From positions 62,001-126,000 of the forward strand of contig CANGEW010000002.1 of the NCBI GenBank assembly GCA_947452965.1: a stretch of 64,000 nt of DNA, given 5' to 3'. This document shows positions 1 through 64,000 of the stretch, one piece after another (positions within the stretch are counted from its first letter, which is position 1; each line of letters begins with the position of its first letter). The notes below the pieces were generated by a model, which saw only the letters and a program-made list of their open reading frames with translations, was not told the DNA's origin and made no database searches. The position numbers and the translations under genes were made by a program. The stretch is from Chitinophagaceae bacterium. Lineage in GTDB: Bacteria > Bacteroidota > Bacteroidia > Chitinophagales > Chitinophagaceae.

Positions 1-676
1 GGCAACACTCGCTTCAATTTTTATTTTTTCAAACTCAATATTGGGCTCGTTATTTTCTTCATTGTTATCAGCAACCGCACCCACTGACATTGACCTAAAA
101 ACCGGATAATAAATAGATGGCTCATTGTCGGTTATTAGTATGGCATTACCAATCGTTTGATGCAGTGGTGTAGCTAAAGCAATTGCTTTTGATTGTGCTT
201 TTTTTATGGCATTCATTCTGCATATATTTTTCAAACTCTCAATATCTGACCTTTGAACTTTATAGATAGAAGCATTAGAAAGCCCTATTTTTTCTAGTGA
301 AATAAACACTTTGTTTACCCAATCTGCACTACTTACTTTCAGTATGTATTCTTTTGTTTTTAAAATTTCCTTTTCTTTAAATCGATGAAACTTATAGTTG
401 CTCGACATGTCGCTATTGGTAAGATTTTTTTCAATATTTATGGACAGCTGCTTAAAAGCTCCAATCATTTTTTTCTCTTGATCTTCCACAGAAATCTTAT
501 CCTTGCTATCTTTTTCGGAAAGTATGATTTTGATAAAAATTTCATCAGGGGTTACTAACGTATCACTACTGCCATTCACTTCTACATATGGCTGATCAAT
601 GAAGCTTTTTGTTTGGGCCAATAGGTTTTTTTGCAATGAGGTAAAAACTAGCAAAAAGAAAAAATATCTATACATG
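1..676 (-). CDS. SIMPL-domain (DUF541) exported protein, C-terminus cut by window edge
   Basis: Reading the minus strand from ATG at 676 gives an open frame of 225 codons that continues past base 1. It begins with a hydrophobic signal peptide (MYRYFFFLLVFTSL, ending near LLAQ). The segment after it (YVEVNGSSDTLVTPDEIFIKI split around residues 28-48) is typical of the SIMPL/DUF541 family: a short 'V.V.G.....PDE' strand followed by an I.L strand. Later parts (IGLSNASIYKVQRSDIES, then KKAQSKAIALA) match the family's helix, where residues are internalised. SIMPL proteins are periplasmic or secreted and of poorly defined biochemical function; E. coli YggE is linked to oxidative stress. The C-terminus is missing, so full length is unknown. 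It is separated from the M36 gene upstream by a strong hairpin. Confidence 0.8.
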
Positions 677-726
677 TGTTTTGAATTATTGTATAAATTT
701 ATTTCCTTTTGGTGGAAATTCCACAT

Positions 727-759
727 AAAAAAAGGCTGTCATTCATGACAGCCTTTTTT
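727..759. terminator. Bidirectional rho-independent terminator
   Basis: A near-perfect inverted repeat (AAAAAAGGCTGTCAT, 2-nt loop, ATGACAGCCTTTTTT) sits directly after the stop codon of the M36 peptidase gene on the minus strand. It has A-runs on one side and T-runs on the other, so it could terminate in both directions. Confidence 0.85.
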
Positions 760-760
760 G

Positions 761-3700
761 TTAAGGTTTTTTTACTTCAAACCCCTTTATTAGTTTTTTG
801 ACTATTTTAATACTACCATCAGCAGATTGTATGCTAATGAAATAAAAACTATTAGAACAGTTTTCTAAATTGACATTTGTTTCGAGAGAAGTGATTTTTT
901 GTTTTAGTATGATTCTACCCATTAAATCAAATACACACATCTGAATATTCTTACTTACAAAATCTGTGCTTTCAGAATATCCTAATGAACTTAAATTAAC
1001 TTTAAACTGCCCATTAGGTGTGGGATTGGGATAAACAATATTTGGAGCAATCACTTTCAAATTTAGTGTTGCAGAGCTATCACATCCATGAATATTTGTT
1101 AAATGTGCGGTTTGTGTACCTGCCGAATAAAAAATTAATCCATTCCAACGATACGGAAGTTGGCTATTGAGAATACTGAAGGTTGTATCGCTTGAATTGT
1201 CATTGATTAATAATGTAAGTGTTGCAGCGGAATCACAACCATTTATATTTGTTAAATGTGCAGTTTGTGTGCCAGCATTATTAAATGTTAGTCCATTCCA
1301 AATAATCGGTAGTTGTACTCTGCATATAGCTAATTGGGAGTTACTAGCGTTATCATTTAATAACACTTGTAAGGTCGCAGCGGAGTCACAACCAACAGCA
1401 TTGGTAAGGTGAGCGGTTTGTGTGCCAGCATTATTAAATGTTAGTCCATTCCATGAATATGGCAATTGTGATGCGCATATACTAATCATTTGAGTGCTGG
1501 AGCTATTTACTTTTACAGTTAGGGTTAAAGTGGCAGCGGAGTCGCAATGTGCTTCGTTTGATAAATGAGCTGTTTGAGTTCCGGCACTTGTAAAGATTAA
1601 CCCATTCCAATTATATGGCAATTCACTCGGACAAACACTTATAGTTTGAGTACTAGATGTGTTAACTTTTACTGTTAGATTTAATGTTGCCGCACTATCA
1701 CAACCTGCAGCGTTTGTTAAATGAGCTGTTTGAGTTCCGGCACTGTTAAAGATTAGCCCATTCCATCGATATGGCAATTCACTCGGACAAACACTTATTA
1801 TTTGTGTACTTGATGAGTTAGATTTTACTGTTAGATTCAATGTTGCCGCACTATCACATCCTGCAGCGTTTGTTAAATGAGCTGTCTGTGTTCCGGCACC
1901 TGTAAAGATCAACCCATTCCAAGTATAAGGTAACTCGCTTGGACAAACACTTATAATAGTGTTACTAGAGCTATTTTGCTTTATGTTTAAATTTAAAGTA
2001 GCGACAGAGTCACAACCCGCAGTGTTAACCGTTGCATATGTATAAGTGCCACTAGTAGAATATGAATTTCCATTCCAGGTATAAGGTAAAGCAGACGGAC
2101 AAATGCTTATATTGGTTGTACTAGTTAATACTGCAGCAACTATAAGCTGTAAAGTTGCAGCGGAATCACAACCATTTATATTAGTTAAATGAGCTGTTTG
2201 TATCCCTGCGTTAGTAAATGTTAGTCCATTCCAAATAAACGGTAATTGTCCTCTGCATATAGTTAATTGGGAGTTACTAGCGTTATCATTTAATAACACT
2301 TGTAAGGTCGCAGCGGAGTCACAACCAGCAGCATTGGTAAGGTGAGCGGTTTGTGTGCCAGCATTTGTAAATGTTAGTCCATTCCATGAATATGGCAATT
2401 GTGATGCGCATATACTAATCATTTGAGTGCTGGAGCTATTTAATTTTACTGTTAGGGCTAAAGTGGCAGCGGAGTCGCAACCCACAGCGTTTGATAAATG
2501 AGCTGTCTGTGTTCCAGCACTATTAAAGACTAACCCATTCCAACGATATGGCAATTCACTCGGACAAACACTTATTGTTTGTGTACTTGATGAGTTAGCT
2601 TTTACTGTTAGATTTAATGTTGCCGCACTATCACATCCTGCTGCATTTGAAAAATGAGCTGTCTGTGTTCCAGCACTGTTAAAGATTAGCCCATTCCAAC
2701 GATATGGCAATTCACTCGGACAAACACTTATTGTTTGTGTACTTGATGAGTTAGCTTTTACTGTTAGATTCAATGTTGCCGCACTATCACATCCTGCAGC
2801 GTTTGTTAAATGAGCTGTCTGTGTTCCGGCACCTGTAAAGATCAACCCATTCCAAGTATAAGGTAAATTACTCGGACATAAACTAATACTACTATTGCTT
2901 ACGCTGTTTTGCTTTATGTTTAAATTTAAAGTAGCCACAGAGTCACAACCCGCTCCATTAATTGTTTGATACGTATACGTGCCACTAGTAGAATATGAAT
3001 TTCCATTCCAGGTATAAGGTAACGCAGACGGACAAATGCTTATGTTCGTTGTACTGGTAACAATGTTTGAAACCGTAAGATTAGCTGTGGCAGCGGAATC
3101 ACAACCTAAAGAATTTGTTAGATGAGCGGTTTGCGTTCCTGCTCCTGTAAATGTAATTCCATTCCATGTATATGGTAGTTGATTGGGACAAACAGAAATA
3201 TTGCTAATACTAGATGTTTTATTTATAAATAAATGTAAAGTATCTACAGAAGCACAACCATTATTGTTGAAATAACTGTAAGTGTAATTTCCATTTGTTG
3301 TATAGGTAACTCCATGCCATGTATAAGATTCACATGCATTTTGCACATAACTGTTATTAGTTGGTCCGAATACATTTAGGTTCACAATATTGGAAGATAA
3401 TATTCCGGAACAAGTGGTGGTTATAATTACTTTGTATTGGCTATTATTTATTGTGTTTGACACATTGGAAATAACTAGACTATTGGTTACCGCCGAAGGA
3501 GTAGTAATGTTTGTAAAAGACACTCCATTATTTGTACTTACTTGCCATTGGTAGGTATTAGTGCCGGATGCTGTTACAGAAAACGTAGCAGTATTTCCGA
3601 TACAAACATTTTGGCTGACCGGCTGAGAAGTGATAAGCGAAATTTGATTAACGGTTAAACTTGCAGAAGATGAAGTGACTGAAGAGGGACAATTATTGCT

Positions 3701-6700
3701 TACAACAACTCTGTATAAATTATTATTCATTGAGGAAGAAACATTCGAAATGGTTAAACTGTTCAAAGTGTCATTTACAAGATTTGTATAATTGACACCA
3801 TCGGTGCTTACTTGCCATTGGTAGTGTCGATTGTCACCAGCAGCTGTCACACTAAAAGAAGTACTGCTTCCTTCACAAACGGTTACATTACTTGGCTGCG
3901 AAACAATAGATGCATTCACACAGCTGGAAGCAGGTGTGATATAGGCAAAAGTATCAGCGTATACTACTTTAACATTAGATGAATTGAATAGTACACTTTG
4001 CATCTCAACTAAAGGTTGTGATTTGATAGCGATATCATCAATGTACCATCCTTCTATGTTTGTACCTACATCGCAGGTGTATCTAAATCTAATTTTGATA
4101 TTTTGATTAGCAAAAGAAGTTAAATTAACTTTTGTTTTCACAAATTTTCCGCTGTTACCAGTCCATGCTCTTTTGTTTGCTAATAATGTACTTGCGTCCA
4201 TAGTGCCGGAATACCCGCCAGATACAATATAGTTTTGCATGTTAGTCCATGTACTTCCTCCGTTCGTACTGATTTCAAGAACGCCGCCATCGTATTGGTA
4301 CTCTGAATTATAAAAATGTCTGAAGGTAAGGGGTGGTGGAGTAGCTCCTAATGCAATAGAATTGGTTAGTGTTAAACTTTGATCCGATTGAACGTCTGTG
4401 TTTGACGAAAAATAAGAAGTGATGGGTGAATAGCTTCTAGCTGATGAAAGCGACCATACATTGGCAGTCGTGCTAGTAGGAGTAAAAGTGCCTGGTAAAC
4501 TTTGATTCTCAACGCTATCTTCTAATAGGGTTACGGTAGGGAAATAACTTCCGGCATTCACTCTAACAGTAAAAGAATATTGTTGGGTTTGTCCAGGAAG
4601 GATATTTACCGGAAAGCTTACAACTCTTGTGGAAGCAGTATAATTACCTCCACTCACATAAGTAACGTTAGTGGGTAAGGTATCTCTTAATGTAAAATTG
4701 ACAATATCACCACAGAGATCAGCAGATACAATATTTGTAAACGTTATTTCTTGTCCTTCAGGAATTTGATTTACTGATTCAGTTAATAGAACAGTAGCTT
4801 TTCCCGAAGAATAATCTGCTACCTGGTCGGTTACACTTTCAGATGAACCTTGAGAGGCATAGGGTCCCATTCCTCTTCTTCTAAAAGCTTCTTTGATAGC
4901 ACAACTGAAGGCGCCATTATATAGAAGCTGATCTGCTTGAAGAATTGCGTCTCTGCCATCAATAAAACCAGGACTGCAAGGCTGAAGCTTCATACCCATT
5001 GTTACGAGTTTAAGAGCAATGGTATTTCCACCCCCTCCATCTGCATCATATAAATTCGGATTGATTGTTCCTACTTGATTAATAATATTCCAAGTCATGT
5101 CCCATAAAGTGGCACACCAGATTTCTCCTCTATCATGTGATTCTGCTGGAATAGATGCTGCGTACGCTTTATTATTTATAGTGAAATTTGTACAATATTT
5201 TTTACTTCTAATCCCTGCTCCAGTGGGCGTTTGTCCTATAACGTAAGTGCCTACAGGCCTTGGGGCATCGTATCCCGATGTTAAGGTGGCTGTAGCCCAA
5301 TTTTGTGTATACATTAATCCATAATAATCACTCCATCCTTCACCCATTTGTTCTGCATTGCTTAAACATCCGGCTTGTGAGGGCCCGCCGGTTAATCGAT
5401 TGCTAATACCATGCGCGAATTCATGAGATATGACTCCATTGTCTACGTCCCCATCTTTTTGGGGCGAGCCACTCCATAAATACATTTGCATTCTTCCAGT
5501 ACTTCCATCTGCAGGTGTGGAGAAATTTGCGTTATTTGTTCCTTGTCCATCTTGAGCATCCGCAATTACGTAATCATTTTGAGACCCACCTCTCCCCTGA
5601 TTATTAGCCTGAAAATTACCAGCCGGCTCATCAAATCCATAGGCATAGGATAGATCATGAATTATATTATTCCAGTAAAATAAGTTAGTGATGTTGAATT
5701 GTTGATTTTTTACGGGAGATGTTTGCGTAGGGGCCACCGTAAAACTTGGTGTGAAATTAAAGTCCAATGGATCAACGGCCGAATTAGAAGTTGCCGGCAA
5801 ACCTCCTGTATTGTTGCTATCTCTGTCCTCTCTGGCCCACACATTGTTTCCTCTAGTATAATTAAAGCTTATTGCTGCACTTGTGTTGTGCCACTTCAAC
5901 GAGGCCGCGTTTGCAGAAGCTGCATCCCATGGGTTAGTTACCAGTTGTGTAGTATTATTAAAATGAGAAGGACTTTCATACGGATAAGGAATTACTCTAT
6001 AGGTAGCATTATCAAAAGAACTAGGAGACAATTGAGAATTGGCTTGAGTATGAGGACTAAAAAAGTCAAAAATAGATCGCTTTGTTGTTGAACTGCTTTT
6101 TTTCGAGACATCACTTTTGGAGTTACTATTATTTTTATTAGCCGGATTATCCCAATTACAATAAACAGTTAGGTTGTTTACATTTACGATAGAATTATCC
6201 TTAGCATTTACTCTAACCATCCAATAATCTGATGTTGAAAGGGGTAATACGTATATCTGCCAGGCAAGTACTACTTTTCTTCCCTCCTCAACAGGCACCC
6301 ACATCAACTCTGCAGTAATATTTTGATGTGCAATTCCCATGTTATCAAAAACAATTAAATGCCCATTTTTTTCACTCCCTATCACCAAAGGCTTTGTATG
6401 AAAAGAGATATTTCTATCCCTAAGTGCAGTAATTACAGCTGTTTCAGCGGTTATAGTGGGTATAGCATTACTACCTTTTACTAACTTTTCTACTCCAGTT
6501 AATCTTACTCCTGTTTTTGAAACCAGTATATCATTTTTAAAGGCTAATACTTGTAATTGATTATAAATAGGCAGGCCTACATATGATTGTTGTAGGTACA
6601 CCATCCTTAATCCTGATGTTTTGTCAAAATAACTATCGCTGATTATTGCATTATTTACATCCTGCCCAAATAATCCGATTGATTTTGCATTTTTTTCCAC

Positions 6701-6790
6701 TAATTGTTGGGCAATGGCCACATTGTCAATCTGGGCATTGGAGTGTAAAAAACTTAAAAAAAAGCTGAGTACAACGAATGATTTTTTCAT
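761..6790 (-). CDS. Secreted M36 (fungalysin-like) zinc metallopeptidase with PKD/Ig-like and 15 tandem repeats, T9SS cargo
   Basis: A 2009-residue secreted protease. Residues 1-20 are a signal peptide ending in SNAQ. An FTP-like propeptide region follows (about 20-210). The catalytic M36 domain has HEFAH at about residues 455-459 and the downstream GEGWSD motif, so the zinc ligands and general base are present. After the protease come a CARDB/DUF11-like segment, a jelly-roll-like region ending in WYIDDIAI, and two Ig-like 'SQPxNVTVCEGSSTSFSVTA' modules. Then 15 repeats of about 52 residues follow, each with the pattern C-P-x-x-L-P-Y-x-W-N-G ... GCDSxATL. A C-terminal type A T9SS sorting domain starts at YPNPTPNG. 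Two Cys per repeat suggest disulfide-stabilised stalk units. The gene is monocistronic with its own terminator. The family is known for secreted degradation of protein substrates; the natural substrate here is unknown. The repeats probably hold the enzyme away from the surface (inference). Confidence 0.92.
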   Translation of the reverse strand: MKKSFVVLSFFLSFLHSNAQIDNVAIAQQLVEKNAKSIGLFGQDVNNAIISDSYFDKTSGLRMVYLQQSYVGLPIYNQLQVLAFKNDILVSKTGVRLTGVEKLVKGSNAIPTITAETAVITALRDRNISFHTKPLVIGSEKNGHLIVFDNMGIAHQNITAELMWVPVEEGRKVVLAWQIYVLPLSTSDYWMVRVNAKDNSIVNVNNLTVYCNWDNPANKNNSNSKSDVSKKSSSTTKRSIFDFFSPHTQANSQLSPSSFDNATYRVIPYPYESPSHFNNTTQLVTNPWDAASANAASLKWHNTSAAISFNYTRGNNVWAREDRDSNNTGGLPATSNSAVDPLDFNFTPSFTVAPTQTSPVKNQQFNITNLFYWNNIIHDLSYAYGFDEPAGNFQANNQGRGGSQNDYVIADAQDGQGTNNANFSTPADGSTGRMQMYLWSGSPQKDGDVDNGVISHEFAHGISNRLTGGPSQAGCLSNAEQMGEGWSDYYGLMYTQNWATATLTSGYDAPRPVGTYVIGQTPTGAGIRSKKYCTNFTINNKAYAASIPAESHDRGEIWCATLWDMTWNIINQVGTINPNLYDADGGGGNTIALKLVTMGMKLQPCSPGFIDGRDAILQADQLLYNGAFSCAIKEAFRRRGMGPYASQGSSESVTDQVADYSSGKATVLLTESVNQIPEGQEITFTNIVSADLCGDIVNFTLRDTLPTNVTYVSGGNYTASTRVVSFPVNILPGQTQQYSFTVRVNAGSYFPTVTLLEDSVENQSLPGTFTPTSTTANVWSLSSARSYSPITSYFSSNTDVQSDQSLTLTNSIALGATPPPLTFRHFYNSEYQYDGGVLEISTNGGSTWTNMQNYIVSGGYSGTMDASTLLANKRAWTGNSGKFVKTKVNLTSFANQNIKIRFRYTCDVGTNIEGWYIDDIAIKSQPLVEMQSVLFNSSNVKVVYADTFAYITPASSCVNASIVSQPSNVTVCEGSSTSFSVTAAGDNRHYQWQVSTDGVNYTNLVNDTLNSLTISNVSSSMNNNLYRVVVSNNCPSSVTSSSASLTVNQISLITSQPVSQNVCIGNTATFSVTASGTNTYQWQVSTNNGVSFTNITTPSAVTNSLVISNVSNTINNSQYKVIITTTCSGILSSNIVNLNVFGPTNNSYVQNACESYTWHGVTYTTNGNYTYSYFNNNGCASVDTLHLFINKTSSISNISVCPNQLPYTWNGITFTGAGTQTAHLTNSLGCDSAATANLTVSNIVTSTTNISICPSALPYTWNGNSYSTSGTYTYQTINGAGCDSVATLNLNIKQNSVSNSSISLCPSNLPYTWNGLIFTGAGTQTAHLTNAAGCDSAATLNLTVKANSSSTQTISVCPSELPYRWNGLIFNSAGTQTAHFSNAAGCDSAATLNLTVKANSSSTQTISVCPSELPYRWNGLVFNSAGTQTAHLSNAVGCDSAATLALTVKLNSSSTQMISICASQLPYSWNGLTFTNAGTQTAHLTNAAGCDSAATLQVLLNDNASNSQLTICRGQLPFIWNGLTFTNAGIQTAHLTNINGCDSAATLQLIVAAVLTSTTNISICPSALPYTWNGNSYSTSGTYTYATVNTAGCDSVATLNLNIKQNSSSNTIISVCPSELPYTWNGLIFTGAGTQTAHLTNAAGCDSAATLNLTVKSNSSSTQIISVCPSELPYRWNGLIFNSAGTQTAHLTNAAGCDSAATLNLTVKVNTSSTQTISVCPSELPYNWNGLIFTSAGTQTAHLSNEAHCDSAATLTLTVKVNSSSTQMISICASQLPYSWNGLTFNNAGTQTAHLTNAVGCDSAATLQVLLNDNASNSQLAICRVQLPIIWNGLTFNNAGTQTAHLTNINGCDSAATLTLLINDNSSDTTFSILNSQLPYRWNGLIFYSAGTQTAHLTNIHGCDSSATLNLKVIAPNIVYPNPTPNGQFKVNLSSLGYSESTDFVSKNIQMCVFDLMGRIILKQKITSLETNVNLENCSNSFYFISIQSADGSIKIVKKLIKGFEVKKP
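1050..3340 (-). repeat. Tandem 156-bp coding repeats (15 units) with a 933-bp higher-order duplication
   Basis: Within the M36 gene the 'CPSxLPYxWNG...GCDSAATL' unit recurs 15 times at about 156-bp spacing. Comparing diagnostic variants shows that units 3-8 and units 9-14 occur in the same order: GNSYSTSG type, then the LIF types, then the QVLLNDNA type, then the CR-Q-LP type. Matching landmarks lie 933 bp apart (2061 against 2994; 1331 against 2264). A block of six units was therefore duplicated as a whole. Confidence 0.85.
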
Positions 6791-6914
6791 GTGTGTTGGT
6801 TCTTATGATAATAGTTGATTCTCTTCCAGTAAAAAAGAGGCGAAAATTACAATTTTTTTTTGAAGACTTCAATTTATATGGATTAAATGGAATATTAACT
6901 TCTTGTAGAATTTT

Positions 6915-6945
6915 TTTGTGATTAGACCTTCCAAGCCTACCTTTG
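6915..6945 (+). promoter_or_regulatory. Promoter of atpA (Bacteroidota type)
   Basis: TTTG at 6915-6918, a 19-nt spacer, then TACCTTTG at 6938-6945, matching the Bacteroidota -33/-7 consensus. The predicted leader before the atpA ATG at 7028 is long, roughly 75-80 nt. Confidence 0.7.
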
Positions 6946-7027
6946 CGCCAAAATTAAAGTAGATGGTTTTCAAGAGTCGATATCCTTCGTTCTGTAAGCC
7001 AACTCATTAAGTATAAAATTCATATTT

Positions 7028-8605
7028 ATGGTAGAAATTAAACCCGACGAAATCTCTGCGATTCTTCGTCAACAGTTAAGCAACTTCAATGTGGGTGCTA
7101 GTTTGGAGGAAGTAGGTACTGTGCTTCAAGTAGGAGATGGAATTGCTCGTGTATATGGTCTGAACAATGTTCGCTCAGGTGAACTAGTAGAGTTCGAAAA
7201 CGGAGTAAAAGCCATTGCATTAAACCTAGAAGAAGATAATGTGGGTGTGGTATTGATGGGAGATAGCAGTGAAATTAAAGAAGGGGATAAAGTAAAACGC
7301 ACTTCAAAGATTGCTTCTATTAAGGTAGGAGACGGAATGAGTGGCCGTGTTATCAATACTTTAGGAGAACCTATCGATGGTAAAGGCCCTTTAAAAGGTG
7401 AATTATATGAAATGCCATTGGAACGCAAAGCTCCAGGGGTTATCTACAGAGAGCCTGTAAAAGAACCATTGCAAACTGGTATCAAAGCTATTGATGCGAT
7501 GATTCCCATTGGTCGCGGTCAACGTGAGTTGATCATCGGAGATCGTCAAACCGGTAAAACAGCTATTGCTGTTGATACCATCATTAACCAAAAAGAATTT
7601 TTCGCAGCAGGTAAGCCTGTTTATTGTATTTATGTAGCTATCGGACAAAAAGCATCTACCATTGCAGGTATCATGAAAACTTTGGAAGAAAATGGTGCAA
7701 TGGAATACACTACTATTGTAGCGGCTTCTGCGTCTGATCCTGCTCCTTTACAATTCTATGCGCCTTTTGCCGGTGCGGCCATCGGAGAGTTTTTCCGTGA
7801 TACAGGAAGACCCGCTCTGATTATATATGATGATTTATCTAAACAAGCAGTAGCATATCGTGAGGTTTCTTTGTTGTTACGTCGTCCCCCAGGTCGTGAA
7901 GCTTATCCTGGAGACGTTTTCTATTTACATAGTCGTTTATTGGAAAGAGCTGCTAAAGTAATCGCGAAAGATGATATTGCCCGTCAAATGAATGATTTAC
8001 CTGAATCTATCAAGCATTTGGTAAAAGGAGGCGGATCTCTAACAGCATTACCAATCATCGAAACTCAAGCAGGTGACGTATCTGCGTATATCCCAACTAA
8101 CGTAATTTCTATTACCGACGGACAGATTTTCCTTGAAAGTAATTTGTTTAACGCTGGTATTCGTCCCGCAATTAACGTAGGTATTTCTGTTAGTCGTGTG
8201 GGTGGTAATGCACAAATCAAATCCATGAAAAAAGTGGCGGGTACATTAAAATTAGATCAGGCCCTATATCGTGAATTGGAAGCATTCTCAAAGTTTGGTG
8301 GAGATTTAGATGCCGCAACTAAAAATGTTATCGATAAAGGTGCCAGAAACGTGGAAGTTTTGAAACAAGCCCAATACGCTCCTTTTTCAGTGGAAAAACA
8401 AGTCGCTATTATTTATTTAGGTACGCAAGGCTTGTTGAAAAACGTGGCTGTTAGAAATGTAAAAGCGTTTGAAGAACATTTCTTACTTGAAATGGAAAAC
8501 AAACACCCCGAAATTTTAGCAGAATTTAAAAAAGGTGTACTAGCTGATGAAAGCTTGAAAAAAATGACCACATTGGCAGATGGATTAAGCGCTCAGTACA
8601 AATAA
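7028..8605 (+). CDS. atpA: F1Fo ATP synthase subunit alpha
   Basis: A full-length 525-residue alpha subunit of the F1 catalytic head. It forms the non-catalytic nucleotide sites in the alpha3beta3 hexamer of the membrane ATP synthase. The N-terminal beta-barrel is followed by the P-loop GDRQTGKT at residues 171-178. Other hallmarks are the [15 protein letters not shown] segment, the [14 protein letters not shown] segment and the arginine-finger region SVSRVGG. The gene stands alone. Upstream is a divergent peptidase and downstream is an unrelated zinc peptidase, whereas bacteria usually keep atpH before and atpG after it. It has its own promoter and terminator. All core motifs look intact, so this should be the working copy, with the other subunits encoded elsewhere. 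Confidence 0.97.
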
Positions 8606-8628
8606 GTACAACCCACATCTTAATATTA

Positions 8629-8656
8629 AGGAGTGAAGCAATTCACTCCTTTTTTA
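8629..8656 (+). terminator. Terminator after atpA
   Basis: Inverted repeat AGGAGTGAA / TTCACTCCT with a 4-nt loop, followed by a run of T, 23 bp after the atpA stop codon. Confidence 0.85.
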
Positions 8657-8737
8657 TGTATCTAACTTACGTTTTGCAATTTTGTCAGTCCTTTTTCTCG
8701 GAATGATTTTTGTCAGATAAAGTGTAAAACAAACTGT

Positions 8738-9433
8738 ATGACAATTGGAATCATCTTTATCTCAGTGATTTTTATGATTATTGGCGTAGCCGTTCAATCT
8801 ACCTTAAAAAACAAATTCTCAGAATATAGCACCCTTCCTACTATCAGCAACTTATCCGGAGAGGAAGTGGCAAAAAAAATGTTGGGAGATAACGGAATTT
8901 ATGATGTAACCATTACTTGTGTAGAAGGTAGTTTAACAGACCACTACAATCCTGTCAATAAAACAGTCAATTTAAGTAAAGATGTTTTTGAAGGAAGAAA
9001 CATTGCCTCTGCAGCAGTAGCCGCACATGAATGCGGTCATGCCGTACAACATGCTACAGCCTATTCAATGTTGATGCTACGAAGTAAAATTGTCCCAGCC
9101 GTACAAATTAGCAGTACCTTATCGCAGTGGGTAATCATGGCAGGCATTGGCTTTATGGGTTTTGGCGGTGGTAATTCCACCGTTTTATTAATTGGAATTA
9201 TTCTATTTGCTGTGACTACACTTTTTTCTGTGATTACTTTACCGGTAGAGTTTGATGCTTCTGCAAGAGCATTGAGATGGTTAAGTACTGCAAATATTAC
9301 AGCACCACAAGAAAAAGAAAAAGCAAAAGATGCCTTAAAATGGGCCGCACTAACTTATGTAGTTTCTGCTTTGGCATCCATAGCCATGTTGGTTCAATAC
9401 ATCTTAATTTACACCAGTAGAAGCAGAGACTAA
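8738..9433 (+). CDS. Membrane zinc metallopeptidase, YugP / Zn_peptidase_2 family
   Basis: A 231-residue integral membrane protein. The N-terminus is one hydrophobic helix (TIGIIFISVIFMIIGVAV). The central motif AAHECGHAVQH supplies the HExxH zinc site, and two or three further membrane helices lie in the C-terminal half (around 125-165 and 200-225). Length and layout fit the YugP family of putative neutral zinc peptidases. The substrate is unknown; a role in membrane protein quality control is often proposed. The gene lies between atpA, which ends in a terminator, and the clpP pair, with about 100 bp on each side, so it is probably transcribed alone. EFDASARAL near residue 170 may hold the third zinc ligand (inference). 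Confidence 0.88.
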   Translation: MTIGIIFISVIFMIIGVAVQSTLKNKFSEYSTLPTISNLSGEEVAKKMLGDNGIYDVTITCVEGSLTDHYNPVNKTVNLSKDVFEGRNIASAAVAAHECGHAVQHATAYSMLMLRSKIVPAVQISSTLSQWVIMAGIGFMGFGGGNSTVLLIGIILFAVTTLFSVITLPVEFDASARALRWLSTANITAPQEKEKAKDALKWAALTYVVSALASIAMLVQYILIYTSRSRD

Positions 9434-9540
9434 ATATTATTTTAAAAAAAAATAAATTACAGGATGTTTATCATGATTCTTTCAACGCAGAATCAATATC
9501 TTAGCAACTCATTACATTCAAGATCAATTAATTACCACTC

Positions 9541-10233
9541 ATGAATTTTGGAAAAGAATTTGAAAAATATGCAATCAAGCATAAAGGAATCAGTAGCAAC
9601 ACTTTGCATAGCTACCTCGATCACAATGTAACCAACCTAACTCCCAACATTATTGAAGAACGTCCTATGAATGTTGCCGTGATGGATGTGTACAGTCGTT
9701 TGATGATGGATCGAATCATTTTTTTAGGATATCCTATCAATGATGAAGTAGCAAATATCGTTACAGCGCAATTACTTTTTTTAGAAAGTACTGATCGTAC
9801 CCGAGATATTCAAATGTACATTAATAGCCCAGGTGGAAGCGTATACGCTGGCTTAGGTATGTATGATACTATGCAATTCATTACACCCGATATCGCGACC
9901 ATTTGTACAGGTATGGCAGCAAGTATGGGTGCAGTGTTAATGTGTGCCGGTGCCAAAGGTAAACGTACTGCCTTAAAACACAGTCGCATCATGATGCATC
10001 AGCCTAGTGCTGGCGCAGGCGGACAAGCAACTGATATTGAAATTACTGTCAATGAAATTCGTAAGATTAAAAAAGAATTATACGACATTATTGCTCATCA
10101 CACAAATCAGCCGGTTGAAAAAGTTGCACAAGATTGTGATCGCGATTACTGGATGACTTCTACTGAAGCAAAAGAGTATGGTTTGGTGGATGAAGTTTTG
10201 ATCATGAACCCAAGAAAAAATAAAAAAGATTAA
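9541..10233 (+). CDS. clpP: ATP-dependent Clp protease proteolytic subunit, copy 1
   Basis: A 230-residue ClpP serine protease subunit. The catalytic triad is visible as Ser128 (GMAASMG), His153 (MMHQP) and Asp203 (DRDYW). The N-terminal region keeps the typical processing and axial-loop sequence before DVYSRL, so this is the canonical copy. It would form a 14-mer barrel fed by an AAA+ unfoldase, here presumably the ClpX encoded just downstream. A second clpP begins 20 bp after the stop codon, and the pair is probably co-transcribed. The start ATG at 9541 has a possible weak -7 element (TATCTTAG at 9497) upstream. Confidence 0.95.
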   Translation: MNFGKEFEKYAIKHKGISSNTLHSYLDHNVTNLTPNIIEERPMNVAVMDVYSRLMMDRIIFLGYPINDEVANIVTAQLLFLESTDRTRDIQMYINSPGGSVYAGLGMYDTMQFITPDIATICTGMAASMGAVLMCAGAKGKRTALKHSRIMMHQPSAGAGGQATDIEITVNEIRKIKKELYDIIAHHTNQPVEKVAQDCDRDYWMTSTEAKEYGLVDEVLIMNPRKNKKD

Positions 10234-10253
10234 TCACAGCAATTACAGTTATT

Positions 10254-10865
10254 ATGAACTACAATAAAATACGTTTTGAAGAAGAAACTCCCGAAGCTTT
10301 ACCCGAAAATCCAATGGAAAAAATGATGAGCGGATGGATGTTCGACAAAAAATTTATTGAACAAAGAAAAGTATTCCTATGGGGTGCCGTAGATGATAAA
10401 AGCGCAAAAGAAATTACAGACAGGTTATTGTATCTTGAAGCAATTGCTCCAGGAAAAGAAATCACTTTCTATATAAATAGTCCTGGTGGAATAGTTACCA
10501 GCGGAATGGTCATTTACGATACCATGCAAATGATTAGCTCTCCGGTAAGTACCGTTTGTATGGGCATGGCAGCTAGCATGGGAAGTATCTTGTTAAGTGG
10601 TGGTGCCAAAGGAAAACGATTTATTTTCCCTCATGGTGAAGTAATGATACATCAGCCAAGCGGTGGCGGACGCGGAACCAGTGCGGACTTGGAAATTATG
10701 GCTATCCAGATGCAAAAAACCAAAGAAATGGGCGCAAAACTGTTGGCAGATAATTGCGGACAAACCTATGAAAAAGTGATGAAAGATTTTGACAGAGATT
10801 ATTGGATGGATGCAAAAGAATCCATTGCCTATGGAATTGTAGATAAATTATTACAAAAATTATAA
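10254..10865 (+). CDS. clpP: ATP-dependent Clp protease proteolytic subunit, copy 2 (paralogue)
   Basis: A second ClpP homologue of 203 residues with the catalytic triad Ser108 (GMAASMG), His133 (MIHQP) and Asp182 (DRDYW). It differs from copy 1 at the N-terminus: the usual propeptide and DVYSRL segment is replaced by an acidic stretch (FEEETPEALPENP) and FIEQRKVFLWG. Retention of the triad argues it is active, and a two-component ClpP1P2-type barrel is possible (inference). It is followed by a clear terminator, so clpX is transcribed from its own promoter. Confidence 0.93.
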   Translation: MNYNKIRFEEETPEALPENPMEKMMSGWMFDKKFIEQRKVFLWGAVDDKSAKEITDRLLYLEAIAPGKEITFYINSPGGIVTSGMVIYDTMQMISSPVSTVCMGMAASMGSILLSGGAKGKRFIFPHGEVMIHQPSGGGRGTSADLEIMAIQMQKTKEMGAKLLADNCGQTYEKVMKDFDRDYWMDAKESIAYGIVDKLLQKL

Positions 10866-10875
10866 TTTAAATGAG

Positions 10876-10900
10876 ATCCCGCAAATGCGGGATTTTTTTA
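10876..10900 (+). terminator. Terminator after the clpP pair
   Basis: Perfect 8-bp stem ATCCCGCA / TGCGGGAT with a 2-nt loop, followed by TTTTTTTA, 10 bp after the second clpP stop. Confidence 0.9.
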
Positions 10901-10944
10901 TGTAACTATATCCTTATTAAAGCATTTCTCTTAACGATGTTTAT

Positions 10945-10952
10945 TATCTTTG
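10945..10952 (+). promoter_or_regulatory. -7 promoter element of clpX
   Basis: TATCTTTG matches TAnnTTTG exactly. Transcription would start near 10956, after the TTG codon at 10950. This excludes that codon as the start and supports ATG at 10980. No clear -33 TTG is visible. Confidence 0.65.
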
Positions 10953-10979
10953 AGCCTCAATTTATTTTATCTACATTTT

Positions 10980-12218
10980 ATGGCTAAGCAACAAAGTATT
11001 CATTGCTCTTTTTGTGGCAGAGGAAAAGAAGACGTTAAAATTTTAATTGCTGGGAACGATAGTCATATTTGCGAAAATTGTGTAGAACATGCTCAAGAAA
11101 TTGTTCATCAAGAAGTAACTCAAAAAAATTCACCTTCCAATAAATCAGCGAATTCTAACCTTACGGTTAAAAAGCCGATGGAAATCAAAAAATTCTTAGA
11201 TGAATATGTAATTGGTCAAGATGATGCTAAAAAAGTATTAGCGGTAGCTGTATATAATCATTACAAAAGAATTCAACAACAAACCGATAACAGCGTAGAA
11301 ATTGAAAAGAGTAATATTGTAATGGTGGGTGAAACGGGAACAGGAAAAACGTTACTAGCCAAATCAATCGCCAGAATGCTCAATGTGCCCTTTGCCATTG
11401 TAGATGCTACAGTGTTTACAGAAGCTGGCTATGTGGGAGAGGATGTTGAAAGTATGCTTAGTCGGTTGTTACAAACTTGTAATTATGATGTAGCTGCTGC
11501 AGAAAGAGGCATTGTTTTTATTGATGAAATAGATAAAATTGCTCGTAAAAGCGATAATCCTTCCATTACAAGAGATGTAAGCGGAGAAGGTGTTCAGCAA
11601 GGACTTTTAAAATTGTTAGAAGGCAGTGAGGTACTCGCTCCACCACAAGGAGGCAGAAAGCATCCCGATCAAAAATTAATTAAGGTCAACACTCATAACA
11701 TATTATTTATTTGTGGCGGCGCTTTTGATGGAGTAGATAAAATCATTGCAAGAAGAGTTAACACCAATTCCATAGGATTTAATGTAAATAAAGAGTTACA
11801 GGCTTTACAAAACAATAATTTATTACAATTTGTAAATGCGGTTGACCTAAAACAGTTTGGATTAATTCCGGAGCTTTTAGGCCGTATTCCAGTTGTAACC
11901 TATTTGAATCCATTAGATGCAACAACCTTGCGCAGCATTCTTACAGAGCCAAAAAATGCACTTATCAAACAATTTACTAAGTTATTTGAATTGGAAGGGA
12001 TCTTATTGCATTTTGAAGAGACGGTTTTTGACTTTATGGTAGAAAAAGCACTCGAATATAAATTAGGTGCTCGTGGATTAAGAAGTATTTGCGAAAGCAT
12101 CTTAACCGATGCTATGTATGAACTTCCTTCACAAAAAGTAACCGAATACCATGTCACATTAGAGTATGCCGAAAAGAAGTTCAATACTTCAAAATTAAGT
12201 ATGTTGAAAGTGGCTTAA
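10980..12218 (+). CDS. clpX: ATP-dependent Clp protease ATP-binding subunit ClpX
   Basis: The AAA+ unfoldase that recognises tagged substrates and feeds ClpP. From ATG at 10980 it is 412 residues. The N-terminal zinc-binding domain has paired Cys motifs (CSFCGRG and CENC). The Walker A is GETGTGKT and the Walker B is [10 protein letters not shown]. The GYVGEDVE and [10 protein letters not shown] pore and sensor regions and the C-terminal ARGLRSICE sensor-2 arginine are present. The longer reading frame from TTG at 10950 is rejected because it begins inside the -7 promoter element. It lies directly after the two clpP genes, but behind a terminator and with its own promoter. Confidence 0.96.
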
Positions 12219-12284
12219 TTACTAGATTTAATTAGGCTATCTTTTATTTTCAAATTAATTTCGTTTTAATAAAAAAATTTAACA

Positions 12285-13550
12285 ATGGTTGATGTAATTC
12301 TTGGTTTGCAATGGGGAGATGAAGGCAAAGGAAAAATTGTAGATTATTTTGCAAAAAACTATGATGTAATTGCAAGATTTCAAGGCGGGCCCAATGCCGG
12401 ACATACCTTGTATGTTGGAGATAAGAAAATTGTACTACACCAAATACCTTCTGGTATTTTTCATGCAGATAAAATCAATTTAATTGGTAATGGCGTTGTA
12501 TTGGATGTAGTGACACTTAGAAAAGAATGTAATGCCGTAGCTGAATTTGGAGTAGACGTTACGAAAAATCTATTCATCAGCGAAAGAACCCACTTAATTC
12601 TTCCAACGCATCGTGCACTTGACAAAGCCAGTGAATTATCTAAAGGTCAAGATAAAATTGGAAGTACTTTAAAAGGTATCGGTCCAGCGTATATGGATAA
12701 AACCGGCAGAAATGGATTGCGAGTGGGCGACTTATTACAACCTGATTTCTTACAACAATATGAATCATTAAAAAATAAACATCTCCAGTTACTTAATAAT
12801 TTCAATTTTGAAGAAGATATTACTCAGTGGGAACAAGAGTTTTTTGAAAGTATCCAGTTTGTTAAAGGTTTGAATATTATTAATGGAGAATACTTTATCA
12901 ATAAGTTATTAAATAACGGAAAAAAAGTGCTAGCGGAAGGTGCGCAAGGAAGTATGTTAGACGTTGATTTTGGAACCTTTCCATTTGTAACAAGTAGCAA
13001 TACTACATCAGCAGGAGTATGTTCGGGATTAGGAATTGCTCCACAAAAAATAAAAGATATCATTGGTATCACAAAAGCATATTGTACACGAGTAGGTAGC
13101 GGTCCATTTCCAACTGAACTGCTTGATGAAACAGGAGATTTTTTAAGAAAAGCCGGAAATGAATTTGGTAGTACAACGGGTAGACCACGACGTTGTGGCT
13201 GGATTGACTTAGTAGCATTGCATTTTGCTTGTATGATTAATGGCGTTACTAAAATTGTAATGACAAAAGCAGATATTTTGGATTCAATGACAGAATTAAA
13301 AGTATGCGATAGTTATTTATTAAATGGCGAAAAAATTACTGAAGTACCCTATCAGATGAATCGACTTTCTATTGAACCAGCTTATACAAGTTTTAAAGGA
13401 TGGAATACAGATGTATCAAAAGTGTCAGCGTATGCTGATATGCCTCAAGAAATGAAAACTTATATCAATCACATCAATCAGTTTCTAGGTGTGCCGGTTT
13501 CGTATATTAGCAACGGACCTGGAAGAGAACAACTTGTGTCAATAAATTAA
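12285..13550 (+). CDS. purA: Adenylosuccinate synthetase
   Basis: A 421-residue enzyme that joins IMP and aspartate using GTP, the first step from IMP to AMP. Hallmarks are the N-terminal GLQWGDEGKGKIVD phosphate loop, the NAGHT segment, the GSTLKGIGPAYMDKTGR segment, GTFPFVTSSNTT, and the C-terminal STTGRPRRCGW. Length is as expected for bacterial PurA. The gene follows clpX after 66 bp on the same strand. A near-consensus -7 element (TATCTTTT at 12239) could give it independent transcription. Nothing about it appears unusual. Confidence 0.97.
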   Translation: MVDVILGLQWGDEGKGKIVDYFAKNYDVIARFQGGPNAGHTLYVGDKKIVLHQIPSGIFHADKINLIGNGVVLDVVTLRKECNAVAEFGVDVTKNLFISERTHLILPTHRALDKASELSKGQDKIGSTLKGIGPAYMDKTGRNGLRVGDLLQPDFLQQYESLKNKHLQLLNNFNFEEDITQWEQEFFESIQFVKGLNIINGEYFINKLLNNGKKVLAEGAQGSMLDVDFGTFPFVTSSNTTSAGVCSGLGIAPQKIKDIIGITKAYCTRVGSGPFPTELLDETGDFLRKAGNEFGSTTGRPRRCGWIDLVALHFACMINGVTKIVMTKADILDSMTELKVCDSYLLNGEKITEVPYQMNRLSIEPAYTSFKGWNTDVSKVSAYADMPQEMKTYINHINQFLGVPVSYISNGPGREQLVSIN

Positions 13551-13630
13551 AAAATCTAAAAAAAAAAATTAAAAATATTTGGCTAATTAAAAAAGTCGTG
13601 GAAAATTTACACTATTAATCCCGAATAGTT

Positions 13631-14029
13631 ATGGCATCAAAATCTGAAAGCAAAAAGACAACTCCAGTTAAGAAAGCAGCAGCTCCTAAAAAAACTGCTA
13701 CTAAGAAATCATCTACTAAATCTAAATCAGAAGAAGAGGACGATGATTTCGATGAAGAAGAGGTTAAACCCAAATCATCGGCTAAGAAAAAATCAAAAGA
13801 CGACGATGATGACGATGAGGATGTAGATATCAAAGATGATTGGGAAAATGTAGAGGAAGAAGATAACTGGGATCCTGACTTTGAAGAATTTGATTTACCT
13901 AAATCAAAAAAGTCTAGTGGTTCACCCAAAAAATCAAAAAAATCAGAGGACTTTGATGATGACGATGATTTTAAAGATTTAGGATTATTTAATGATGATA
14001 TGGGAGACGATTTTGATGATGACTTTTAA
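13631..14029 (+). CDS. Highly charged low-complexity protein (Lys-rich head, Asp/Glu-rich tail), function unknown
   Basis: A 132-residue protein made almost entirely of K, S, D, E, A and P. Residues 1-35 are Lys/Ala/Ser/Thr-rich and resemble histone-H1-like tails. The rest alternates acidic runs (EEEDDD, DDDDDDED, FDDDDDF) with short Lys-Ser patches. The only order-promoting stretch is WENVEEEDNWDPDFEEFDLP, around residues 75-95. There is no signal peptide or membrane helix, so it is probably cytoplasmic and intrinsically disordered. It lies between purA and pabB and ends 8 bp before the pabB GTG start, so it is probably co-transcribed with pabB. I do not recognise a family. An opposing frame of similar length is a compositional shadow. 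Confidence 0.75.
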   Translation: MASKSESKKTTPVKKAAAPKKTATKKSSTKSKSEEEDDDFDEEEVKPKSSAKKKSKDDDDDDEDVDIKDDWENVEEEDNWDPDFEEFDLPKSKKSSGSPKKSKKSEDFDDDDDFKDLGLFNDDMGDDFDDDF

Positions 14030-14037
14030 TTTTTTTA

Positions 14038-15300
14038 GTGAAATCTAAGAACGAAATTTTTTTTGTAGAGAACACAAAAGCTTTTAAATACAAAGTGTTG
14101 AATTGGGTTAACCAGTTTGACACTTTTTGTTTTTTAGACAATAACCACTACCAATTTGAAACTCCATCATTTGATGGCTTATTAGCCGTTGGTGTAAAGC
14201 AATCAATCGAGTTACATGCCCATTCGCTATTTCAAGACATAAAAGAATTTCATACTAAGCATGCTGAATGGCTGTTCGGCCATTTTAATTATCCTTCCGC
14301 TACAAAAGATTTACAAGACTTTCCAGCAGGATATTTTTTTGTGCCGCAGTATATTATTAAAATAAAAGAACAACAGGTCACCATCATTTCTTCCACTCTT
14401 TCCCCTGAAGTTATCTTTAAAGAGATTGAAAACTATTCAGATGAGTTTACTCATCTGAATAGTAATAATGTTGAATTTAAAGAAGAGGTCTCAAAAGAAA
14501 AATATATAGAAACAATAACCCAACTTCAAAAACATATCCAACGAGGAGATTGTTATGAAATCAACTTTTGTCATAGTTTTTTCGCAAATGATGCAACCAT
14601 CAATCCGCTCTATTTATATAAGCAACTCACAAAGATTTCTCCTAATCCATTTGCTGCATTGTATAAATTAAAAGATAAATATTGCTTATGTGCCAGTCCG
14701 GAACGATTTATAAAAAAAACAGGCACAACAATTATATCCCAACCTATTAAAGGGACTTCGAAAAGATTTATTGATGATCACCAGCAAGATGAACTTTCAA
14801 AAAATAACTTATTAAAAAGTGAGAAAGATAGAAGTGAAAATGTGATGATTGTAGATTTAGTACGAAATGATTTTGGAAAAATTTGTATGGATGGAATGGT
14901 TCAGGTAAAAGAATTATTTGGTGTATACAGTTTTCCTCAGGTTCATCAAATGATAAGTACCATTCAAGGTGAAGTTTCTGAAGATACACACTGGTCAAGC
15001 ATTGTAGAAGCTTGTTTTCCTATGGGATCCATGACGGGAGCACCAAAAAAAAGGGTAATGGAGCTAATAGAGCAATATGAAATAAGCCCACGTGGACTTT
15101 TTTCAGGATCTATCGGATATATTACACCGAATGGCGATTTTGATTTTAATGTGGTAATCAGAAGTATCATTTATAATCAAATCCAAAAAACTATTTCAAT
15201 AAAAGTTGGTAGCGGTATCACTATACATAGTCAACCAGAAGAAGAATATCAAGAATGCATCATGAAAGTAGATGCCATCAGGCGGTTGGTTATTCAGTAA
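14038..15300 (+). CDS. pabB: Aminodeoxychorismate synthase component I
   Basis: A 420-residue chorismate-utilising enzyme making 4-amino-4-deoxychorismate for folate synthesis. The catalytic half contains PIKGT with Lys238, the lysine that distinguishes PabB from anthranilate synthase (which has PIAGT). It also has RSENVMIVDLVRNDFG, MTGAPKKR, GLFSGSIGY and the C-terminal GSGIT...EEEYQE signature. The start is GTG at 14038, just after the preceding gene. No glutamine amidotransferase (pabA) is adjacent. The stop is only 2 bp from the stop of the convergent transglycosylase gene. Confidence 0.93.
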   Translation: MKSKNEIFFVENTKAFKYKVLNWVNQFDTFCFLDNNHYQFETPSFDGLLAVGVKQSIELHAHSLFQDIKEFHTKHAEWLFGHFNYPSATKDLQDFPAGYFFVPQYIIKIKEQQVTIISSTLSPEVIFKEIENYSDEFTHLNSNNVEFKEEVSKEKYIETITQLQKHIQRGDCYEINFCHSFFANDATINPLYLYKQLTKISPNPFAALYKLKDKYCLCASPERFIKKTGTTIISQPIKGTSKRFIDDHQQDELSKNNLLKSEKDRSENVMIVDLVRNDFGKICMDGMVQVKELFGVYSFPQVHQMISTIQGEVSEDTHWSSIVEACFPMGSMTGAPKKRVMELIEQYEISPRGLFSGSIGYITPNGDFDFNVVIRSIIYNQIQKTISIKVGSGITIHSQPEEEYQECIMKVDAIRRLVIQ

Positions 15301-15302
15301 TC

Positions 15303-16361
15303 TTAAGGATGATTGCCAATCATTATTTGAATACATTCTTTTAGTATCTCATACTTTTTTGACAAAAACATTTCCATTTTTTCTTTTGGCAAAAAAAGAG
15401 TTACCGAATCTTGTGTGCTGATATTTTTGTCAAATTTCGGATTGTATTTTTCAAATAATGATTCTTCCATTGCAATGTTTTTGGCAATCACGGCTGCAAT
15501 ATATTTACCTGAAATAATGATACTGCTTGTGTAGCTTGTGTCAGGCTTATTAATGGCATTTTCGTTATTTTTTTTATGTTCATAAAAAACACTCGTTGAA
15601 TTTGTTTCCATTACATAATGGGTAGCAATGAACTTCTTCACATGATTTCTGCTTTCTAAAGGCAAATGGTATTGTAGTTGCCAAAAATCTCTAGATCCTG
15701 TTTTTTTAATGGCGTTGTTAACTCTTCCTAATCCTCCATTGTAAGCAGCAATCACTAATAACCAATCATCTAATTCTTGATAAAGTGATAAAAGCATTCT
15801 GGCAGCGGCATGCGTACTCTTATAATAGTCTCTTCTTTGATCATTTCCATTTTTTACTATTAATCCATATCTATTGGCTGTCTCGGGCATAAATTGCCAA
15901 GGTCCGGCTGCACCTACCCAACTAGTAGCATTCGTTTTTAGCGAGCTTTCAATAACAGCAAGATATTTTAATTCGGCAGGAATACCGTATTGAGCAAAAA
16001 TATTATCGATCAAATCAAAGTAAGGGATGGCAAAACTTTTCAGTTTAATTAATTGCTTTTCGTGAACATGCAAATAATCTCTCATAAAAAATTCCGCATT
16101 GGGATTTATCTGATTTGAGTAAGGTAATGCAGGAGAATAATGAAATTGTGTAAATAAATTTTTAAATCCATACTTTGTAAACTCATTAATGGCTAATACC
16201 TCTTCTTTTGTTGGAGTACTTTTTGATTCAATAACGTTTAATAGTATTTTTGATTCTTCTTTTTTTAGTGTGTCATTCCATACATTTTCTCCTTTTGAAA
16301 AAATCGAAATATTTGTGAGGAACATTATAAGAAGAAAAAATTTCATTATTGTAGATAGCAT
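15303..16361 (-). CDS. Exported lytic transglycosylase, MltD-like (SLT domain)
   Basis: A 352-residue peptidoglycan-cleaving enzyme. The N-terminal hydrophobic segment (MKFFLLIMFLTNISIF) is a signal peptide. The SLT domain is recognisable from IESSLKTNATSWVGAAGPWQFMP, which contains the catalytic glutamate in 'ESS', and from AAYNGGLGRV, both diagnostic of family 1 transglycosylases. The C-terminus has no obvious LysM repeats, although LPKEKMEMFLSKK resembles a degenerate one. It is the last gene of the tatA-tatC-gatA unit, starting 12 bp after the gatA stop. Translation may begin at the second Met (MKFF), 15 bp further in. Confidence 0.88.
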   Translation of the reverse strand: MLSTIMKFFLLIMFLTNISIFSKGENVWNDTLKKEESKILLNVIESKSTPTKEEVLAINEFTKYGFKNLFTQFHYSPALPYSNQINPNAEFFMRDYLHVHEKQLIKLKSFAIPYFDLIDNIFAQYGIPAELKYLAVIESSLKTNATSWVGAAGPWQFMPETANRYGLIVKNGNDQRRDYYKSTHAAARMLLSLYQELDDWLLVIAAYNGGLGRVNNAIKKTGSRDFWQLQYHLPLESRNHVKKFIATHYVMETNSTSVFYEHKKNNENAINKPDTSYTSSIIISGKYIAAVIAKNIAMEESLFEKYNPKFDKNISTQDSVTLFLPKEKMEMFLSKKYEILKECIQIMIGNHP

Positions 16362-16373
16362 GTTTGAGGTACA

Positions 16374-17813
16374 TTATAGTTCGTTCAAAATAATTCTGGA
16401 TAATCCTAATAAATTTTTCTCGTCGTTTATCTTGGTTAGTAATTGAACTCCAAAGGGCATTCCATTAGAATGCGTATAACGAGGCAATGCAATGGCGGGG
16501 ACTCCTGTTAGGTTAGCAAATACAGTAAAAATATCTGCTAAATACATTGAAATCGGGTCTTTTTGTTTGTCTCCAATTTTAAATGCTGTTGTTGGACTAG
16601 TAGGCAAAATTATGGCATCGAATTCTTTAAATAGCAGATTCATTTTATCTACCAGCAATCTTCTTACTTGTTGTGCTTTCGTATAGTACGCATCGTAATA
16701 ACCACTGCTCAATACAAAATTTCCTAACATGATTCTTCTTTTTACTTCTTTTCCAAAACCTTCTGTTCTGTTCTTTGTATAAAAATCTTGTATATCAGAA
16801 ATGGATGTTGAGGTTTGGTGTCCAAATCTGACTCCATCAAATCTCGATAAATTACTACTGGCTTCTGCAGCTGTTAATATGTAATAGGTGGGTACAATAA
16901 AGTTTAATAAATCAAAATCAACTTCTTTACAGATATGCCCTTGTTTTGCTAATTGCTGTATCGTTGCTTCAACTCCACTTTTAATTTCATTATCTAATGA
17001 GTGATGTTGCATTACATCTTTTAAGACTGCAATTTTATATTTTTTATTATTGATTTGAGATATTTCATTAGAGATACCAGATAAATGATGAGTGGGATTC
17101 ATCGTACTATCATATGAATCAGGCTTGCTAATTACTTCTAAAACTATACTTACGTCTTCAATAGACTTTCCAAAAATTCCAATTTGATCAAACGAAGACG
17201 CATAGGCAATCAGACCATATCTAGAAATACTTCCGTAGCTAGGTTTAAGTCCAATGATACCACAAAAATCTGCAGGCTGTCTTACTGAGCCACCTGTATC
17301 ACTACCGAGACTTATCATGCACATATTAGCTTGAACAGCCACAGCGCTTCCTCCAGAAGATCCTCCTGGCACTTTAGTTGTATCAAATGCATTCAATACA
17401 TTTCCATAAACAGAATTCTCATTACTGCTACCCATGGCAAATTCATCACAATTGCAATTGCCAATTATAATAGCTTCTTCATCCAGTAAATATTGAATAG
17501 CAGAAGCATTATACATTGAAACAAATCCTTTCAAAATAGATGAAGCAGCAGTTACCGTATGATCTTTATAGCAAATCACATCTTTAATTGCGATAATTAC
17601 TCCATGTAATTTTCCAATTTTCTTTTGTTGCTTTCTTTTTTTATCAAGTTCTTGAGCACGTTTGATGGCTTCTTCATGATACACTTCTACAAAAGCATTT
17701 AAATGCTGTTGTGCAGAAATGTTATTAAGATAATATCGAACAGCGGTTTCACAACCCTGATCGTTCTGTGAAAGATATTGATGATAAGATGATATGTTGC
17801 GATATGAAAACAA
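16374..17813 (-). CDS. gatA: Asp-tRNA(Asn)/Glu-tRNA(Gln) amidotransferase subunit A
   Basis: A 479-residue amidase subunit of GatCAB, which releases ammonia from glutamine to convert misacylated Glu-tRNA(Gln) or Asp-tRNA(Asn). The amidase signature is complete: catalytic Lys in AIKDVICY, the cis-Ser in GGSSGGSAVAV and the nucleophilic Ser in GSDTGGSVRQPA. Length is typical. It lies 26 bp downstream of tatC and 12 bp upstream of the transglycosylase gene. gatB and gatC are not in the window. The N-terminus aligns well, so the start seems right. Confidence 0.93.
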   Translation of the reverse strand: MFSYRNISSYHQYLSQNDQGCETAVRYYLNNISAQQHLNAFVEVYHEEAIKRAQELDKKRKQQKKIGKLHGVIIAIKDVICYKDHTVTAASSILKGFVSMYNASAIQYLLDEEAIIIGNCNCDEFAMGSSNENSVYGNVLNAFDTTKVPGGSSGGSAVAVQANMCMISLGSDTGGSVRQPADFCGIIGLKPSYGSISRYGLIAYASSFDQIGIFGKSIEDVSIVLEVISKPDSYDSTMNPTHHLSGISNEISQINNKKYKIAVLKDVMQHHSLDNEIKSGVEATIQQLAKQGHICKEVDFDLLNFIVPTYYILTAAEASSNLSRFDGVRFGHQTSTSISDIQDFYTKNRTEGFGKEVKRRIMLGNFVLSSGYYDAYYTKAQQVRRLLVDKMNLLFKEFDAIILPTSPTTAFKIGDKQKDPISMYLADIFTVFANLTGVPAIALPRYTHSNGMPFGVQLLTKINDEKNLLGLSRIILNEL

Positions 17814-17839
17814 AAGTTATGAGGGTTTTACTTTTATGA

Positions 17840-18688
17840 TTAACTCCATTCTTGCTTTTCAGCTGCTAATTGTTGTTTCTCTACTCTTGCACATAATAAA
17901 ATACTGATTTCGTATAATAACACCAATGGAATACTACAAATGATTGTGCTTAGCATATCCGGTGGTGTAATGATTGAAACTAAGATAACAATAATTAAAA
18001 TGGAATGTCTTCTATATTTTTTTAGAAAAGCTGTAGATACCACATTAATCTTTGCTAAAAAAAATAAAACTAATGGTAGTTGAAATGCTATGCCCGAGCC
18101 CATAATCAATGGCACAATTGTATTAAAGTAACTCGCGATGGTCCAAATATTTTCGATATTCTCATCTAAAGTGAAGTTTGCAAAGAAATGAATAGTGTAA
18201 GGTGCCACAATGAAGTATCCAAATAAAATACCAATAAAAAAAAGTAAGGATACCCAAAAAATTACAGCGGTGGTTTTTCTTAATTCGTTAGTTTTTAAAG
18301 CAGGCTTAATAAATTTCCAAAATTGCCAAAATATATATGGAAATGCTGCGATAAAACCTCCAATCAACACAATGTTCATAAACACGTTGAATTGCCCTGC
18401 TACGGCATTGCTTTGCATTTTAACATGAATTTCCTCAAGGCAAAGTGTGTTACTAAATCCGAGTAAATGACCAAGTTTACATAAGTAAACATAGGTAGGG
18501 AAATCAGAATGGGTGGGGCCCATTAATATTTTTTTGATAACAAAGTTGTTGTAGTAGGCAATCAGCAATGCACCTATTACAATGGCGATAACCGAACGAA
18601 AAATATGTTTTCTCAAATCATCCAAATGATCTATGAAAGACATTTCTTTTTTAGTTCCTGAAGGTTCTTTTTTTTTGAAGAGGTTCAT
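17840..18688 (-). CDS. tatC: Sec-independent (twin-arginine) translocase subunit TatC
   Basis: A 282-residue polytopic membrane protein that receives twin-arginine signal peptides and exports folded proteins with TatA. The sequence shows the family N-terminus MSFIDHLDDLRKHIFRSV, about six membrane helices and the conserved FGYFIVAPYTIHFF segment. The first codons contain an A9 tract (KKK, codons 5-7), an ordinary run for this AT-rich genome. It forms a unit with tatA upstream and gatA downstream. A hairpin between tatA and tatC suggests unequal expression of the two subunits. Confidence 0.95.
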   Translation of the reverse strand: MNLFKKKEPSGTKKEMSFIDHLDDLRKHIFRSVIAIVIGALLIAYYNNFVIKKILMGPTHSDFPTYVYLCKLGHLLGFSNTLCLEEIHVKMQSNAVAGQFNVFMNIVLIGGFIAAFPYIFWQFWKFIKPALKTNELRKTTAVIFWVSLLFFIGILFGYFIVAPYTIHFFANFTLDENIENIWTIASYFNTIVPLIMGSGIAFQLPLVLFFLAKINVVSTAFLKKYRRHSILIIVILVSIITPPDMLSTIICSIPLVLLYEISILLCARVEKQQLAAEKQEWS

Positions 18689-18730
18689 TAAAAAACAAAA
18701 GAAGATAAATAGAATAGTTCCTATAAAAGA

Positions 18731-18759
18731 AAACCTCGTATCAGTGAATAACGAGGTTT
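18731..18759 (-). terminator. Hairpin between tatA and tatC
   Basis: 9-bp inverted repeat AAACCTCGT / ACGAGGTTT with an 11-nt loop, followed on the minus strand by a T-rich stretch. It would partly terminate tatA transcripts before tatC. Confidence 0.65.
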
Positions 18760-18780
18760 TGCATAGTTAGTTGTGATTGG

Positions 18781-18999
18781 TTAACTTTTTGCACCAGAAT
18801 CAATTCTCGATGATGATTGAGAAGGTTCGTCATTCACATGTGTTTCAATTTCTCTTTTTACATTGTCTTTCGCATCTTTGAATTCTCTGATACCCTTCCC
18901 TAATCCTCTCATTAATTCAGGTAGTTTTTTTCCACCAAAAAAAAGTAGTACAATTATTAAAATTAGCAACATGTGTTGCCCTGCAAATAAATCTCCCAT
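18781..18999 (-). CDS. tatA: Twin-arginine translocase pore subunit TatA/E
   Basis: A 72-residue protein with one short membrane helix ([12 protein letters not shown]), the FGGKKLPEL hinge and an amphipathic helix ([14 protein letters not shown]), then a charged tail. This layout defines the TatA/TatE family, which polymerises to form the Tat translocation pore. It is the first gene of the tatA-tatC-gatA-transglycosylase group. Confidence 0.95.
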
Positions 19000-19109
19000 A
19001 ACATTATTATTTAGAATTCAAAATTAGAAAAAAACTTTGATTAAAATATCATTGACTTCCGAAAGATTGGGTTAAAGTTACATAGGTTTAATCCCTATTG
19101 TACAAAACA

Positions 19110-19140
19110 AAAAAGCGATAACACAAGGTCATCGCTTTTT
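19110..19140 (-). terminator. Terminator after rplS
   Basis: 10-bp stem AAAAAGCGAT / ATCGCTTTTT with an 11-nt loop, located 19 bp past the rplS stop codon. Read on the minus strand the stem ends in a T-run. Confidence 0.85.
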
Positions 19141-19158
19141 AATAATAGATTTAGATTA

Positions 19159-19524
19159 CTATGCTTTTGCAGCAACTGCCATTCTTTTTTCTTTAATACG
19201 TGCACTCTTACCACTTCTTTCACGAAGGAAGTACAATTTAGCACGTCTAACACGACCCACTTTATTAAGTACAATGCTTTCGATATTAGGAGAGTATACA
19301 GGGAAAAGTCTTTCCACACCAACTCCATCACTGATCTTACGAACTGTAAAGGTTGCAGTAGCGCCCGTTCCTTGACGTTTGATCACATCTCCTTTGAAAC
19401 TTTGGATACGCTCCTTATTTCCTTCCTGAATTTTATAATTTACGGTAACGTTGTCACCTGCTTTGAAAGCTGGAAGTGTTGCTTTTTGAGTCAATTGCTC
19501 ATGAACAAAATCGATTGCGTTCAT
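19159..19524 (-). CDS. rplS: 50S ribosomal protein L19
   Basis: A 121-residue large-subunit ribosomal protein at the 30S-50S interface. It has the classic L19 body [47 protein letters not shown] and [19 protein letters not shown]. The frame is complete and no fusion is present. It is monocistronic, with its own promoter (TACCTTTG upstream) and terminator. The usual partners rimM and trmD are not adjacent. Confidence 0.97.
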
Positions 19525-19547
19525 ATTCTTTATTTTTTAAGGGACGG

Positions 19548-19555
19548 CAAAGGTA
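19548..19555 (-). promoter_or_regulatory. -7 promoter element of rplS
   Basis: The minus strand reads TACCTTTG, an exact TAnnTTTG match. The predicted leader is about 20 nt before the ATG at 19524. No clear -33 element. Confidence 0.6.
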
Positions 19556-19674
19556 AGGGATAATCTTCAAAGTGTAAAGATAAAAAGCATTTTTTTTCAT
19601 CTAATCTTATCATATCAAGTTTTGCCGTCTAACTATTACTGCTTCAATTAAATGAAATACAACTGATTAGGCCC

Positions 19675-21243
19675 TTATCTGGCAATATTCACAGCTCTTT
19701 TCTCTCTAATTACCGTTACTTTGATTTGACCAGGGAAGGTCATTTCGGTTTGGATTTTTTGCGCTATTTCAAAGCTCAATTTATCACTATCGTTATCAGT
19801 AACTTTATCGGCTTCCACAATCACACGTAACTCTCGTCCCGCTTGAATAGCATAAGCTTTTTCTACTCCTTGATACGCCATAGCTAAATTTTCCAGATCT
19901 TTAATACGCTGGATGTATTGTTGCATGATTTCTCTTCTAGCACCAGGTCTTGCACCACTAATCGCATCACAAGCTTGAATAATTGGAGATATCACAAATT
20001 TCATTTCCATTTCATCATGGTGAGCGCCAATTGCATTGACAACCGCAGGGTTTTCACCATATTTTTCTGCCAATTTAGCCCCTAATAAGGCATGACTTAA
20101 TTCTGTTTCTTCGTCCGGCACTTTTCCAATGTCATGAAGTAAACCCGCTCTTTTTGCTAATTTAGGATTCATTCCCAATTCAGATGCCATGATGGCACAA
20201 AGATTGGCTGTTTCGCGGCTATGCATCAACAAATTTTGTCCATATGACGAGCGGAAGCGCATTCTTCCGACCATTCTTATTAATTCTTTATGCAGTCCAT
20301 GAACACCCAATTCCATTGCGGTACGTTCTCCAATTTCCATAACCTGATCATCTAATTGACGCTTAGTTTTTTCCACCACTTCTTCAATACGTGCCGGGTG
20401 AATTCTACCATCAGCCACTAAACGTTGTAAGGAAAGACGAGCTACTTCTCTACGTAAGGGATCAAAAGAAGATAATACAATGGCTTCCGGAGTGTCGTCT
20501 ACTATCAAATCTACTCCAGTAGCGGCTTCAATAGCTCTAATGTTTCTTCCTTCACGACCAATGATAGACCCTTTTATCTCGTCACTTTCAAGATTGAAAA
20601 CGGTAATAGAATTTTCAATAGCTTGTTCTGCCGCTGTTCTTTGTATGGTTTGAATAACAATTTTTCTGGCTTCTTTATTTGCCTTTTGTTTAGCATCCTC
20701 AATAATTTCCTGTTGTAGTACTAGGGCTTTTGTTTGCGCCTCTTGTTTTAGGCTCTCAATCAATTGATTCTTAGCATCTTCTGCAGATAAACCGGCTACT
20801 TTTTCTAGCCTTCTGATATGCTCTTCCTGGTGTTTTTCTAATTCAATTTTCTTATTATTTACAATTTCAGTTTGACGTTGTAAATTTTCTTTGATGGATT
20901 CATTTTCTTTTGACTGTTTCTCTACAGCAGCTTCTTTCTGACTTAAAGTTTGTTCTTTTTGTTTAGCTCTGTTTTCAGATTCACTCAATTTTTGAGTACG
21001 TTGTAATACGTCCTTTTCATGATCGGCCTTCATTTGAACAAACTTCTCTTTCGCTTCTAAAAGTTTTTCTTTTTTTAAGGTTTCAGCTTGAAATTGACCG
21101 TCAGCGATGATTTTTTTTGCTTCTGATTTGGCGTCTTCTACAATTTTGTTAGTGTTTTTGGCAAATACGAATTTACCCAGAACAAGGCCTACAACTAGAG
21201 AGGCTGCACCTATAATGATAGGAAGTATGCTTATTAGTTCCAT
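19675..21243 (-). CDS. rny: Ribonuclease Y
   Basis: A 522-residue membrane-anchored endoribonuclease initiating mRNA decay. It has an N-terminal membrane helix ([18 protein letters not shown]), a long charged coiled coil (about 30-200), a KH domain around [19 protein letters not shown], and an HD domain with HDIGK near residue 368 and HHDE further on. Length and order are exactly those of the family. It is the last gene of the pheT-coiled coil-zapA-rny group. A -7 element at 21320-21327 suggests additional independent transcription. Confidence 0.96.
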
Positions 21244-21319
21244 TTAATGTTGATTTTTTTTGCGTTTTCACAATAATAATTAGCAGTTGAACACAGTTTT
21301 TTGTGCAAACTACTAGTTA

Positions 21320-21327
21320 CAAAGATA
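21320..21327 (-). promoter_or_regulatory. -7 promoter element of rny
   Basis: The minus strand reads TATCTTTG (exact TAnnTTTG) in the 145-bp gap between zapA and rny, giving a leader of about 70 nt. No clear -33 element. Confidence 0.55.
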
Positions 21328-21388
21328 GTCTTTTTGTTGGAAGATTGTTCGTATGAAACGAATATGTAACTACGTGTAGGGTAATTTG

Positions 21389-21670
21389 TTATACTTTGTC
21401 AAGTAAAGCCTCCATTTTATGTAAGCTTTCGGTGATTTTGTCAAGATCCATAGATGAGGCGCCTGCTACATTTTGGGTGGCAAACCAAATAATCACCATG
21501 GCTATATAATCTTGCATGTCTTTCCCTGCAAAATTCGTTTTGAACTCAATGATTTTATCATTGATCATCTTTACTGTTTTTCGAACCGCTTCTTCATCAG
21601 AAGGACTTGTTTTGATCCGATAGGTTCTATCTCCGATAACAATATTTATGGGAATGAGTTCTTGTGCCAT
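21389..21670 (-). CDS. zapA: Cell division protein ZapA
   Basis: A small FtsZ-ring-associated protein of 93 residues from ATG at 21670. It begins MAQELIPINIVIGDRTYRIK, the conserved ZapA head, followed by the SPSDEEAVRKTVKMINDKI helix and a C-terminal coiled coil. A longer frame beginning at 21706 would overlap the upstream gene and adds unrelated residues, so I chose the internal Met. It follows a small coiled-coil gene and pheT and precedes rny. ZapA bundles FtsZ filaments. Confidence 0.9.
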   Translation of the reverse strand: MAQELIPINIVIGDRTYRIKTSPSDEEAVRKTVKMINDKIIEFKTNFAGKDMQDYIAMVIIWFATQNVAGASSMDLDKITESLHKMEALLDKV

Positions 21671-21681
21671 GTTTGATTCAT

Positions 21682-21969
21682 TTATTCGCTGAGCATTGCG
21701 ATACATTTATCGATTTCTTTTATGTAGGTACCAATCGTTTTTTCAAACATTTTTTTGTCCTCTTCATTCATTTTTCCGGCAGCAGATTTTAAAATCATTT
21801 GCTGTTCTTCTAATTGTCGAATTTTATGTTTGTTGGCTTCTTGCTCTTTTTTTAATTCTTGTATGAGTTCTTGTTGTTGAGCATGTTGCTTTTGAAGTCC
21901 TGCATACTTTTTTAGCAAGTCTTGAAGCTTGGATTGAATCTTAGCAATATGTGTAGCAACTTGTTCCAA
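21682..21969 (-). CDS. Small coiled-coil protein upstream of zapA
   Basis: A 95-residue protein that is almost entirely a predicted coiled coil, rich in Gln, Lys and Glu (KIQSKLQDLLKKYAGLQKQ, then QQELIQELKKEQEANKHKI). It ends with a short distinct helix FEKTIGTYIKEIDKCIAML. No signal peptide or membrane segment is present. It begins 3 bp after the pheT stop and ends 11 bp before zapA, so it is surely co-transcribed with both. Position and architecture recall ZapB, the coiled-coil partner of ZapA, but I see no clear homology. A division role is inference. Confidence 0.8.
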   Translation of the reverse strand: MEQVATHIAKIQSKLQDLLKKYAGLQKQHAQQQELIQELKKEQEANKHKIRQLEEQQMILKSAAGKMNEEDKKMFEKTIGTYIKEIDKCIAMLSE

Positions 21970-21972
21970 ATA

Positions 21973-24399
21973 TTATTTTCTTATTTCTGCTTGTAATTTA
22001 TTTTCAAAATTTGAAATGATTTGTTGCATTTGTGCATCAATCTCTTTGTCTGTCATAGTTTTTGTCTCATCTAAAAAAGTAAAACTAACAGCCATAGATT
22101 TTTTATCTGCACCCAGCTTCTCGCTTTCAAATATATCAAATAATTGAACGGATTTCAATTGTTCAATTTTATTAGCTAAAGCTATTTGCTCTATTTGAGA
22201 ATAGGAAACCTTTTTATCCACCACTAAGGCTAAGTCTCTGTTAACAAGAGGAAATTTTGGTAACTCTTTGAATTGTATAGGCTTCACTTTTTGTTCTAAC
22301 ACAGCATCAAAATCAATGTCAATAAAGAATACCGGCTGTTTAATATCAAATTTTTTCAATAGACTTGGAGATAATTCCCCTATCACTCCTATATTCTTTT
22401 TATTAAGAAGGATAGTGCAGCCTAAGGTCATCTGTGAAGGGGTATCACTTGAAAATTGATAGTTTTTGATGCCTGCAATTTGAAACAGATTTGCTACAAC
22501 GCCTTTCGTGTAGAAAAAATCAACTTTTTGAGCTGGCGATTTCCAGTTGGGTTTATTTACATTTCCTGTAATGTATAGAACCAGGTGATTTTTTTCAAAA
22601 TATTGCGCAGCTTCATTTTTTGAGTAAGTTTTACCAATTTCAAAAAATTGCAGGTCGTTGTTTTTCCGATTGATATTATGAGATAAACATTGTAATCCAC
22701 TTTGAACCATTTCAGGTCGAAGCATATCTAGCTCACTACTCAAGCTATTCATCATTTTTACGGATGATTGCAAAATCTCTTCAGAATAAAATGCGCTATT
22801 GGTGATGCTGTTGGTAAATATTTCATGAAATCCAAGCCCCACCAAATAATTGGCAATTTTTTCTTTTAATGAGAATTTTCGGTTCTCCTTTTCAATCGAA
22901 GGCGCTATTGTAATAGTTGATGGTATGTCAATGTTATCAAGTCCATCAATACGCATGATTTCTTCCACAATATCTGCAGGAATATGAATATCGGATTTGT
23001 GAAAAGGCACAAGCATTTCGATAACTTCATTAGATTGCTGTGTGATTTCAAATCCCAAAGAAAGTAAAATGGTAGCAACATTGTTCATGTCATAATGCTT
23101 GCCACTTAATTTTTTTAAGAATGAGTGCGAAAGAGTGACGGTTTCTTTTTTCTTAGGGTTTGCATAGCAATCTGTAATGCTACCACAAATACTACCACCA
23201 GCAATCTCTTGGATTAGTAAGGCTGCTCTCTCTAACACATTTTTTGTATTGCTGATATCTACACCTTTTTCAAATCTTGTTGCTGCATCGGTTCTTAGTC
23301 CGTGACGGAGAGATGTTTTTCGGATAGTGCCGCCATCAAAAAAAGCACTTTCTAAAAATATACTTGTAGTTTGATTCGTAACACCACTATGTAAGCCACC
23401 ATATACACCTGCTAAACACATAGGTTCCATTTCATTCGCAATTACTAGGTCGGCAGTAGATAATTTTCTTTGTTTTTCGTCTAATGTCTTAAAAGATAAT
23501 CCTTCTGTCGCATTCTTGATAATTACTTTATTTCCTTTGATGGCAGTAGCGTCAAATGCGTGTAGAGGTTGTCCCGATTCATGTAAGATAAAATTCGTGA
23601 TATCTACTATGTTATTGATTGGCTTTTGTCCAATTGCTTTTAGTTTCTGTTGAAGCCAGTCAGGGCTATCCATTACTTTCACATCATGAATCAGTACCCC
23701 ACAATAACGGCTACACGCTAAGTCGTTTTCAATGATGATTTCTATACTTGACTTTTCGTTGGAATGGGTATCCGCTTTTTTTGAATAGGGAAGTACTGCT
23801 TTTTGTAGGCTGTTTTCATGATAAGATAAGTAAGCGCAAACATCGCGCGCAACGCCCAGGTGGCTCATGGCATCCATTCTGTTGGGAGTCAATCCAATTT
23901 CAAAAATATAATCTTCCTGAAGATTGTACAGCTCTTTTACAGGAGTACCAGGAATGGTAGAACTTGGTAAAATAGTAATGCCGGCATGGCTATCGCCTAA
24001 TCCAATCTCATCTTCAGCGCAAATCATACCCTCACTTTCAGCCCCTCTAATTTTTGCTTTTTTCATAGTAATAGGCTCACCATGAGTAGGGTAGATGGTA
24101 CTTCCTATTGTTGCAACAATAACTTTTTGTCCAACGGCTACATTCGGTGCCCCACAAACTATATTGAGTAGAGAACTTTGTCCAATATTTACAGTAGTAA
24201 GTTTTAATTTATCGGCTTCCGGATGTTTTTCACAAGAGATCACTTCCCCAACTAATAAACCCTGTAATCCTCCTTTTACTGATTCGAATTTTTCCATGCT
24301 TTCCACTTCTAATCCAATAGACGTTAAAATAGTAGAAAGTAACGTCGGATCTATTTTCTTTGGAAGGTATTCGCTCAGCCAGTTATATGAAATTGTCAT
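21973..24399 (-). CDS. pheT: Phenylalanyl-tRNA synthetase beta subunit
   Basis: The beta chain of the alpha2beta2 enzyme charging tRNA(Phe). From ATG at 24399 it is 808 residues. The N-terminus is MTISYNWLSEYLPKK. The tRNA-binding OB domain follows (GEVISCEKHPEADKLKL...CGAPNVAVGQ), then the B3/B4 editing domain (LTPNRMDAMSHLGVARD), the B5 domain and the catalytic-like core (RPEMVQSGLQ). A C-terminal FDX-ACB domain starts near FPLVNRDLALVVD. The longer frame from 24507 adds 36 non-homologous residues and starts upstream of an exact -7 element at 24422-24429, so it is rejected. pheS is not nearby. Confidence 0.95.
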   Translation of the reverse strand: MTISYNWLSEYLPKKIDPTLLSTILTSIGLEVESMEKFESVKGGLQGLLVGEVISCEKHPEADKLKLTTVNIGQSSLLNIVCGAPNVAVGQKVIVATIGSTIYPTHGEPITMKKAKIRGAESEGMICAEDEIGLGDSHAGITILPSSTIPGTPVKELYNLQEDYIFEIGLTPNRMDAMSHLGVARDVCAYLSYHENSLQKAVLPYSKKADTHSNEKSSIEIIIENDLACSRYCGVLIHDVKVMDSPDWLQQKLKAIGQKPINNIVDITNFILHESGQPLHAFDATAIKGNKVIIKNATEGLSFKTLDEKQRKLSTADLVIANEMEPMCLAGVYGGLHSGVTNQTTSIFLESAFFDGGTIRKTSLRHGLRTDAATRFEKGVDISNTKNVLERAALLIQEIAGGSICGSITDCYANPKKKETVTLSHSFLKKLSGKHYDMNNVATILLSLGFEITQQSNEVIEMLVPFHKSDIHIPADIVEEIMRIDGLDNIDIPSTITIAPSIEKENRKFSLKEKIANYLVGLGFHEIFTNSITNSAFYSEEILQSSVKMMNSLSSELDMLRPEMVQSGLQCLSHNINRKNNDLQFFEIGKTYSKNEAAQYFEKNHLVLYITGNVNKPNWKSPAQKVDFFYTKGVVANLFQIAGIKNYQFSSDTPSQMTLGCTILLNKKNIGVIGELSPSLLKKFDIKQPVFFIDIDFDAVLEQKVKPIQFKELPKFPLVNRDLALVVDKKVSYSQIEQIALANKIEQLKSVQLFDIFESEKLGADKKSMAVSFTFLDETKTMTDKEIDAQMQQIISNFENKLQAEIRK

Positions 24400-24776
24400 G
24401 AATTGTTTGCTATTTTCTTTGCAAAGATAGTTTTTTGCACTTTTATTACTTTCTTTTAAACAATAGAAGATAGTTTTTACACCGAAATAGTATAAATTCT
24501 GATCCAAGCCATATTTAATTTCTACGCTTTACGTGAAAAAAAAGTAGGGGAATATGCTACAAGATTGTTGATAATTCAAATTAGTATTGTAAAATTTGAA
24601 TAAAGCCATGAATAATATTGTTAGTAAACTGTGGATAAGCTATGTTTGTATGTGAATTCAAAGTGGAGAACTGTGAAGTGGGTTGATTATTTAGAACAAT
24701 GATTTCTCATTTCGTTGTTTTGAAATTAACTTAGACTGCTTTGAACATTGATTTTACTTTTTAACATACAAACAGG
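24400..24776. other. 377-bp divergent intergenic region pheT/dnaB with DnaA-box-like sites
   Basis: This is the only gap over 300 bp. It holds the pheT promoter at its left end. On the minus strand it has one exact DnaA-box consensus, TTATCCACA (24630-24638), and one single-mismatch box, TTATCAACA (24566-24574), 64 bp apart in AT-rich DNA. No RNA gene or open frame is convincing. A weak -7-like TGCTTTG near 24738 may serve dnaB. Confidence 0.6.
24422..24429 (-). promoter_or_regulatory. -7 promoter element of pheT
   Basis: The minus strand reads TATCTTTG, an exact match, giving a leader of about 19 nt before ATG 24399. It settles the start codon of pheT. Confidence 0.65.
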
Positions 24777-26333
24777 ATGGATATTTCAAAAACAAATACT
24801 AATAGAAAGTTTTCTAAAAAGCCAACCGCAGAATTGGGATCGATGGTTTTTGGTAAAGTGCCCCCACAAGCGTTAGAGTTAGAAGAAGCCATTTTGGGTG
24901 CCATTATGCTTGAAAAAGGGGCTTTTGATACCGTGATTGAAATTATAAAAGGAGAGTGTTTCTATTTGGAAACGCACCAAAAAATATTCAATGCCATGCA
25001 GTCGCTTGCCGTGAAACTGCAACCTATCGATTTGTTAACTGTTGTGGAAGAATTAAAAATCAGGGAAGATCTTGAATTTGTGGGTGGTCCTTATTACATC
25101 ACTAAGCTCACTAATGTGGTTGTTTCTTCTGCTAACATAGAAGCACACGCGCGAATAGTAGTTCAAAAATTCATTCAGCGTGAGTTAATTAGAATTAGCG
25201 GTGAAATAATTGGTGAAGCGTATGAAGACAGTACGGATGTGTTTGATATGCTTGATGAAGCAGAGAGCAAGTTATTTGACATTACAAATAATCACTTAAG
25301 AAGAAATTTTGATAGCATTAGTTCTGTTTTGGTGAGAACCATTGAGAGAATTGAAGATATGCGCAATAGACAAGAAGATATTACAGGTGTTCCCAGTGGT
25401 TTTCCTACATTAGATAAAGTAACTTACGGATGGCAACCTACAGATTTAATTATTTTAGCAGCCAGACCCTCTGTTGGTAAGACGGCATTTGCGTTAAACT
25501 TAGCAAGAAGCGCGGCCATGCATCCAACCAAACCTACTGCAGTAGGATTCTTTAGTCTGGAAATGAGTAGTGCACAATTAGTTCAGCGTATACTGAGTGC
25601 AGAAAGTGAAATTTGGCTCGAAAAAATTTCGAGAGGAAGATTGGAAGAGCATGAAATGAAACAACTTTACAAAAGAGGAATCGAAAAATTAAGTAAGGCA
25701 CCTATTTTTATTGATGACTCTGCGGCTTTGAATATTTTTGAATTAAGAGCTAAATGTAGAAGATTAAAAAACAAACACAACGTAGGATTGATTATAATCG
25801 ATTACCTTCAACTGATGAGTGGTAGTGCCGATAGAAACAGTAATCGTGAGCAGGAAATCAGTAAAATTTCTAGAGATTTAAAAAGTTTAGCAAAGGAATT
25901 GCAAATACCTATCATTGCCCTTTCTCAGTTAAGTCGTGAGGTTGAAAAAAGAAAAGAGGGCAACAAGATGCCACAGTTGAGTGACTTGAGAGAATCTGGT
26001 GCTATTGAACAAGATGCCGATATGGTTATGTTCTTGTATCGCCCCGAATACTATGATATTTCTGCCAATGAATTTGGAGAAAACAATAAAGGTGAAACTC
26101 ATGTAAAAATCGCCAAACACAGAAATGGTAGTTTAGAAACTATCAAACTCAAAGCATTGTTACATATTCAAAAATTTATTGAGGATGATAGTGCTGAAGG
26201 GTTTGCATCGGGTCTTCCAAAAGAAGGTAACTGGAAGCCAGTATCTGAAACAGGTGGAAATGAGGCGCGGATGTATATCCAAAAAGGTAGCAAAATGAAT
26301 GATGAAACCTATGATGAGGAATCACCTTTTTAA
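24777..26333 (+). CDS. dnaB: Replicative DNA helicase
   Basis: A 518-residue hexameric 5'-3' helicase at the replication fork. It has the N-terminal DnaB domain (PPQALELEEAILGAIML), the linker and the RecA-like domain with Walker A ARPSVGKTAFALN. Also seen are the Walker B LIIIDYLQLMSG, the SQLSREVEKR arginine region and DLRESGAIEQDADMVMFLYRPEYY. There is no intein interruption. The stop overlaps the start of rsmE by one base (TAATG), indicating translational coupling. DnaA-box-like sites lie 140-210 bp upstream of the start. Confidence 0.97.
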   Translation: MDISKTNTNRKFSKKPTAELGSMVFGKVPPQALELEEAILGAIMLEKGAFDTVIEIIKGECFYLETHQKIFNAMQSLAVKLQPIDLLTVVEELKIREDLEFVGGPYYITKLTNVVVSSANIEAHARIVVQKFIQRELIRISGEIIGEAYEDSTDVFDMLDEAESKLFDITNNHLRRNFDSISSVLVRTIERIEDMRNRQEDITGVPSGFPTLDKVTYGWQPTDLIILAARPSVGKTAFALNLARSAAMHPTKPTAVGFFSLEMSSAQLVQRILSAESEIWLEKISRGRLEEHEMKQLYKRGIEKLSKAPIFIDDSAALNIFELRAKCRRLKNKHNVGLIIIDYLQLMSGSADRNSNREQEISKISRDLKSLAKELQIPIIALSQLSREVEKRKEGNKMPQLSDLRESGAIEQDADMVMFLYRPEYYDISANEFGENNKGETHVKIAKHRNGSLETIKLKALLHIQKFIEDDSAEGFASGLPKEGNWKPVSETGGNEARMYIQKGSKMNDETYDEESPF

Positions 26334-27043
26334 TGAATGACATGTCACTACCACTTTTTTTTGTACATACAATTGATACCCAATCTTCTTCCATCTCATT
26401 AAATGAAGAAAGCTCTAAACATATTATTCAAGTGCTTAGAATGAGTGCTGGTGAATCTTTACAACTAACAAATGGGAAAGGCACGATTGTAACAGCATCA
26501 ATCATCGACGATCATAAAAAAAATTGTATTGTACAAGTCAATACAATTCAACAAATAGAAGCTCCTATTAAAAAAACTTCTATAGCCATTTCTTTAGTTA
26601 AAAATACAAGTCGTTTTGAATGGTTTTTAGAAAAAGTAACTGAAATAGGCGTCGCTTCTATTATTCCACTTATTTGCGCTCGAACGGAAAAACAACATGT
26701 TAGAATTGATAGAATGAAAAGCATTTTAACCAGTGCTATGTTGCAATCAAAACAAACCTGGCTACCTGAGTTGCATGAGCCTTTGTCATATAAAGAGTGT
26801 ATTGAAAAATGTACAATCTCTAATAGATTTATTGCCCATTGTGAAAACAACCCAAGTAAAAAGAGTATTTTATCTTATCCTAAAAATAGTGAAAGCATTA
26901 TTTTAATTGGTCCTGAAGGAGATTTTTCAAGCGATGAAATTGAAATGGCTGTCTCCAATCATTTTATTCCAGTTTCTTTAGGTGAAACAAGATTACGAAC
27001 AGAAACAGCTGGAGTGGTAGCGGCTGTTTTGCTACAGCAATAA
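26333..27043 (+). CDS. rsmE: 16S rRNA (uracil-1498-N3)-methyltransferase
   Basis: A 236-residue SPOUT methyltransferase modifying U1498 in the decoding region of 16S rRNA. The N-terminal PUA-like part contains HIIQVLRMSAGE. The catalytic trefoil knot is recognised from ILIGPEGDFSSDE and LGETRLRTETAGVVA. It is translationally coupled to dnaB by a TAATG overlap; the start could also be the second Met at 26342. Its stop is 8 bp from the stop of the convergent terC gene. Confidence 0.93.
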   Translation: MNDMSLPLFFVHTIDTQSSSISLNEESSKHIIQVLRMSAGESLQLTNGKGTIVTASIIDDHKKNCIVQVNTIQQIEAPIKKTSIAISLVKNTSRFEWFLEKVTEIGVASIIPLICARTEKQHVRIDRMKSILTSAMLQSKQTWLPELHEPLSYKECIEKCTISNRFIAHCENNPSKKSILSYPKNSESIILIGPEGDFSSDEIEMAVSNHFIPVSLGETRLRTETAGVVAAVLLQQ

Positions 27044-27051
27044 CTTATTTT

Positions 27052-27837
27052 TTATTCTGAATCTTCCTTGAGAACAGGTTCATTTAATACTACAATGCGT
27101 TTATTGTTCATCCGCTTTCTCATTAACATGTTCAGTAATTCAACTAAAAATGAAAAAGCCATTCCAAAATAAATATAGTTTTTTAAATGTAGTTCTTCAG
27201 CCTTACTGGCATTCCATCCTTCAATTACAAGGCTTAATCCTATCATAACCAAAAAAGAAAGTGCCAGCATTTTTAATGTGGGATGCTGATGAATGAATTT
27301 TGAAATAGCTGGACTGAATAAAAACATCACAATCATAGCAATTACAACAGCTGCTATCATTACTTCAAGATGTTTTGCTGTGCCGCCTGCAGTAATGACA
27401 CTATCAAAAGAAAAAACAGCATCAATAAGAATAATTTGGCCAATTGCATTCATGATACTGATAGAAGGTTTTTTTTCTTGTAGTAAGTTAGGGTCTTCTC
27501 CTTCTAATTTTGCATGTATCTCCATCACAGACTTATAAATCAGAAATAAACCCCCTAATAACATTACAATACTTGCTAAATCAAATCCTTTTTCAAAAAT
27601 TGTAAACAGGATGTTTCCTTTTTGTTGCAATAGCCAACTTAAACCAGCTAAAAGAAAACTTCGTGTAATAATTCCTGTTATAATCCAAATTCTTCTAACT
27701 TTTATTTCTTCTGCATTAGATGGTAGTCTGTTTAGAATAATACTTACAAATATTACATTATCGATACCTAAAATAACTTCTAATATAACCAGTACAACAA
27801 GGCTTATAAAACTCTCCGTAGTAAATAGATAGTTCAT
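27052..27837 (-). CDS. TerC-family integral membrane protein
   Basis: A 261-residue protein with seven or so hydrophobic segments. The family signature LEVILGIDNVIFVSIIL is near the N-terminus, and the matching second acidic segment IDAVFSFDSVITAG is mid-protein; these paired Asp-containing helices define TerC/YjbE-type proteins. Members are linked to tellurite resistance and to metal export, notably manganese. The N-terminal SLVVLV and the basic C-terminus (MRKRMNNKR) fit an inner-membrane protein. It begins 5 bp after the pyrD stop, so the two are co-transcribed. No riboswitch is seen in front because the gene lacks its own leader. Confidence 0.88.
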   Translation of the reverse strand: MNYLFTTESFISLVVLVILEVILGIDNVIFVSIILNRLPSNAEEIKVRRIWIITGIITRSFLLAGLSWLLQQKGNILFTIFEKGFDLASIVMLLGGLFLIYKSVMEIHAKLEGEDPNLLQEKKPSISIMNAIGQIILIDAVFSFDSVITAGGTAKHLEVMIAAVVIAMIVMFLFSPAISKFIHQHPTLKMLALSFLVMIGLSLVIEGWNASKAEELHLKNYIYFGMAFSFLVELLNMLMRKRMNNKRIVVLNEPVLKEDSE

Positions 27838-27842
27838 TTTTG

Positions 27843-28865
27843 TTAATTTAATTGCTGTAAAATCTTTTTTACAATTGTGGGTCCTTCATATACAAATCCT
27901 GTCCATACTTGGATTAATGATGCACCTGCATGAATTTTTTCTTTTGCATCTGCTCCAGAAAAAATCCCACCACTTCCCATTATGAATAATTTCCCATTTG
28001 TTTTTTGAAATACATATTGAATTAGTTCACTACTTCTTTTTTGCAAAGGTAGGCCACTGATTCCCCCTGCACCTATTTGTGTAATAGTGTTTTCATTGCT
28101 TTGCAATCCTTGCCTATTAATGGTAGTATTCGATATAATAATACCATCCAGATTAATTTCTTCGGATAACTTAATGATATCATCAATTTGTTCTAAAGAT
28201 AGATCGGGTGCAATCTTTAATAAAATTGCTTTATGAGAATGGTTTTTTTCTTGTAAGGCTTTAAAAATTTTTCGAAGGCTATCTTTTTCCTGTAATGCCC
28301 TAAGCCCTGGAGTGTTGGGGCTACTCACATTTACAACAAAATAATCTACATGATTATACAGGGCTTCAAAACAAATTTGATAATCTTTCCAGGCATCTTC
28401 ATTGGGTGTTATTTTATTTTTTCCAATGTTTCCTCCAATAATCAATCGGGAAGTTGGGTTTTTTTTTCGCCAATTGGCTAATCTGGAACTGATGGTTGCC
28501 GCTCCTTCATTATTAAAACCCATTCTGTTAATCAGGGCTTTATCTTTTGGCAGTCTAAATAACCGAGGTTTTTCATTTCCTTCTTGTGGTAATGGAGTAA
28601 CTGTACCTATTTCTACAAAGCCAAATCCTACACTTTCTAACTCAGTAAGATAAATCGCATTTTTATCAAATCCTGCTCCAAGTCCAACTATGTTTTTAAA
28701 TTCAAGATTCAATAAACGAACTGGAGTAGAGGGGAATGAACAGTGTCGCTGAACTATTTTTTTAAAGAACGGAACTGAAAGAATCAGCCGAAGCGAGTTC
28801 ATGGAGAAATAATGAACTTTCTCTGCATCAAATAAAAATAATATTCTCCGAATGAGATGGTACAT
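27843..28865 (-). CDS. pyrD: Dihydroorotate dehydrogenase (quinone), class 2
   Basis: A 340-residue membrane-associated flavoenzyme oxidising dihydroorotate to orotate with quinone as acceptor. The N-terminal helical extension (FDAEKVHYFSMNSLRL) is the class 2 membrane-binding part. GLGAGFDKNA, NRMGFNNEG, NVSSPNTPGLR (with the class 2 catalytic Ser) and the FMN-phosphate motif IMGSGGI follow. It heads a two-gene unit with terC. Dihydroorotase, the preceding step in the pathway, is encoded 11 kb away at 39.2-40.6 kb. Confidence 0.95.
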   Translation of the reverse strand: MYHLIRRILFLFDAEKVHYFSMNSLRLILSVPFFKKIVQRHCSFPSTPVRLLNLEFKNIVGLGAGFDKNAIYLTELESVGFGFVEIGTVTPLPQEGNEKPRLFRLPKDKALINRMGFNNEGAATISSRLANWRKKNPTSRLIIGGNIGKNKITPNEDAWKDYQICFEALYNHVDYFVVNVSSPNTPGLRALQEKDSLRKIFKALQEKNHSHKAILLKIAPDLSLEQIDDIIKLSEEINLDGIIISNTTINRQGLQSNENTITQIGAGGISGLPLQKRSSELIQYVFQKTNGKLFIMGSGGIFSGADAKEKIHAGASLIQVWTGFVYEGPTIVKKILQQLN

Positions 28866-28951
28866 GGATTGTAAAATTATGCAATTGAATGGTTTTAATA
28901 ATATTTAACATCTGATTTGTTTTTTTCTATCCTATCCACTTCCTTTTTCAA

Positions 28952-28959
28952 TACATTTG
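28952..28959 (+). promoter_or_regulatory. -7 promoter element of the TonB receptor gene
   Basis: TACATTTG, an exact TAnnTTTG match, with a leader of about 20 nt to ATG 28984. It overlaps the TTG codon at 28957 and so rejects that as a start. Confidence 0.6.
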
Positions 28960-28983
28960 CAACATTGTTTCAATAATAACTTT

Positions 28984-31374
28984 ATGAATTTTTTCGCTCG
29001 AATTGCTGTTGTGCTTCTTTTGCTAGTTAATGCAAATGCTGTGTTTTCAAAATCACGGATAAAAGGTGCTTTTAGTGGGATTGTAAAAGATGCGCAAACG
29101 GGCAACCCTATTGAAGGCGCTTCTGTTTATATTTCAGATGTTAAACTAGGAAGTATTACAGATAAAAAAGGGTTTTTTATTTTGATGCATGTGAGTGATG
29201 GCAAGCATTTGGTAGAAGTGTCGCATATAGGCTATTCAACTCAAGCTTTTTCAATTTCAATTGATGGAGATCTACAAAAAGAAATATTACTACAACCTAC
29301 TATTGTTGAAAATAATGCGGTGGTTGTAACAGGAGTAACAAAAGCTACTCAATTAAAAAATATTCCGTTTCAGGTGTCTGTAATGAAAAAACAAGATTTG
29401 TTACAAACTTCCTCAATGAACATCATTGAAAGTATTACAAAAAAAGCAGGCATATCATCTATTTCAACAGGACCCGCCATTTCAAAACCAATCATACGCG
29501 GATTAGGATATAATCGAGTCTTAACAGTAAATGATGGTGTTCGGCAGGAAGGTCAGCAATGGGGTGATGAACATGGCATTGAAATTGATGAAGCCAGCGT
29601 TAATAAAATTGAAGTACTCAAAGGACCTGCTTCTTTAGTGTATGGAAGCGATGCCATGGCGGGAGTAATCAATATCATTTCAAATGTACCCGCTCCCAAT
29701 AATACCATAAAATCAAATATCGGTTCTAATTATCAATCCAATAATCAATTACGGAGCGTGAATGGTAATATTTCAGGCAATAAATACGGAATCAATTGGA
29801 ATCTATATGGAACCCTAAAAGCAGCAACCGATTATCAAAATAAATATGATGGTTATGTATTTAATTCCAAATTTAATGAACACAATGCAGGAGGTTATAT
29901 AGGATACAACTCAAGTTGGGGATATAGTCATTTGTTACTCAGTAATTTTGATATGAAAGCGGGATTGGTAGAGGGTAAAAGAGATTCCACAACAGGAAAT
30001 TTTGTAAAGTCTATTTCACAAATTTCAGATACGATTGCTTCTAATGCCGATTTTACAAGTGTTAATCCTAATATTCCTTATCAACATATTCGTCATTTTA
30101 AAATAGCTACAGATAATGCTATTAAAATCGGAGCCAATCATCTTTCTATAAATGTAGGTTGGCAAGAAAATCAAAGAGAGGAGTTTGGTAATCCTGACAA
30201 CACATCAGAACGAGCACTATATTTTGATATGAAAACTATTACCTATGCGGCTCAGTTTCATTGCAAAGATATAAACGGATTTAAAACCTCATTTGGAATC
30301 AATGGTATGAATCAATCTAATGTAAACCTCGGACTAGAGCAACTGATACCTGATTATTTATTATCGGATGCTGGAGTATTTGTTTTTGTACAGAAGGAGT
30401 ATCATACATTGAATATTAGTGGTGGCATTCGATTTGATCAAAGAAATATTCAAGTACAAGCTTTAAAAGAAGGAGGATTAGACAAAGGAGAAGCTTTTAC
30501 AAAACAATTCGGCAATTTTTCGGGAAGTGTGGGAGTTACCTATCCGTTTAATAATCACATAAATGCCAAACTAAATCTAGCAAGTGCATACAGGGCCCCA
30601 AGTATTCCTGAACTTGCCGCTAATGGTGCTCATGAAGGAACCATTCGTTATGAATACGGTAATAAAAACTTACAAAGTGAAACCAGTACTCAAATAGATG
30701 CATCTGTAGAATTAAACTATGAGCATTTTTCTTTTAATTTGGCCGGATACTTTAATCAATTCAATAATTTTATTTTTTATCAAAAGCTACAAATTGCTTC
30801 CGGGGCAGACTCTATGGTCAATGGTTTAAGTGCCTTTCAATTTAATCAACAAAAAGCAAATGTAGCGGGTGTTGAAGTTACACTAGACATTCACCCGCAT
30901 CCATTGGATTGGCTACATGTTGAAAATACATTTTCCTATGTTCGTGGTTATTTTCAAGAATCAATTGAAGGATCAAATAATTTACCTTTTATTCCAGCAC
31001 CTAAATTGTTGACTGAAATTCGTGCCGATAGAAAATCATTGAGTAAGCTATTACAAAACGCTTACTTTAAAATTGAAATGGAGAATACATTCGATCAAAA
31101 TAATGCTTTTACGGCCTATAATACAGAATCTGCTTCATCTGGTTATACGATTTTTAATTTAGGATTAGGCGCAGATATTTGTAACCAAAAAAGTCATCCA
31201 TTGTTTTCTTTATTTATAACAGCATCTAATATTACCGATGTGGCTTATCAAAATCATTTAAGCAGATTAAAATATGCCGACACAAATAACGCAACAGGTA
31301 GAAGAGGAGTGTTCAATGTGGGAAGAAATATTGGAGTAAAACTTCTCGTGCCTTTGAGTTTTGAATGGAAATAA
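28984..31374 (+). CDS. TonB-dependent outer-membrane receptor with CarboxypepD_reg-like N-domain
   Basis: A 796-residue outer-membrane receptor from ATG 28984. After a signal peptide (ending NAVFS) comes a carboxypeptidase-regulatory-like beta-sandwich (FSGIVKDAQTGNPIEGASVYI), then the plug (PIIRGLGYNRVLTVNDGVRQEGQQWG...VLKGPASLVYGSDAMAGVINII). A 22-strand-type barrel ends in an aromatic-rich C-terminus. The plug HGIEIDEASV and barrel FIFYQKLQ...FQFNQ segments are reminiscent of metal receptors of the ZnuD type, but I cannot assign a substrate. No SusD partner is adjacent, so it is not a SusCD pair. The TTG-initiated extension is rejected because it begins inside the -7 element. Confidence 0.92.
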   Translation: MNFFARIAVVLLLLVNANAVFSKSRIKGAFSGIVKDAQTGNPIEGASVYISDVKLGSITDKKGFFILMHVSDGKHLVEVSHIGYSTQAFSISIDGDLQKEILLQPTIVENNAVVVTGVTKATQLKNIPFQVSVMKKQDLLQTSSMNIIESITKKAGISSISTGPAISKPIIRGLGYNRVLTVNDGVRQEGQQWGDEHGIEIDEASVNKIEVLKGPASLVYGSDAMAGVINIISNVPAPNNTIKSNIGSNYQSNNQLRSVNGNISGNKYGINWNLYGTLKAATDYQNKYDGYVFNSKFNEHNAGGYIGYNSSWGYSHLLLSNFDMKAGLVEGKRDSTTGNFVKSISQISDTIASNADFTSVNPNIPYQHIRHFKIATDNAIKIGANHLSINVGWQENQREEFGNPDNTSERALYFDMKTITYAAQFHCKDINGFKTSFGINGMNQSNVNLGLEQLIPDYLLSDAGVFVFVQKEYHTLNISGGIRFDQRNIQVQALKEGGLDKGEAFTKQFGNFSGSVGVTYPFNNHINAKLNLASAYRAPSIPELAANGAHEGTIRYEYGNKNLQSETSTQIDASVELNYEHFSFNLAGYFNQFNNFIFYQKLQIASGADSMVNGLSAFQFNQQKANVAGVEVTLDIHPHPLDWLHVENTFSYVRGYFQESIEGSNNLPFIPAPKLLTEIRADRKSLSKLLQNAYFKIEMENTFDQNNAFTAYNTESASSGYTIFNLGLGADICNQKSHPLFSLFITASNITDVAYQNHLSRLKYADTNNATGRRGVFNVGRNIGVKLLVPLSFEWK

Positions 31375-31378
31375 AAAT

Positions 31379-31804
31379 TTATTCAAATTCTTTAGGGGCA
31401 TGTTTTTCATATTCCTCATCATAGCGAACAAAAAACCGTATATAAATCACTCTGCTTAATCGCATCATCCAAGGTTGCAAAACAATCAAAGTGACGGTGT
31501 TTGTAATCAACCAATAAAATATACGATTATCCTCCGTAGAAATCCCTACTAATACCCACCATGCAACAAACGTACTAACGGAAATGGCTACTGCAAGCGC
31601 ATAACTAACATAACCGGTACCGTACCAAAATCCAGGCTCCATATCATATTTTTGATGACAGACAGGACAATGTTCGTACATCCCAAAAATATGCTGTAAA
31701 GAAAGTCTTCTGTATGCATTTTTGTCAATGAACATTTGACCTTTTCTGCACCTAGGACAACGCATTTTTAAAATGCTGAGATAATAATTGGGTTTAGATT
31801 TCAT
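31379..31804 (-). CDS. DUF983 zinc-ribbon membrane protein
   Basis: A 141-residue protein with two Cys pairs near the N-terminus (CPRC at 16-19, CPVC at 46-49) that likely bind zinc. The conserved DMEPGFWYGTGYVSY motif and two membrane helices follow. These are the signature of DUF983, a family without an assigned function. It begins 1 bp downstream of the ABC exporter stop, so the two are co-transcribed, and its stop lies 4 bp from that of the TonB receptor. Confidence 0.88.
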   Translation of the reverse strand: MKSKPNYYLSILKMRCPRCRKGQMFIDKNAYRRLSLQHIFGMYEHCPVCHQKYDMEPGFWYGTGYVSYALAVAISVSTFVAWWVLVGISTEDNRIFYWLITNTVTLIVLQPWMMRLSRVIYIRFFVRYDEEYEKHAPKEFE

Positions 31805-31805
31805 A

Positions 31806-33620
31806 TTAACTGGTCGTTATTTTTTTTCTTTCACCAATTTGTTGACGCCACATCGCATAATAAAGACCTTTTTCTTCAATAAGCTTTTGATGGGCGCCTG
31901 TTTCGATTATACTCCCTTTCTCCAAAACATAGATTCTATCTGCGTGCATGATTGTACTTAATCGATGAGCTATTAAAATGGTGATTTGATCTTTTAATGA
32001 GGATACTTCAATAATCGTATTAGTGATTTCTTCTTCCGTAAGTGAATCCAAAGCAGAGGTGGCTTCGTCAAAAATCAGAATTTGTGGTTTTCTTAATAAG
32101 GCTCTGGCAATTGAAATCCGTTGTTTTTCTCCACCACTTAATTTGAGTCCGCCTTCGCCAATCATTGTATCAAGACCTTTTTCCGCTCTTGACAACAAAT
32201 TGTCACACGAGGCCTTTTGTAAGGCTTCATGTAAATCCGACTCACTTGCAGTAGGGTTAACAAATAATAAATTCTCTCTAATACTACCACTAAACAAATT
32301 AGTGTCTTGCGTTACAAATCCAATTTGACTTCTTAGATCATCAAATTTTATTTCTGTTTCATCTAGTCCATTGTATAAAATTTTTCCCTCTTCGGGTCTG
32401 TATAAACCCACTAATAATTTCATTAAGGTGGATTTGCCACTACCACTGGGTCCAACAAAAGCAATGGTATCTCCAAGCCTTACATCAAAACTAATATCGT
32501 CAATAGCCTTATGAATCGCAGTTTGATGTTTAAAAGAAACATTTGTAAAAGTTAAAGCTTCAATGTTTCCTAAATTTTTTGGATTAACAGGTTCCGCTTC
32601 CGGAGGTTTTTTCATTAACTTGTCGAAATTGTTTAAAGAGGCTTCGGCTTCTCTGTAGGAAAGTAAAATATTGCCAATTTCCTGTAAAGGCCCAAATACA
32701 AAAAATGAAAATATTTGCATAGTAACCAATTGACCTGCATCCATTTCATTATGAAAAATGAGCCACATTAATATAAATAAAATTACCTGACGGAGCGTGT
32801 TTACCAATGTGCCCTGAACAAAACTGATGCTTCTGATTCTTTTTACTTTTTTTAATTCAAGACCTAAAATTTTATACGTGTTTTTATTTAAACGCTCTAC
32901 CTCCTGATTGGTTAAACCCAAACTTTTTACAAGTTCAATGTTTCTCAAAGATTCTGTGGTTGAGCCAGCTAAAGCAGTTGTTTCGCCCACAATATTTTTT
33001 TGAATAAGTTTTATTTTTTTACTCAGCTTGTTAGTAATAAAAGTAAGAATAGTAATCCCCAATAAATAGGCTAAAGGAATTCTCCAGTTGATATACAAAG
33101 CGGCATAGACGAATACAAAAACAACCCCAACAATTACTCCAAATAAGATATTGATGAAATTAATCATGAACTTTTCTACATCAGCCCTAACTTTTGTTAA
33201 TACGGATAATGTTTCTCCGCTTCGCTGATCTTCAAAATCTTGATACGGCAATTTCATCGCATGTTGTAAGCCATCTGTAAAAACCTTCGCACCAAATTTT
33301 TGAATAATGAGGTTTAAAGAGTAATCTTGAAAAGCTTTGGCAATTCTGCTTACCATTGCAACTGTAATGGAAAAGAGCAAAATATAAAAAACGCCTAATT
33401 GAAGATAAATATGATTCTTTCGATTGATTTGTTCATAAGCCCAAAAAAAATGATGTTGTGAATATGAAGCTGGCTTAGCTTGGTAATCGCTTGCTAAATT
33501 GACCAGTTTTCCTAATAGAATTGGATCTATAAGTGAGAAACCAATATTGATGCCTGCAAGTAGGAGGGTTATGATTACCAACCACTTATGAGGCTTTAAA
33601 TAATTTGCTAAAATCTTCAT
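31806..33620 (-). CDS. ABC exporter, fused membrane and ATPase half-transporter
   Basis: A 604-residue type IV ABC exporter. Six membrane helices (residues about 15-330) precede the nucleotide-binding domain. This has Walker A GPSGSGKST near residue 390, the Q-loop IGFVTQDTNLFSGS, the signature LSGGEKQRISIARALL, Walker B ILIFDEATSALD and the H-loop IAHRLST. It would work as a homodimer. The family includes lipid, peptide and drug exporters, and the sequence does not say which. DUF983 follows immediately. Confidence 0.93.
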   Translation of the reverse strand: MKILANYLKPHKWLVIITLLLAGINIGFSLIDPILLGKLVNLASDYQAKPASYSQHHFFWAYEQINRKNHIYLQLGVFYILLFSITVAMVSRIAKAFQDYSLNLIIQKFGAKVFTDGLQHAMKLPYQDFEDQRSGETLSVLTKVRADVEKFMINFINILFGVIVGVVFVFVYAALYINWRIPLAYLLGITILTFITNKLSKKIKLIQKNIVGETTALAGSTTESLRNIELVKSLGLTNQEVERLNKNTYKILGLELKKVKRIRSISFVQGTLVNTLRQVILFILMWLIFHNEMDAGQLVTMQIFSFFVFGPLQEIGNILLSYREAEASLNNFDKLMKKPPEAEPVNPKNLGNIEALTFTNVSFKHQTAIHKAIDDISFDVRLGDTIAFVGPSGSGKSTLMKLLVGLYRPEEGKILYNGLDETEIKFDDLRSQIGFVTQDTNLFSGSIRENLLFVNPTASESDLHEALQKASCDNLLSRAEKGLDTMIGEGGLKLSGGEKQRISIARALLRKPQILIFDEATSALDSLTEEEITNTIIEVSSLKDQITILIAHRLSTIMHADRIYVLEKGSIIETGAHQKLIEEKGLYYAMWRQQIGERKKITTS

Positions 33621-33822
33621 TTTTGATACAGTATAAAAAGTTTATTTGTTTTATTTTTAATATTCTATATTCGGATTCATTGTAAGGGATGCAAGGTCGG
33701 TTAATTTTTTGGAACTTATTTTATTCATACAATTTAAAATATTGATGATAATCATAAAACAGGTTCAAAAAACATAATTAATAAAAGCTATTTTTTTTTG
33801 TATTTTCGGTAAAATCTTTTTG

Positions 33823-36800
33823 ATGTTTAATTTTTACAATAGAATAATGGCACTGAAAGTATCAATCATTCTATTGGTGTGTTTATTTTTTTATAATAAG
33901 AATTATTGTCAAACGCCTGTTCCTATGGCGAGTCAAGTTGGCTTATCCTACACAGAAAATTTTGATTCCATTGCAAATTGGACAAACAATTTTGCAAGTG
34001 GATATGGAGCCAATAGATGGCGTTCTGTAGCAACATCTGGAGGTACAGGTACCACTGCAGCAGGTACATTAATTAATGTATCTTCTGCGACCTTTAACAC
34101 AGGTACTACGAGTGGAATTCAAAAAGGAACAGGCAATATTAAATTTCTTGCTGGTGTAAGTAGCCAAGTGGCGATAGAATTTTTAGTTGATTTTAATGGA
34201 GTAGTTGCAGATTCTTTGGTCATGGATGTTAGCACAATAAATAATTCTACAGGCTCCAAAGCGTCTACTTTTAAAATTTTCTATAAAACCATTAATAGTT
34301 CTACTTTTCAAGAGTTATCTAACAATACAACAGATTATAATGCTACTAATAATGTGGTTAATAATCAGCATTTAAGTTATAAATTACCTTCTACAATAAA
34401 CGATTCATCCGTTATTTTTAGGTTTTATGATTTTTCCGGAAGTGGTGCAGGAAATTTCCCTTTTATTGCATTAGATAATGTAAATGTTACCGGCCAATCA
34501 AGAAACACTAGTAGTTATTTTAGATCAAAAATGACAGGCAATTGGACAGATAGTTCTATTTGGCAAGCTTCATCAGATAGTAGTCATTGGTGCAATACAA
34601 TAGTTTATCCAACCTCTTCTGCCAAAGCAGTCAATATTCGTACAGGTGACACCGTTACTATTTCTGCTGACGTTTCCGCAAAGCGATTATATATAGAATC
34701 GGGTGGCATATTAACTTACGATAATAGTGTAGGCATTGCTGCTACATTTTCTTTAAATATATCAGATACTACAGGAGCTGATTTAGTTGTAGCTGGAACC
34801 TATGAATTATTTGGAAGACAACCTTCTTTCGCTTCAGGTACGATTGCTCAAATTATCAATGGTGGTGTAGTGAAAGTACTGGCAAATAATTCTCCGGGGA
34901 ATAGTGATAATTTTGCTCAGTTATCAAATGTGTATTTCGCCACAGGAGCTGTTTTTGATTGGAGTTCATCAAGTCAGTTTAGTTCTAATGGAGCCATTTA
35001 CTTTCCCAATGCTCTTTCAACAGAGCTTCCCATTTTCAGAGTGTCTATTGGAGTTGCCAATATTGGAAGTGCTACTAATACTAGATTTAACGGAGTATTT
35101 AATGCGGTTCAATCTGTTTCTTTTTCTAATACGGGAATTAAGTATTTTAGAAATGGAATAACTGGAGTTGCCACCATTACCCAAACAAGTGGTTCAGGAA
35201 ATTTTGTAATAGATGGTGATACAGCAATTCTCTCAGATGCGGCTGGAAAAATTGAACTTGCAACTGGCGGTACGCTCACCATTGCTAGCAATACTAAAGC
35301 TGTATTAACATCTGATAAGTTTATCAATATTGGTTCAATATTAGTGAATGGTGTTTTAAAAACATCATCAAATCGTTTGTTTGGAACCGGAGCTTTTTAT
35401 TTAAATACAGGCGGTAGTTTGTATATTGGTTCAGTTGGTGGAATTTCTTTATCTGGTTCATCAGGAAATATTCAAATGACAGGTAGGAATTATGGTAAAG
35501 GTGGAAATTATTATTATTATGGTACCTCCAATCAAATAACTGGTCTTGGTTTACCAGATACGGTAAAAGGAATTTTACAAATAGAAAACACAGGAACAAC
35601 GCCTACCAATCTAGTAACGTTAAGCAACCCTGTTAAAGTAGGCACTGCATTAAATGTTCGATCAGGGGTATTAAAATTGAATAATAAAGATATTACGTTG
35701 CTTTCCGATTCCAATGCTACCGCTAACTTCGGTAAAATTGGCACTGGTGGAAGTGTAGCATATGATAGTGGAAGGTTTGTTGTAGAAAGATATATTGCTA
35801 CAGGAGTAGGGGCCGGACATCATAGTAAATCTTGGCAGTTATTAAGCACACCTACTAACAATGATGGTCAAAGTATAAAAGCGGCTTGGCAAGAAAATGC
35901 CACTTCTTCAGCAGACAACCCTTTTCCTGGTTATGGCATTCAGATTTCAAGTAATGTTACTAATGCCACTTCTGTTGGCTTTGATGTTACCTCGCCAATC
36001 CCAAGCATGAAATATTATAATGCCACTACTAATCAATGGAATGGTGTAAGTAATACAACAGGATTGTTATATAACAGTAAAGGATACATGGTTTTTGTTA
36101 GAGGTAATCGTTTAGTTACAAATTATGCTCAGGCAGCCACACCAACTATACTACGATCACGTGGTTATTTATTAGATAGCAATGCAACAGCCAATATTAC
36201 TCCAGTTTCAGTTAGTGCCGATAAATATGAATCTATTGGAAATCCCTATGCCTCTATCATTGATTTTTCAAAATTGACTCGTAGTGGAGGAGTTCAAGAT
36301 ATTTTTTATTTGTGGGATCCTAAATTAACCTCTGCGCCCTCCTCTCCGTATGGTTATGGAGGCTATCAAACATTTACTTCCAATGGAAATGGAACGTATC
36401 ATATTACTCCAGGTGGCGGAGGTTTCTCCAGTAATGATATTGCTGGCTTGATTCAATCAGGCTCAGCCTTTTTCGTTCATGCTACCGGAAGTACCGGAAC
36501 GATTGGATTCTCAGAAAACGCAAAATCTGAGGTCACCTCAACTTTGTTTAACAGATCTGGCAATTCATCAAGGCAAAGATTGAATGTAAATTTAAATGTA
36601 ATTAGCTCGACCGATTCTATCTTGTTAGATGGCACTATGTTAGAGTTTGAATCTGATTTTTCAAATCAAGTTGATATTGATGATGCAATCAAACTAACCA
36701 ATTCCGGAGAAAATATTTCTATTGTAAATCAAGATAAATATTTAGTGGTAGAACGTAGGGCAGAAATTCAACAAACAGATACTATTTATGTAAGCTTATC

Positions 36801-37554
36801 ACAATTAAAACAAAAAACCTACTTATTACAATTTACTCCTCAAAATATAAATACAAATGGCTTACAAGGAATTTTAATAGATAAATACTTACATACACAA
36901 ACCAATATTGATTTACAATCTAATAATTCAATCCAATTTTCAGTAAATTCCGACTCGGCAAGCGCCTCTAACGACAGGTTTTATATCGTTTTTCAATCTC
37001 CTGTTTCACTTCCAGTTTCAATGATTTCACTCCAATCTACACTAACAAATCACAAAACGGTATCTCTTTCATGGAAAGTTGTCAATGAAATAAATGTCTC
37101 TCATTATATTATAGAAAGAAGCACTGACGGAATCCATTTTAATCAAATAGGAAATGTTATAGCTAAAAATGTACTGAATTACCAATATTGCGATTCATTT
37201 CCTACAGCTGGAATGAATTATTATCGAGTATATGCACTTGAAGGAAATATTGATTTAAAAAAATATAGTAACGTAACAAATATTTTTATTAAAAAAGATT
37301 CCCCTTTCTTTACAATATATCCTAATCCAATAAAAGAGAAAACTTTACACCTTTACTTTAATAAATCCATTAATACAACCTTACAATTGGAAGCATATGA
37401 CATAAATGGAAGACTTTTACAAACATTCAATACACCTATACTTAACAAGAATAACATAGATATAATGTTAGACAAGCATATGCCCGCGGGTTTTTATCAA
37501 TTGTTGATCTTTGTAGATAATACAAAGTACACCACACAAATCATAGTTGATTAG
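33823..37554 (+). CDS. Large secreted beta-rich protein, T9SS cargo
   Basis: A 1243-residue secreted protein from ATG 33823; a TTG one codon earlier and an ATG at 33847 are alternatives. The signal peptide ends NYCQ. Then comes an 'ENFDSIANW...' jelly-roll-like domain to about residue 225 (ending FIALDNVNVTG). A repetitive right-handed beta-helix-like region is rich in Gly, Ser, Thr and Asn (ADVSAKRLYIESGGILTYDN and similar). A fibronectin-like module follows (SLSWKVVNEINVSHYIIERS), then a type A T9SS sorting domain from IYPNPIKEK. I see no catalytic motif. Surface adhesin or matrix protein is the likely role (inference). Confidence 0.88.
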   Translation: MFNFYNRIMALKVSIILLVCLFFYNKNYCQTPVPMASQVGLSYTENFDSIANWTNNFASGYGANRWRSVATSGGTGTTAAGTLINVSSATFNTGTTSGIQKGTGNIKFLAGVSSQVAIEFLVDFNGVVADSLVMDVSTINNSTGSKASTFKIFYKTINSSTFQELSNNTTDYNATNNVVNNQHLSYKLPSTINDSSVIFRFYDFSGSGAGNFPFIALDNVNVTGQSRNTSSYFRSKMTGNWTDSSIWQASSDSSHWCNTIVYPTSSAKAVNIRTGDTVTISADVSAKRLYIESGGILTYDNSVGIAATFSLNISDTTGADLVVAGTYELFGRQPSFASGTIAQIINGGVVKVLANNSPGNSDNFAQLSNVYFATGAVFDWSSSSQFSSNGAIYFPNALSTELPIFRVSIGVANIGSATNTRFNGVFNAVQSVSFSNTGIKYFRNGITGVATITQTSGSGNFVIDGDTAILSDAAGKIELATGGTLTIASNTKAVLTSDKFINIGSILVNGVLKTSSNRLFGTGAFYLNTGGSLYIGSVGGISLSGSSGNIQMTGRNYGKGGNYYYYGTSNQITGLGLPDTVKGILQIENTGTTPTNLVTLSNPVKVGTALNVRSGVLKLNNKDITLLSDSNATANFGKIGTGGSVAYDSGRFVVERYIATGVGAGHHSKSWQLLSTPTNNDGQSIKAAWQENATSSADNPFPGYGIQISSNVTNATSVGFDVTSPIPSMKYYNATTNQWNGVSNTTGLLYNSKGYMVFVRGNRLVTNYAQAATPTILRSRGYLLDSNATANITPVSVSADKYESIGNPYASIIDFSKLTRSGGVQDIFYLWDPKLTSAPSSPYGYGGYQTFTSNGNGTYHITPGGGGFSSNDIAGLIQSGSAFFVHATGSTGTIGFSENAKSEVTSTLFNRSGNSSRQRLNVNLNVISSTDSILLDGTMLEFESDFSNQVDIDDAIKLTNSGENISIVNQDKYLVVERRAEIQQTDTIYVSLSQLKQKTYLLQFTPQNINTNGLQGILIDKYLHTQTNIDLQSNNSIQFSVNSDSASASNDRFYIVFQSPVSLPVSMISLQSTLTNHKTVSLSWKVVNEINVSHYIIERSTDGIHFNQIGNVIAKNVLNYQYCDSFPTAGMNYYRVYALEGNIDLKKYSNVTNIFIKKDSPFFTIYPNPIKEKTLHLYFNKSINTTLQLEAYDINGRLLQTFNTPILNKNNIDIMLDKHMPAGFYQLLIFVDNTKYTTQIIVD

Positions 37555-37562
37555 CCAAATGA

Positions 37563-39110
37563 TTATGAGAATCCCCAATGTTCTCTGTCTAAACTCCTAA
37601 ATTGAATGGCTTCTGCTAAATGAGCGGTTTTGATATGGTCACTGCCTTCTAAGTCTGCAATGGTTTTACTAACTTTTAATATTCTGTCATAAGCCCGGGC
37701 AGATAAGTTTAGTTTTTCAATAGCAGTCTTTAATAATTTTTTCCCTACATCATCTAACATACAAAGTTCTTTCAAATGTTTACTACTCATCTGTGCATTC
37801 GAAAAAATAGTACTTTGATTTTTATATCTTTTTGCTTGTATGTTTCTTGCAGCTATTACTCGTTGGCGTATGTTTTCACTTTTTTCTGCGTTCTCGTTGT
37901 TAGATAAGGCATCAAATGCTACTGGCGTTACTTCTACATGTAAATCAATTCTGTCCAACAATGGACCCGATACCTTATTCAAGTACTTTTGAACCATTCC
38001 CGGGCCACAGGTGCATTCTTTTTCTGGGTGATTAAAATAACCACAAGGGCAGGGGTTCATACTGGCAATTAACATGAAGCTGGCGGGGAAATCTATTGCT
38101 ACTTTTGCTCTGGAAATGGTGACTTTTCGTTCTTCCATGGGTTGTCGCATCACTTCTAAAACGGTTCGTTTAAATTCTGGTAATTCATCTAAAAATAATA
38201 CACCATTATGCGATAAAGATATTTCTCCAGGCTGTGGATGTCCCCCTCCGCCTACTAACGCAACATCTGAAATAGTATGATGTGGACTTCTAAATGGTCG
38301 CCTACAAATGATTGTAGCATTTTCAGAAAGTTTCCCAGCAACACTATGGATTTTTGTCGTTTCCAATGCTTCATCTAAAGAAAGAGGCGGTAAGATGGTT
38401 GGTATTCTTTTGGCTAACATTGTTTTACCTGCACCCGGCGGACCGATTAAAATGGCATTATGTCCACCGGCTGCAGCTATTTCTAATGCCCTTTTGATAT
38501 TTTGTTGCCCTTTTACATCTGAAAAATCTACCTCATCATTAGTTTGTGCTTGAGAAAATTCAAGCGAACTATCCATAAATGTCGGCTGTATAGAATCTGA
38601 ATTTTTTAAAAAAGCTACCACTTCATTTAAATGAGATACCCCATAAACATTTAAATCGCTTACCATGGCAGCTTCTTTTGCATTGGCAATAGGAATAATA
38701 AGCCCATGAAAGTCATCTTTTTTTGCTTGCATCGCAATCGGTAAAGCTCCCTTTATCGGTTTGATGTTACCATCTAAACTTAATTCTCCCATGATTACAT
38801 AATCCAATAATTTTTCTGGATTATCTAATTGACCAGTGGCTGCTAATGTACCGATTGCAATAGGTAAATCAAATGCTGTTCCTGTTTTTTTTATGTCAGC
38901 AGGCGCCAAGTTTACCAGTAATTTTGTCCTAGGCATATAATATCTATTGCTCTTGATTGCACTTTCAACCCGTTGTAAACTTTCTTTAATTGCATTATCT
39001 GGCAGTCCTACTATGAAATAATTTTTACCTTGATTATTTACATCTACCTCAACGGAAATAGTAATGGCGTCTACACCATAAATCGCACTTCCAAAAGTTT
39101 TTACAAGCAT
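37563..39110 (-). CDS. YifB/ComM-family Mg-chelatase-like AAA+ ATPase
   Basis: A 515-residue AAA+ protein. The N-terminal Lon-protease-like fold (KTFGSAIYGVDAITISVEVDVN...GLPDNAIKES) precedes Walker A GPPGAGKTMLAKR, Walker B NGVLFLDELPEF, the ASMNPCPCGYF zinc-like Cys motif and the C-terminal LSARAYDRILKV segment. Homologues (ComM) are branch-migration helicases for natural transformation and recombination. It is transcribed alone, downstream of dihydroorotase, and its stop lies 8 bp from that of the T9SS protein. Confidence 0.93.
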   Translation of the reverse strand: MLVKTFGSAIYGVDAITISVEVDVNNQGKNYFIVGLPDNAIKESLQRVESAIKSNRYYMPRTKLLVNLAPADIKKTGTAFDLPIAIGTLAATGQLDNPEKLLDYVIMGELSLDGNIKPIKGALPIAMQAKKDDFHGLIIPIANAKEAAMVSDLNVYGVSHLNEVVAFLKNSDSIQPTFMDSSLEFSQAQTNDEVDFSDVKGQQNIKRALEIAAAGGHNAILIGPPGAGKTMLAKRIPTILPPLSLDEALETTKIHSVAGKLSENATIICRRPFRSPHHTISDVALVGGGGHPQPGEISLSHNGVLFLDELPEFKRTVLEVMRQPMEERKVTISRAKVAIDFPASFMLIASMNPCPCGYFNHPEKECTCGPGMVQKYLNKVSGPLLDRIDLHVEVTPVAFDALSNNENAEKSENIRQRVIAARNIQAKRYKNQSTIFSNAQMSSKHLKELCMLDDVGKKLLKTAIEKLNLSARAYDRILKVSKTIADLEGSDHIKTAHLAEAIQFRSLDREHWGFS

Positions 39111-39212
39111 ATGTAAATATCAATGCAAGTTTGAATTGGATGAGGGGAAAATCACAAAATATATAGAAGAATATAACGATAAAGTATAGTTGATTTTACT
39201 AAACCTGTGATA

Positions 39213-40553
39213 CTATAAATCAAATTGCAATCTTGATCCATTGTATGAATCAATAATTTTATTGTCTTCAAATACAATATTGCCATTCACCATCGTTTTT
39301 GATATGGATGCAGGGAAAGTGAAATTCATGAAGGGGCTCCAACCACATTTATATAATATGTTTTGTTGGGTTACTTGCTGAGGATTTTGTAAGTCCACCA
39401 TCACTAAGTCGGCAAAATATCCTTCTCTTATGTATCCTCTGTCTTTTATTTTAAAACAATCTGCCACAGCGTGACTCATTTTTTGAGCGATTTTTTCTAA
39501 TGAAATCACTCCTATTTTATGATAATAAAGCATCAATAACAAAGAGTGTTGTACTAAAGGTAATCCTGAATGTGCTTTTTCATATGGCGCTTCTTTTTCA
39601 CTAAGTAAATGGGGTGCATGGTCGGTCGCAATGATATCAAGTCTGTCATCTAACAATGCTTTCCAAAGTGCAGCTTTGTGATGAGGGCCTTTAATTGCAG
39701 GATTGCATTTTATTTGGTATCCTAATTCTTTATAATCATCGCTCGTAAAATGTAGGTGATGCACACACACTTCCGCTGTAATTCTTTTTTCTTTAATTGG
39801 CATCAAGTTTCCAAAAAGTTGTAATTCTTTTTCTGTGCTTATGTGCAGTATATGTAATCTTGTGTTATATTTTTGAGCCATTTTTATAGCTCGCAAAGAA
39901 GACTCATAACAAGCGTTTTCATCACGGATAATCGGATGATCTGAGGGTTCTAAATCAAATTTGCTGGCGTGTAGATGATTGTAATTTTGAATAATGATGG
40001 TTTCATCTTCACAATGAGTAGCAATGAGTAATTCGCTCTCGCTAAAAATTTTTTCTAGTGTATTAAAGTTATCTACCAGCATATTTCCGGTACTACTACC
40101 CATAAATATTTTGATTCCACATATGTCTTTTTTATAGGCATTTGTTTTTAATACTTCTTCCCAGTTGTCATTACTAACACCCATGAAAAATGAGTAGTTT
40201 GCAATAGAAGTTTGCGAGGCTGTCTGATATTTTTCTTCCAGCAGTGCATGAGACAATGCATTGGGTATCGTATTGGGCATATCCATGAAAGAGGTAACAC
40301 CACCGGCTACTGCAGCACGACTTTCTGTAAAAATGGAAGCTTTGTGTGTTAATCCTGGATCTCTAAAATGAACTTGATCGTCTATTACTCCGGGAAAAAG
40401 ATATTGTCCAGTCCCATCTATTTCTGTAAAATTGCTATCAACAGTGATGTAGGAGTCTATTTTTTCAATGCGGTCTCCTTTTACCAAAACATCACAAGTT
40501 TTGATTTCGCCTTCGTTTACTATTGAAATATTTTTAAAAAGATATTTTTTCAT
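39213..40553 (-). CDS. pyrC: Dihydroorotase with Gln in place of the first metal-ligand His
   Basis: A 446-residue amidohydrolase of the class I dihydroorotase/allantoinase type, closing carbamoyl-aspartate to dihydroorotate. Metal-site motifs are a Lys in CGIKIFMGSS (likely the carboxylated Lys), His in THCEDE, His in LHILHIST and Asp in ATDHAPHL. The first motif reads DDQVHFRDPG, so the usual HxH is QxH with Gln60 and His62. I believe this is seen in other Bacteroidota dihydroorotases, but it cannot be checked here. An allantoinase or hydantoinase role is possible, though no purine-degradation genes are nearby. Confidence 0.82.
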   Translation of the reverse strand: MKKYLFKNISIVNEGEIKTCDVLVKGDRIEKIDSYITVDSNFTEIDGTGQYLFPGVIDDQVHFRDPGLTHKASIFTESRAAVAGGVTSFMDMPNTIPNALSHALLEEKYQTASQTSIANYSFFMGVSNDNWEEVLKTNAYKKDICGIKIFMGSSTGNMLVDNFNTLEKIFSESELLIATHCEDETIIIQNYNHLHASKFDLEPSDHPIIRDENACYESSLRAIKMAQKYNTRLHILHISTEKELQLFGNLMPIKEKRITAEVCVHHLHFTSDDYKELGYQIKCNPAIKGPHHKAALWKALLDDRLDIIATDHAPHLLSEKEAPYEKAHSGLPLVQHSLLLMLYYHKIGVISLEKIAQKMSHAVADCFKIKDRGYIREGYFADLVMVDLQNPQQVTQQNILYKCGWSPFMNFTFPASISKTMVNGNIVFEDNKIIDSYNGSRLQFDL

Positions 40554-40592
40554 ACCTTCATATTGTTGTAATTGTTAATTATTAACTGAAAT

Positions 40593-42269
40593 ATGCGTTT
40601 AAGATATTATTTACTCAAAGTTATTGTTTTTATACTACCTATAAATGTATTTGCACAATCAACTTTCATAACAGAGGGTACAAAAGAGTATCATTTTGTT
40701 GATAGATTAGAAATAAAAAACCAAGACTTTACGAATTTTAATTTTTCTGCAATCAAACCTTACTCCAGAAAAAGTATTGTTGATGAAGCAACTTTTTTTG
40801 ATACGAGTCATGCCTTTCATTTATCGAAAGTAGACCAATATCAATTGAAAAGTTTATTCATGAATAATAAAGAGTGGTATTCTAACACTGATAGTTTCTT
40901 TTATAATAAAAAGCCACTTTTACAAAATTTTTATATCACCAAGTCTAATCTTTTTGAGGTTAATCAAAAGGATTTCTTCTTAGTCGTAAATCCTGTAATT
41001 GGTATTGAATATGGCAAAGAAAATAATACCAATAAAAAGCTTTTTTTACACTCAAGAGGGGTAACCATAAGAGGAATAATTGCGAATAAAATAGGTTTTG
41101 CTGCTTCTATAACTGATAATCAGGAAAGAGGGCCCTCTTATTTTCAGCAACAAATTGCAACATATAAAGCAGTTCCTGGTGTAGGATTTTATAAAGACTA
41201 TAAGGATGACCCCACTGCAAATGATTATTTTGATGCTCGAGGATATTTCACTTTCAATTTTACCAAGTATATAAATTTTCAAATAGGACACGACAAGAAC
41301 TTTATTGGAGATGGATATAGAAGCTTGTTCTTGAGTGATTGTGGAAATAGTTACTTATTCACTAAAATCAATACAAAAATCTGGAAACTCAACTATCAAA
41401 ACTTATTCATGGAGCTCATGCCTCAGTTTAGTAAAAAAGGAGATTCCCTCATTAGCAGAAAATATGCAGCCATTCATCATTTAAGTATGAACGTTACCAA
41501 GTGGTTGAATATTGGTTTATTTGAAGGAATTGTATTTGGTAGAAAAGATCATTTTGATTTTCAGTATCTGAATCCAATTATTTTTTATAGACACATTGAA
41601 GGTTCTGTGGGTAGCCCAGATAATGCATTAGCGGGTATGGATTTCAAAGCCAATGCATTGCATAGATTTCAGTTTTATGGACAGTTTTTATTAGACGAAT
41701 TTATTCTTTCAAGAATAAAAGACGAACCTACTAACTGGGCAAATAAATATGGTTTTCAATTAGGTGCAAAGTATATTGATGTTCTTGGAGTAAAAAATTT
41801 AGATCTTCAACTAGAATGGAACCGTGTAAGACCATTTACTTATACTCATTCAGATTCAATTAGTAACTACACCCATTATAATCAACCATTAGCGCATCCT
41901 TTGGGTGCGAATTTTAATGAAATTATCAGTATTGTAAATTATCAACCATATCCCAAATTAAATATTGATGCTAAATTAATTTTTTACACAAAAGGTATGG
42001 ATAGCGTTAATACAAATTTTGGTGGAAATATATTTAAGGACTATACTACAAGAAGTGGTGAAAATGATTTTTATATTGGAAGTGGTGACAAAGCTACTTG
42101 TATCAATGCTTCTTTAAATGTTGCTTATGAAATCATTCAAAATACTTATTTGGAATGCGGTATTCAATACAGAAATTATAAGCTCCAAACACAATCAGAT
42201 CCCAATAATAGCACTTCTATTAATATTGGTCTAAGAATGAATTTAAATAGAAGAGTATATGATTATTGA
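40593..42269 (+). CDS. Outer-membrane beta-barrel protein, Wzi/RemB-like
   Basis: A 558-residue protein with a signal peptide (ending NVFAQ) and no membrane helices. Regular amphipathic strands are rich in Tyr, Phe and Asn, including FNFTKYINFQIGHDKNFIGDGYRSLFLSD and a C-terminal strand ending RMNLNRRVYDY. The GHDKNFIGDGYRSL and EWNRVRPFTY segments match the capsule-assembly Wzi family and its Bacteroidota relatives such as the gliding protein RemB, as I recall them. It faces porT convergently (5 bp between stops). A role in surface polysaccharide or adhesin attachment is inference. Confidence 0.78.
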   Translation: MRLRYYLLKVIVFILPINVFAQSTFITEGTKEYHFVDRLEIKNQDFTNFNFSAIKPYSRKSIVDEATFFDTSHAFHLSKVDQYQLKSLFMNNKEWYSNTDSFFYNKKPLLQNFYITKSNLFEVNQKDFFLVVNPVIGIEYGKENNTNKKLFLHSRGVTIRGIIANKIGFAASITDNQERGPSYFQQQIATYKAVPGVGFYKDYKDDPTANDYFDARGYFTFNFTKYINFQIGHDKNFIGDGYRSLFLSDCGNSYLFTKINTKIWKLNYQNLFMELMPQFSKKGDSLISRKYAAIHHLSMNVTKWLNIGLFEGIVFGRKDHFDFQYLNPIIFYRHIEGSVGSPDNALAGMDFKANALHRFQFYGQFLLDEFILSRIKDEPTNWANKYGFQLGAKYIDVLGVKNLDLQLEWNRVRPFTYTHSDSISNYTHYNQPLAHPLGANFNEIISIVNYQPYPKLNIDAKLIFYTKGMDSVNTNFGGNIFKDYTTRSGENDFYIGSGDKATCINASLNVAYEIIQNTYLECGIQYRNYKLQTQSDPNNSTSINIGLRMNLNRRVYDY

Positions 42270-42274
42270 TTCTC

Positions 42275-43006
42275 TTACTCAATAATTATTGAGAAAGAAA
42301 TCGTTCTTGAAGTGATATCGTCTATGATATTCGAATATTTCAAGTTCTCATCTCTGCTATGTAAGTTTTTAAGTCCCCAACTAATTTTAAGTTCGGGAGA
42401 GAGCACAAAAACGGGAAAATAGAAATGAAAGCCTATACCTGCTTCTACGCCGTAATCCATTTTATTTAGTTTTATTTGTTGGTCGGCATTTTTTTCACCA
42501 GCATTTGCAGCAAAATCATATTCCATCTTTGCGCCTGCCAATAAATAAACCTTAAAATTATTAATTCGATCACTCGAAAATTTTAGTTCTAGTGGCAATG
42601 CCATCGTGATTCCTTGAATAGTCTTTGTAGTAATAGAATCTTCTCCTAACAGTTTGTTTGGATATTTTAAATGATACTCTAATGCTTTTTCAGTGAAAAT
42701 TAAATCTAAAGGATAAGTTCTAATATCAAAATGCTCACCTAATCTCATATTGACAAGCCACGCTAAATTAATGCCACTACTTTGCAAGCTTTCAACAACT
42801 TGTATGCTATCCGAAGCCATGAATAATGGATTGTAGTTAAAATGATAAAATGCTCTATTCGTGCCTAATTTAATGCCAAAATGAAATTTTCTGTAATCGT
42901 GATCAGGTAAGTTCAAATCATTATATATCTGACTACTTCCTAGAAAGGGAAGTAGAGAAATGAATGTTGAAAGAATGATTATTTTTCCCCGCAATAAATA
43001 CTGCAT
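42275..43006 (-). CDS. porT: PorT-family outer-membrane protein of the type IX secretion system
   Basis: A 243-residue beta-barrel with a signal peptide (ending LGSSQ) followed by FHFGIKLGTNRAFYHFNY and strand-rich sequence with an aromatic C-terminus. PorT is an essential T9SS component located in the outer membrane. Assignment rests on length, fold and the position directly behind ubiE, which in my recollection is a common Bacteroidota arrangement. The start overlaps the last 28 bases of ubiE, so translation is coupled. Three T9SS cargos in this window are consistent. Other outer-membrane beta-barrel families are possible. Confidence 0.75.
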   Translation of the reverse strand: MQYLLRGKIIILSTFISLLPFLGSSQIYNDLNLPDHDYRKFHFGIKLGTNRAFYHFNYNPLFMASDSIQVVESLQSSGINLAWLVNMRLGEHFDIRTYPLDLIFTEKALEYHLKYPNKLLGEDSITTKTIQGITMALPLELKFSSDRINNFKVYLLAGAKMEYDFAANAGEKNADQQIKLNKMDYGVEAGIGFHFYFPVFVLSPELKISWGLKNLHSRDENLKYSNIIDDITSRTISFSIIIE

Positions 43007-43722
43007 ATGCCAAAACTAAGTTTTTTGCTATAATTATTTTTAAATCCTACTCGCTCCAATACATCAATAAATTTTTGTCCTTCTGGAAACTTTTGTATCG
43101 ATTCGTCTAAGTAAGCATAAGCTTGCTTGTTTTTGGAAAAAATTTTGCCTAAATTGGGAGTAATTACTTTCATGTAAAGCGAATAAATTACTTTTATTAT
43201 TGGATGAGAGGGTTTGCTAAACTCCAACACTACTAATTTTCCTGATGGTTTCAATACTCTATTAATCTCAGATAATCCTTTTTCTAAATCTTGAAAATTT
43301 CTTACTCCAAAAGAAACTGTAACAGCATCAAATGTATTATCAGCAAATTGAATGTCTTCACTATCCCCATTTTGAAGCGTAATAAACTTGCTTAACCCCG
43401 CTTCGTGTATTTTTTTTCTCCCCACTTCCATCATCCCATCACTGATATCTATCCCAATGATTTGTTCAGTATTTAAAAAAGCTTGAGCCAAAATAGCCAC
43501 ATCGGCAGTGCCAGTTGCTACGTCTAATAGTTTTTTAGGCGCATTTGCTTTTAATTGTGACAATGCTTTTTTTCTCCAACGAACATCAATACCGGCACTC
43601 AGAAAACGATTTAAAAAATCATATTTTCCGGCAATATTATCAAACATAGACTCTACTTGCTTTTTTTTACTAAGCACAGAATCTTTATATGGAACTACAG
43701 TATCGTGATCAAATGCATTCAT
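42979..43722 (-). CDS. ubiE: Demethylmenaquinone methyltransferase (UbiE/MenG)
   Basis: A 247-residue class I SAM-dependent methyltransferase performing the last step of menaquinone synthesis. From ATG 43722 it starts MNAFDHDTVVPYKDS. Motifs are NIAGKYDFLNRFLSAGID, the SAM loop LLDVATGTADVAILA, GIDISDGMMEVGR, DSEDIQFADNTFDAVTVSFGVRNF and a GICSIYCGEK end. The longer frame from 43770 is rejected: an exact -7 promoter element lies at 43729-43736, inside that extension. It is coupled with porT. Confidence 0.93.
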   Translation of the reverse strand: MNAFDHDTVVPYKDSVLSKKKQVESMFDNIAGKYDFLNRFLSAGIDVRWRKKALSQLKANAPKKLLDVATGTADVAILAQAFLNTEQIIGIDISDGMMEVGRKKIHEAGLSKFITLQNGDSEDIQFADNTFDAVTVSFGVRNFQDLEKGLSEINRVLKPSGKLVVLEFSKPSHPIIKVIYSLYMKVITPNLGKIFSKNKQAYAYLDESIQKFPEGQKFIDVLERVGFKNNYSKKLSFGICSIYCGEK

Positions 43723-43728
43723 GATATG

Positions 43729-43756
43729 CAAATATACACTCTTTAAGTCTTTACAA
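43729..43756 (-). promoter_or_regulatory. Promoter of ubiE-porT
   Basis: The minus strand reads TTG at 43756-43754, a 17-nt spacer, then TATATTTG at 43736-43729. Transcription would start within about 0-4 nt of ATG 43722, so the mRNA may be leaderless. Confidence 0.55.
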
Positions 43757-43759
43757 TAG

Positions 43760-43794
43760 TTTGTATGCATATTGAATCTATTAAACTATTTTTG
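43760..43794 (+). promoter_or_regulatory. Promoter of engB
   Basis: TTTG at 43760-43763, a 23-nt spacer, then TATTTTTG at 43787-43794, 17 bp before the engB ATG. It is divergent from and partly overlapping the ubiE promoter region. Confidence 0.45.
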
Positions 43795-43811
43795 TTTAAC
43801 AAAATAATAAG

Positions 43812-44438
43812 ATGCGTATAAAGAATGCTGTATATCTAATTAGTAGTCCTGACCTTGACAAATGTCCAAAACCCACACAGCCTGAGTATGCTTTTATTGG
43901 AAGAAGCAATGTAGGAAAGTCTTCCTTGATTAATATGTTATGTAATAATGACAAATTAGCAAAAACATCCGCCTCACCTGGAAAAACACAATTAATTAAT
44001 CATTTTGAAATTACAGGAGTAGGGGCAGGTGATAAAATACATAAATGGTACCTAGTGGATTTACCTGGATATGGCTTTGCTGTTGTAAGTCAACGAAGTA
44101 GAAGAAGATGGGAGCAAATGATTGAGAATTATTTAAGAAAAAGAGAGAATTTAACCATGGTTTTTGTATTGATTGATTCTCGTCACAGTCCACAAAAAAT
44201 TGATTTAAATTTTTTAGAACAATTAAAAAAATGGCAAATTCCTTTTTGTTTAATTTTTACAAAAAGTGATAAGGAAACACAACGTACTGTTAGCAAAAAT
44301 GTAAAAGATTTCTTAGAGGCCATGAAAAAAACATGGCAGTTTTTACCCCAGCATTTTGTTACAAGCGCCATAAAAAAACACGGGAAGGATAAGATACTAG
44401 CTCATATTGAAGAAGTAAACGAGCAATTAGGTCTTTAA
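43812..44438 (+). CDS. engB: Ribosome biogenesis GTP-binding protein EngB (YsxC/YihA)
   Basis: A 208-residue TrmE-Era-EngA-EngB-Septin GTPase required for 50S assembly. The P-loop GRSNVGKSSLIN, the G2 region (ASPGKTQLIN), G3 DLPGYGFAVVS and G4 TKSDK are all intact. Size is normal for the family. The ORF starts MRIKNAVYLISSPDLDKCP, giving the usual short N-terminus. It is monocistronic, with a plausible promoter shared head-to-head with ubiE, and is followed by a hairpin that serves the convergent metzincin gene. Confidence 0.94.
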   Translation: MRIKNAVYLISSPDLDKCPKPTQPEYAFIGRSNVGKSSLINMLCNNDKLAKTSASPGKTQLINHFEITGVGAGDKIHKWYLVDLPGYGFAVVSQRSRRRWEQMIENYLRKRENLTMVFVLIDSRHSPQKIDLNFLEQLKKWQIPFCLIFTKSDKETQRTVSKNVKDFLEAMKKTWQFLPQHFVTSAIKKHGKDKILAHIEEVNEQLGL

Positions 44439-44445
44439 TGTTAAA

Positions 44446-44475
44446 TAAAAAAGGATCAGCCCCTACAGCTGATCC
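44446..44475 (-). terminator. Terminator between engB and the metzincin gene
   Basis: 8-bp stem GGATCAGC / GCTGATCC (44453-44460, 44468-44475) with a 7-nt loop. On the minus strand it runs into a T-tract (44452-44446), placed for the minus-strand gene ending at 44499. Confidence 0.8.
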
Positions 44476-44498
44476 TCCAACTTACTCATAAACCTACC

Positions 44499-46094
44499 TT
44501 ACTGTTTTACAATTCTTTCGGTTTGAATGTTATTATTCATTCCTATCATTTGTATATAATATATTCCATTCGATACATTCCACATATTGATATTATTCAT
44601 ACCTGCATTCCCTTTTCCTGTTTGTATATATCTACCATTTGCATCAAACAATTTATATTGAAAAGTCTCTGTTGCAGTGATAGTCAATTGACTGTTTACC
44701 ATGTTATTCATTTCAAAAGATTTCGTATTGAGATTTGAACCCCTTATCACTATAATGTTTGAATATCCGATTTCACCTATGCTTGAAGTGATTTTTAAAC
44801 GATAATATCTGGTCGTTCTCTCTAAAATTGAATAGCTATAATTTCTTTTATCAGTTTCTGCTGATGCAAGTGGCTGAAAATTTTCACCATTATCTGAATA
44901 TTCAATGATTTGTGATTTGATTGGTTCATCTGAAATGATATTCCAATTCAAAGAGTGTTGATTATGATTTTTTGTTCCATTTAATTTTATTTCATGAATG
45001 GCTAATGCAGCTGCAATATTGCCAGTAAGTGTATAACTGCCTATACTTCCGTAGTTGCTAGTAAATGAATTTCCTGTTCCGTCTACTACAAAATAATAGG
45101 TGCCCTGACCGAGTGTTGTGTCTATGGAAACAGACATGGTTTCAATAGGATCAAATGTTCTTAACAAATTTTGTGCACCATCAAATAAGTAAATTTTAAT
45201 ATCAAGGTCAGAACCAGAAAAGCTGGTTGCAGCTAAATAAGGTGTAGCATTTAATCGAATACTTGTTGGGTTACTAATATTGAATTTAAATACATCTTTA
45301 TCTGTGCTTGTACTAATAATACCAGTATTTGAAAAAGTACCAGAACTCAAATTTGGGGTAAATGCATTTTCATTTGTTTCATCACTATAATCATCTGCCT
45401 TATAAGTAAATCCATTGGCACTTGTAATAATTCCCAAATTGTCCTGTAAATTACCACAACCTGAAGGTGTCGGTCCATTATTCCAAACCGTCATGTTTCT
45501 ATTATAACTATTGCCCATAATTGGAGCCCAGCTTGTTTCACCAGTTCCATCTCCAGTATTATATACTTCAACTAAGCTACAGTTGTTATCATACTTTGAT
45601 TGATGTGATAAGCCAAGGGTATGTCCAATTTCATGACTACAACATTCTGCAATAAATTTTTCATTGTTAGGTCCGAGTCTATCTGTAAAAATAAAACCTG
45701 GCGTGTCATCGCCCCATGTAAATGATCCAATATATGAAACTCCGCCAACACCAGTTCTCCAGCTACTAGTTGGAGTTACAATCATTCTGATTCTTTGTGT
45801 AATGGGTGCTCTAGAAAACATCACAGAATCTGTGGTAATATTTACATTAAAAGGCCTGAAGTCTTCAGATACACTATTAAAGATTGCTGTAATTTGATCA
45901 TCAGTTAATGGGGCAGGTGCACATGCAAAAGTTGAACCCCCATTCCATAAAGTACCACTTACTAAATGGCCGTCAAAGTCTAAAAATATCGTTGCGGTTG
46001 CTGATGGGTAACTGCTTAATTTAGGTAATGCGTTTACTGCTAAGCTCATGAAAGTTACAATTGCAAAGCAAACGATTTTTGTAAAATTTTTCAT
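44499..46094 (-). CDS. Secreted zinc metzincin protease, T9SS cargo
   Basis: A 531-residue secreted metallopeptidase. The signal peptide ends VNALP. The zinc site HEIGHTLGLSH gives ligands His154, His158 and His164 with catalytic Glu155. A candidate Met-turn (PIMGNSY, Met193) follows, so it is a metzincin. A pre-peptidase C-like beta domain (about 250-355, FKFNISNPTSIRLNATPY) and a type A T9SS sorting domain at the C-terminus (KLFDANGRYIQTGK...IVKQ) complete it. There is no obvious propeptide; a small secreted protein is encoded 45 bp upstream and may play that role (inference). Confidence 0.88.
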   Translation of the reverse strand: MKNFTKIVCFAIVTFMSLAVNALPKLSSYPSATATIFLDFDGHLVSGTLWNGGSTFACAPAPLTDDQITAIFNSVSEDFRPFNVNITTDSVMFSRAPITQRIRMIVTPTSSWRTGVGGVSYIGSFTWGDDTPGFIFTDRLGPNNEKFIAECCSHEIGHTLGLSHQSKYDNNCSLVEVYNTGDGTGETSWAPIMGNSYNRNMTVWNNGPTPSGCGNLQDNLGIITSANGFTYKADDYSDETNENAFTPNLSSGTFSNTGIISTSTDKDVFKFNISNPTSIRLNATPYLAATSFSGSDLDIKIYLFDGAQNLLRTFDPIETMSVSIDTTLGQGTYYFVVDGTGNSFTSNYGSIGSYTLTGNIAAALAIHEIKLNGTKNHNQHSLNWNIISDEPIKSQIIEYSDNGENFQPLASAETDKRNYSYSILERTTRYYRLKITSSIGEIGYSNIIVIRGSNLNTKSFEMNNMVNSQLTITATETFQYKLFDANGRYIQTGKGNAGMNNINMWNVSNGIYYIQMIGMNNNIQTERIVKQ

Positions 46095-46139
46095 AGGGTA
46101 GGATTTTGGATGGATTGATACTTAGTAAATCAAGACTGT

Positions 46140-46598
46140 TTATTGATAGCTACAATCTTGTAAAACATTTTTCATTTCTACTTTTTTGAAAGCATATTTT
46201 TCTGATTTTTCGCTTATTAATTCATAGGCATCTGCAGCATTGTTATTCATTATTCTTCCAACATACTTATATGAATGATCTGCTAGTGTGATTTTTGAAA
46301 CTTGTAATAAGGTGTTATCTAATGCCTCAAATTTTATAAGAACACTTTGCAGATTCTCATACTTCATCGTATTCGATAATACAGTTCCTTTTTGAGAGAA
46401 ATTATTATCTAAAGTGATAATTGACGTATTGCCTGGTGTCAATGCCATCAAATTTTCTAGATTTTTTGTAGAGAGTTCAAAACGAGCAGGCGCGTTGTTA
46501 AAAAAACTATTTACATTATTAGTTTCTTTTTGAGCCCATGCTTGAGAAAACAACAGGCAACTTATTGCAATGAATGATAGGTTTATTAAAGTTTTCAT
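46140..46598 (-). CDS. Small secreted protein of unknown function, paired with the metzincin
   Basis: A 152-residue protein with a clear signal peptide (MKTLINLSFIAISCLLFSQAWAQ) and no T9SS sorting domain. The mature part contains alternating beta-type sequence (LENLMALTPGNTSIITLDNNF, YENLQSVLIKF, HSYKYVGRIMN) and ends with a lone Cys (DCSYQ). I do not recognise a family. The gene begins the unit with the metzincin, 45 bp apart on the same strand. That makes a prodomain-like inhibitor or chaperone the most natural guess, and it remains a guess. Confidence 0.75.
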   Translation of the reverse strand: MKTLINLSFIAISCLLFSQAWAQKETNNVNSFFNNAPARFELSTKNLENLMALTPGNTSIITLDNNFSQKGTVLSNTMKYENLQSVLIKFEALDNTLLQVSKITLADHSYKYVGRIMNNNAADAYELISEKSEKYAFKKVEMKNVLQDCSYQ

Positions 46599-46679
46599 AG
46601 GTTGTTTTTTAAAATTGGATTCGGATACATTACTATAACGTAGATGGAATTAGATTAGTATATCTAATTTTTAAAAAAT

Positions 46680-46707
46680 GCCCAAAACACCCATTTTTGG
46701 GCGTTTT
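46680..46707. terminator. Bidirectional hairpin terminator downstream of the DCC gene
   Basis: 8-bp stem GCCCAAAA / TTTTGGGC with a 7-nt loop, flanked by A/T runs on both sides. It is positioned about 100 bp after the minus-strand DCC gene stop. Confidence 0.7.
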
Positions 46708-46804
46708 TACTCGTAGAGGAATAAAAATTTAGTAAAACTACTTAGTAGTCAAATCGTAGATATACTCGGTTTTTTTGAAGGAATTTTGCGCGAATTGTTA
46801 ATAC

Positions 46805-47209
46805 TTATAATAGAAATCTATCTTGAAAGCCTAGAGACGAGTAAATACAAGTCTCTTTTTTCCCGAATAATGTGTATCGATAGTTAGCAATAATTGTATA
46901 AATAAAATCTCTAAAGAATTTTGGAATCACAATAAAGAAATACAATAATCTAATAGGGCCAGCGAGTGATTTAATAATACGAAAAACTGCAGTGGATTTT
47001 AAGTATAGTTTGTTTCCTTCTACTAAAACAATAGAATTGGTTTTATCTATTATATAGTCACTGTTTTTTGATAATAATTCACTTGCTATAGCGCTTTGTA
47101 AAGCAGCGAACAAAAATTTTTTATTGGGATCAAATTTTATTATCAAATGAACAGCACTATTACATAAAATGCAATTGCCATCAAATAAGATAATGCTTCT
47201 TAATTCCAT
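46805..47209 (-). CDS. DCC-family (DUF393) thiol-disulfide-type protein
   Basis: A 134-residue protein of the DUF393/DCC family. The signature ILFDGNCILCN supplies DxxCxxC with Cys13 and Cys16, a thioredoxin-like active-site arrangement. The sequence continues with KFDPNKKFLFAALQSAIAS and a hydrophobic C-terminal half (GPIRLLYFFIVIPKFF). Family members are predicted oxidoreductases without known partners. It is flanked by hairpins on both sides and is transcribed alone. Confidence 0.88.
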   Translation of the reverse strand: MELRSIILFDGNCILCNSAVHLIIKFDPNKKFLFAALQSAIASELLSKNSDYIIDKTNSIVLVEGNKLYLKSTAVFRIIKSLAGPIRLLYFFIVIPKFFRDFIYTIIANYRYTLFGKKETCIYSSLGFQDRFLL

Positions 47210-47211
47210 AT

Positions 47212-47238
47212 AAAAAAAAAGGCGGAATTTTTTCCGCC
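47212..47238 (-). terminator. Terminator after pdhC
   Basis: 7-bp stem GGCGGAA / TTCCGCC with a 4-nt loop; on the minus strand it is followed by a run of eight or more T. It lies 21 bp past the pdhC stop. Confidence 0.85.
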
Positions 47239-47259
47239 ATAAAATATTGTATGTGAAGA

Positions 47260-48495
47260 TTACACTAGCATTGTAACAGGGTTCTCAATAAATTTCTTGA
47301 GTGTTTGTAAGAAAGAAGCTCCTACAGCTCCGTCTACACTTCTGTGATCACAACTTAATGTAAGTTTCATTACATTCGTTACAGCAAAACCATCTCCTTT
47401 TTTGATTACAACTTCTTTAATTCTTCCAACAGCTAAAATGCAGCTATCTGGTGGATTAATGATGGCAGTAAACTCTTCAATGTCCATCATTCCTAAATTA
47501 GAGATAGTAAACGTATTGCCACTAAATTCAGCAGGTTGTAATTTTTTATCTTTAGCTTTTGCGTATAAACTTTTTGCTTCTGTAGCAATTTGAGATAAGG
47601 ATTTTTGATCAGCAAATTTGATTACGGGTACTATTAGTCCTTCAGGCATAGCAACGGCAGAACCAATATGTATGTGATGATTTCGACGAATGAAATCGTT
47701 CATCCAACTGCTGTTAGCGTCAGGATGTTGACGAAGTGCCATTGCAGCAGCTTTAATGATCATATCGTTGAAAGATACTTTAACAGGACTTACTTCATTA
47801 ATAGAAGTTCTAGCAGCCATTGCATTATCCATGTTGATTTCCATGGTAAGATAAAAATGTGGCGCGCTGAATTTGCTCTCACCCAATCTGCGTGCAATTG
47901 TTTTGCGCATTTGTGTAAGTGGAATATCGGTAAAACCTTCTTCTGTGCTTGGAACAAAGTTAAATACAGGTGTAGATTCTGATTTTGATGCTGTTGGGGT
48001 ATATTGTTCAATATCTTTTTTTATAACTCTACCACCATCACCACTACCTGATAATTTTGAAATATCAATTCCTTTATCTGCTGCAATTTTTTTTGCTAGA
48101 GGAGAAGCCTTTATTCTTTCATCAGAAAAGTCAATGACAGGCGTTGATGCAGTTGGTGCTGTTGTTATCTCTTTTTCTGAAGTATTTGCTGATTTAGTAT
48201 CTGAAGCAGCAACAGCAGGGGCTACCACTTCTACTAATAACGATTCGTATGCTTCTCCCTCTTTACCAACAACTGCTAATATCCCATCAACCTTAACAGC
48301 TTTACCCGCTTCTACACCAATATATAGGAGTGTTCCTTCGTTGTAACTTTCAAGCTCCATTGTTGCTTTATCAGTTTCAACGTCCGCTAAAACATCACCA
48401 GGCTTTATTTTATCGCCAACTTTCTTATTCCAAGAAACAATAATTCCTTCAGCCATCGTGTCACTTAAACGGGGCATTCTAATTACCTCTGCCAT
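47260..48495 (-). CDS. pdhC: Pyruvate dehydrogenase complex E2 (dihydrolipoamide acetyltransferase)
   Basis: A 411-residue acyltransferase passing acetyl groups to CoA. It has one lipoyl domain (lipoyl Lys43 in ETDKATMELES), an Ala/Thr/Pro-rich linker and the peripheral subunit-binding domain (ASPLAKKIAADKGIDISKLSG). The catalytic domain has the active-site His384 in CDHRSVDGA. A single lipoyl domain and the overall length fit PDH-type E2 of Bacteroidota; branched-chain or oxoglutarate E2 cannot be excluded. E1 and E3 genes are not adjacent. Confidence 0.9.
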   Translation of the reverse strand: MAEVIRMPRLSDTMAEGIIVSWNKKVGDKIKPGDVLADVETDKATMELESYNEGTLLYIGVEAGKAVKVDGILAVVGKEGEAYESLLVEVVAPAVAASDTKSANTSEKEITTAPTASTPVIDFSDERIKASPLAKKIAADKGIDISKLSGSGDGGRVIKKDIEQYTPTASKSESTPVFNFVPSTEEGFTDIPLTQMRKTIARRLGESKFSAPHFYLTMEINMDNAMAARTSINEVSPVKVSFNDMIIKAAAMALRQHPDANSSWMNDFIRRNHHIHIGSAVAMPEGLIVPVIKFADQKSLSQIATEAKSLYAKAKDKKLQPAEFSGNTFTISNLGMMDIEEFTAIINPPDSCILAVGRIKEVVIKKGDGFAVTNVMKLTLSCDHRSVDGAVGASFLQTLKKFIENPVTMLV

Positions 48496-48606
48496 ATCTT
48501 TTATTTATAGTTATTAATTTGATGCACGAAAATAATATAAAATCAGGAAAATCAACGAGTTGTTTTCCAAAGTTCTCTCAAAAATGACTATTACATTAGA
48601 AACTGT

Positions 48607-50388
48607 TTAATATCCGACCTCTAATTTTAGTTTTTCTTTCAAATCCTTTAAATGTGGATGTTTTTCAGACAATATTTTATATAATTCCTTGCTATTAATA
48701 GTTGGCTGAACTACAGTATCCGAATTTTCTTTTTCTTCTAAAATGATTTGAAATTTGATTTGTCGGTTATGAAAGAATTTTTGAAAAAAGTCAATCAGGG
48801 GTGCTCTTTCTGCTTCAATAAACTTCATTTGAATGTTACTTTCTGTCACAATATCAAATGAAATATCATCAATTGTTCGTAATTGAGCAAAAATAAAATT
48901 GGTAACAGCAGAGTGATTTCCTTTTTCTCTTAATTTTTCAATATAACTCTCCCAGGCTTCTTTTAACAGATTATCTGTCAAGGTTTTGGCTGCATTAACA
49001 GCATTATTTTGTAGTGCAATTTTCTCTCTTATTTTTTGAAGTGAACCTAATTGAGTTGTGTTTGTGATTGGAGCACTTGTGGTTTCATTACGTACCTCTT
49101 TCTTTTTTTCCGAAGTCAAATTCGGCTTTTCAATGACGAGAGTAGCATTGATATGTGTAACTTTTATATTATTTTTTTGCGGTTGATTAATAGGTTCAAT
49201 AGGGATAAATCCCACTGATTTAAATTGAACAGCTTTGCTAGTATCAGTTATTTTTTTTTTCTCTACAGCTCCATCATGTATTGTTAGTTGTATGGCTTGG
49301 TTTAAATAACAGAGTTTGATTAGCAATAATTCAACATGTAGTTTTTTATTTCTTGCTTGCTTGTAATTGATAATAGCGTCATTAATAATATGTAATGCAG
49401 AAATTAACCAGCCATAATCAATGGTCTTGGCATTTTCGACAAATTTTTCTTTAAAATCATCCGCTACATCTAATAAAACAGAAGCCTTTGGATCTCTACA
49501 AACCAAAAGATTTCTTAAAAAGTCAGCGAACCCTTCTAATACAGTATCTCCTTCAAATCCTTTTTGATTAATTTCATCAAAAAGAAGCATAGCATCTGCA
49601 AATTGTTGCTTTTGCATTTGACTAATTAATTGGAAATAATAATCTTCATCTAATATATTCAGATGTTCTAGTGTATTGGAGTAAGTTAACTTTCCTTCTG
49701 TGAAACTGACTATTTTATCTAAGATACTCAACGCATCTCTCATACAGCCTTCACTTTTTTGTGCAATTACATGCAAGGCAGCAGATTCTGCTGTTATATG
49801 CTCTTTTGCGGCAATTTCTTGAAGGTGTGTAACTGTATCGTTGGTTGTTATACGCTTAAAATCAAATATCTGACAACGGCTTAAAATGGTGGGTAATATT
49901 TTATGCTTTTCGGTGGTTGCTAAAATAAAAATGGCAAACGGAGGAGGCTCTTCCAAAGTTTTTAAAAACGCATTAAAAGCAGCTTGACTGAGCATATGAA
50001 CCTCATCTACAATATATACTTTATAGGCTCCGGCTTGAGGTGCAAATCGTACCTGTTCAACTAGAGATCTTATATCGTCAACAGAGTTATTGCTGGCGGC
50101 GTCAAGTTCATGAATATTAAATGAACTTCCATTATCAAAAGAAACACAACTATTACATTTATTACAAGCCTCTCCTTCTTTTGTTCTTTTTTCGCAGTTA
50201 ATGGTTTTAGCTAAAATACGAGCACAAGAAGTTTTACCTACTCCTCTTGGACCACAAAATAAAAAAGCATGTGCCAATTGATTATTGTTGATGGCATTTT
50301 TAAGTGTAGTGGTAATATGAGATTGTCCCACTACTGTACTGAAATTTTGGGGCCTATATTTTCTGGCAGAAACGATAAATTTTTCCAT
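48607..50388 (-). CDS. dnaX: DNA polymerase III subunit gamma/tau
   Basis: A 593-residue clamp-loader subunit. The AAA+ motor has Walker A CGPRGVGKTSCARI, a four-Cys zinc module (CEKRTKEGEACNKCNSC), Walker B VYIVDEVHML and the SRC arginine-finger region LSRCQIF. The collar domain III ends near residue 375. A linker and C-terminal tau-like domain follow (to 593). At codons 377-380 there is an A10 tract (49251-49260 on the plus strand as T10) exactly after domain III; see the separate entry. It is the last of a five-gene minus-strand run from the WecA-like gene through frr. Confidence 0.95.
   Translation of the reverse strand: MEKFIVSARKYRPQNFSTVVGQSHITTTLKNAINNNQLAHAFLFCGPRGVGKTSCARILAKTINCEKRTKEGEACNKCNSCVSFDNGSSFNIHELDAASNNSVDDIRSLVEQVRFAPQAGAYKVYIVDEVHMLSQAAFNAFLKTLEEPPPFAIFILATTEKHKILPTILSRCQIFDFKRITTNDTVTHLQEIAAKEHITAESAALHVIAQKSEGCMRDALSILDKIVSFTEGKLTYSNTLEHLNILDEDYYFQLISQMQKQQFADAMLLFDEINQKGFEGDTVLEGFADFLRNLLVCRDPKASVLLDVADDFKEKFVENAKTIDYGWLISALHIINDAIINYKQARNKKLHVELLLIKLCYLNQAIQLTIHDGAVEKKKITDTSKAVQFKSVGFIPIEPINQPQKNNIKVTHINATLVIEKPNLTSEKKKEVRNETTSAPITNTTQLGSLQKIREKIALQNNAVNAAKTLTDNLLKEAWESYIEKLREKGNHSAVTNFIFAQLRTIDDISFDIVTESNIQMKFIEAERAPLIDFFQKFFHNRQIKFQIILEEKENSDTVVQPTINSKELYKILSEKHPHLKDLKEKLKLEVGY
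49249..49263 (-). other. A10 slippage tract in dnaX, candidate gamma-forming site
   Basis: The coding strand reads GAG, ten A, TAACTGA. In frame this is Glu376-Lys-Lys-Lys-Ile. Losing one A gives AAA AAA AAA TAA, a stop right away. Gaining one A gives AAT AAC TGA, a stop three codons later. Either slip yields a product of about 379-381 residues lacking the tau domain. Confidence 0.6.
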
Positions 50389-50455
50389 ATCAAATTAATA
50401 CTGCTAAACTAAACTAAAGTTAGCAAGTTGTCATCAATTTATTATGAACCAGCTA

Positions 50456-51622
50456 TTAAATTATCGGATGTCTTTGAAAGGGGATATTTCTGTCAAAATT
50501 ATATCGGTAAGTAGTTAGTTTTCTGGTTATAAACACATCTCCCAAGCTTTTTGCCATATTTATCATTTTGGGATTAAAATCTCCAATCCATTGCATTTCA
50601 AAGGTGGTGTAGTGCTTAGCTTTAGTAGCCATTGTTTTTGCTGCTTCTCCTACAATAAAGGCATCTATTCCTTTTGCTTGGTATTCTGGAATGATCCCAA
50701 AAACCATTCCGGTGAATTTGGTATTTTTTTGAAAAACGGTAAGCCATAAGAAGTAAAACTTTTGAAAAATTCCAAATTTTCCATGAAGATGTTTAAACCA
50801 TTGATTTAAGTCGGGTATATTGATAAACATTCCTATGGGAATGTCATGATGATAAGCAAACCAAATGATTTTTTCATCTATTACAGGTTTCATTTTCTTA
50901 AACATTAATAATACTTGCTCATTCGAAAGTTGTTTCATTCCTCCGTGGCCTGCCCAAGCTTTATTATAGATTTCTGTAAAGTCTGCAGCATATTTTTTGA
51001 GGTTTTTTTTCTCGATATTCCTAACAATATAATTAGGGTCGTTGCTTATGATTCGATGTCTTTCAATGATTTTTTCTGGAAAATTTTTATGAGGGTTCAT
51101 CCCAAAGCACCATTGTTCATAAAAAGGTAAAAATCCGTAAGATTCTATGAGTGTTTTATAATAAGGTGGGTTATAATTCATGCAATAGAGAGGAGAGCTG
51201 AATCCTTCTGTGACTAGTCCCCACCATCGATCTCTTTCCCCAAAATTGATAGGTCCATCCATGGCTTGCATCTTTTCTTGAAGTAGCCAATGTTTAGCAT
51301 TGTCAAACAATAAATCCGCTGCATCCTGATTATCAATACACTCAAAAAAACCAATTCCTCCTACAGGAAATTCGTCTCCTTTATTTTTGTATTTTTTATT
51401 GACAAACGCTGCAATTCTTCCAATGGGCCTCTTATGATTATTTAACAACACCCATCTTTGTATTTTCCCAAAGCGAAAGGCTTTGTTTTTCTTAACATCA
51501 AAAACTTCTTCCAAATCTTTACGTAAGGGCTGAATCCATAGTGGATCATTTGCGTAAATGAGAGAAGGAACATTTAAAAAAAGTTCAGAAGCTGTTTTAT
51601 CTAAAACAGGAAATATTTGCAT
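50456..51622 (-). CDS. YghO-like protein with GNAT acyltransferase-type fold
   Basis: A 388-residue cytoplasmic protein without signal peptide or membrane helices. It resembles the YghO family: an N-terminal 'PSLIYANDPLWIQPLRKDLE' segment, IGRIAAFVNKK, GGIGFFECIDNQDAA, MDGPINFG, and MNYNPPYYKTLIESYGF. GMFINIPDLNQW and a C-terminal GIIPEYQAKGIDAFIVGE complete the match. The last has the look of the acyl-CoA-binding A motif of GNAT enzymes. Substrate unknown. It sits 29 bp after a sterol-desaturase-family gene and 67 bp before dnaX, so a lipid-related acyl transfer is possible but unproven. Confidence 0.72.
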   Translation of the reverse strand: MQIFPVLDKTASELFLNVPSLIYANDPLWIQPLRKDLEEVFDVKKNKAFRFGKIQRWVLLNNHKRPIGRIAAFVNKKYKNKGDEFPVGGIGFFECIDNQDAADLLFDNAKHWLLQEKMQAMDGPINFGERDRWWGLVTEGFSSPLYCMNYNPPYYKTLIESYGFLPFYEQWCFGMNPHKNFPEKIIERHRIISNDPNYIVRNIEKKNLKKYAADFTEIYNKAWAGHGGMKQLSNEQVLLMFKKMKPVIDEKIIWFAYHHDIPIGMFINIPDLNQWFKHLHGKFGIFQKFYFLWLTVFQKNTKFTGMVFGIIPEYQAKGIDAFIVGEAAKTMATKAKHYTTFEMQWIGDFNPKMINMAKSLGDVFITRKLTTYRYNFDRNIPFQRHPII

Positions 51623-51651
51623 GAAATAAAAATAGTTAAAATTGTAATAAG

Positions 51652-52539
51652 CTATTTGTATAAATTCTTCCTTAATTCATTGGCTGTTTGGCTTGATCCA
51701 TCGTGACTCCAACCAGGAGGCATAAACAAATATTTGAGCTTAGTGAATACATTTGTTTTTTTAGACAAATCCTTGCAGATGGCTTGCCACTCATGAAAAA
51801 TTAATCGAAAGGGATTGTTAGAAAAAACAATCGGTTTTGTTAAGCCATACCTAACAGGTTCTTCATCCAATTCCTCTTGAAAAGTACCGAAAATCTTATC
51901 CCAGATAATTAGGCACATCCCCATGTTTTTGTCCAAATAAATAATATTACTTGCATGATGAACTCTATGATGAGAGGGGCTTACGAAAACTGCTTCAAAC
52001 CATGTTGGCATTTTTTTAATATATTGAGTATGCACTAAAATTCCATAGGTTTGTGTAACCGCATACATGAAAATTATATCGATAGGATTGAAACCTACAA
52101 AAGTGAGAGGGATAAAATAAATAAATCGGTATACAGGTTGAAATACAGAAGAACGAAATCCTGTTGTCAGGTTAAATTCTTCAGAAGAATGATGTGTGAC
52201 ATGAACCGCCCAAAAAACTCTGCAATAGTGGTCTACTCGATGTTCAAGATAAAATGCAAGATCTTCTAAAATAAACAAAGAACCCCAATAGATCCAAGGA
52301 TTGTGTATTTGATAGAAAGAATGTTTAAAGCACCATAATAAAACTCCAACATAAAAAAGAGATCGTAAAACAAAATCAAGACATGCGTTAAGTAATGTAA
52401 GTACTACGTTTTCTAAGGTGCTTCTAAAGCTATAATATTTTTTATGCTGATAATTACTTAAGATGATTTCAATACCCATAAGAATTGCATATAGAGGTAT
52501 AGAAAATAATAAAAAAAGGGTTTCTTTAGCAACTTGCAT
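51652..52539 (-). CDS. Sterol desaturase / fatty acid hydroxylase superfamily membrane protein
   Basis: A 295-residue integral membrane di-iron enzyme. The three His clusters are visible: H100-x3-H104, H113-x2-HH (116-117) and HHxxHH (190-195). Hydrophobic segments flank them at about 5-28, 50-75, 85-97 and 130-165. The family hydroxylates or desaturates sterols, fatty acids, carotenoids or sphingolipid-type chains using O2; the substrate here is unknown. It is followed at 29 bp by the YghO-like gene. A role in modifying sulfonolipids or hydroxy fatty acids would suit the phylum but is inference. Confidence 0.87.
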   Translation of the reverse strand: MQVAKETLFLLFSIPLYAILMGIEIILSNYQHKKYYSFRSTLENVVLTLLNACLDFVLRSLFYVGVLLWCFKHSFYQIHNPWIYWGSLFILEDLAFYLEHRVDHYCRVFWAVHVTHHSSEEFNLTTGFRSSVFQPVYRFIYFIPLTFVGFNPIDIIFMYAVTQTYGILVHTQYIKKMPTWFEAVFVSPSHHRVHHASNIIYLDKNMGMCLIIWDKIFGTFQEELDEEPVRYGLTKPIVFSNNPFRLIFHEWQAICKDLSKKTNVFTKLKYLFMPPGWSHDGSSQTANELRKNLYK

Positions 52540-52591
52540 AAAAAACTAAACTAAAATAAAGGAAAAGCTATTTAAATAAGAGTGCTAAAAA

Positions 52592-53152
52592 TTAGACAGA
52601 CATAATTTCTTTTTCTTTTGCTGCTAAATGCTTTTCAACAAGTGCAATAAATTTATCTGTTGCCTCTTGTACTTCTTTTTCCGCATCTTTACAGGCGTCC
52701 TCACTTAGTCCATCTTTTTGTAATTTTTTGATTTGTTCAATTGCATCTCTTCTTATATTTCGGATGGCAATTTTGGCGTTTTCTCCTTCTCCATTGCAAC
52801 GTTTTACTAATTCTTTTCTACGCTCTTCAGTTAGGGGGGGTAAGAATAAACGAATTGTGTTACCATCATTTTGGGGTGTTATTCCAATATTAGCAGCCAT
52901 GATGCCTTTTTCAATTGCTTGAAGCATGGTTTTTTCCCAAGGCTGAATGGATATAGTTCTGGCATCTAATACGGTAACATTTGCCACTTGATTCAGGGCA
53001 GTCGGGTTGCCATAATAATCCACCATAATTCCATCTAACATCCCAGGTGATGCTTTCCCAGCACGAATTTTTGTTAGTTCACTTTCAAGATGATGGATGG
53101 CCCTACTCATTGAGGCAGAATTATCACTAAGAATTTGAATAACGTCAGACAT
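52592..53152 (-). CDS. frr: Ribosome recycling factor
   Basis: A 186-residue factor that splits post-termination ribosomes with EF-G. It has LESELTKIRAGKASPGMLDGI, VDYYGNPTALNQVANVTV, ISIQPWEKTMLQAIEKGI, NDGNTIRLFLPPLTEERRKELVK and the C-terminal helical EDACKDAEKEVQEATDKFI. Complete and normal length. The usual upstream pyrH is absent from this window. Possible own promoter (TATTTTTG at 53184-53191 on the minus strand). Confidence 0.96.
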   Translation of the reverse strand: MSDVIQILSDNSASMSRAIHHLESELTKIRAGKASPGMLDGIMVDYYGNPTALNQVANVTVLDARTISIQPWEKTMLQAIEKGIMAANIGITPQNDGNTIRLFLPPLTEERRKELVKRCNGEGENAKIAIRNIRRDAIEQIKKLQKDGLSEDACKDAEKEVQEATDKFIALVEKHLAAKEKEIMSV

Positions 53153-53211
53153 AAATTATTTTATAAAATAAAAAGATAAAAAGCAAAAATAAAGTAACTT
53201 GATTTTGATAA

Positions 53212-54339
53212 TTATATTATCTCTATCGTATCCTTTGTAAAACTAAGGTATGATTCCGATTTTGAAAATGGCTCTGTTTTCACTCTTGTTTCTTCGGCTT
53301 TGTTTAATTTGGATTTCTTAACAAACTCTATGATTCCAATAAAAGCTACGCATAACATTAAAATTGAACCAAGTAGATATGTTGTTCCTATTTGTTTTAT
53401 GAAAAAAGAAAATAAAACAATGAAAATATTAGCAGATAAACAAACAAAGGTTGTTTGTTTATGAGATAAACCCAAATCCAGAATTTTGTGATGTATATGA
53501 TTTCTATCAGGACTAAAAGGAGATCTACCACTGAATATTCTTATAGCGAACACACGCAAAGTATCAAACAAGGGCAAAATTAAGATTGCAAAACCTATAG
53601 CAGGTGCGGCAGAAACAGGTAAAGCAACACCTGGAGTTAGTGAGACGCTAATAAATTTTATTACTAAAATAGAATTTATGATTCCAACAATGAGGGACCC
53701 GGTATCTCCCATAAAAATTTTTGCAGGTGCAAAGTTGTAAATCAAGAATCCCATCAGGCTTCCTGTCAAAGCAAACGCCATTATCGCAAAAAATTGCTCT
53801 CCAATAGTGTAAAAATAACTACCAAAAATAATTGTCGATAATACACCTATACTACCTGCTAATCCGTCAATCCCATCAATTAAATTAAATGAATTGGTAA
53901 TTACAACTATGGTAAATAAAGACAATAAAAAACTAGCACTTTCTGGAATTTGATAAATTCCGAAAAGGCCATTCATATTGTTTATTTGGATTCCTGCAAA
54001 TTTGATAAGAATGATAGCTGCTACTACTTGTCCAACGAATTTTTTACTTGCAGAAATAATGAGTAAATCGTCTTTTATACCCAGAAAAAAGATAATTACA
54101 AATGCTGCAATGAAGTATTGTAAAGAGTTATTACCAGATTGGGGCACGCTTAGTAATAGTGACATGATAAACCCTGCAAAAATTCCTAGCCCCCCAAGCG
54201 TAGGGATTACCATTTTGTGGATTTTTCTTTCTTCTGGTTGGTCAAAAAGCTTTTTCTCTTTTGCAATTTGAATAATTATAGGTATGGCAAAGAAAACAAT
54301 CGTGAAAGAAAGAACAATTGACAAGATAATATAATCCAT
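53212..54339 (-). CDS. MraY/WecA-family undecaprenyl-phosphate sugar-1-phosphate transferase
   Basis: A 375-residue polytopic membrane enzyme with about ten to eleven helices. Catalytic motifs are FLGIKDDLL (the DD pair), NSFNLIDGIDGLAGS and FMGDTGSL, plus the PDRNHIHHKILDLG loop that characterises WecA/TagO-type enzymes over MraY. It starts surface-polysaccharide synthesis by loading a sugar phosphate on undecaprenyl phosphate. It lies 59 bp upstream of frr on the same strand. The C-terminal 40 residues are a charged tail. Confidence 0.9.
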   Translation of the reverse strand: MDYIILSIVLSFTIVFFAIPIIIQIAKEKKLFDQPEERKIHKMVIPTLGGLGIFAGFIMSLLLSVPQSGNNSLQYFIAAFVIIFFLGIKDDLLIISASKKFVGQVVAAIILIKFAGIQINNMNGLFGIYQIPESASFLLSLFTIVVITNSFNLIDGIDGLAGSIGVLSTIIFGSYFYTIGEQFFAIMAFALTGSLMGFLIYNFAPAKIFMGDTGSLIVGIINSILVIKFISVSLTPGVALPVSAAPAIGFAILILPLFDTLRVFAIRIFSGRSPFSPDRNHIHHKILDLGLSHKQTTFVCLSANIFIVLFSFFIKQIGTTYLLGSILMLCVAFIGIIEFVKKSKLNKAEETRVKTEPFSKSESYLSFTKDTIEII

Positions 54340-54485
54340 ATAGCCTAATTAATTTAAGTAGCTAGTAATTAATGCTTTTCTAAAAAATGCAATATTAGTA
54401 TGAACTAAATGTGATTTTTAGAATCGCTAAGTTAATGAAATTTTTTCATCCATTTTCTATAAAATAACCCTAATTCTTATCATTT

Positions 54486-54517
54486 TTTGGTCTTTGGGAT
54501 ATATTGAATTAGGTTTG
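54486..54517 (+). promoter_or_regulatory. Promoter of the transketolase N-subunit gene
   Basis: TTTG at 54486-54489, a 20-nt spacer, then TAGGTTTG at 54510-54517: a full Bacteroidota -33/-7 pair with a leader of about 21 nt. This is the best promoter in the window. Confidence 0.75.
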
Positions 54518-54542
54518 TGATTGATAAAAATTAACAAATTTT

Positions 54543-55376
54543 ATGCAAGATTTACAAAAAATTGCTAGTCAGGTAAGAAGAGATATAGTAAGAATGGTTC
54601 ATGCCGTTCAAAGTGGACATCCTGGCGGTTCTCTAGGTTGTGCTGATTTTTTGACAGCATTATATTTTAATGTTATGAAACACAATGCTAATTTTAGTAT
54701 GGATGGACGAGGTGAGGATCTTTTTTTTCTAAGTAATGGTCATATTTCTCCACTTCTATATAGTTGTTTGGCTCGGAGTGGATACTTTGATGTAACTGAG
54801 TTAGCAACTTTCCGTAAAATTAATAGCCGTTTACAAGGCCATCCAACTACCCATGATCGTTTACCGGGTGTAAGAATGTCTAGTGGATCTTTAGGCCAGG
54901 GTTTAAGTGTTGCCATTGGTGCAGCCTTGACAAAAAAATTAGAAAACGATCCGCAAATTGTATACTCGCTTCATGGAGATGGTGAGCTTGATGAGGGTCA
55001 AAATTGGGAAGCTATTTTGTTTGCAGCACATAAAAAAGTTGACAATTTAATTGCAACAATTGATTGCAACGGTCAACAAATAGATGGTTCCACAAATGAG
55101 GTTATGCAACTAGGTAACTTACAAGCAAAATTTGAAGCATTTGATTGGCTAACATTAGAAATGGATGGCAATGAAATGGAATCAATTTTGAATGGATTGA
55201 CTCAAGCAAAAAGCATGCTTGGTAAAGGAAAGCCTGTGGTTATTCTTATGAAGACTGTCATGGGGAAAGGAGTTAGCTTTATGGAAGGCACACATGAGTG
55301 GCATGGAATTGCGCCCAATGACGAGCAATTGAAACTTGCTTTAGAAGAACTATCAGAAACATTAGGCGATTATTAA
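54543..55376 (+). CDS. Transketolase, N-terminal (TPP-binding) subunit
   Basis: A 277-residue split-type transketolase half. It has the thiamine-diphosphate-binding HPGGSLGCAD start, FFLSNGHISPLLYS, GVRMSSGSLGQGLSVAIGAA, the GDGELDEGQNWEA Mg/TPP motif and the KTVMGKGVSFMEG end of the N-domain. The pyrimidine-binding and C-terminal domains of transketolase are absent and must come from a separate gene. The next gene is on the opposite strand, so the partner is not downstream here. The protein is complete for this half; no frameshift is seen. Confidence 0.92.
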   Translation: MQDLQKIASQVRRDIVRMVHAVQSGHPGGSLGCADFLTALYFNVMKHNANFSMDGRGEDLFFLSNGHISPLLYSCLARSGYFDVTELATFRKINSRLQGHPTTHDRLPGVRMSSGSLGQGLSVAIGAALTKKLENDPQIVYSLHGDGELDEGQNWEAILFAAHKKVDNLIATIDCNGQQIDGSTNEVMQLGNLQAKFEAFDWLTLEMDGNEMESILNGLTQAKSMLGKGKPVVILMKTVMGKGVSFMEGTHEWHGIAPNDEQLKLALEELSETLGDY

Positions 55377-55378
55377 TA

Positions 55379-56599
55379 TTATCTTAGTTGTAATACTTCT
55401 TTTGATCCTTTTACTGAAGGAATCCACGAGGCAACCAATGTAATTACAATTGAAGTGAAAACAACCAACAGCACATCTATCCCAACTATTTTAATTGGAA
55501 AATAATCAATTAGGAAGGTGCCTCCTTGCAATTTTATTAATTTGTATTTCATTTGGACATAGCAAATGAGTAAGCTAAAGCCAACTCCAGTTAAAGTACC
55601 AATTAATCCAAGTAAAAGACCTTCCGTTAGAAATATTTTTGTTGTCATTCTTTTGGTGGCACCCATACTTTTGAGGATAGCAATATCCATTTTTTTTTCT
55701 AACACCAACATACTTAACGCGCTAATCATATTAAAGGCTGCGATAATTAGTATTAACGTTAGAATAGCAAAAATGGCCCATTTTTCAGTTTTCATTGTTC
55801 GATATAAGCTCTCATTTTGCTCATATCTAGTCAATACTTTGAACTTGGATCCCATTATCTGTTGAATAGCTACTTGAGTTGCTTTTTGCTCTTCTGTTTT
55901 TTTTAATTTTATTTCAATTGCAGAAAACTCATTTTCTGAAAATCCAGATAGTTGTTTTAATAACTCTACATTCGTAATGGCGTATGTGTTATCAAAATCT
56001 TGTTGAATGGAAAAAGAACCGGAGGGCCTGATTGTCGTCTCGCTAATAGCGTTGGTAACATCAGAACTTACTGCATCTTTTTTGGGAGAGAGCAAAGTTA
56101 ATATTTCGGGTTCTAATGTACTATCTAATTGTATACCTGTAGCATTTTGTATGCCAGCACCTATTACGATTGTAGGATTTTCCACTGTTCCTAGATCAAA
56201 AGAACCGCGTATGATTTTTGATTCAATGTTTGTTACTTTTTTAAAACAAGAATCTACTCCTTTTAGCTGAACTACAGATTGTAATTCTCCATTTTGTAAT
56301 AATGCTTTTTCTTCAACTAACAGAGAAGCACAATCGATGTTTGTTATAGATTTTAATTTTTTGAATTTTGTTTGATCTAAAATAAATGTTTTACCTGTTA
56401 CAGGTATAATTTTCATGTCAGTATAAAAACTGGCATATAACGACTGAACCAAGTCTTCAAATCCGTTAAACACACTTAATACAAGGATTTGGCAACATGT
56501 AGCGAATGCGATAACACATGTAGTAACCCAAGCAATGATATTTATGGCATTTGCAGATTTTTTAGCTTTAAAATACCTCCATGCAAAAGTCAAATACAT
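55379..56599 (-). CDS. LolC/LolE-type lipoprotein-release ABC permease (FtsX-like)
   Basis: A 406-residue permease with one N-terminal membrane helix (INIIAWVTTCVIAFATCCQILVL, about 19-41), a large periplasmic domain (45-270) and three C-terminal helices within the FtsX domain (IFAILTLILIIAAFNMISALSMLVLEKKMDIAILKSMGATK). This architecture is that of LolC/E, which extracts lipoproteins from the inner membrane for LolA. It lies 21 bp behind rbfA, and the pair is co-transcribed. The LolD ATPase is not nearby. Confidence 0.85.
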   Translation of the reverse strand: MYLTFAWRYFKAKKSANAINIIAWVTTCVIAFATCCQILVLSVFNGFEDLVQSLYASFYTDMKIIPVTGKTFILDQTKFKKLKSITNIDCASLLVEEKALLQNGELQSVVQLKGVDSCFKKVTNIESKIIRGSFDLGTVENPTIVIGAGIQNATGIQLDSTLEPEILTLLSPKKDAVSSDVTNAISETTIRPSGSFSIQQDFDNTYAITNVELLKQLSGFSENEFSAIEIKLKKTEEQKATQVAIQQIMGSKFKVLTRYEQNESLYRTMKTEKWAIFAILTLILIIAAFNMISALSMLVLEKKMDIAILKSMGATKRMTTKIFLTEGLLLGLIGTLTGVGFSLLICYVQMKYKLIKLQGGTFLIDYFPIKIVGIDVLLVVFTSIVITLVASWIPSVKGSKEVLQLR

Positions 56600-56620
56600 T
56601 TGTTCAAAAAGGTTGGTTGA

Positions 56621-56989
56621 TTATTTTTTTTCCTCTTTCTTAATTTCTTTAAAAAGTTGTTCCATTTTATCCACATAATCTAATGTGTCATCAATGTAGA
56701 AATTTAGCTGAGGCATGGATCGTAATTGATGTCTTACTCTTGTGGTTAATTCTCTTTTTATTTCCCAAGCTTTTTCTTGGATGTGTTTTAGTGTTTTTTG
56801 AGAATCATTTATTTTATAGAAACTTAAATATATTCTAGCATCAAATAAATCAGGGGTAATTTTTACAGTTGAGATGGAAATCATTCCACCATCGATCATA
56901 GATAGCCCTAGTCTTTGAAAAATATCATTCAGCTCTTTTTCTAAAACGGCTGCAACTTGTTTCTGTCTTTTTCCTTCTATCATAATCAA
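56621..56989 (-). CDS. rbfA: Ribosome-binding factor A
   Basis: A 122-residue KH-like factor needed for late 30S maturation and cold adaptation. The sequence RQKQVAAVLEKELNDIFQRL, then ISISTVKITPDLFDARIYLSF, RHQLRSMPQLNFYIDDTLDYVDKMEQLF is typical. It is the first gene of a two-gene unit with the Lol-type permease. A promoter with TACATTTG at 57007-57014 on the minus strand gives a leader of about 14 nt. Confidence 0.94.
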   Translation of the reverse strand: MIMIEGKRQKQVAAVLEKELNDIFQRLGLSMIDGGMISISTVKITPDLFDARIYLSFYKINDSQKTLKHIQEKAWEIKRELTTRVRHQLRSMPQLNFYIDDTLDYVDKMEQLFKEIKKEEKK

Positions 56990-57006
56990 TATATTATTAT
57001 CTGATG

Positions 57007-57040
57007 CAAATGTAAGTAGTTTGAAAAGATCTTATTACAA
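57007..57040 (-). promoter_or_regulatory. Promoter of rbfA
   Basis: The minus strand reads TTG at 57040-57038, a 23-nt spacer, and TACATTTG at 57014-57007. Confidence 0.55.
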
Positions 57041-57093
57041 TTTCAATTAAAGCCATTTGTGATAAATCGCAGCATTTATAAATGCATTCAAAC

Positions 57094-57129
57094 AAAAAAG
57101 AGGATTTCTGGTTAGAAATCCTCTTTTTT
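57094..57129. terminator. Strong bidirectional terminator after the DksA-like gene
   Basis: Perfect 16-bp stem (AAAAAAGAGGATTTCT and its complement) with a 4-nt GGTT loop. It is the best hairpin in the window, placed 20 bp after the stop of the DksA-like gene on the minus strand. Confidence 0.92.
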
Positions 57130-57149
57130 ATTATGAGATAAGTTGAATG

Positions 57150-58160
57150 TTATTTTACATTACTCATTTTTGCTTCAATACTTAATGTAGCGTGAGGAAC
57201 GGCTCTTAATCGTGCTTTATCAATTAATTTCCCAGTTACTCTACAAACACCATAAGTTTTGTTTTCTATCCTCATCAAAGCCTTCTCTAAATGATCAATA
57301 AAAGTAATTTGACGACTTGCCATTTGACCTAATTGCTCTCTTTCCATGCTCAAACTTCCATCTTCCATGGTCATGTATCTATTTTCACTTTCATCTCCTC
57401 CCGTTTCATCTTTTCTTGTAATTAAACCTTGCAAGTAGTGAAGTTCTTTTTTGGCAGCTTCCAACTTTCTAAGAATTAGTTCTTTGAATTCAAACAATTC
57501 AGAATCCGAATACCTTACAATGGGAGCACCTGGATCATTTTTTTGACGATCCAATACTGACTTTGTAAAATCGGGTTGATATGCTCTAGAGCTTTTAGTG
57601 TTAATTTTTGGAACAACTACTGGCTTTGCTGGAGTGATTTTTATGTCTTTAGGGTTTTTTGCCACCACTTTTTTTACAAATACTGGCGGTGTTGGTTTTA
57701 CTACTACTTTATCAATTTCGTCTCTTTTTTTGACTGCTTCTGGCTTTTTGGTTGGCACAACTGGTTTAGCAGCCTTAATGGGTGCTTTTTTCAAAACATT
57801 TTTTTTGACAATTGTTTTTGCGATTGTCTTAGTTGTAGCCACCACTTTTTTAGTTGTTACTTTTGCTACCTTTTTTACGGGAACCGCTTTCTTGGCAACC
57901 GGTTTTTTAGGAGCTATTTTTTTTGTTGGTGCTTTTACCACTTTTTTTATGGGAGCTTTTTTTGCGACTGGTTTTGAAATAGCTTTTTTGGGTGTGGCTT
58001 TCCCAGGTTTTACAGGTGCTTTTTTTGCAGCAGATTTTTTAACAACTGGTTTTGCTGTTTTTTTTGCCGGAACGACTTTTTTTGCTGCTGGTTTAGCTTT
58101 TGCTTTAACTGGAGCAGGTTTTTTGGCGGCCACTTTTTTTACAGGTTTTTTGGTTGCCAT
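57150..58160 (-). CDS. DksA/TraR-like protein with long Lys/Ala/Pro-rich histone-H1-like N-terminal tail
   Basis: A 336-residue two-part protein. Residues 1-190 are low complexity, built of K, A, P, V and T with many KKxxAKK and KAPxKK repeats, resembling histone H1 or AlgP-like tails. Residues 200-336 form a DksA/TraR-type domain: a coiled-coil hairpin (ELILRKLEAAKKELHYLQGL, then LEKALMRIENKTYG) and the end GVCRVTGKLIDKARLRAVPHATL. Only one Cys remains where DksA has four, so no zinc finger can form. It starts 6 bp after the ileS stop. Likely role: transcription regulation with nonspecific DNA contact (inference). Confidence 0.85.
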   Translation of the reverse strand: MATKKPVKKVAAKKPAPVKAKAKPAAKKVVPAKKTAKPVVKKSAAKKAPVKPGKATPKKAISKPVAKKAPIKKVVKAPTKKIAPKKPVAKKAVPVKKVAKVTTKKVVATTKTIAKTIVKKNVLKKAPIKAAKPVVPTKKPEAVKKRDEIDKVVVKPTPPVFVKKVVAKNPKDIKITPAKPVVVPKINTKSSRAYQPDFTKSVLDRQKNDPGAPIVRYSDSELFEFKELILRKLEAAKKELHYLQGLITRKDETGGDESENRYMTMEDGSLSMEREQLGQMASRQITFIDHLEKALMRIENKTYGVCRVTGKLIDKARLRAVPHATLSIEAKMSNVK

Positions 58161-58166
58161 AACAAA

Positions 58167-61100
58167 TTACTTTTTATTTACATGAACAGTAAGGGTAACA
58201 TCGTTTACTTCGATAGATGTCCCCGAAGCCAAAACCGGAGAAAACTCCAGTTCATCAGCTAAAATTTCCTGGCAAATATACTCTTTAAAATCTATTAAAG
58301 AGTCCCTCAATTCATCATTTTCTTTAATGTGAACAACAATTCTGTCTGTTAATTCATATCCGTTTTCTTTTCTGATGTTTTGAATTCTGTTTACAAACTC
58401 TCTCGCATTTCCTTCATTTTGAAGCACTTGTGTAATAGTAATGTCTAGCGCGACCGTTAAAAAACCTCTGTTTGCCAACTCATATCCGGGTATATTATCC
58501 GTGATAATTTCAAGGTCTTCAATGTTAATAACTATGGGTTCTTCGCCTTTTTCTACCTGGGATGGATTCAAAATATAGTCTCCTTTTTGTACCAATTCGA
58601 TTTGTGCGTTGTTGAATTTTTCAATTTCGCCCGCAGCCCATTTCATTTTTGGGCCTAGTTTTTTTCCTAAGGTTTTGAAATTAGCTTTTGCCTTTTTTCT
58701 AATGAAATTGTTGTTGGCATCCAAAATCTCAATTTCTTTAATATTGGTTTCATTTTTGATGATGTCTTCAATCAATTTGATGTTTTGCACCATTTCGTGA
58801 TCCATAGCTGGAATAAATACTTTTTGTAATGGCTGTCTAACTTTGATATTCACTTTTTTACGAATAGACAAGATTAATGAGCAAGTATCTTGTGCTAATT
58901 GCATTCTTTTTTCCAGAGCCAAGTTGATTGCGCTTGGATGATTCTTAGGAAAATCGGTATGGTGAACCGACTCTTTGTCGAATCTGCCTGAAACGGCATT
59001 TAGATTTTCAAATAGCCAATCAGCAAAAAATGGTGCGATAGGTGCCATTAACTGACTGATAGTTTCTAAACATTCATATAGTGTTTGATATGCACATTTT
59101 TTATCATGCTCATATTCACCTTTCCAGAATCGTCTTCTGCAGAGACGTACATACCAATTGCTCAATTGAGAATCGACAAACTCTTCAATGGCTCTGCCTG
59201 CTTGCGTAGGTTCATAAGCATCTAAGTTTTCTGTTACATTTTTAATCAAACTGTTCAAAGAAGAGATGATCCATTGGTCAATTTCCGGACGATCTTGTAA
59301 AGGAATAGGAGCTTCGTTATAATTGAACCCATCTACATTTGCATATAGCGCCAAGAACTGATACGTATTGTAAAGTGTTCCAAAGAACTTTCTTTGAACT
59401 TCTTTGATACCTTCTTCATCAAATTTTAAACTATCCCATGGTGAAGCATTGGTAATTAAATACCAGCGTGTAGCATCAGCTCCATAATGATTGATGGTTT
59501 CAAAAGGATCCACCACATTGCCCAATCTTTTACTCATTTTATTACCTGCCTTATCCAGTACCAAACCATTGCTTACAACTGTTTTGTAGGCAACGCTATC
59601 AAATAACAGAACGGCTAGTGCATGTAATGTGTAAAACCAGCCTCTTGTTTGATCTACACCTTCGGCAATAAAATCTGCAGGAAAATTTTGTTCAAACGTT
59701 TCTTTATTTTCAAAAGGGAAATGCCATTGTGCATATGGCATGGCGCCACTGTCAAACCAAACATCAATCAAATCCGGAACTCTTTTCATAGGCTTGCCCG
59801 AATCGCTAACCAGAACAATATTATCTACAAAGGGTTTATGCAGATCGGATGTAATGTGATCAATGTATGCATCAACGTTAGTATTGCTATCAACTGTAAA
59901 ACACCCTGCAGCATATGACTTTTGCAAAGCTTTTTTCAATTCTTCCACAGAGCCAATGCAAACTTGCTCTGTTCCGTCTTCGGTTTTCCAAATGGGCAAT
60001 GGAGTACCCCAATAGCGGCTACGGCTAAGGTTCCAATCAACCATATTCTCCAGCCAGTTACCAAATCGACCTGTTCCAGTACTTGCCGGCTTCCATTGAA
60101 TCGTTTTGTTTAATTCAACCATTCTTTCTTTGGCAGCGGTTGTCTTGATAAACCATGCGTCAAGCGGATAATAAATAATGGGTTTATCAGTTCTCCAACA
60201 ATGCGGATAACTATGTTCGTATTTTTCAACTTTGAAAGCCCTATTTTCTTTTTTCAATCTAACAGAGATGTCTATGTTAACATCTACATAATTGGGGTCG
60301 TCTTTATAATTTTTTACATAACGTCCGCTGAATTCACCTAGACCATCTACAAACTTTCCTTGTTTGTCAACCAATGTTAAAATACCAATATTGTTTTTCT
60401 TACCAACCTTATAGTCATCAGCTCCAAAAGCCGGGGCCGTGTGAACAATACCTGTACCATCTTCTGTAGTAACAAAATCACCCGTGATTACTCTAAATGG
60501 TTTTGCTTCAGGCGTTTCTTCCAAAATTTTCGCCAAGGTATTGGCTTCGAAAGGTAGTAATTGTTCATACGATAAGCCTTCTAAATCTTTTCCAGTGAAG
60601 GAACTTACGACTTTCCAGGGAATCAATTTATCACCTTCTTTATAATTTTCAAAAGATGCATTTTCTCCCTCAGATTTGAAATGTTTACCTAAGAGGCTTT
60701 TTGCAAGAACTACATTGTTTGGTAAAAAGGTATATGGATTGAAAGTGCTTACTAAAACATATTCGATCTCAGGACCAACCGTCAAACCTAGGTTGGAAGG
60801 TAATGTCCATGGGGTGGTTGTCCATGCCATTAAATAAAAATCTTGTTCTGCATTGGCGCCTAACATGTTTCTCAAAGCAATGCTCATGGAAATATTCACG
60901 GCTTTGAACATCACTACGGCACTGGTATCTTTTACATCTTTATAAGTACCCGGTTGATTAAGTTCGTGAGAGGAAAGTCCGGTTCCAGCAGCAGGTGAAT
61001 AGGGTTGAATACTTACGCTTTCATATAGATAACCTTTCTTAAACAGTTCGCTTAAGCACCACCATAGTGATTCGATGTAGTTATTTTCAAAGGTTACATA

Positions 61101-61547
61101 AGGTTGTTTCAAATCAACCCAGTAGCCCATTTTTTGCGTGATATCGTCCCATTTGTCTTTGAACTGCATCACCACTTCGCGGCATTTTTTATTATAGTCT
61201 TCAACAGAAATTTTAGTTCCGATATCTTCTTTGGTGATACCCAGTTGCTTCTCAACGCCTAATTCAACTGGTAATCCATGAGTATCCCATCCTCCTTTTC
61301 TTTTCACTTGAAATCCTTGCATCGTTTTGTAACGGCATACCATATCTTTCAGTGTTCGTGAAATAACGTGGTGAATACCGGGCATACCATTGGCACTAGG
61401 TGGTCCCTCAAAAAAAACAAACGGCTTTTTTCCTTCTCGTAAGCTGATGCTTTTTTCAAAAGATTGCTCTTGCTTCCATTTTTCTAGAATCTCTCTACTG
61501 ATGTTTGGGAGATTGAGTTGTTGGTATTCTTTATATTTCGCTGCCAT
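58167..61547 (-). CDS. ileS: Isoleucyl-tRNA synthetase (type 2-like)
   Basis: An 1126-residue class I synthetase charging tRNA(Ile). The ATP-binding HIGH element reads GIHH at residues 57-60 (SANGMPGIHHV) and the second signature reads KMSKR (GNKMSKRLGN). The Rossmann core, the CP1 editing domain (WTTTPWTLPSNLG) and the C-terminal anticodon-binding part are complete. Length, KMSKR and the long C-terminus are more like eukaryotic-type or mupirocin-tolerant type 2 IleRS than E. coli type. It leads an operon with the DksA-like gene 6 bp downstream. Confidence 0.95.
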   Translation of the reverse strand: MAAKYKEYQQLNLPNISREILEKWKQEQSFEKSISLREGKKPFVFFEGPPSANGMPGIHHVISRTLKDMVCRYKTMQGFQVKRKGGWDTHGLPVELGVEKQLGITKEDIGTKISVEDYNKKCREVVMQFKDKWDDITQKMGYWVDLKQPYVTFENNYIESLWWCLSELFKKGYLYESVSIQPYSPAAGTGLSSHELNQPGTYKDVKDTSAVVMFKAVNISMSIALRNMLGANAEQDFYLMAWTTTPWTLPSNLGLTVGPEIEYVLVSTFNPYTFLPNNVVLAKSLLGKHFKSEGENASFENYKEGDKLIPWKVVSSFTGKDLEGLSYEQLLPFEANTLAKILEETPEAKPFRVITGDFVTTEDGTGIVHTAPAFGADDYKVGKKNNIGILTLVDKQGKFVDGLGEFSGRYVKNYKDDPNYVDVNIDISVRLKKENRAFKVEKYEHSYPHCWRTDKPIIYYPLDAWFIKTTAAKERMVELNKTIQWKPASTGTGRFGNWLENMVDWNLSRSRYWGTPLPIWKTEDGTEQVCIGSVEELKKALQKSYAAGCFTVDSNTNVDAYIDHITSDLHKPFVDNIVLVSDSGKPMKRVPDLIDVWFDSGAMPYAQWHFPFENKETFEQNFPADFIAEGVDQTRGWFYTLHALAVLLFDSVAYKTVVSNGLVLDKAGNKMSKRLGNVVDPFETINHYGADATRWYLITNASPWDSLKFDEEGIKEVQRKFFGTLYNTYQFLALYANVDGFNYNEAPIPLQDRPEIDQWIISSLNSLIKNVTENLDAYEPTQAGRAIEEFVDSQLSNWYVRLCRRRFWKGEYEHDKKCAYQTLYECLETISQLMAPIAPFFADWLFENLNAVSGRFDKESVHHTDFPKNHPSAINLALEKRMQLAQDTCSLILSIRKKVNIKVRQPLQKVFIPAMDHEMVQNIKLIEDIIKNETNIKEIEILDANNNFIRKKAKANFKTLGKKLGPKMKWAAGEIEKFNNAQIELVQKGDYILNPSQVEKGEEPIVINIEDLEIITDNIPGYELANRGFLTVALDITITQVLQNEGNAREFVNRIQNIRKENGYELTDRIVVHIKENDELRDSLIDFKEYICQEILADELEFSPVLASGTSIEVNDVTLTVHVNKK

Positions 61548-61646
61548 AGTAAAACGTAGATAAAATAAAGTCGCGAAGTTAATGAATTACTGATGAATTC
61601 AGTGGGAGTTGGGCTTTAGAAAACCTTGTTGAGAAATGAACTGCAC

Positions 61647-62588
61647 TTATCTAACCAATAATTCGCAAGGTTTTAGGCCTGTGTGGTTTTTAAAAGCAGT
61701 GCTAAAATGAGAAATGGAGGAATAGCCCAAAAGTTCTGACACTTCCGTTACGGTAAGTCCTTTGTCATACAACAGATACTTGGCATGTTCCATGCGTTGG
61801 CCTTGATAAAAATCAAATATGGTGGTTCCGAAGATTTCTTTAAACCCTTTTTTCAGATAACATTCATTGATAGCCACTTTCCTACTCAAAGCCTTTATGG
61901 TAAGGGGCGTTCCGATATGTTGCAACAATATTTCTCGGGCTTGTAAGATTTTTTCACGGTCTTCTTGGTTGGTTAAAAACTTACAATTAAAACGGGTTTC
62001 ATCCTTATAGCCCAGCATACAATCTGTAGCGTACAGCAGGATGATCTGCGTTTGTGCGTTGATGAAAATATTTTCCTTCGTATCTGTATAATCATGATTT
62101 AACAGGGCTTGAATGGCACTGTAGGTTTTGCTGCAAACGGGACTAATTTTTGAAAAAGAATCAGTCATGGTAAAAGAAACCACTTTCTCAAATGCAGAGT
62201 CTTCGTTTTTATGGGCTTTTGCAAACTGTGTAAGATAAGCTGGGGTATAAGTAAAACTTAGGACATCAACAGATTCAATTTTTTCAATGCAGTTCGTTGA
62301 ACCATTGAATTTGCAAAAGTCGCACTCAGCTTGTTTTTCGCGGCAATAGAAGTTGCCCGATACGCAGAATCTTAGTTCAAGATAGTTTTCCTCTGGTTTG
62401 TTTTTGTTGTAGTGATATTTTAGTATGCTAGTGCTTTCAATGTTCCAATGAGGCTGTTTGCGAAGGCGTTTGATGCTGTATTTAACGGATCCGGGAATGT
62501 TTCGTTCCAAATCTTGCAATAAGTCTACTTCGTTGGTTAACAAAGGTGTGTTATTTGCTACATCTAATATGTTTTGGAGTTGTTGCAT
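61647..62588 (-). CDS. AraC-family transcription regulator with Cys-rich sensor domain
   Basis: A 313-residue regulator. The C-terminal 100 residues hold two helix-turn-helix motifs (LTIKALSRKVAINECYLKKGFK and LTVTEVSELLGYSSISHFSTAFKNHTG), as in PchR-like AraC regulators. The N-terminal part contains five Cys within 26 residues (75, 82, 89, 92 and 100), which looks like a metal-binding or redox-sensing patch. It is divergent from the FISUMP gene, and the 288-bp gap between them contains two copies of a palindrome. A -7 element TATCTTTG at 62597-62604 predicts an almost leaderless mRNA. Confidence 0.88.
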   Translation of the reverse strand: MQQLQNILDVANNTPLLTNEVDLLQDLERNIPGSVKYSIKRLRKQPHWNIESTSILKYHYNKNKPEENYLELRFCVSGNFYCREKQAECDFCKFNGSTNCIEKIESVDVLSFTYTPAYLTQFAKAHKNEDSAFEKVVSFTMTDSFSKISPVCSKTYSAIQALLNHDYTDTKENIFINAQTQIILLYATDCMLGYKDETRFNCKFLTNQEDREKILQAREILLQHIGTPLTIKALSRKVAINECYLKKGFKEIFGTTIFDFYQGQRMEHAKYLLYDKGLTVTEVSELLGYSSISHFSTAFKNHTGLKPCELLVR

Positions 62589-62596
62589 TGGGGTAA

Positions 62597-62604
62597 CAAA
62601 GATA
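62597..62604 (-). promoter_or_regulatory. -7 promoter element of the AraC-family gene
   Basis: The minus strand reads TATCTTTG, only 8 bp upstream of ATG 62588, so the mRNA would have a leader of only about 4 nt. No -33 TTG is visible. Confidence 0.45.
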
Positions 62605-62674
62605 CTATTGCGTTTGGCATAAATCCTAATTTGTAAAGTTTCCGGGAGGGAAGTTTATGATTATGTTAGTACTA

Positions 62675-62690
62675 TTTCGTGTCGACACGC
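62675..62690. repeat. Palindromic site copy 1 (CGTGTCGACACG core)
   Basis: TTTCGTGTCGACACGC; bases 3-15 contain the perfect 12-bp palindrome CGTGTCGACACG. It is repeated exactly 141 bp downstream and lies about 87 bp upstream of the AraC start. Confidence 0.8.
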
Positions 62691-62815
62691 GGGGGGTGGA
62701 CAAAAAATTGGTTTAAAGGTTGAAGGATTAAGAGTTTGGGGGTTCATGTTCCAAAAGTTCAAGATGTTAGAGTAAACTACTATTCAAACCTTTGAAAAAA
62801 GAAAATATTGGCCTG

Positions 62816-62831
62816 TTTCGTGTCGACACGC
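62816..62831. repeat. Palindromic site copy 2 (CGTGTCGACACG core)
   Basis: Identical 16-bp sequence TTTCGTGTCGACACGC, ending 45 bp before the FISUMP ATG. The two copies are in the same orientation and suggest an operator or other protein-binding site. Confidence 0.8.
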
Positions 62832-62876
62832 ACATAAGGTAAAAATTGTATGTATATTAGCCAAAAATATACTTCG

Positions 62877-64000
62877 ATGAAAAAGCACTTATCATTTTTA
62901 TTTTTTGTGTTTTTACTTTTAACTTTTGAATATACTTCAGCCCAAAACGTTGGTATTGGAACTAACACCCCAGAAGCTTCTGCCCAACTGGATGTAACGT
63001 CAACGAGTAGGGGCTTATTACCTCCACGCATGACCTATGCACAGCGTAATGCGATTGTAAGTCCTGCTGCAGGATTGATTATTTATTGTACTGATTGTGC
63101 CTACGGAGAAATGCAATATTATAATGGAACCAATTGGATTAATATGGCAGTAGGTTTAGGCTCTGTACCATTTATAGCTCCAACCGTTACTACAGCTTCT
63201 GTAAGTTCTATTACAAATACAACAGCTATTTGCGGAGGCACCGTAACCGCTGATGGTGGAGCCACTGTAACCACAAGGGGCGTGGTATGGAGTACAAGCC
63301 CATCACCAACAATAGCATTGAACACTAAAACAACTGATGGTACAGGAACAGGCAGTTATACCAGCAATATAACAGGGTTAACTCCAAATACGACTTATTA
63401 CGTAAGGGCTTACGCCACCAATATTGCAGGTACATCATATGGAATTGAGCAAAATTTTACAACCACCACATCAGGAGGCACTACAAATTTATCGAGTGTA
63501 ACAATATGCAATCAAACGTGGACCACACAGAATTTGAGCGTTAGCAGATATAGAAATGGGGATGTGATACCCCAGGTTACTGACGCTACACAATGGCAAA
63601 ATTTGACTACAGGCGCTTGGTGTTGGTATAATAATGATAGCGCCACTTATGCTGCTACATATGGAAGATTGTATAACTGGTATGCTGTGAACGACCCCAG
63701 AGGTTTAGCTCCAATAGGGTGGCACGTACCTACAGATGCAGAATGGAACAAACTGGTAAAATGTATTGACCCTGCAGCAGATACAACATTAAGTGGTTCC
63801 CAAAGTGCCACAGCAGGCGGTGCTATGAAGGAAGCCGGAACAAGTCATTGGCTAAGCCCTAATACCGGAGCTACAAATAGCAGTGGCTTTGCAGGCCTTC
63901 CGGGTGGCTACCGTAACTACGATGGGACGTTCGACGACGTTGGCGACTACGGAGTCTGGTGGAGTTCTACAGAGTACGGTACAGCATTCGCCTGGTCCCG
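62877..64000 (+). CDS. FISUMP-domain (C-type-lectin-fold) surface protein, 3' end cut by window edge
   Basis: An open frame of 374 codons plus two bases from ATG 62877, with no stop before the edge. A signal peptide ends near YTSAQ. The next part (VGIGTNTPEASAQLDVTS) is the Bacteroidota 'NVGIGTxxPxxxLDV' surface-protein start. A fibronectin-type segment follows (APTVTTASVSSITNTTAICGG...TYYVRAYATNIAGTSYG, about 102-195). Then comes a Fib_succ_major (FISUMP) domain with GRLYNWYAVND, GWHVPTDAEWNKL, SSGFAGLPGGYR and WWSSTEYG. FISUMP domains take a C-type-lectin-like fold. The last 32 codons differ from the rest in base use; see the next entry. Confidence 0.85.
   Translation, partial: MKKHLSFLFFVFLLLTFEYTSAQNVGIGTNTPEASAQLDVTSTSRGLLPPRMTYAQRNAIVSPAAGLIIYCTDCAYGEMQYYNGTNWINMAVGLGSVPFIAPTVTTASVSSITNTTAICGGTVTADGGATVTTRGVVWSTSPSPTIALNTKTTDGTGTGSYTSNITGLTPNTTYYVRAYATNIAGTSYGIEQNFTTTTSGGTTNLSSVTICNQTWTTQNLSVSRYRNGDVIPQVTDATQWQNLTTGAWCWYNNDSATYAATYGRLYNWYAVNDPRGLAPIGWHVPTDAEWNKLVKCIDPAADTTLSGSQSATAGGAMKEAGTSHWLSPNTGATNSSGFAGLPGGYRNYDGTFDDVGDYGVWWSSTEYGTAFAWS
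63903..64000 (+). other. Candidate variable region of a diversity-generating retroelement
   Basis: In the last 32 complete codons 15 end in C (TAC four times, GAC three times, TTC twice, also AAC, GTC, GCC, TCC). The AT-rich genes around prefer TAT, GAT and TTT. This NNC pattern at the 3' end of a lectin-fold gene is what adenine-specific mutagenesis of AAC codons produces. The region continues beyond the window. No reverse transcriptase or template copy is in the window. Confidence 0.5.

Follow-up and report, generated by a model that had tools for sequence, protein, structure and literature searches.

The 3′ end of a FISUMP-domain gene in a Chitinophagaceae genome as a probable target of a non-adjacent diversity-generating retroelement

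The 3′ end of the FISUMP-domain gene described here, which lies on contig C2 of the assembly, is very probably the variable repeat (VR) of a diversity-generating retroelement (DGR) served by a non-adjacent cassette. Three lines of evidence, all drawn from sequence comparison, carry this reading: the variation among VRs is restricted to presumed template adenines on a common framework, the same framework recurs in the template repeats (TRs) of other organisms, and this regularity contrasts with the diverged upstream halves of the genes. In the mechanism we propose, the DGR reverse transcriptase (RT) would copy a TR rich in AAC and AAT codons, replacing adenines at random, and the mutated cDNA would then take the place of the 3′ ends of FISUMP genes dispersed over the genome, at least the three of contigs C2, C1, and C20. 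RT and TR would act in trans from a cassette outside the assembly, and the varied residues may form the ligand-binding face of a secreted protein.

The gene and its codon usage

The window, i.e., the whole 64,000-nucleotide stretch analysed (G000:C2:62001-126000), comes from an assembly of 2.34 Mb in 93 contigs that is 87% complete. The features under discussion, in window coordinates, are the following.

62850..64000, + strand: FISUMP-domain gene, an open reading frame cut by the window end; 412 aa in its longest reading
62877..62945, + strand: hydrophobic N-terminus of the gene product; translation MKKHLSFLFFVFLLLTFEYTSAQ
63498..63992, + strand: in-window part of the FISUMP (Fib_succ_major) domain; residues 217-381 of the window reading
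63909..64000, + strand: putative DGR VR, made of NNC/NNT codons on a fixed G/T/C framework; its core continues to ~64052 (L018:4053)

The start codon is likely the ATG at 62877, and the hydrophobic translation that follows it is likely a secretion signal peptide. When the rest of the contig is read, the stop codon of the gene ends 88 bases beyond the window (C2:126088); the VR core stops 11 codons short of it, and the VR takes up about the last 50 codons of the gene. The domain scores above the curated cut-offs of both Pfam PF09603 (138.3 bits, cut-off 33.9) and NCBIfam TIGR02145 (74.8 bits, cut-off 41.65).

A C-type-lectin fold of the FISUMP domain is plausible for this family and weakly suggested by modelling. 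The structure model built from 21 aligned FISUMP domains has a mean pLDDT of 81.8, with the lowest values around residues 121-150, i.e., where the VR begins and immediately ahead of it. Its best fold match in the PDB is the C-terminal domain of Legionella Lcl (E 0.045). All 17 matches have E above 0.001, those to the DGR variable protein TaqVP (E 3.0) and C-type lectins (E of 3 and more) being weaker than the first, and a search of solved structures by sequence gave one match (E 0.1).

The first-pass annotation of the window had claimed a burst of NNC codons at the end of this gene, and the counts bear it out. Thus, 15 of the 32 codons from 63903 to 63998, in the frame that begins at 63903, are NNC. 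Among 16,824 windows of 32 codons, drawn from 34 non-overlapping open frames of at least 200 codons taken longest first and irrespective of gene status, this value is the maximum, reached four times and only inside the C2 FISUMP gene; the background NNC fraction in the long open frames of the window is 0.143. The codons listed by the annotation (TAC, GAC, TTC, GTC, GCC, TCC, and AAC) are all present, but its list omits GGC: the burst consists of four TAC, three GAC, two GGC, two TTC, and one each of AAC, GTC, GCC, and TCC. In the upstream part of the gene, NNC accounts for 59 of 351 codons in the same reading, compared with 28 of 61 in the whole gene end, its portion beyond the window included (Fisher p=2e-6). 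The annotation was also right that tyrosine and aspartate upstream are mostly TAT and GAT (16 TAT vs. 3 TAC; 8 GAT vs. 3 GAC).

Variation at template adenines

A DNA search of the genome with the C2 gene returned 16 matches to parts of it. The FISUMP domain is matched at six further places: C1 (88% identity), the beginning of C20 (75%), C18, C59, C7, and C4. Codon alignment of the C2, C1, and C20 ends reveals a common fixed framework, with TGG-TGG-AGT-TCT-ACA-GAG in its middle, on which the genes differ mainly in the first two bases of codons ending in C or T; C18 and C7 lack this framework. Within the core of the three VRs, aligned by codon, 43 of 63 TR-adenine columns vary vs. 4 of 78 other columns (p=3.7e-16). 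Three of the four exceptional columns would themselves count as adenine sites were A present at them in the genome's own TR, and 1 of 78 then remains. In the gene end as a whole, 11 non-A columns vary, six of them 3′ of the core in the last codons, as expected for sequence outside the rewritten stretch. Where the TR has Asn codons, 73 of the 78 corresponding codons of the three VRs finish in C or T, and 13 different residues are specified there.

The second line of evidence comes from templates found elsewhere. The expected TR, with AAC at the variable codons, was used as a pattern for searching genome records and viral contigs. Eight matching stretches were obtained, in records of Bacteroidales, other Bacteroidetes, and Fibrimonadaceae, and all eight read as FISUMP TRs; neither of two TR patterns had a match in the viral contigs. 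An order-wide pattern search added TRs in 2 of 396 genomes, G473 and G341. The comparison TRs come from other genera, and the adenines of the genome's own template are therefore inferred in the tests that follow. Against the TR of a family member (L173), mismatches of the C2 end fall on 37 of 67 adenines vs. 15 of 107 other sites (p=1.1e-8); the corresponding values are 29/67 vs. 16/107 for C1 (p=4e-5) and 41/67 vs. 17/107 for C20 (p=9e-10). The L118 TR gives much the same result, with 37/66 vs. 16/108 for C2 (p=1e-8), 30/66 vs. 19/108 for C1 (p=8e-5), and 41/66 vs. 18/108 for C20 (p=1e-9). The ordinary FISUMP paralogues of the same genome show no adenine bias against either template: p is 0.37-0.49 for C18, C7, and C59 and 0.23 for C4 with L173, and 0.4-0.6 and 0.11, respectively, with L118. 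Two ordinary FISUMP genes of the genus, used as controls, have a weak bias against the L118 TR (G024, p=0.03; G045, p=0.01).

The third line of evidence is the contrast between the gene ends and the regions upstream. In the upstream domain, third codon positions differ at 67 of 139 (C2-C20), 68 of 137 (C1-C20), and 34 of 138 (C2-C1) sites, whereas in the VR end the counts for non-A third positions are 6, 7, and 3 of 55, respectively (C2 vs. C20, p=4e-7). When one member of the pair is an ordinary paralogue, C18 or C7, 30-39 of these 55 positions differ.

These data bear on two explanations that dispense with a retroelement. Ordinary gene conversion among FISUMP paralogues has in its favour the six further FISUMP matches in the genome and the likeness of C1 and C2 upstream as well. 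Conversion, however, copies all sites, whereas pairs of the three VRs differ at 32-35 of 66 TR-adenine sites and at 4-10 of 108 others; this inequality contradicts gene conversion, which we therefore consider very improbable. The alternative invokes positive selection acting on the binding loops, or a sequence imported from an organism richer in GC. Loops of lectin-like domains can evolve fast, and third-position C could reflect foreign codon usage. Yet the effect persists at codon positions 1 and 2 alone, where it is tied to template adenines (41 of 60 TR-adenine columns vary vs. 2 of 34 others, p=1.2e-9). Moreover, silent VR positions are nearly frozen while upstream ones have diverged, and in other genomes TRs with AAC at the variable codons adjoin DGR-type RTs. 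We thus give selection or import very little credence. The start of a variable region in this gene, as first-pass annotation had proposed, is upheld, since both the differences among the VRs of the genome and the mismatches to foreign TRs fall on template adenines; paralogue conversion, named there as the alternative, does not fit the pattern of sites.

The sequence following the VR is less telling. Three hairpins follow the C2 VR, with a fold z of -5.2, a value that none of 200 shuffles reached. In the flanks of C1 and C20, a 5-bp hairpin sits at the stop codon, but they fold no better than shuffles (z -1.6 and -0.2), and neither does the flank of the ordinary paralogue C18. According to PMC3240598, the Bordetella phage DGR requires a hairpin after its VR; in related phage DGRs, stems of 7-10 bp carry 4-nt GRNA loops. 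The loops of the C2 flank are 3 nt or GTAA, not of this type, and for this reason the hairpins are no more than suggestive of a DGR target site; they could be terminators. One of them contains CGCGAAGCGG, which is present in 10 of 165 loci: five overlapping copies of the C2 flank; three of the L092 DGR locus, also overlapping, where it lies behind the variable gene; L114, 45 bases beyond the VR gene; and L146, nearly 0.9 kb from the VR and hence outside the VR flank. Separately, an element similar to GCAAAGTGCGGTAGGGTTGATTCATTGA comes after the stop codon of VR genes of different genomes (G011, G012, G030, G122, and G130), and it may belong to the DGR target site.

The search for the cassette

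Many DGR targets adjoin their cassette, and the first-pass annotation had placed TR, accessory protein, and RT just right of position 64000. The 14 kb right of the gene hold instead what look, by their translations, like housekeeping genes (gyrB, mfd, an oxidoreductase, glycyl-tRNA synthetase, and ribonucleotide reductase), with no RT, Avd-like gene, or TR seen among them, and no TR-like copy turned up when the 3.2 kb surrounding the gene were searched for repeats. A cassette directly right of 64000 is refuted for this assembly, and we regard it as next to impossible. Neither the near-copy nor the RT that the annotation had expected downstream was found in the next 14 kb or, as a DGR-type enzyme, in the assembled genome. 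DGRs act on remote targets too, and this absence therefore speaks against a neighbouring cassette and not against a DGR target.

Searches of the 2.34-Mb, 87%-complete assembly found no TR, no Avd-like protein (best E 0.17), and no DGR-type RT; of the searches for the RT, one had no positive control of its own, and the PF00078 search did give a match in five of five genomes with an apparently intact FISUMP DGR RT. The sole RVT_1 match of the genome, at L019:7859-8899 on the minus strand (G000:C13), is an RT of 346 aa with motifs QGAPTSP and RYADD. It was rejected as a DGR RT, having QGAPTSP in place of a motif of the GN.TSQ type, and looks, by its motifs, retron-like rather than DGR-like.

In our opinion, the cassette is most likely merely missing from the assembly, recent loss being possible; this is favoured because the VR framework has hardly drifted and because the assembly is only 87% complete. 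A competing reading, which differs only in this last inferred step, holds that the cassette has been lost from the lineage and that the three VRs are now frozen, drifting remnants. We consider it the less probable of the two and still worth serious attention: it agrees with the lack of RT, TR, and Avd in the assembly and with the state of related loci described below. Against it stands the finding that 1 of 78 non-A core columns varies unexplained, compared with 25-50% of upstream third positions, and little time can therefore have passed since the last copying; the incompleteness of the assembly likewise weakens it.

The RT is not always intact at other FISUMP TR loci. Among the eight loci of the pattern search, a VR-type gene was seen in the examined stretch of six, L113 and L119 being the exceptions, and an Avd-like gene at five (L112, L114, L115, L116, and L118). 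The RT appears to be intact in L113, where residues 18-359 of 401 align, and in L114, L115, L116, and L119. It is shortened internally in L112 and cut off in L117, where another contig of the genome carries an RVT_1 fragment; at L118 only N-terminal RT pieces remain, and that genome has no RVT_1 match. As regards the order-wide finds, G473, a member of the same family listed as 100% complete, has its TR near a contig end; ~34 residues resembling an RT come after the TR, and RVT_1 found no match in this genome. G341 combines a VR-type gene, an Avd-like gene, and a TR, with no RT in the 9 kb read; its sole RVT_1 match, on another contig, contains a stop. In all, the RT is broken or missing at 5 of 10 FISUMP TR loci (L112, L117, L118, L173, and L174), which accords with lineage-level loss. 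RT loss thus seems to be frequent while TR and VR persist.

The genus presents a similar picture. An RVT_1 match occurs in 20 of its 93 genomes, and DGR-type RTs were recognised in three (G030, G035, and G014), by motif where the locus fitted the search expression and otherwise by similarity to a FISUMP DGR RT. With the L118 TR as template, adenine bias at p<1e-3 is shown by 24 of 58 distinct FISUMP ends, i.e., only those in retrieved loci that match one search expression (the genome's own C4 does not fit it and was tested apart). One of the 24 is viral and the other 23 belong to 17 genomes of the genus, a genome count that is approximate, since the weakest ends (e.g., those of G041, G056, and G019) also have many non-A mismatches. 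A DGR-type RT is present in two of these 17 genomes, G030 and G035, and 15 have none, seven of the 15 being listed at 98-100% completeness, which likewise accords with loss from the lineage; at p<1e-4, 12 genus genomes have VR-type ends, two of them with a DGR-type RT. This pattern supports recurrent loss or remote supply of the cassette.

With the strict TR pattern, the 93 genus genomes gave three matches, of which one is a true TR with a different framework (L092); the other two were rejected as TRs, being FISUMP gene ends. In G030, which has a DGR-type RT, no TR was recognised upstream of that RT, and a TR-like match on another contig was rejected as a further VR gene. G035 also carries a complete DGR with another variable gene, a compact locus (L092:796-3726, G035:C181) composed of variable gene, Avd-like gene, TR at 2267-2403, and RT.

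Several other loci came to light in this survey. L093 (G014:C141) has a divergent DGR-like RT (LPIGNLMSQ), three near-repeats of 70-82 bp beside it, and a ParB-like gene on the same contig. Two genus genomes have RTs of another type (L094:5488-6678 and L095:5322-6266; motifs LPLG.GFCVLLAN and RYEDD), which adjoin genes reading like RecD-, RecC-, and RecB-type subunits and are possibly part of a defence locus. In five cases (start of G000:C20, start of G112:C196, end of G043:C16, end of G122:C267, and the end of the L173 contig), no more than ~850 bases separate a VR or TR from the end of its contig, as if assemblies might tend to break near VRs and TRs.

Mobile elements were also considered. 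The VR framework was found in three viral contigs of IMG/VR (L150, L151, and L152; 39-42 kb) with FISUMP-like genes, recognised by motif. Their VR-like ends stand on the TGGTGGAGTTCTACAGAG framework, with adenine bias at p<1e-3 in the L151 end and not in those of L150; these three records, possibly fragments, gave no RVT_1 match. FISUMP homologues in five phage and three plasmid records are all below 40% identity.

Known systems and biological meaning

The literature searched yielded no paper in which "diversity-generating retroelement" and "FISUMP" occur together. The domain is nevertheless familiar under its other name: three papers on such retroelements mention Fib_succ_major and name it as a DGR target, and it is given for 9 putative variable proteins of a human microbiome set (PMC4159848) and for DGR targets of Bacteroides uniformis phages (PMC8143477). 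The C2 gene is thus a known kind of DGR target. The gut-microbiome and B. uniformis phage DGRs with Fib_succ_major or DUF1566 targets have targets of the same domain family with the VR at the 3′ end; they differ in that the C2 VR genes lie away from any cassette, none having been assembled. Closer relatives are L114 (Prolixibacteraceae GH41) and L115 (Marinilabiliaceae ANBcel2), each of which unites VR-type gene, Avd-like gene, TR, and RT in one locus. Their TR framework is that of the C2 VR, but they are compact cassettes, whereas C2 is a remote target.

With respect to arrangement, the nearest parallels are found in other groups. In Treponema denticola, a member of another phylum, targets lie far from the core, and some isolates have VR genes with neither RT nor TR, as stated in PMC4891356, where TRs had been taken from further isolates of that species; the isolates lacking RT and TR offer a precedent for VRs left behind by a lost cassette. 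For C2, the TRs come from other genera, and the comparison is backed by that of three VRs within the genome. The cyanobacterial DGR targets described in PMC7517822, of C-type-lectin type, are dispersed like C2, C1, and C20, but they are tied to a DGR of the same genome, unlike the case presented here.

A DGR target can thus be recognised statistically, from sister VRs together with foreign TRs, in cases where the assembly lacks the retroelement. This matters for surveys, one of which, a large study that tied VRs to neighbouring RTs, itself states that remote targets were missed (PMC8144416). A more speculative proposal, to which we attach a rather low probability, is that the genus keeps DGR-diversified FISUMP surface proteins without a resident cassette: VR target sites would stand ready in chromosomal genes, and a travelling TR-RT unit (plasmid, phage, or short-lived insertion) would diversify several of these genes in trans and then be lost, so that diversification would come in bursts. 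If the genus does keep diversified targets after loss of the RT, its members would form a natural series for timing the gain and loss of diversification.
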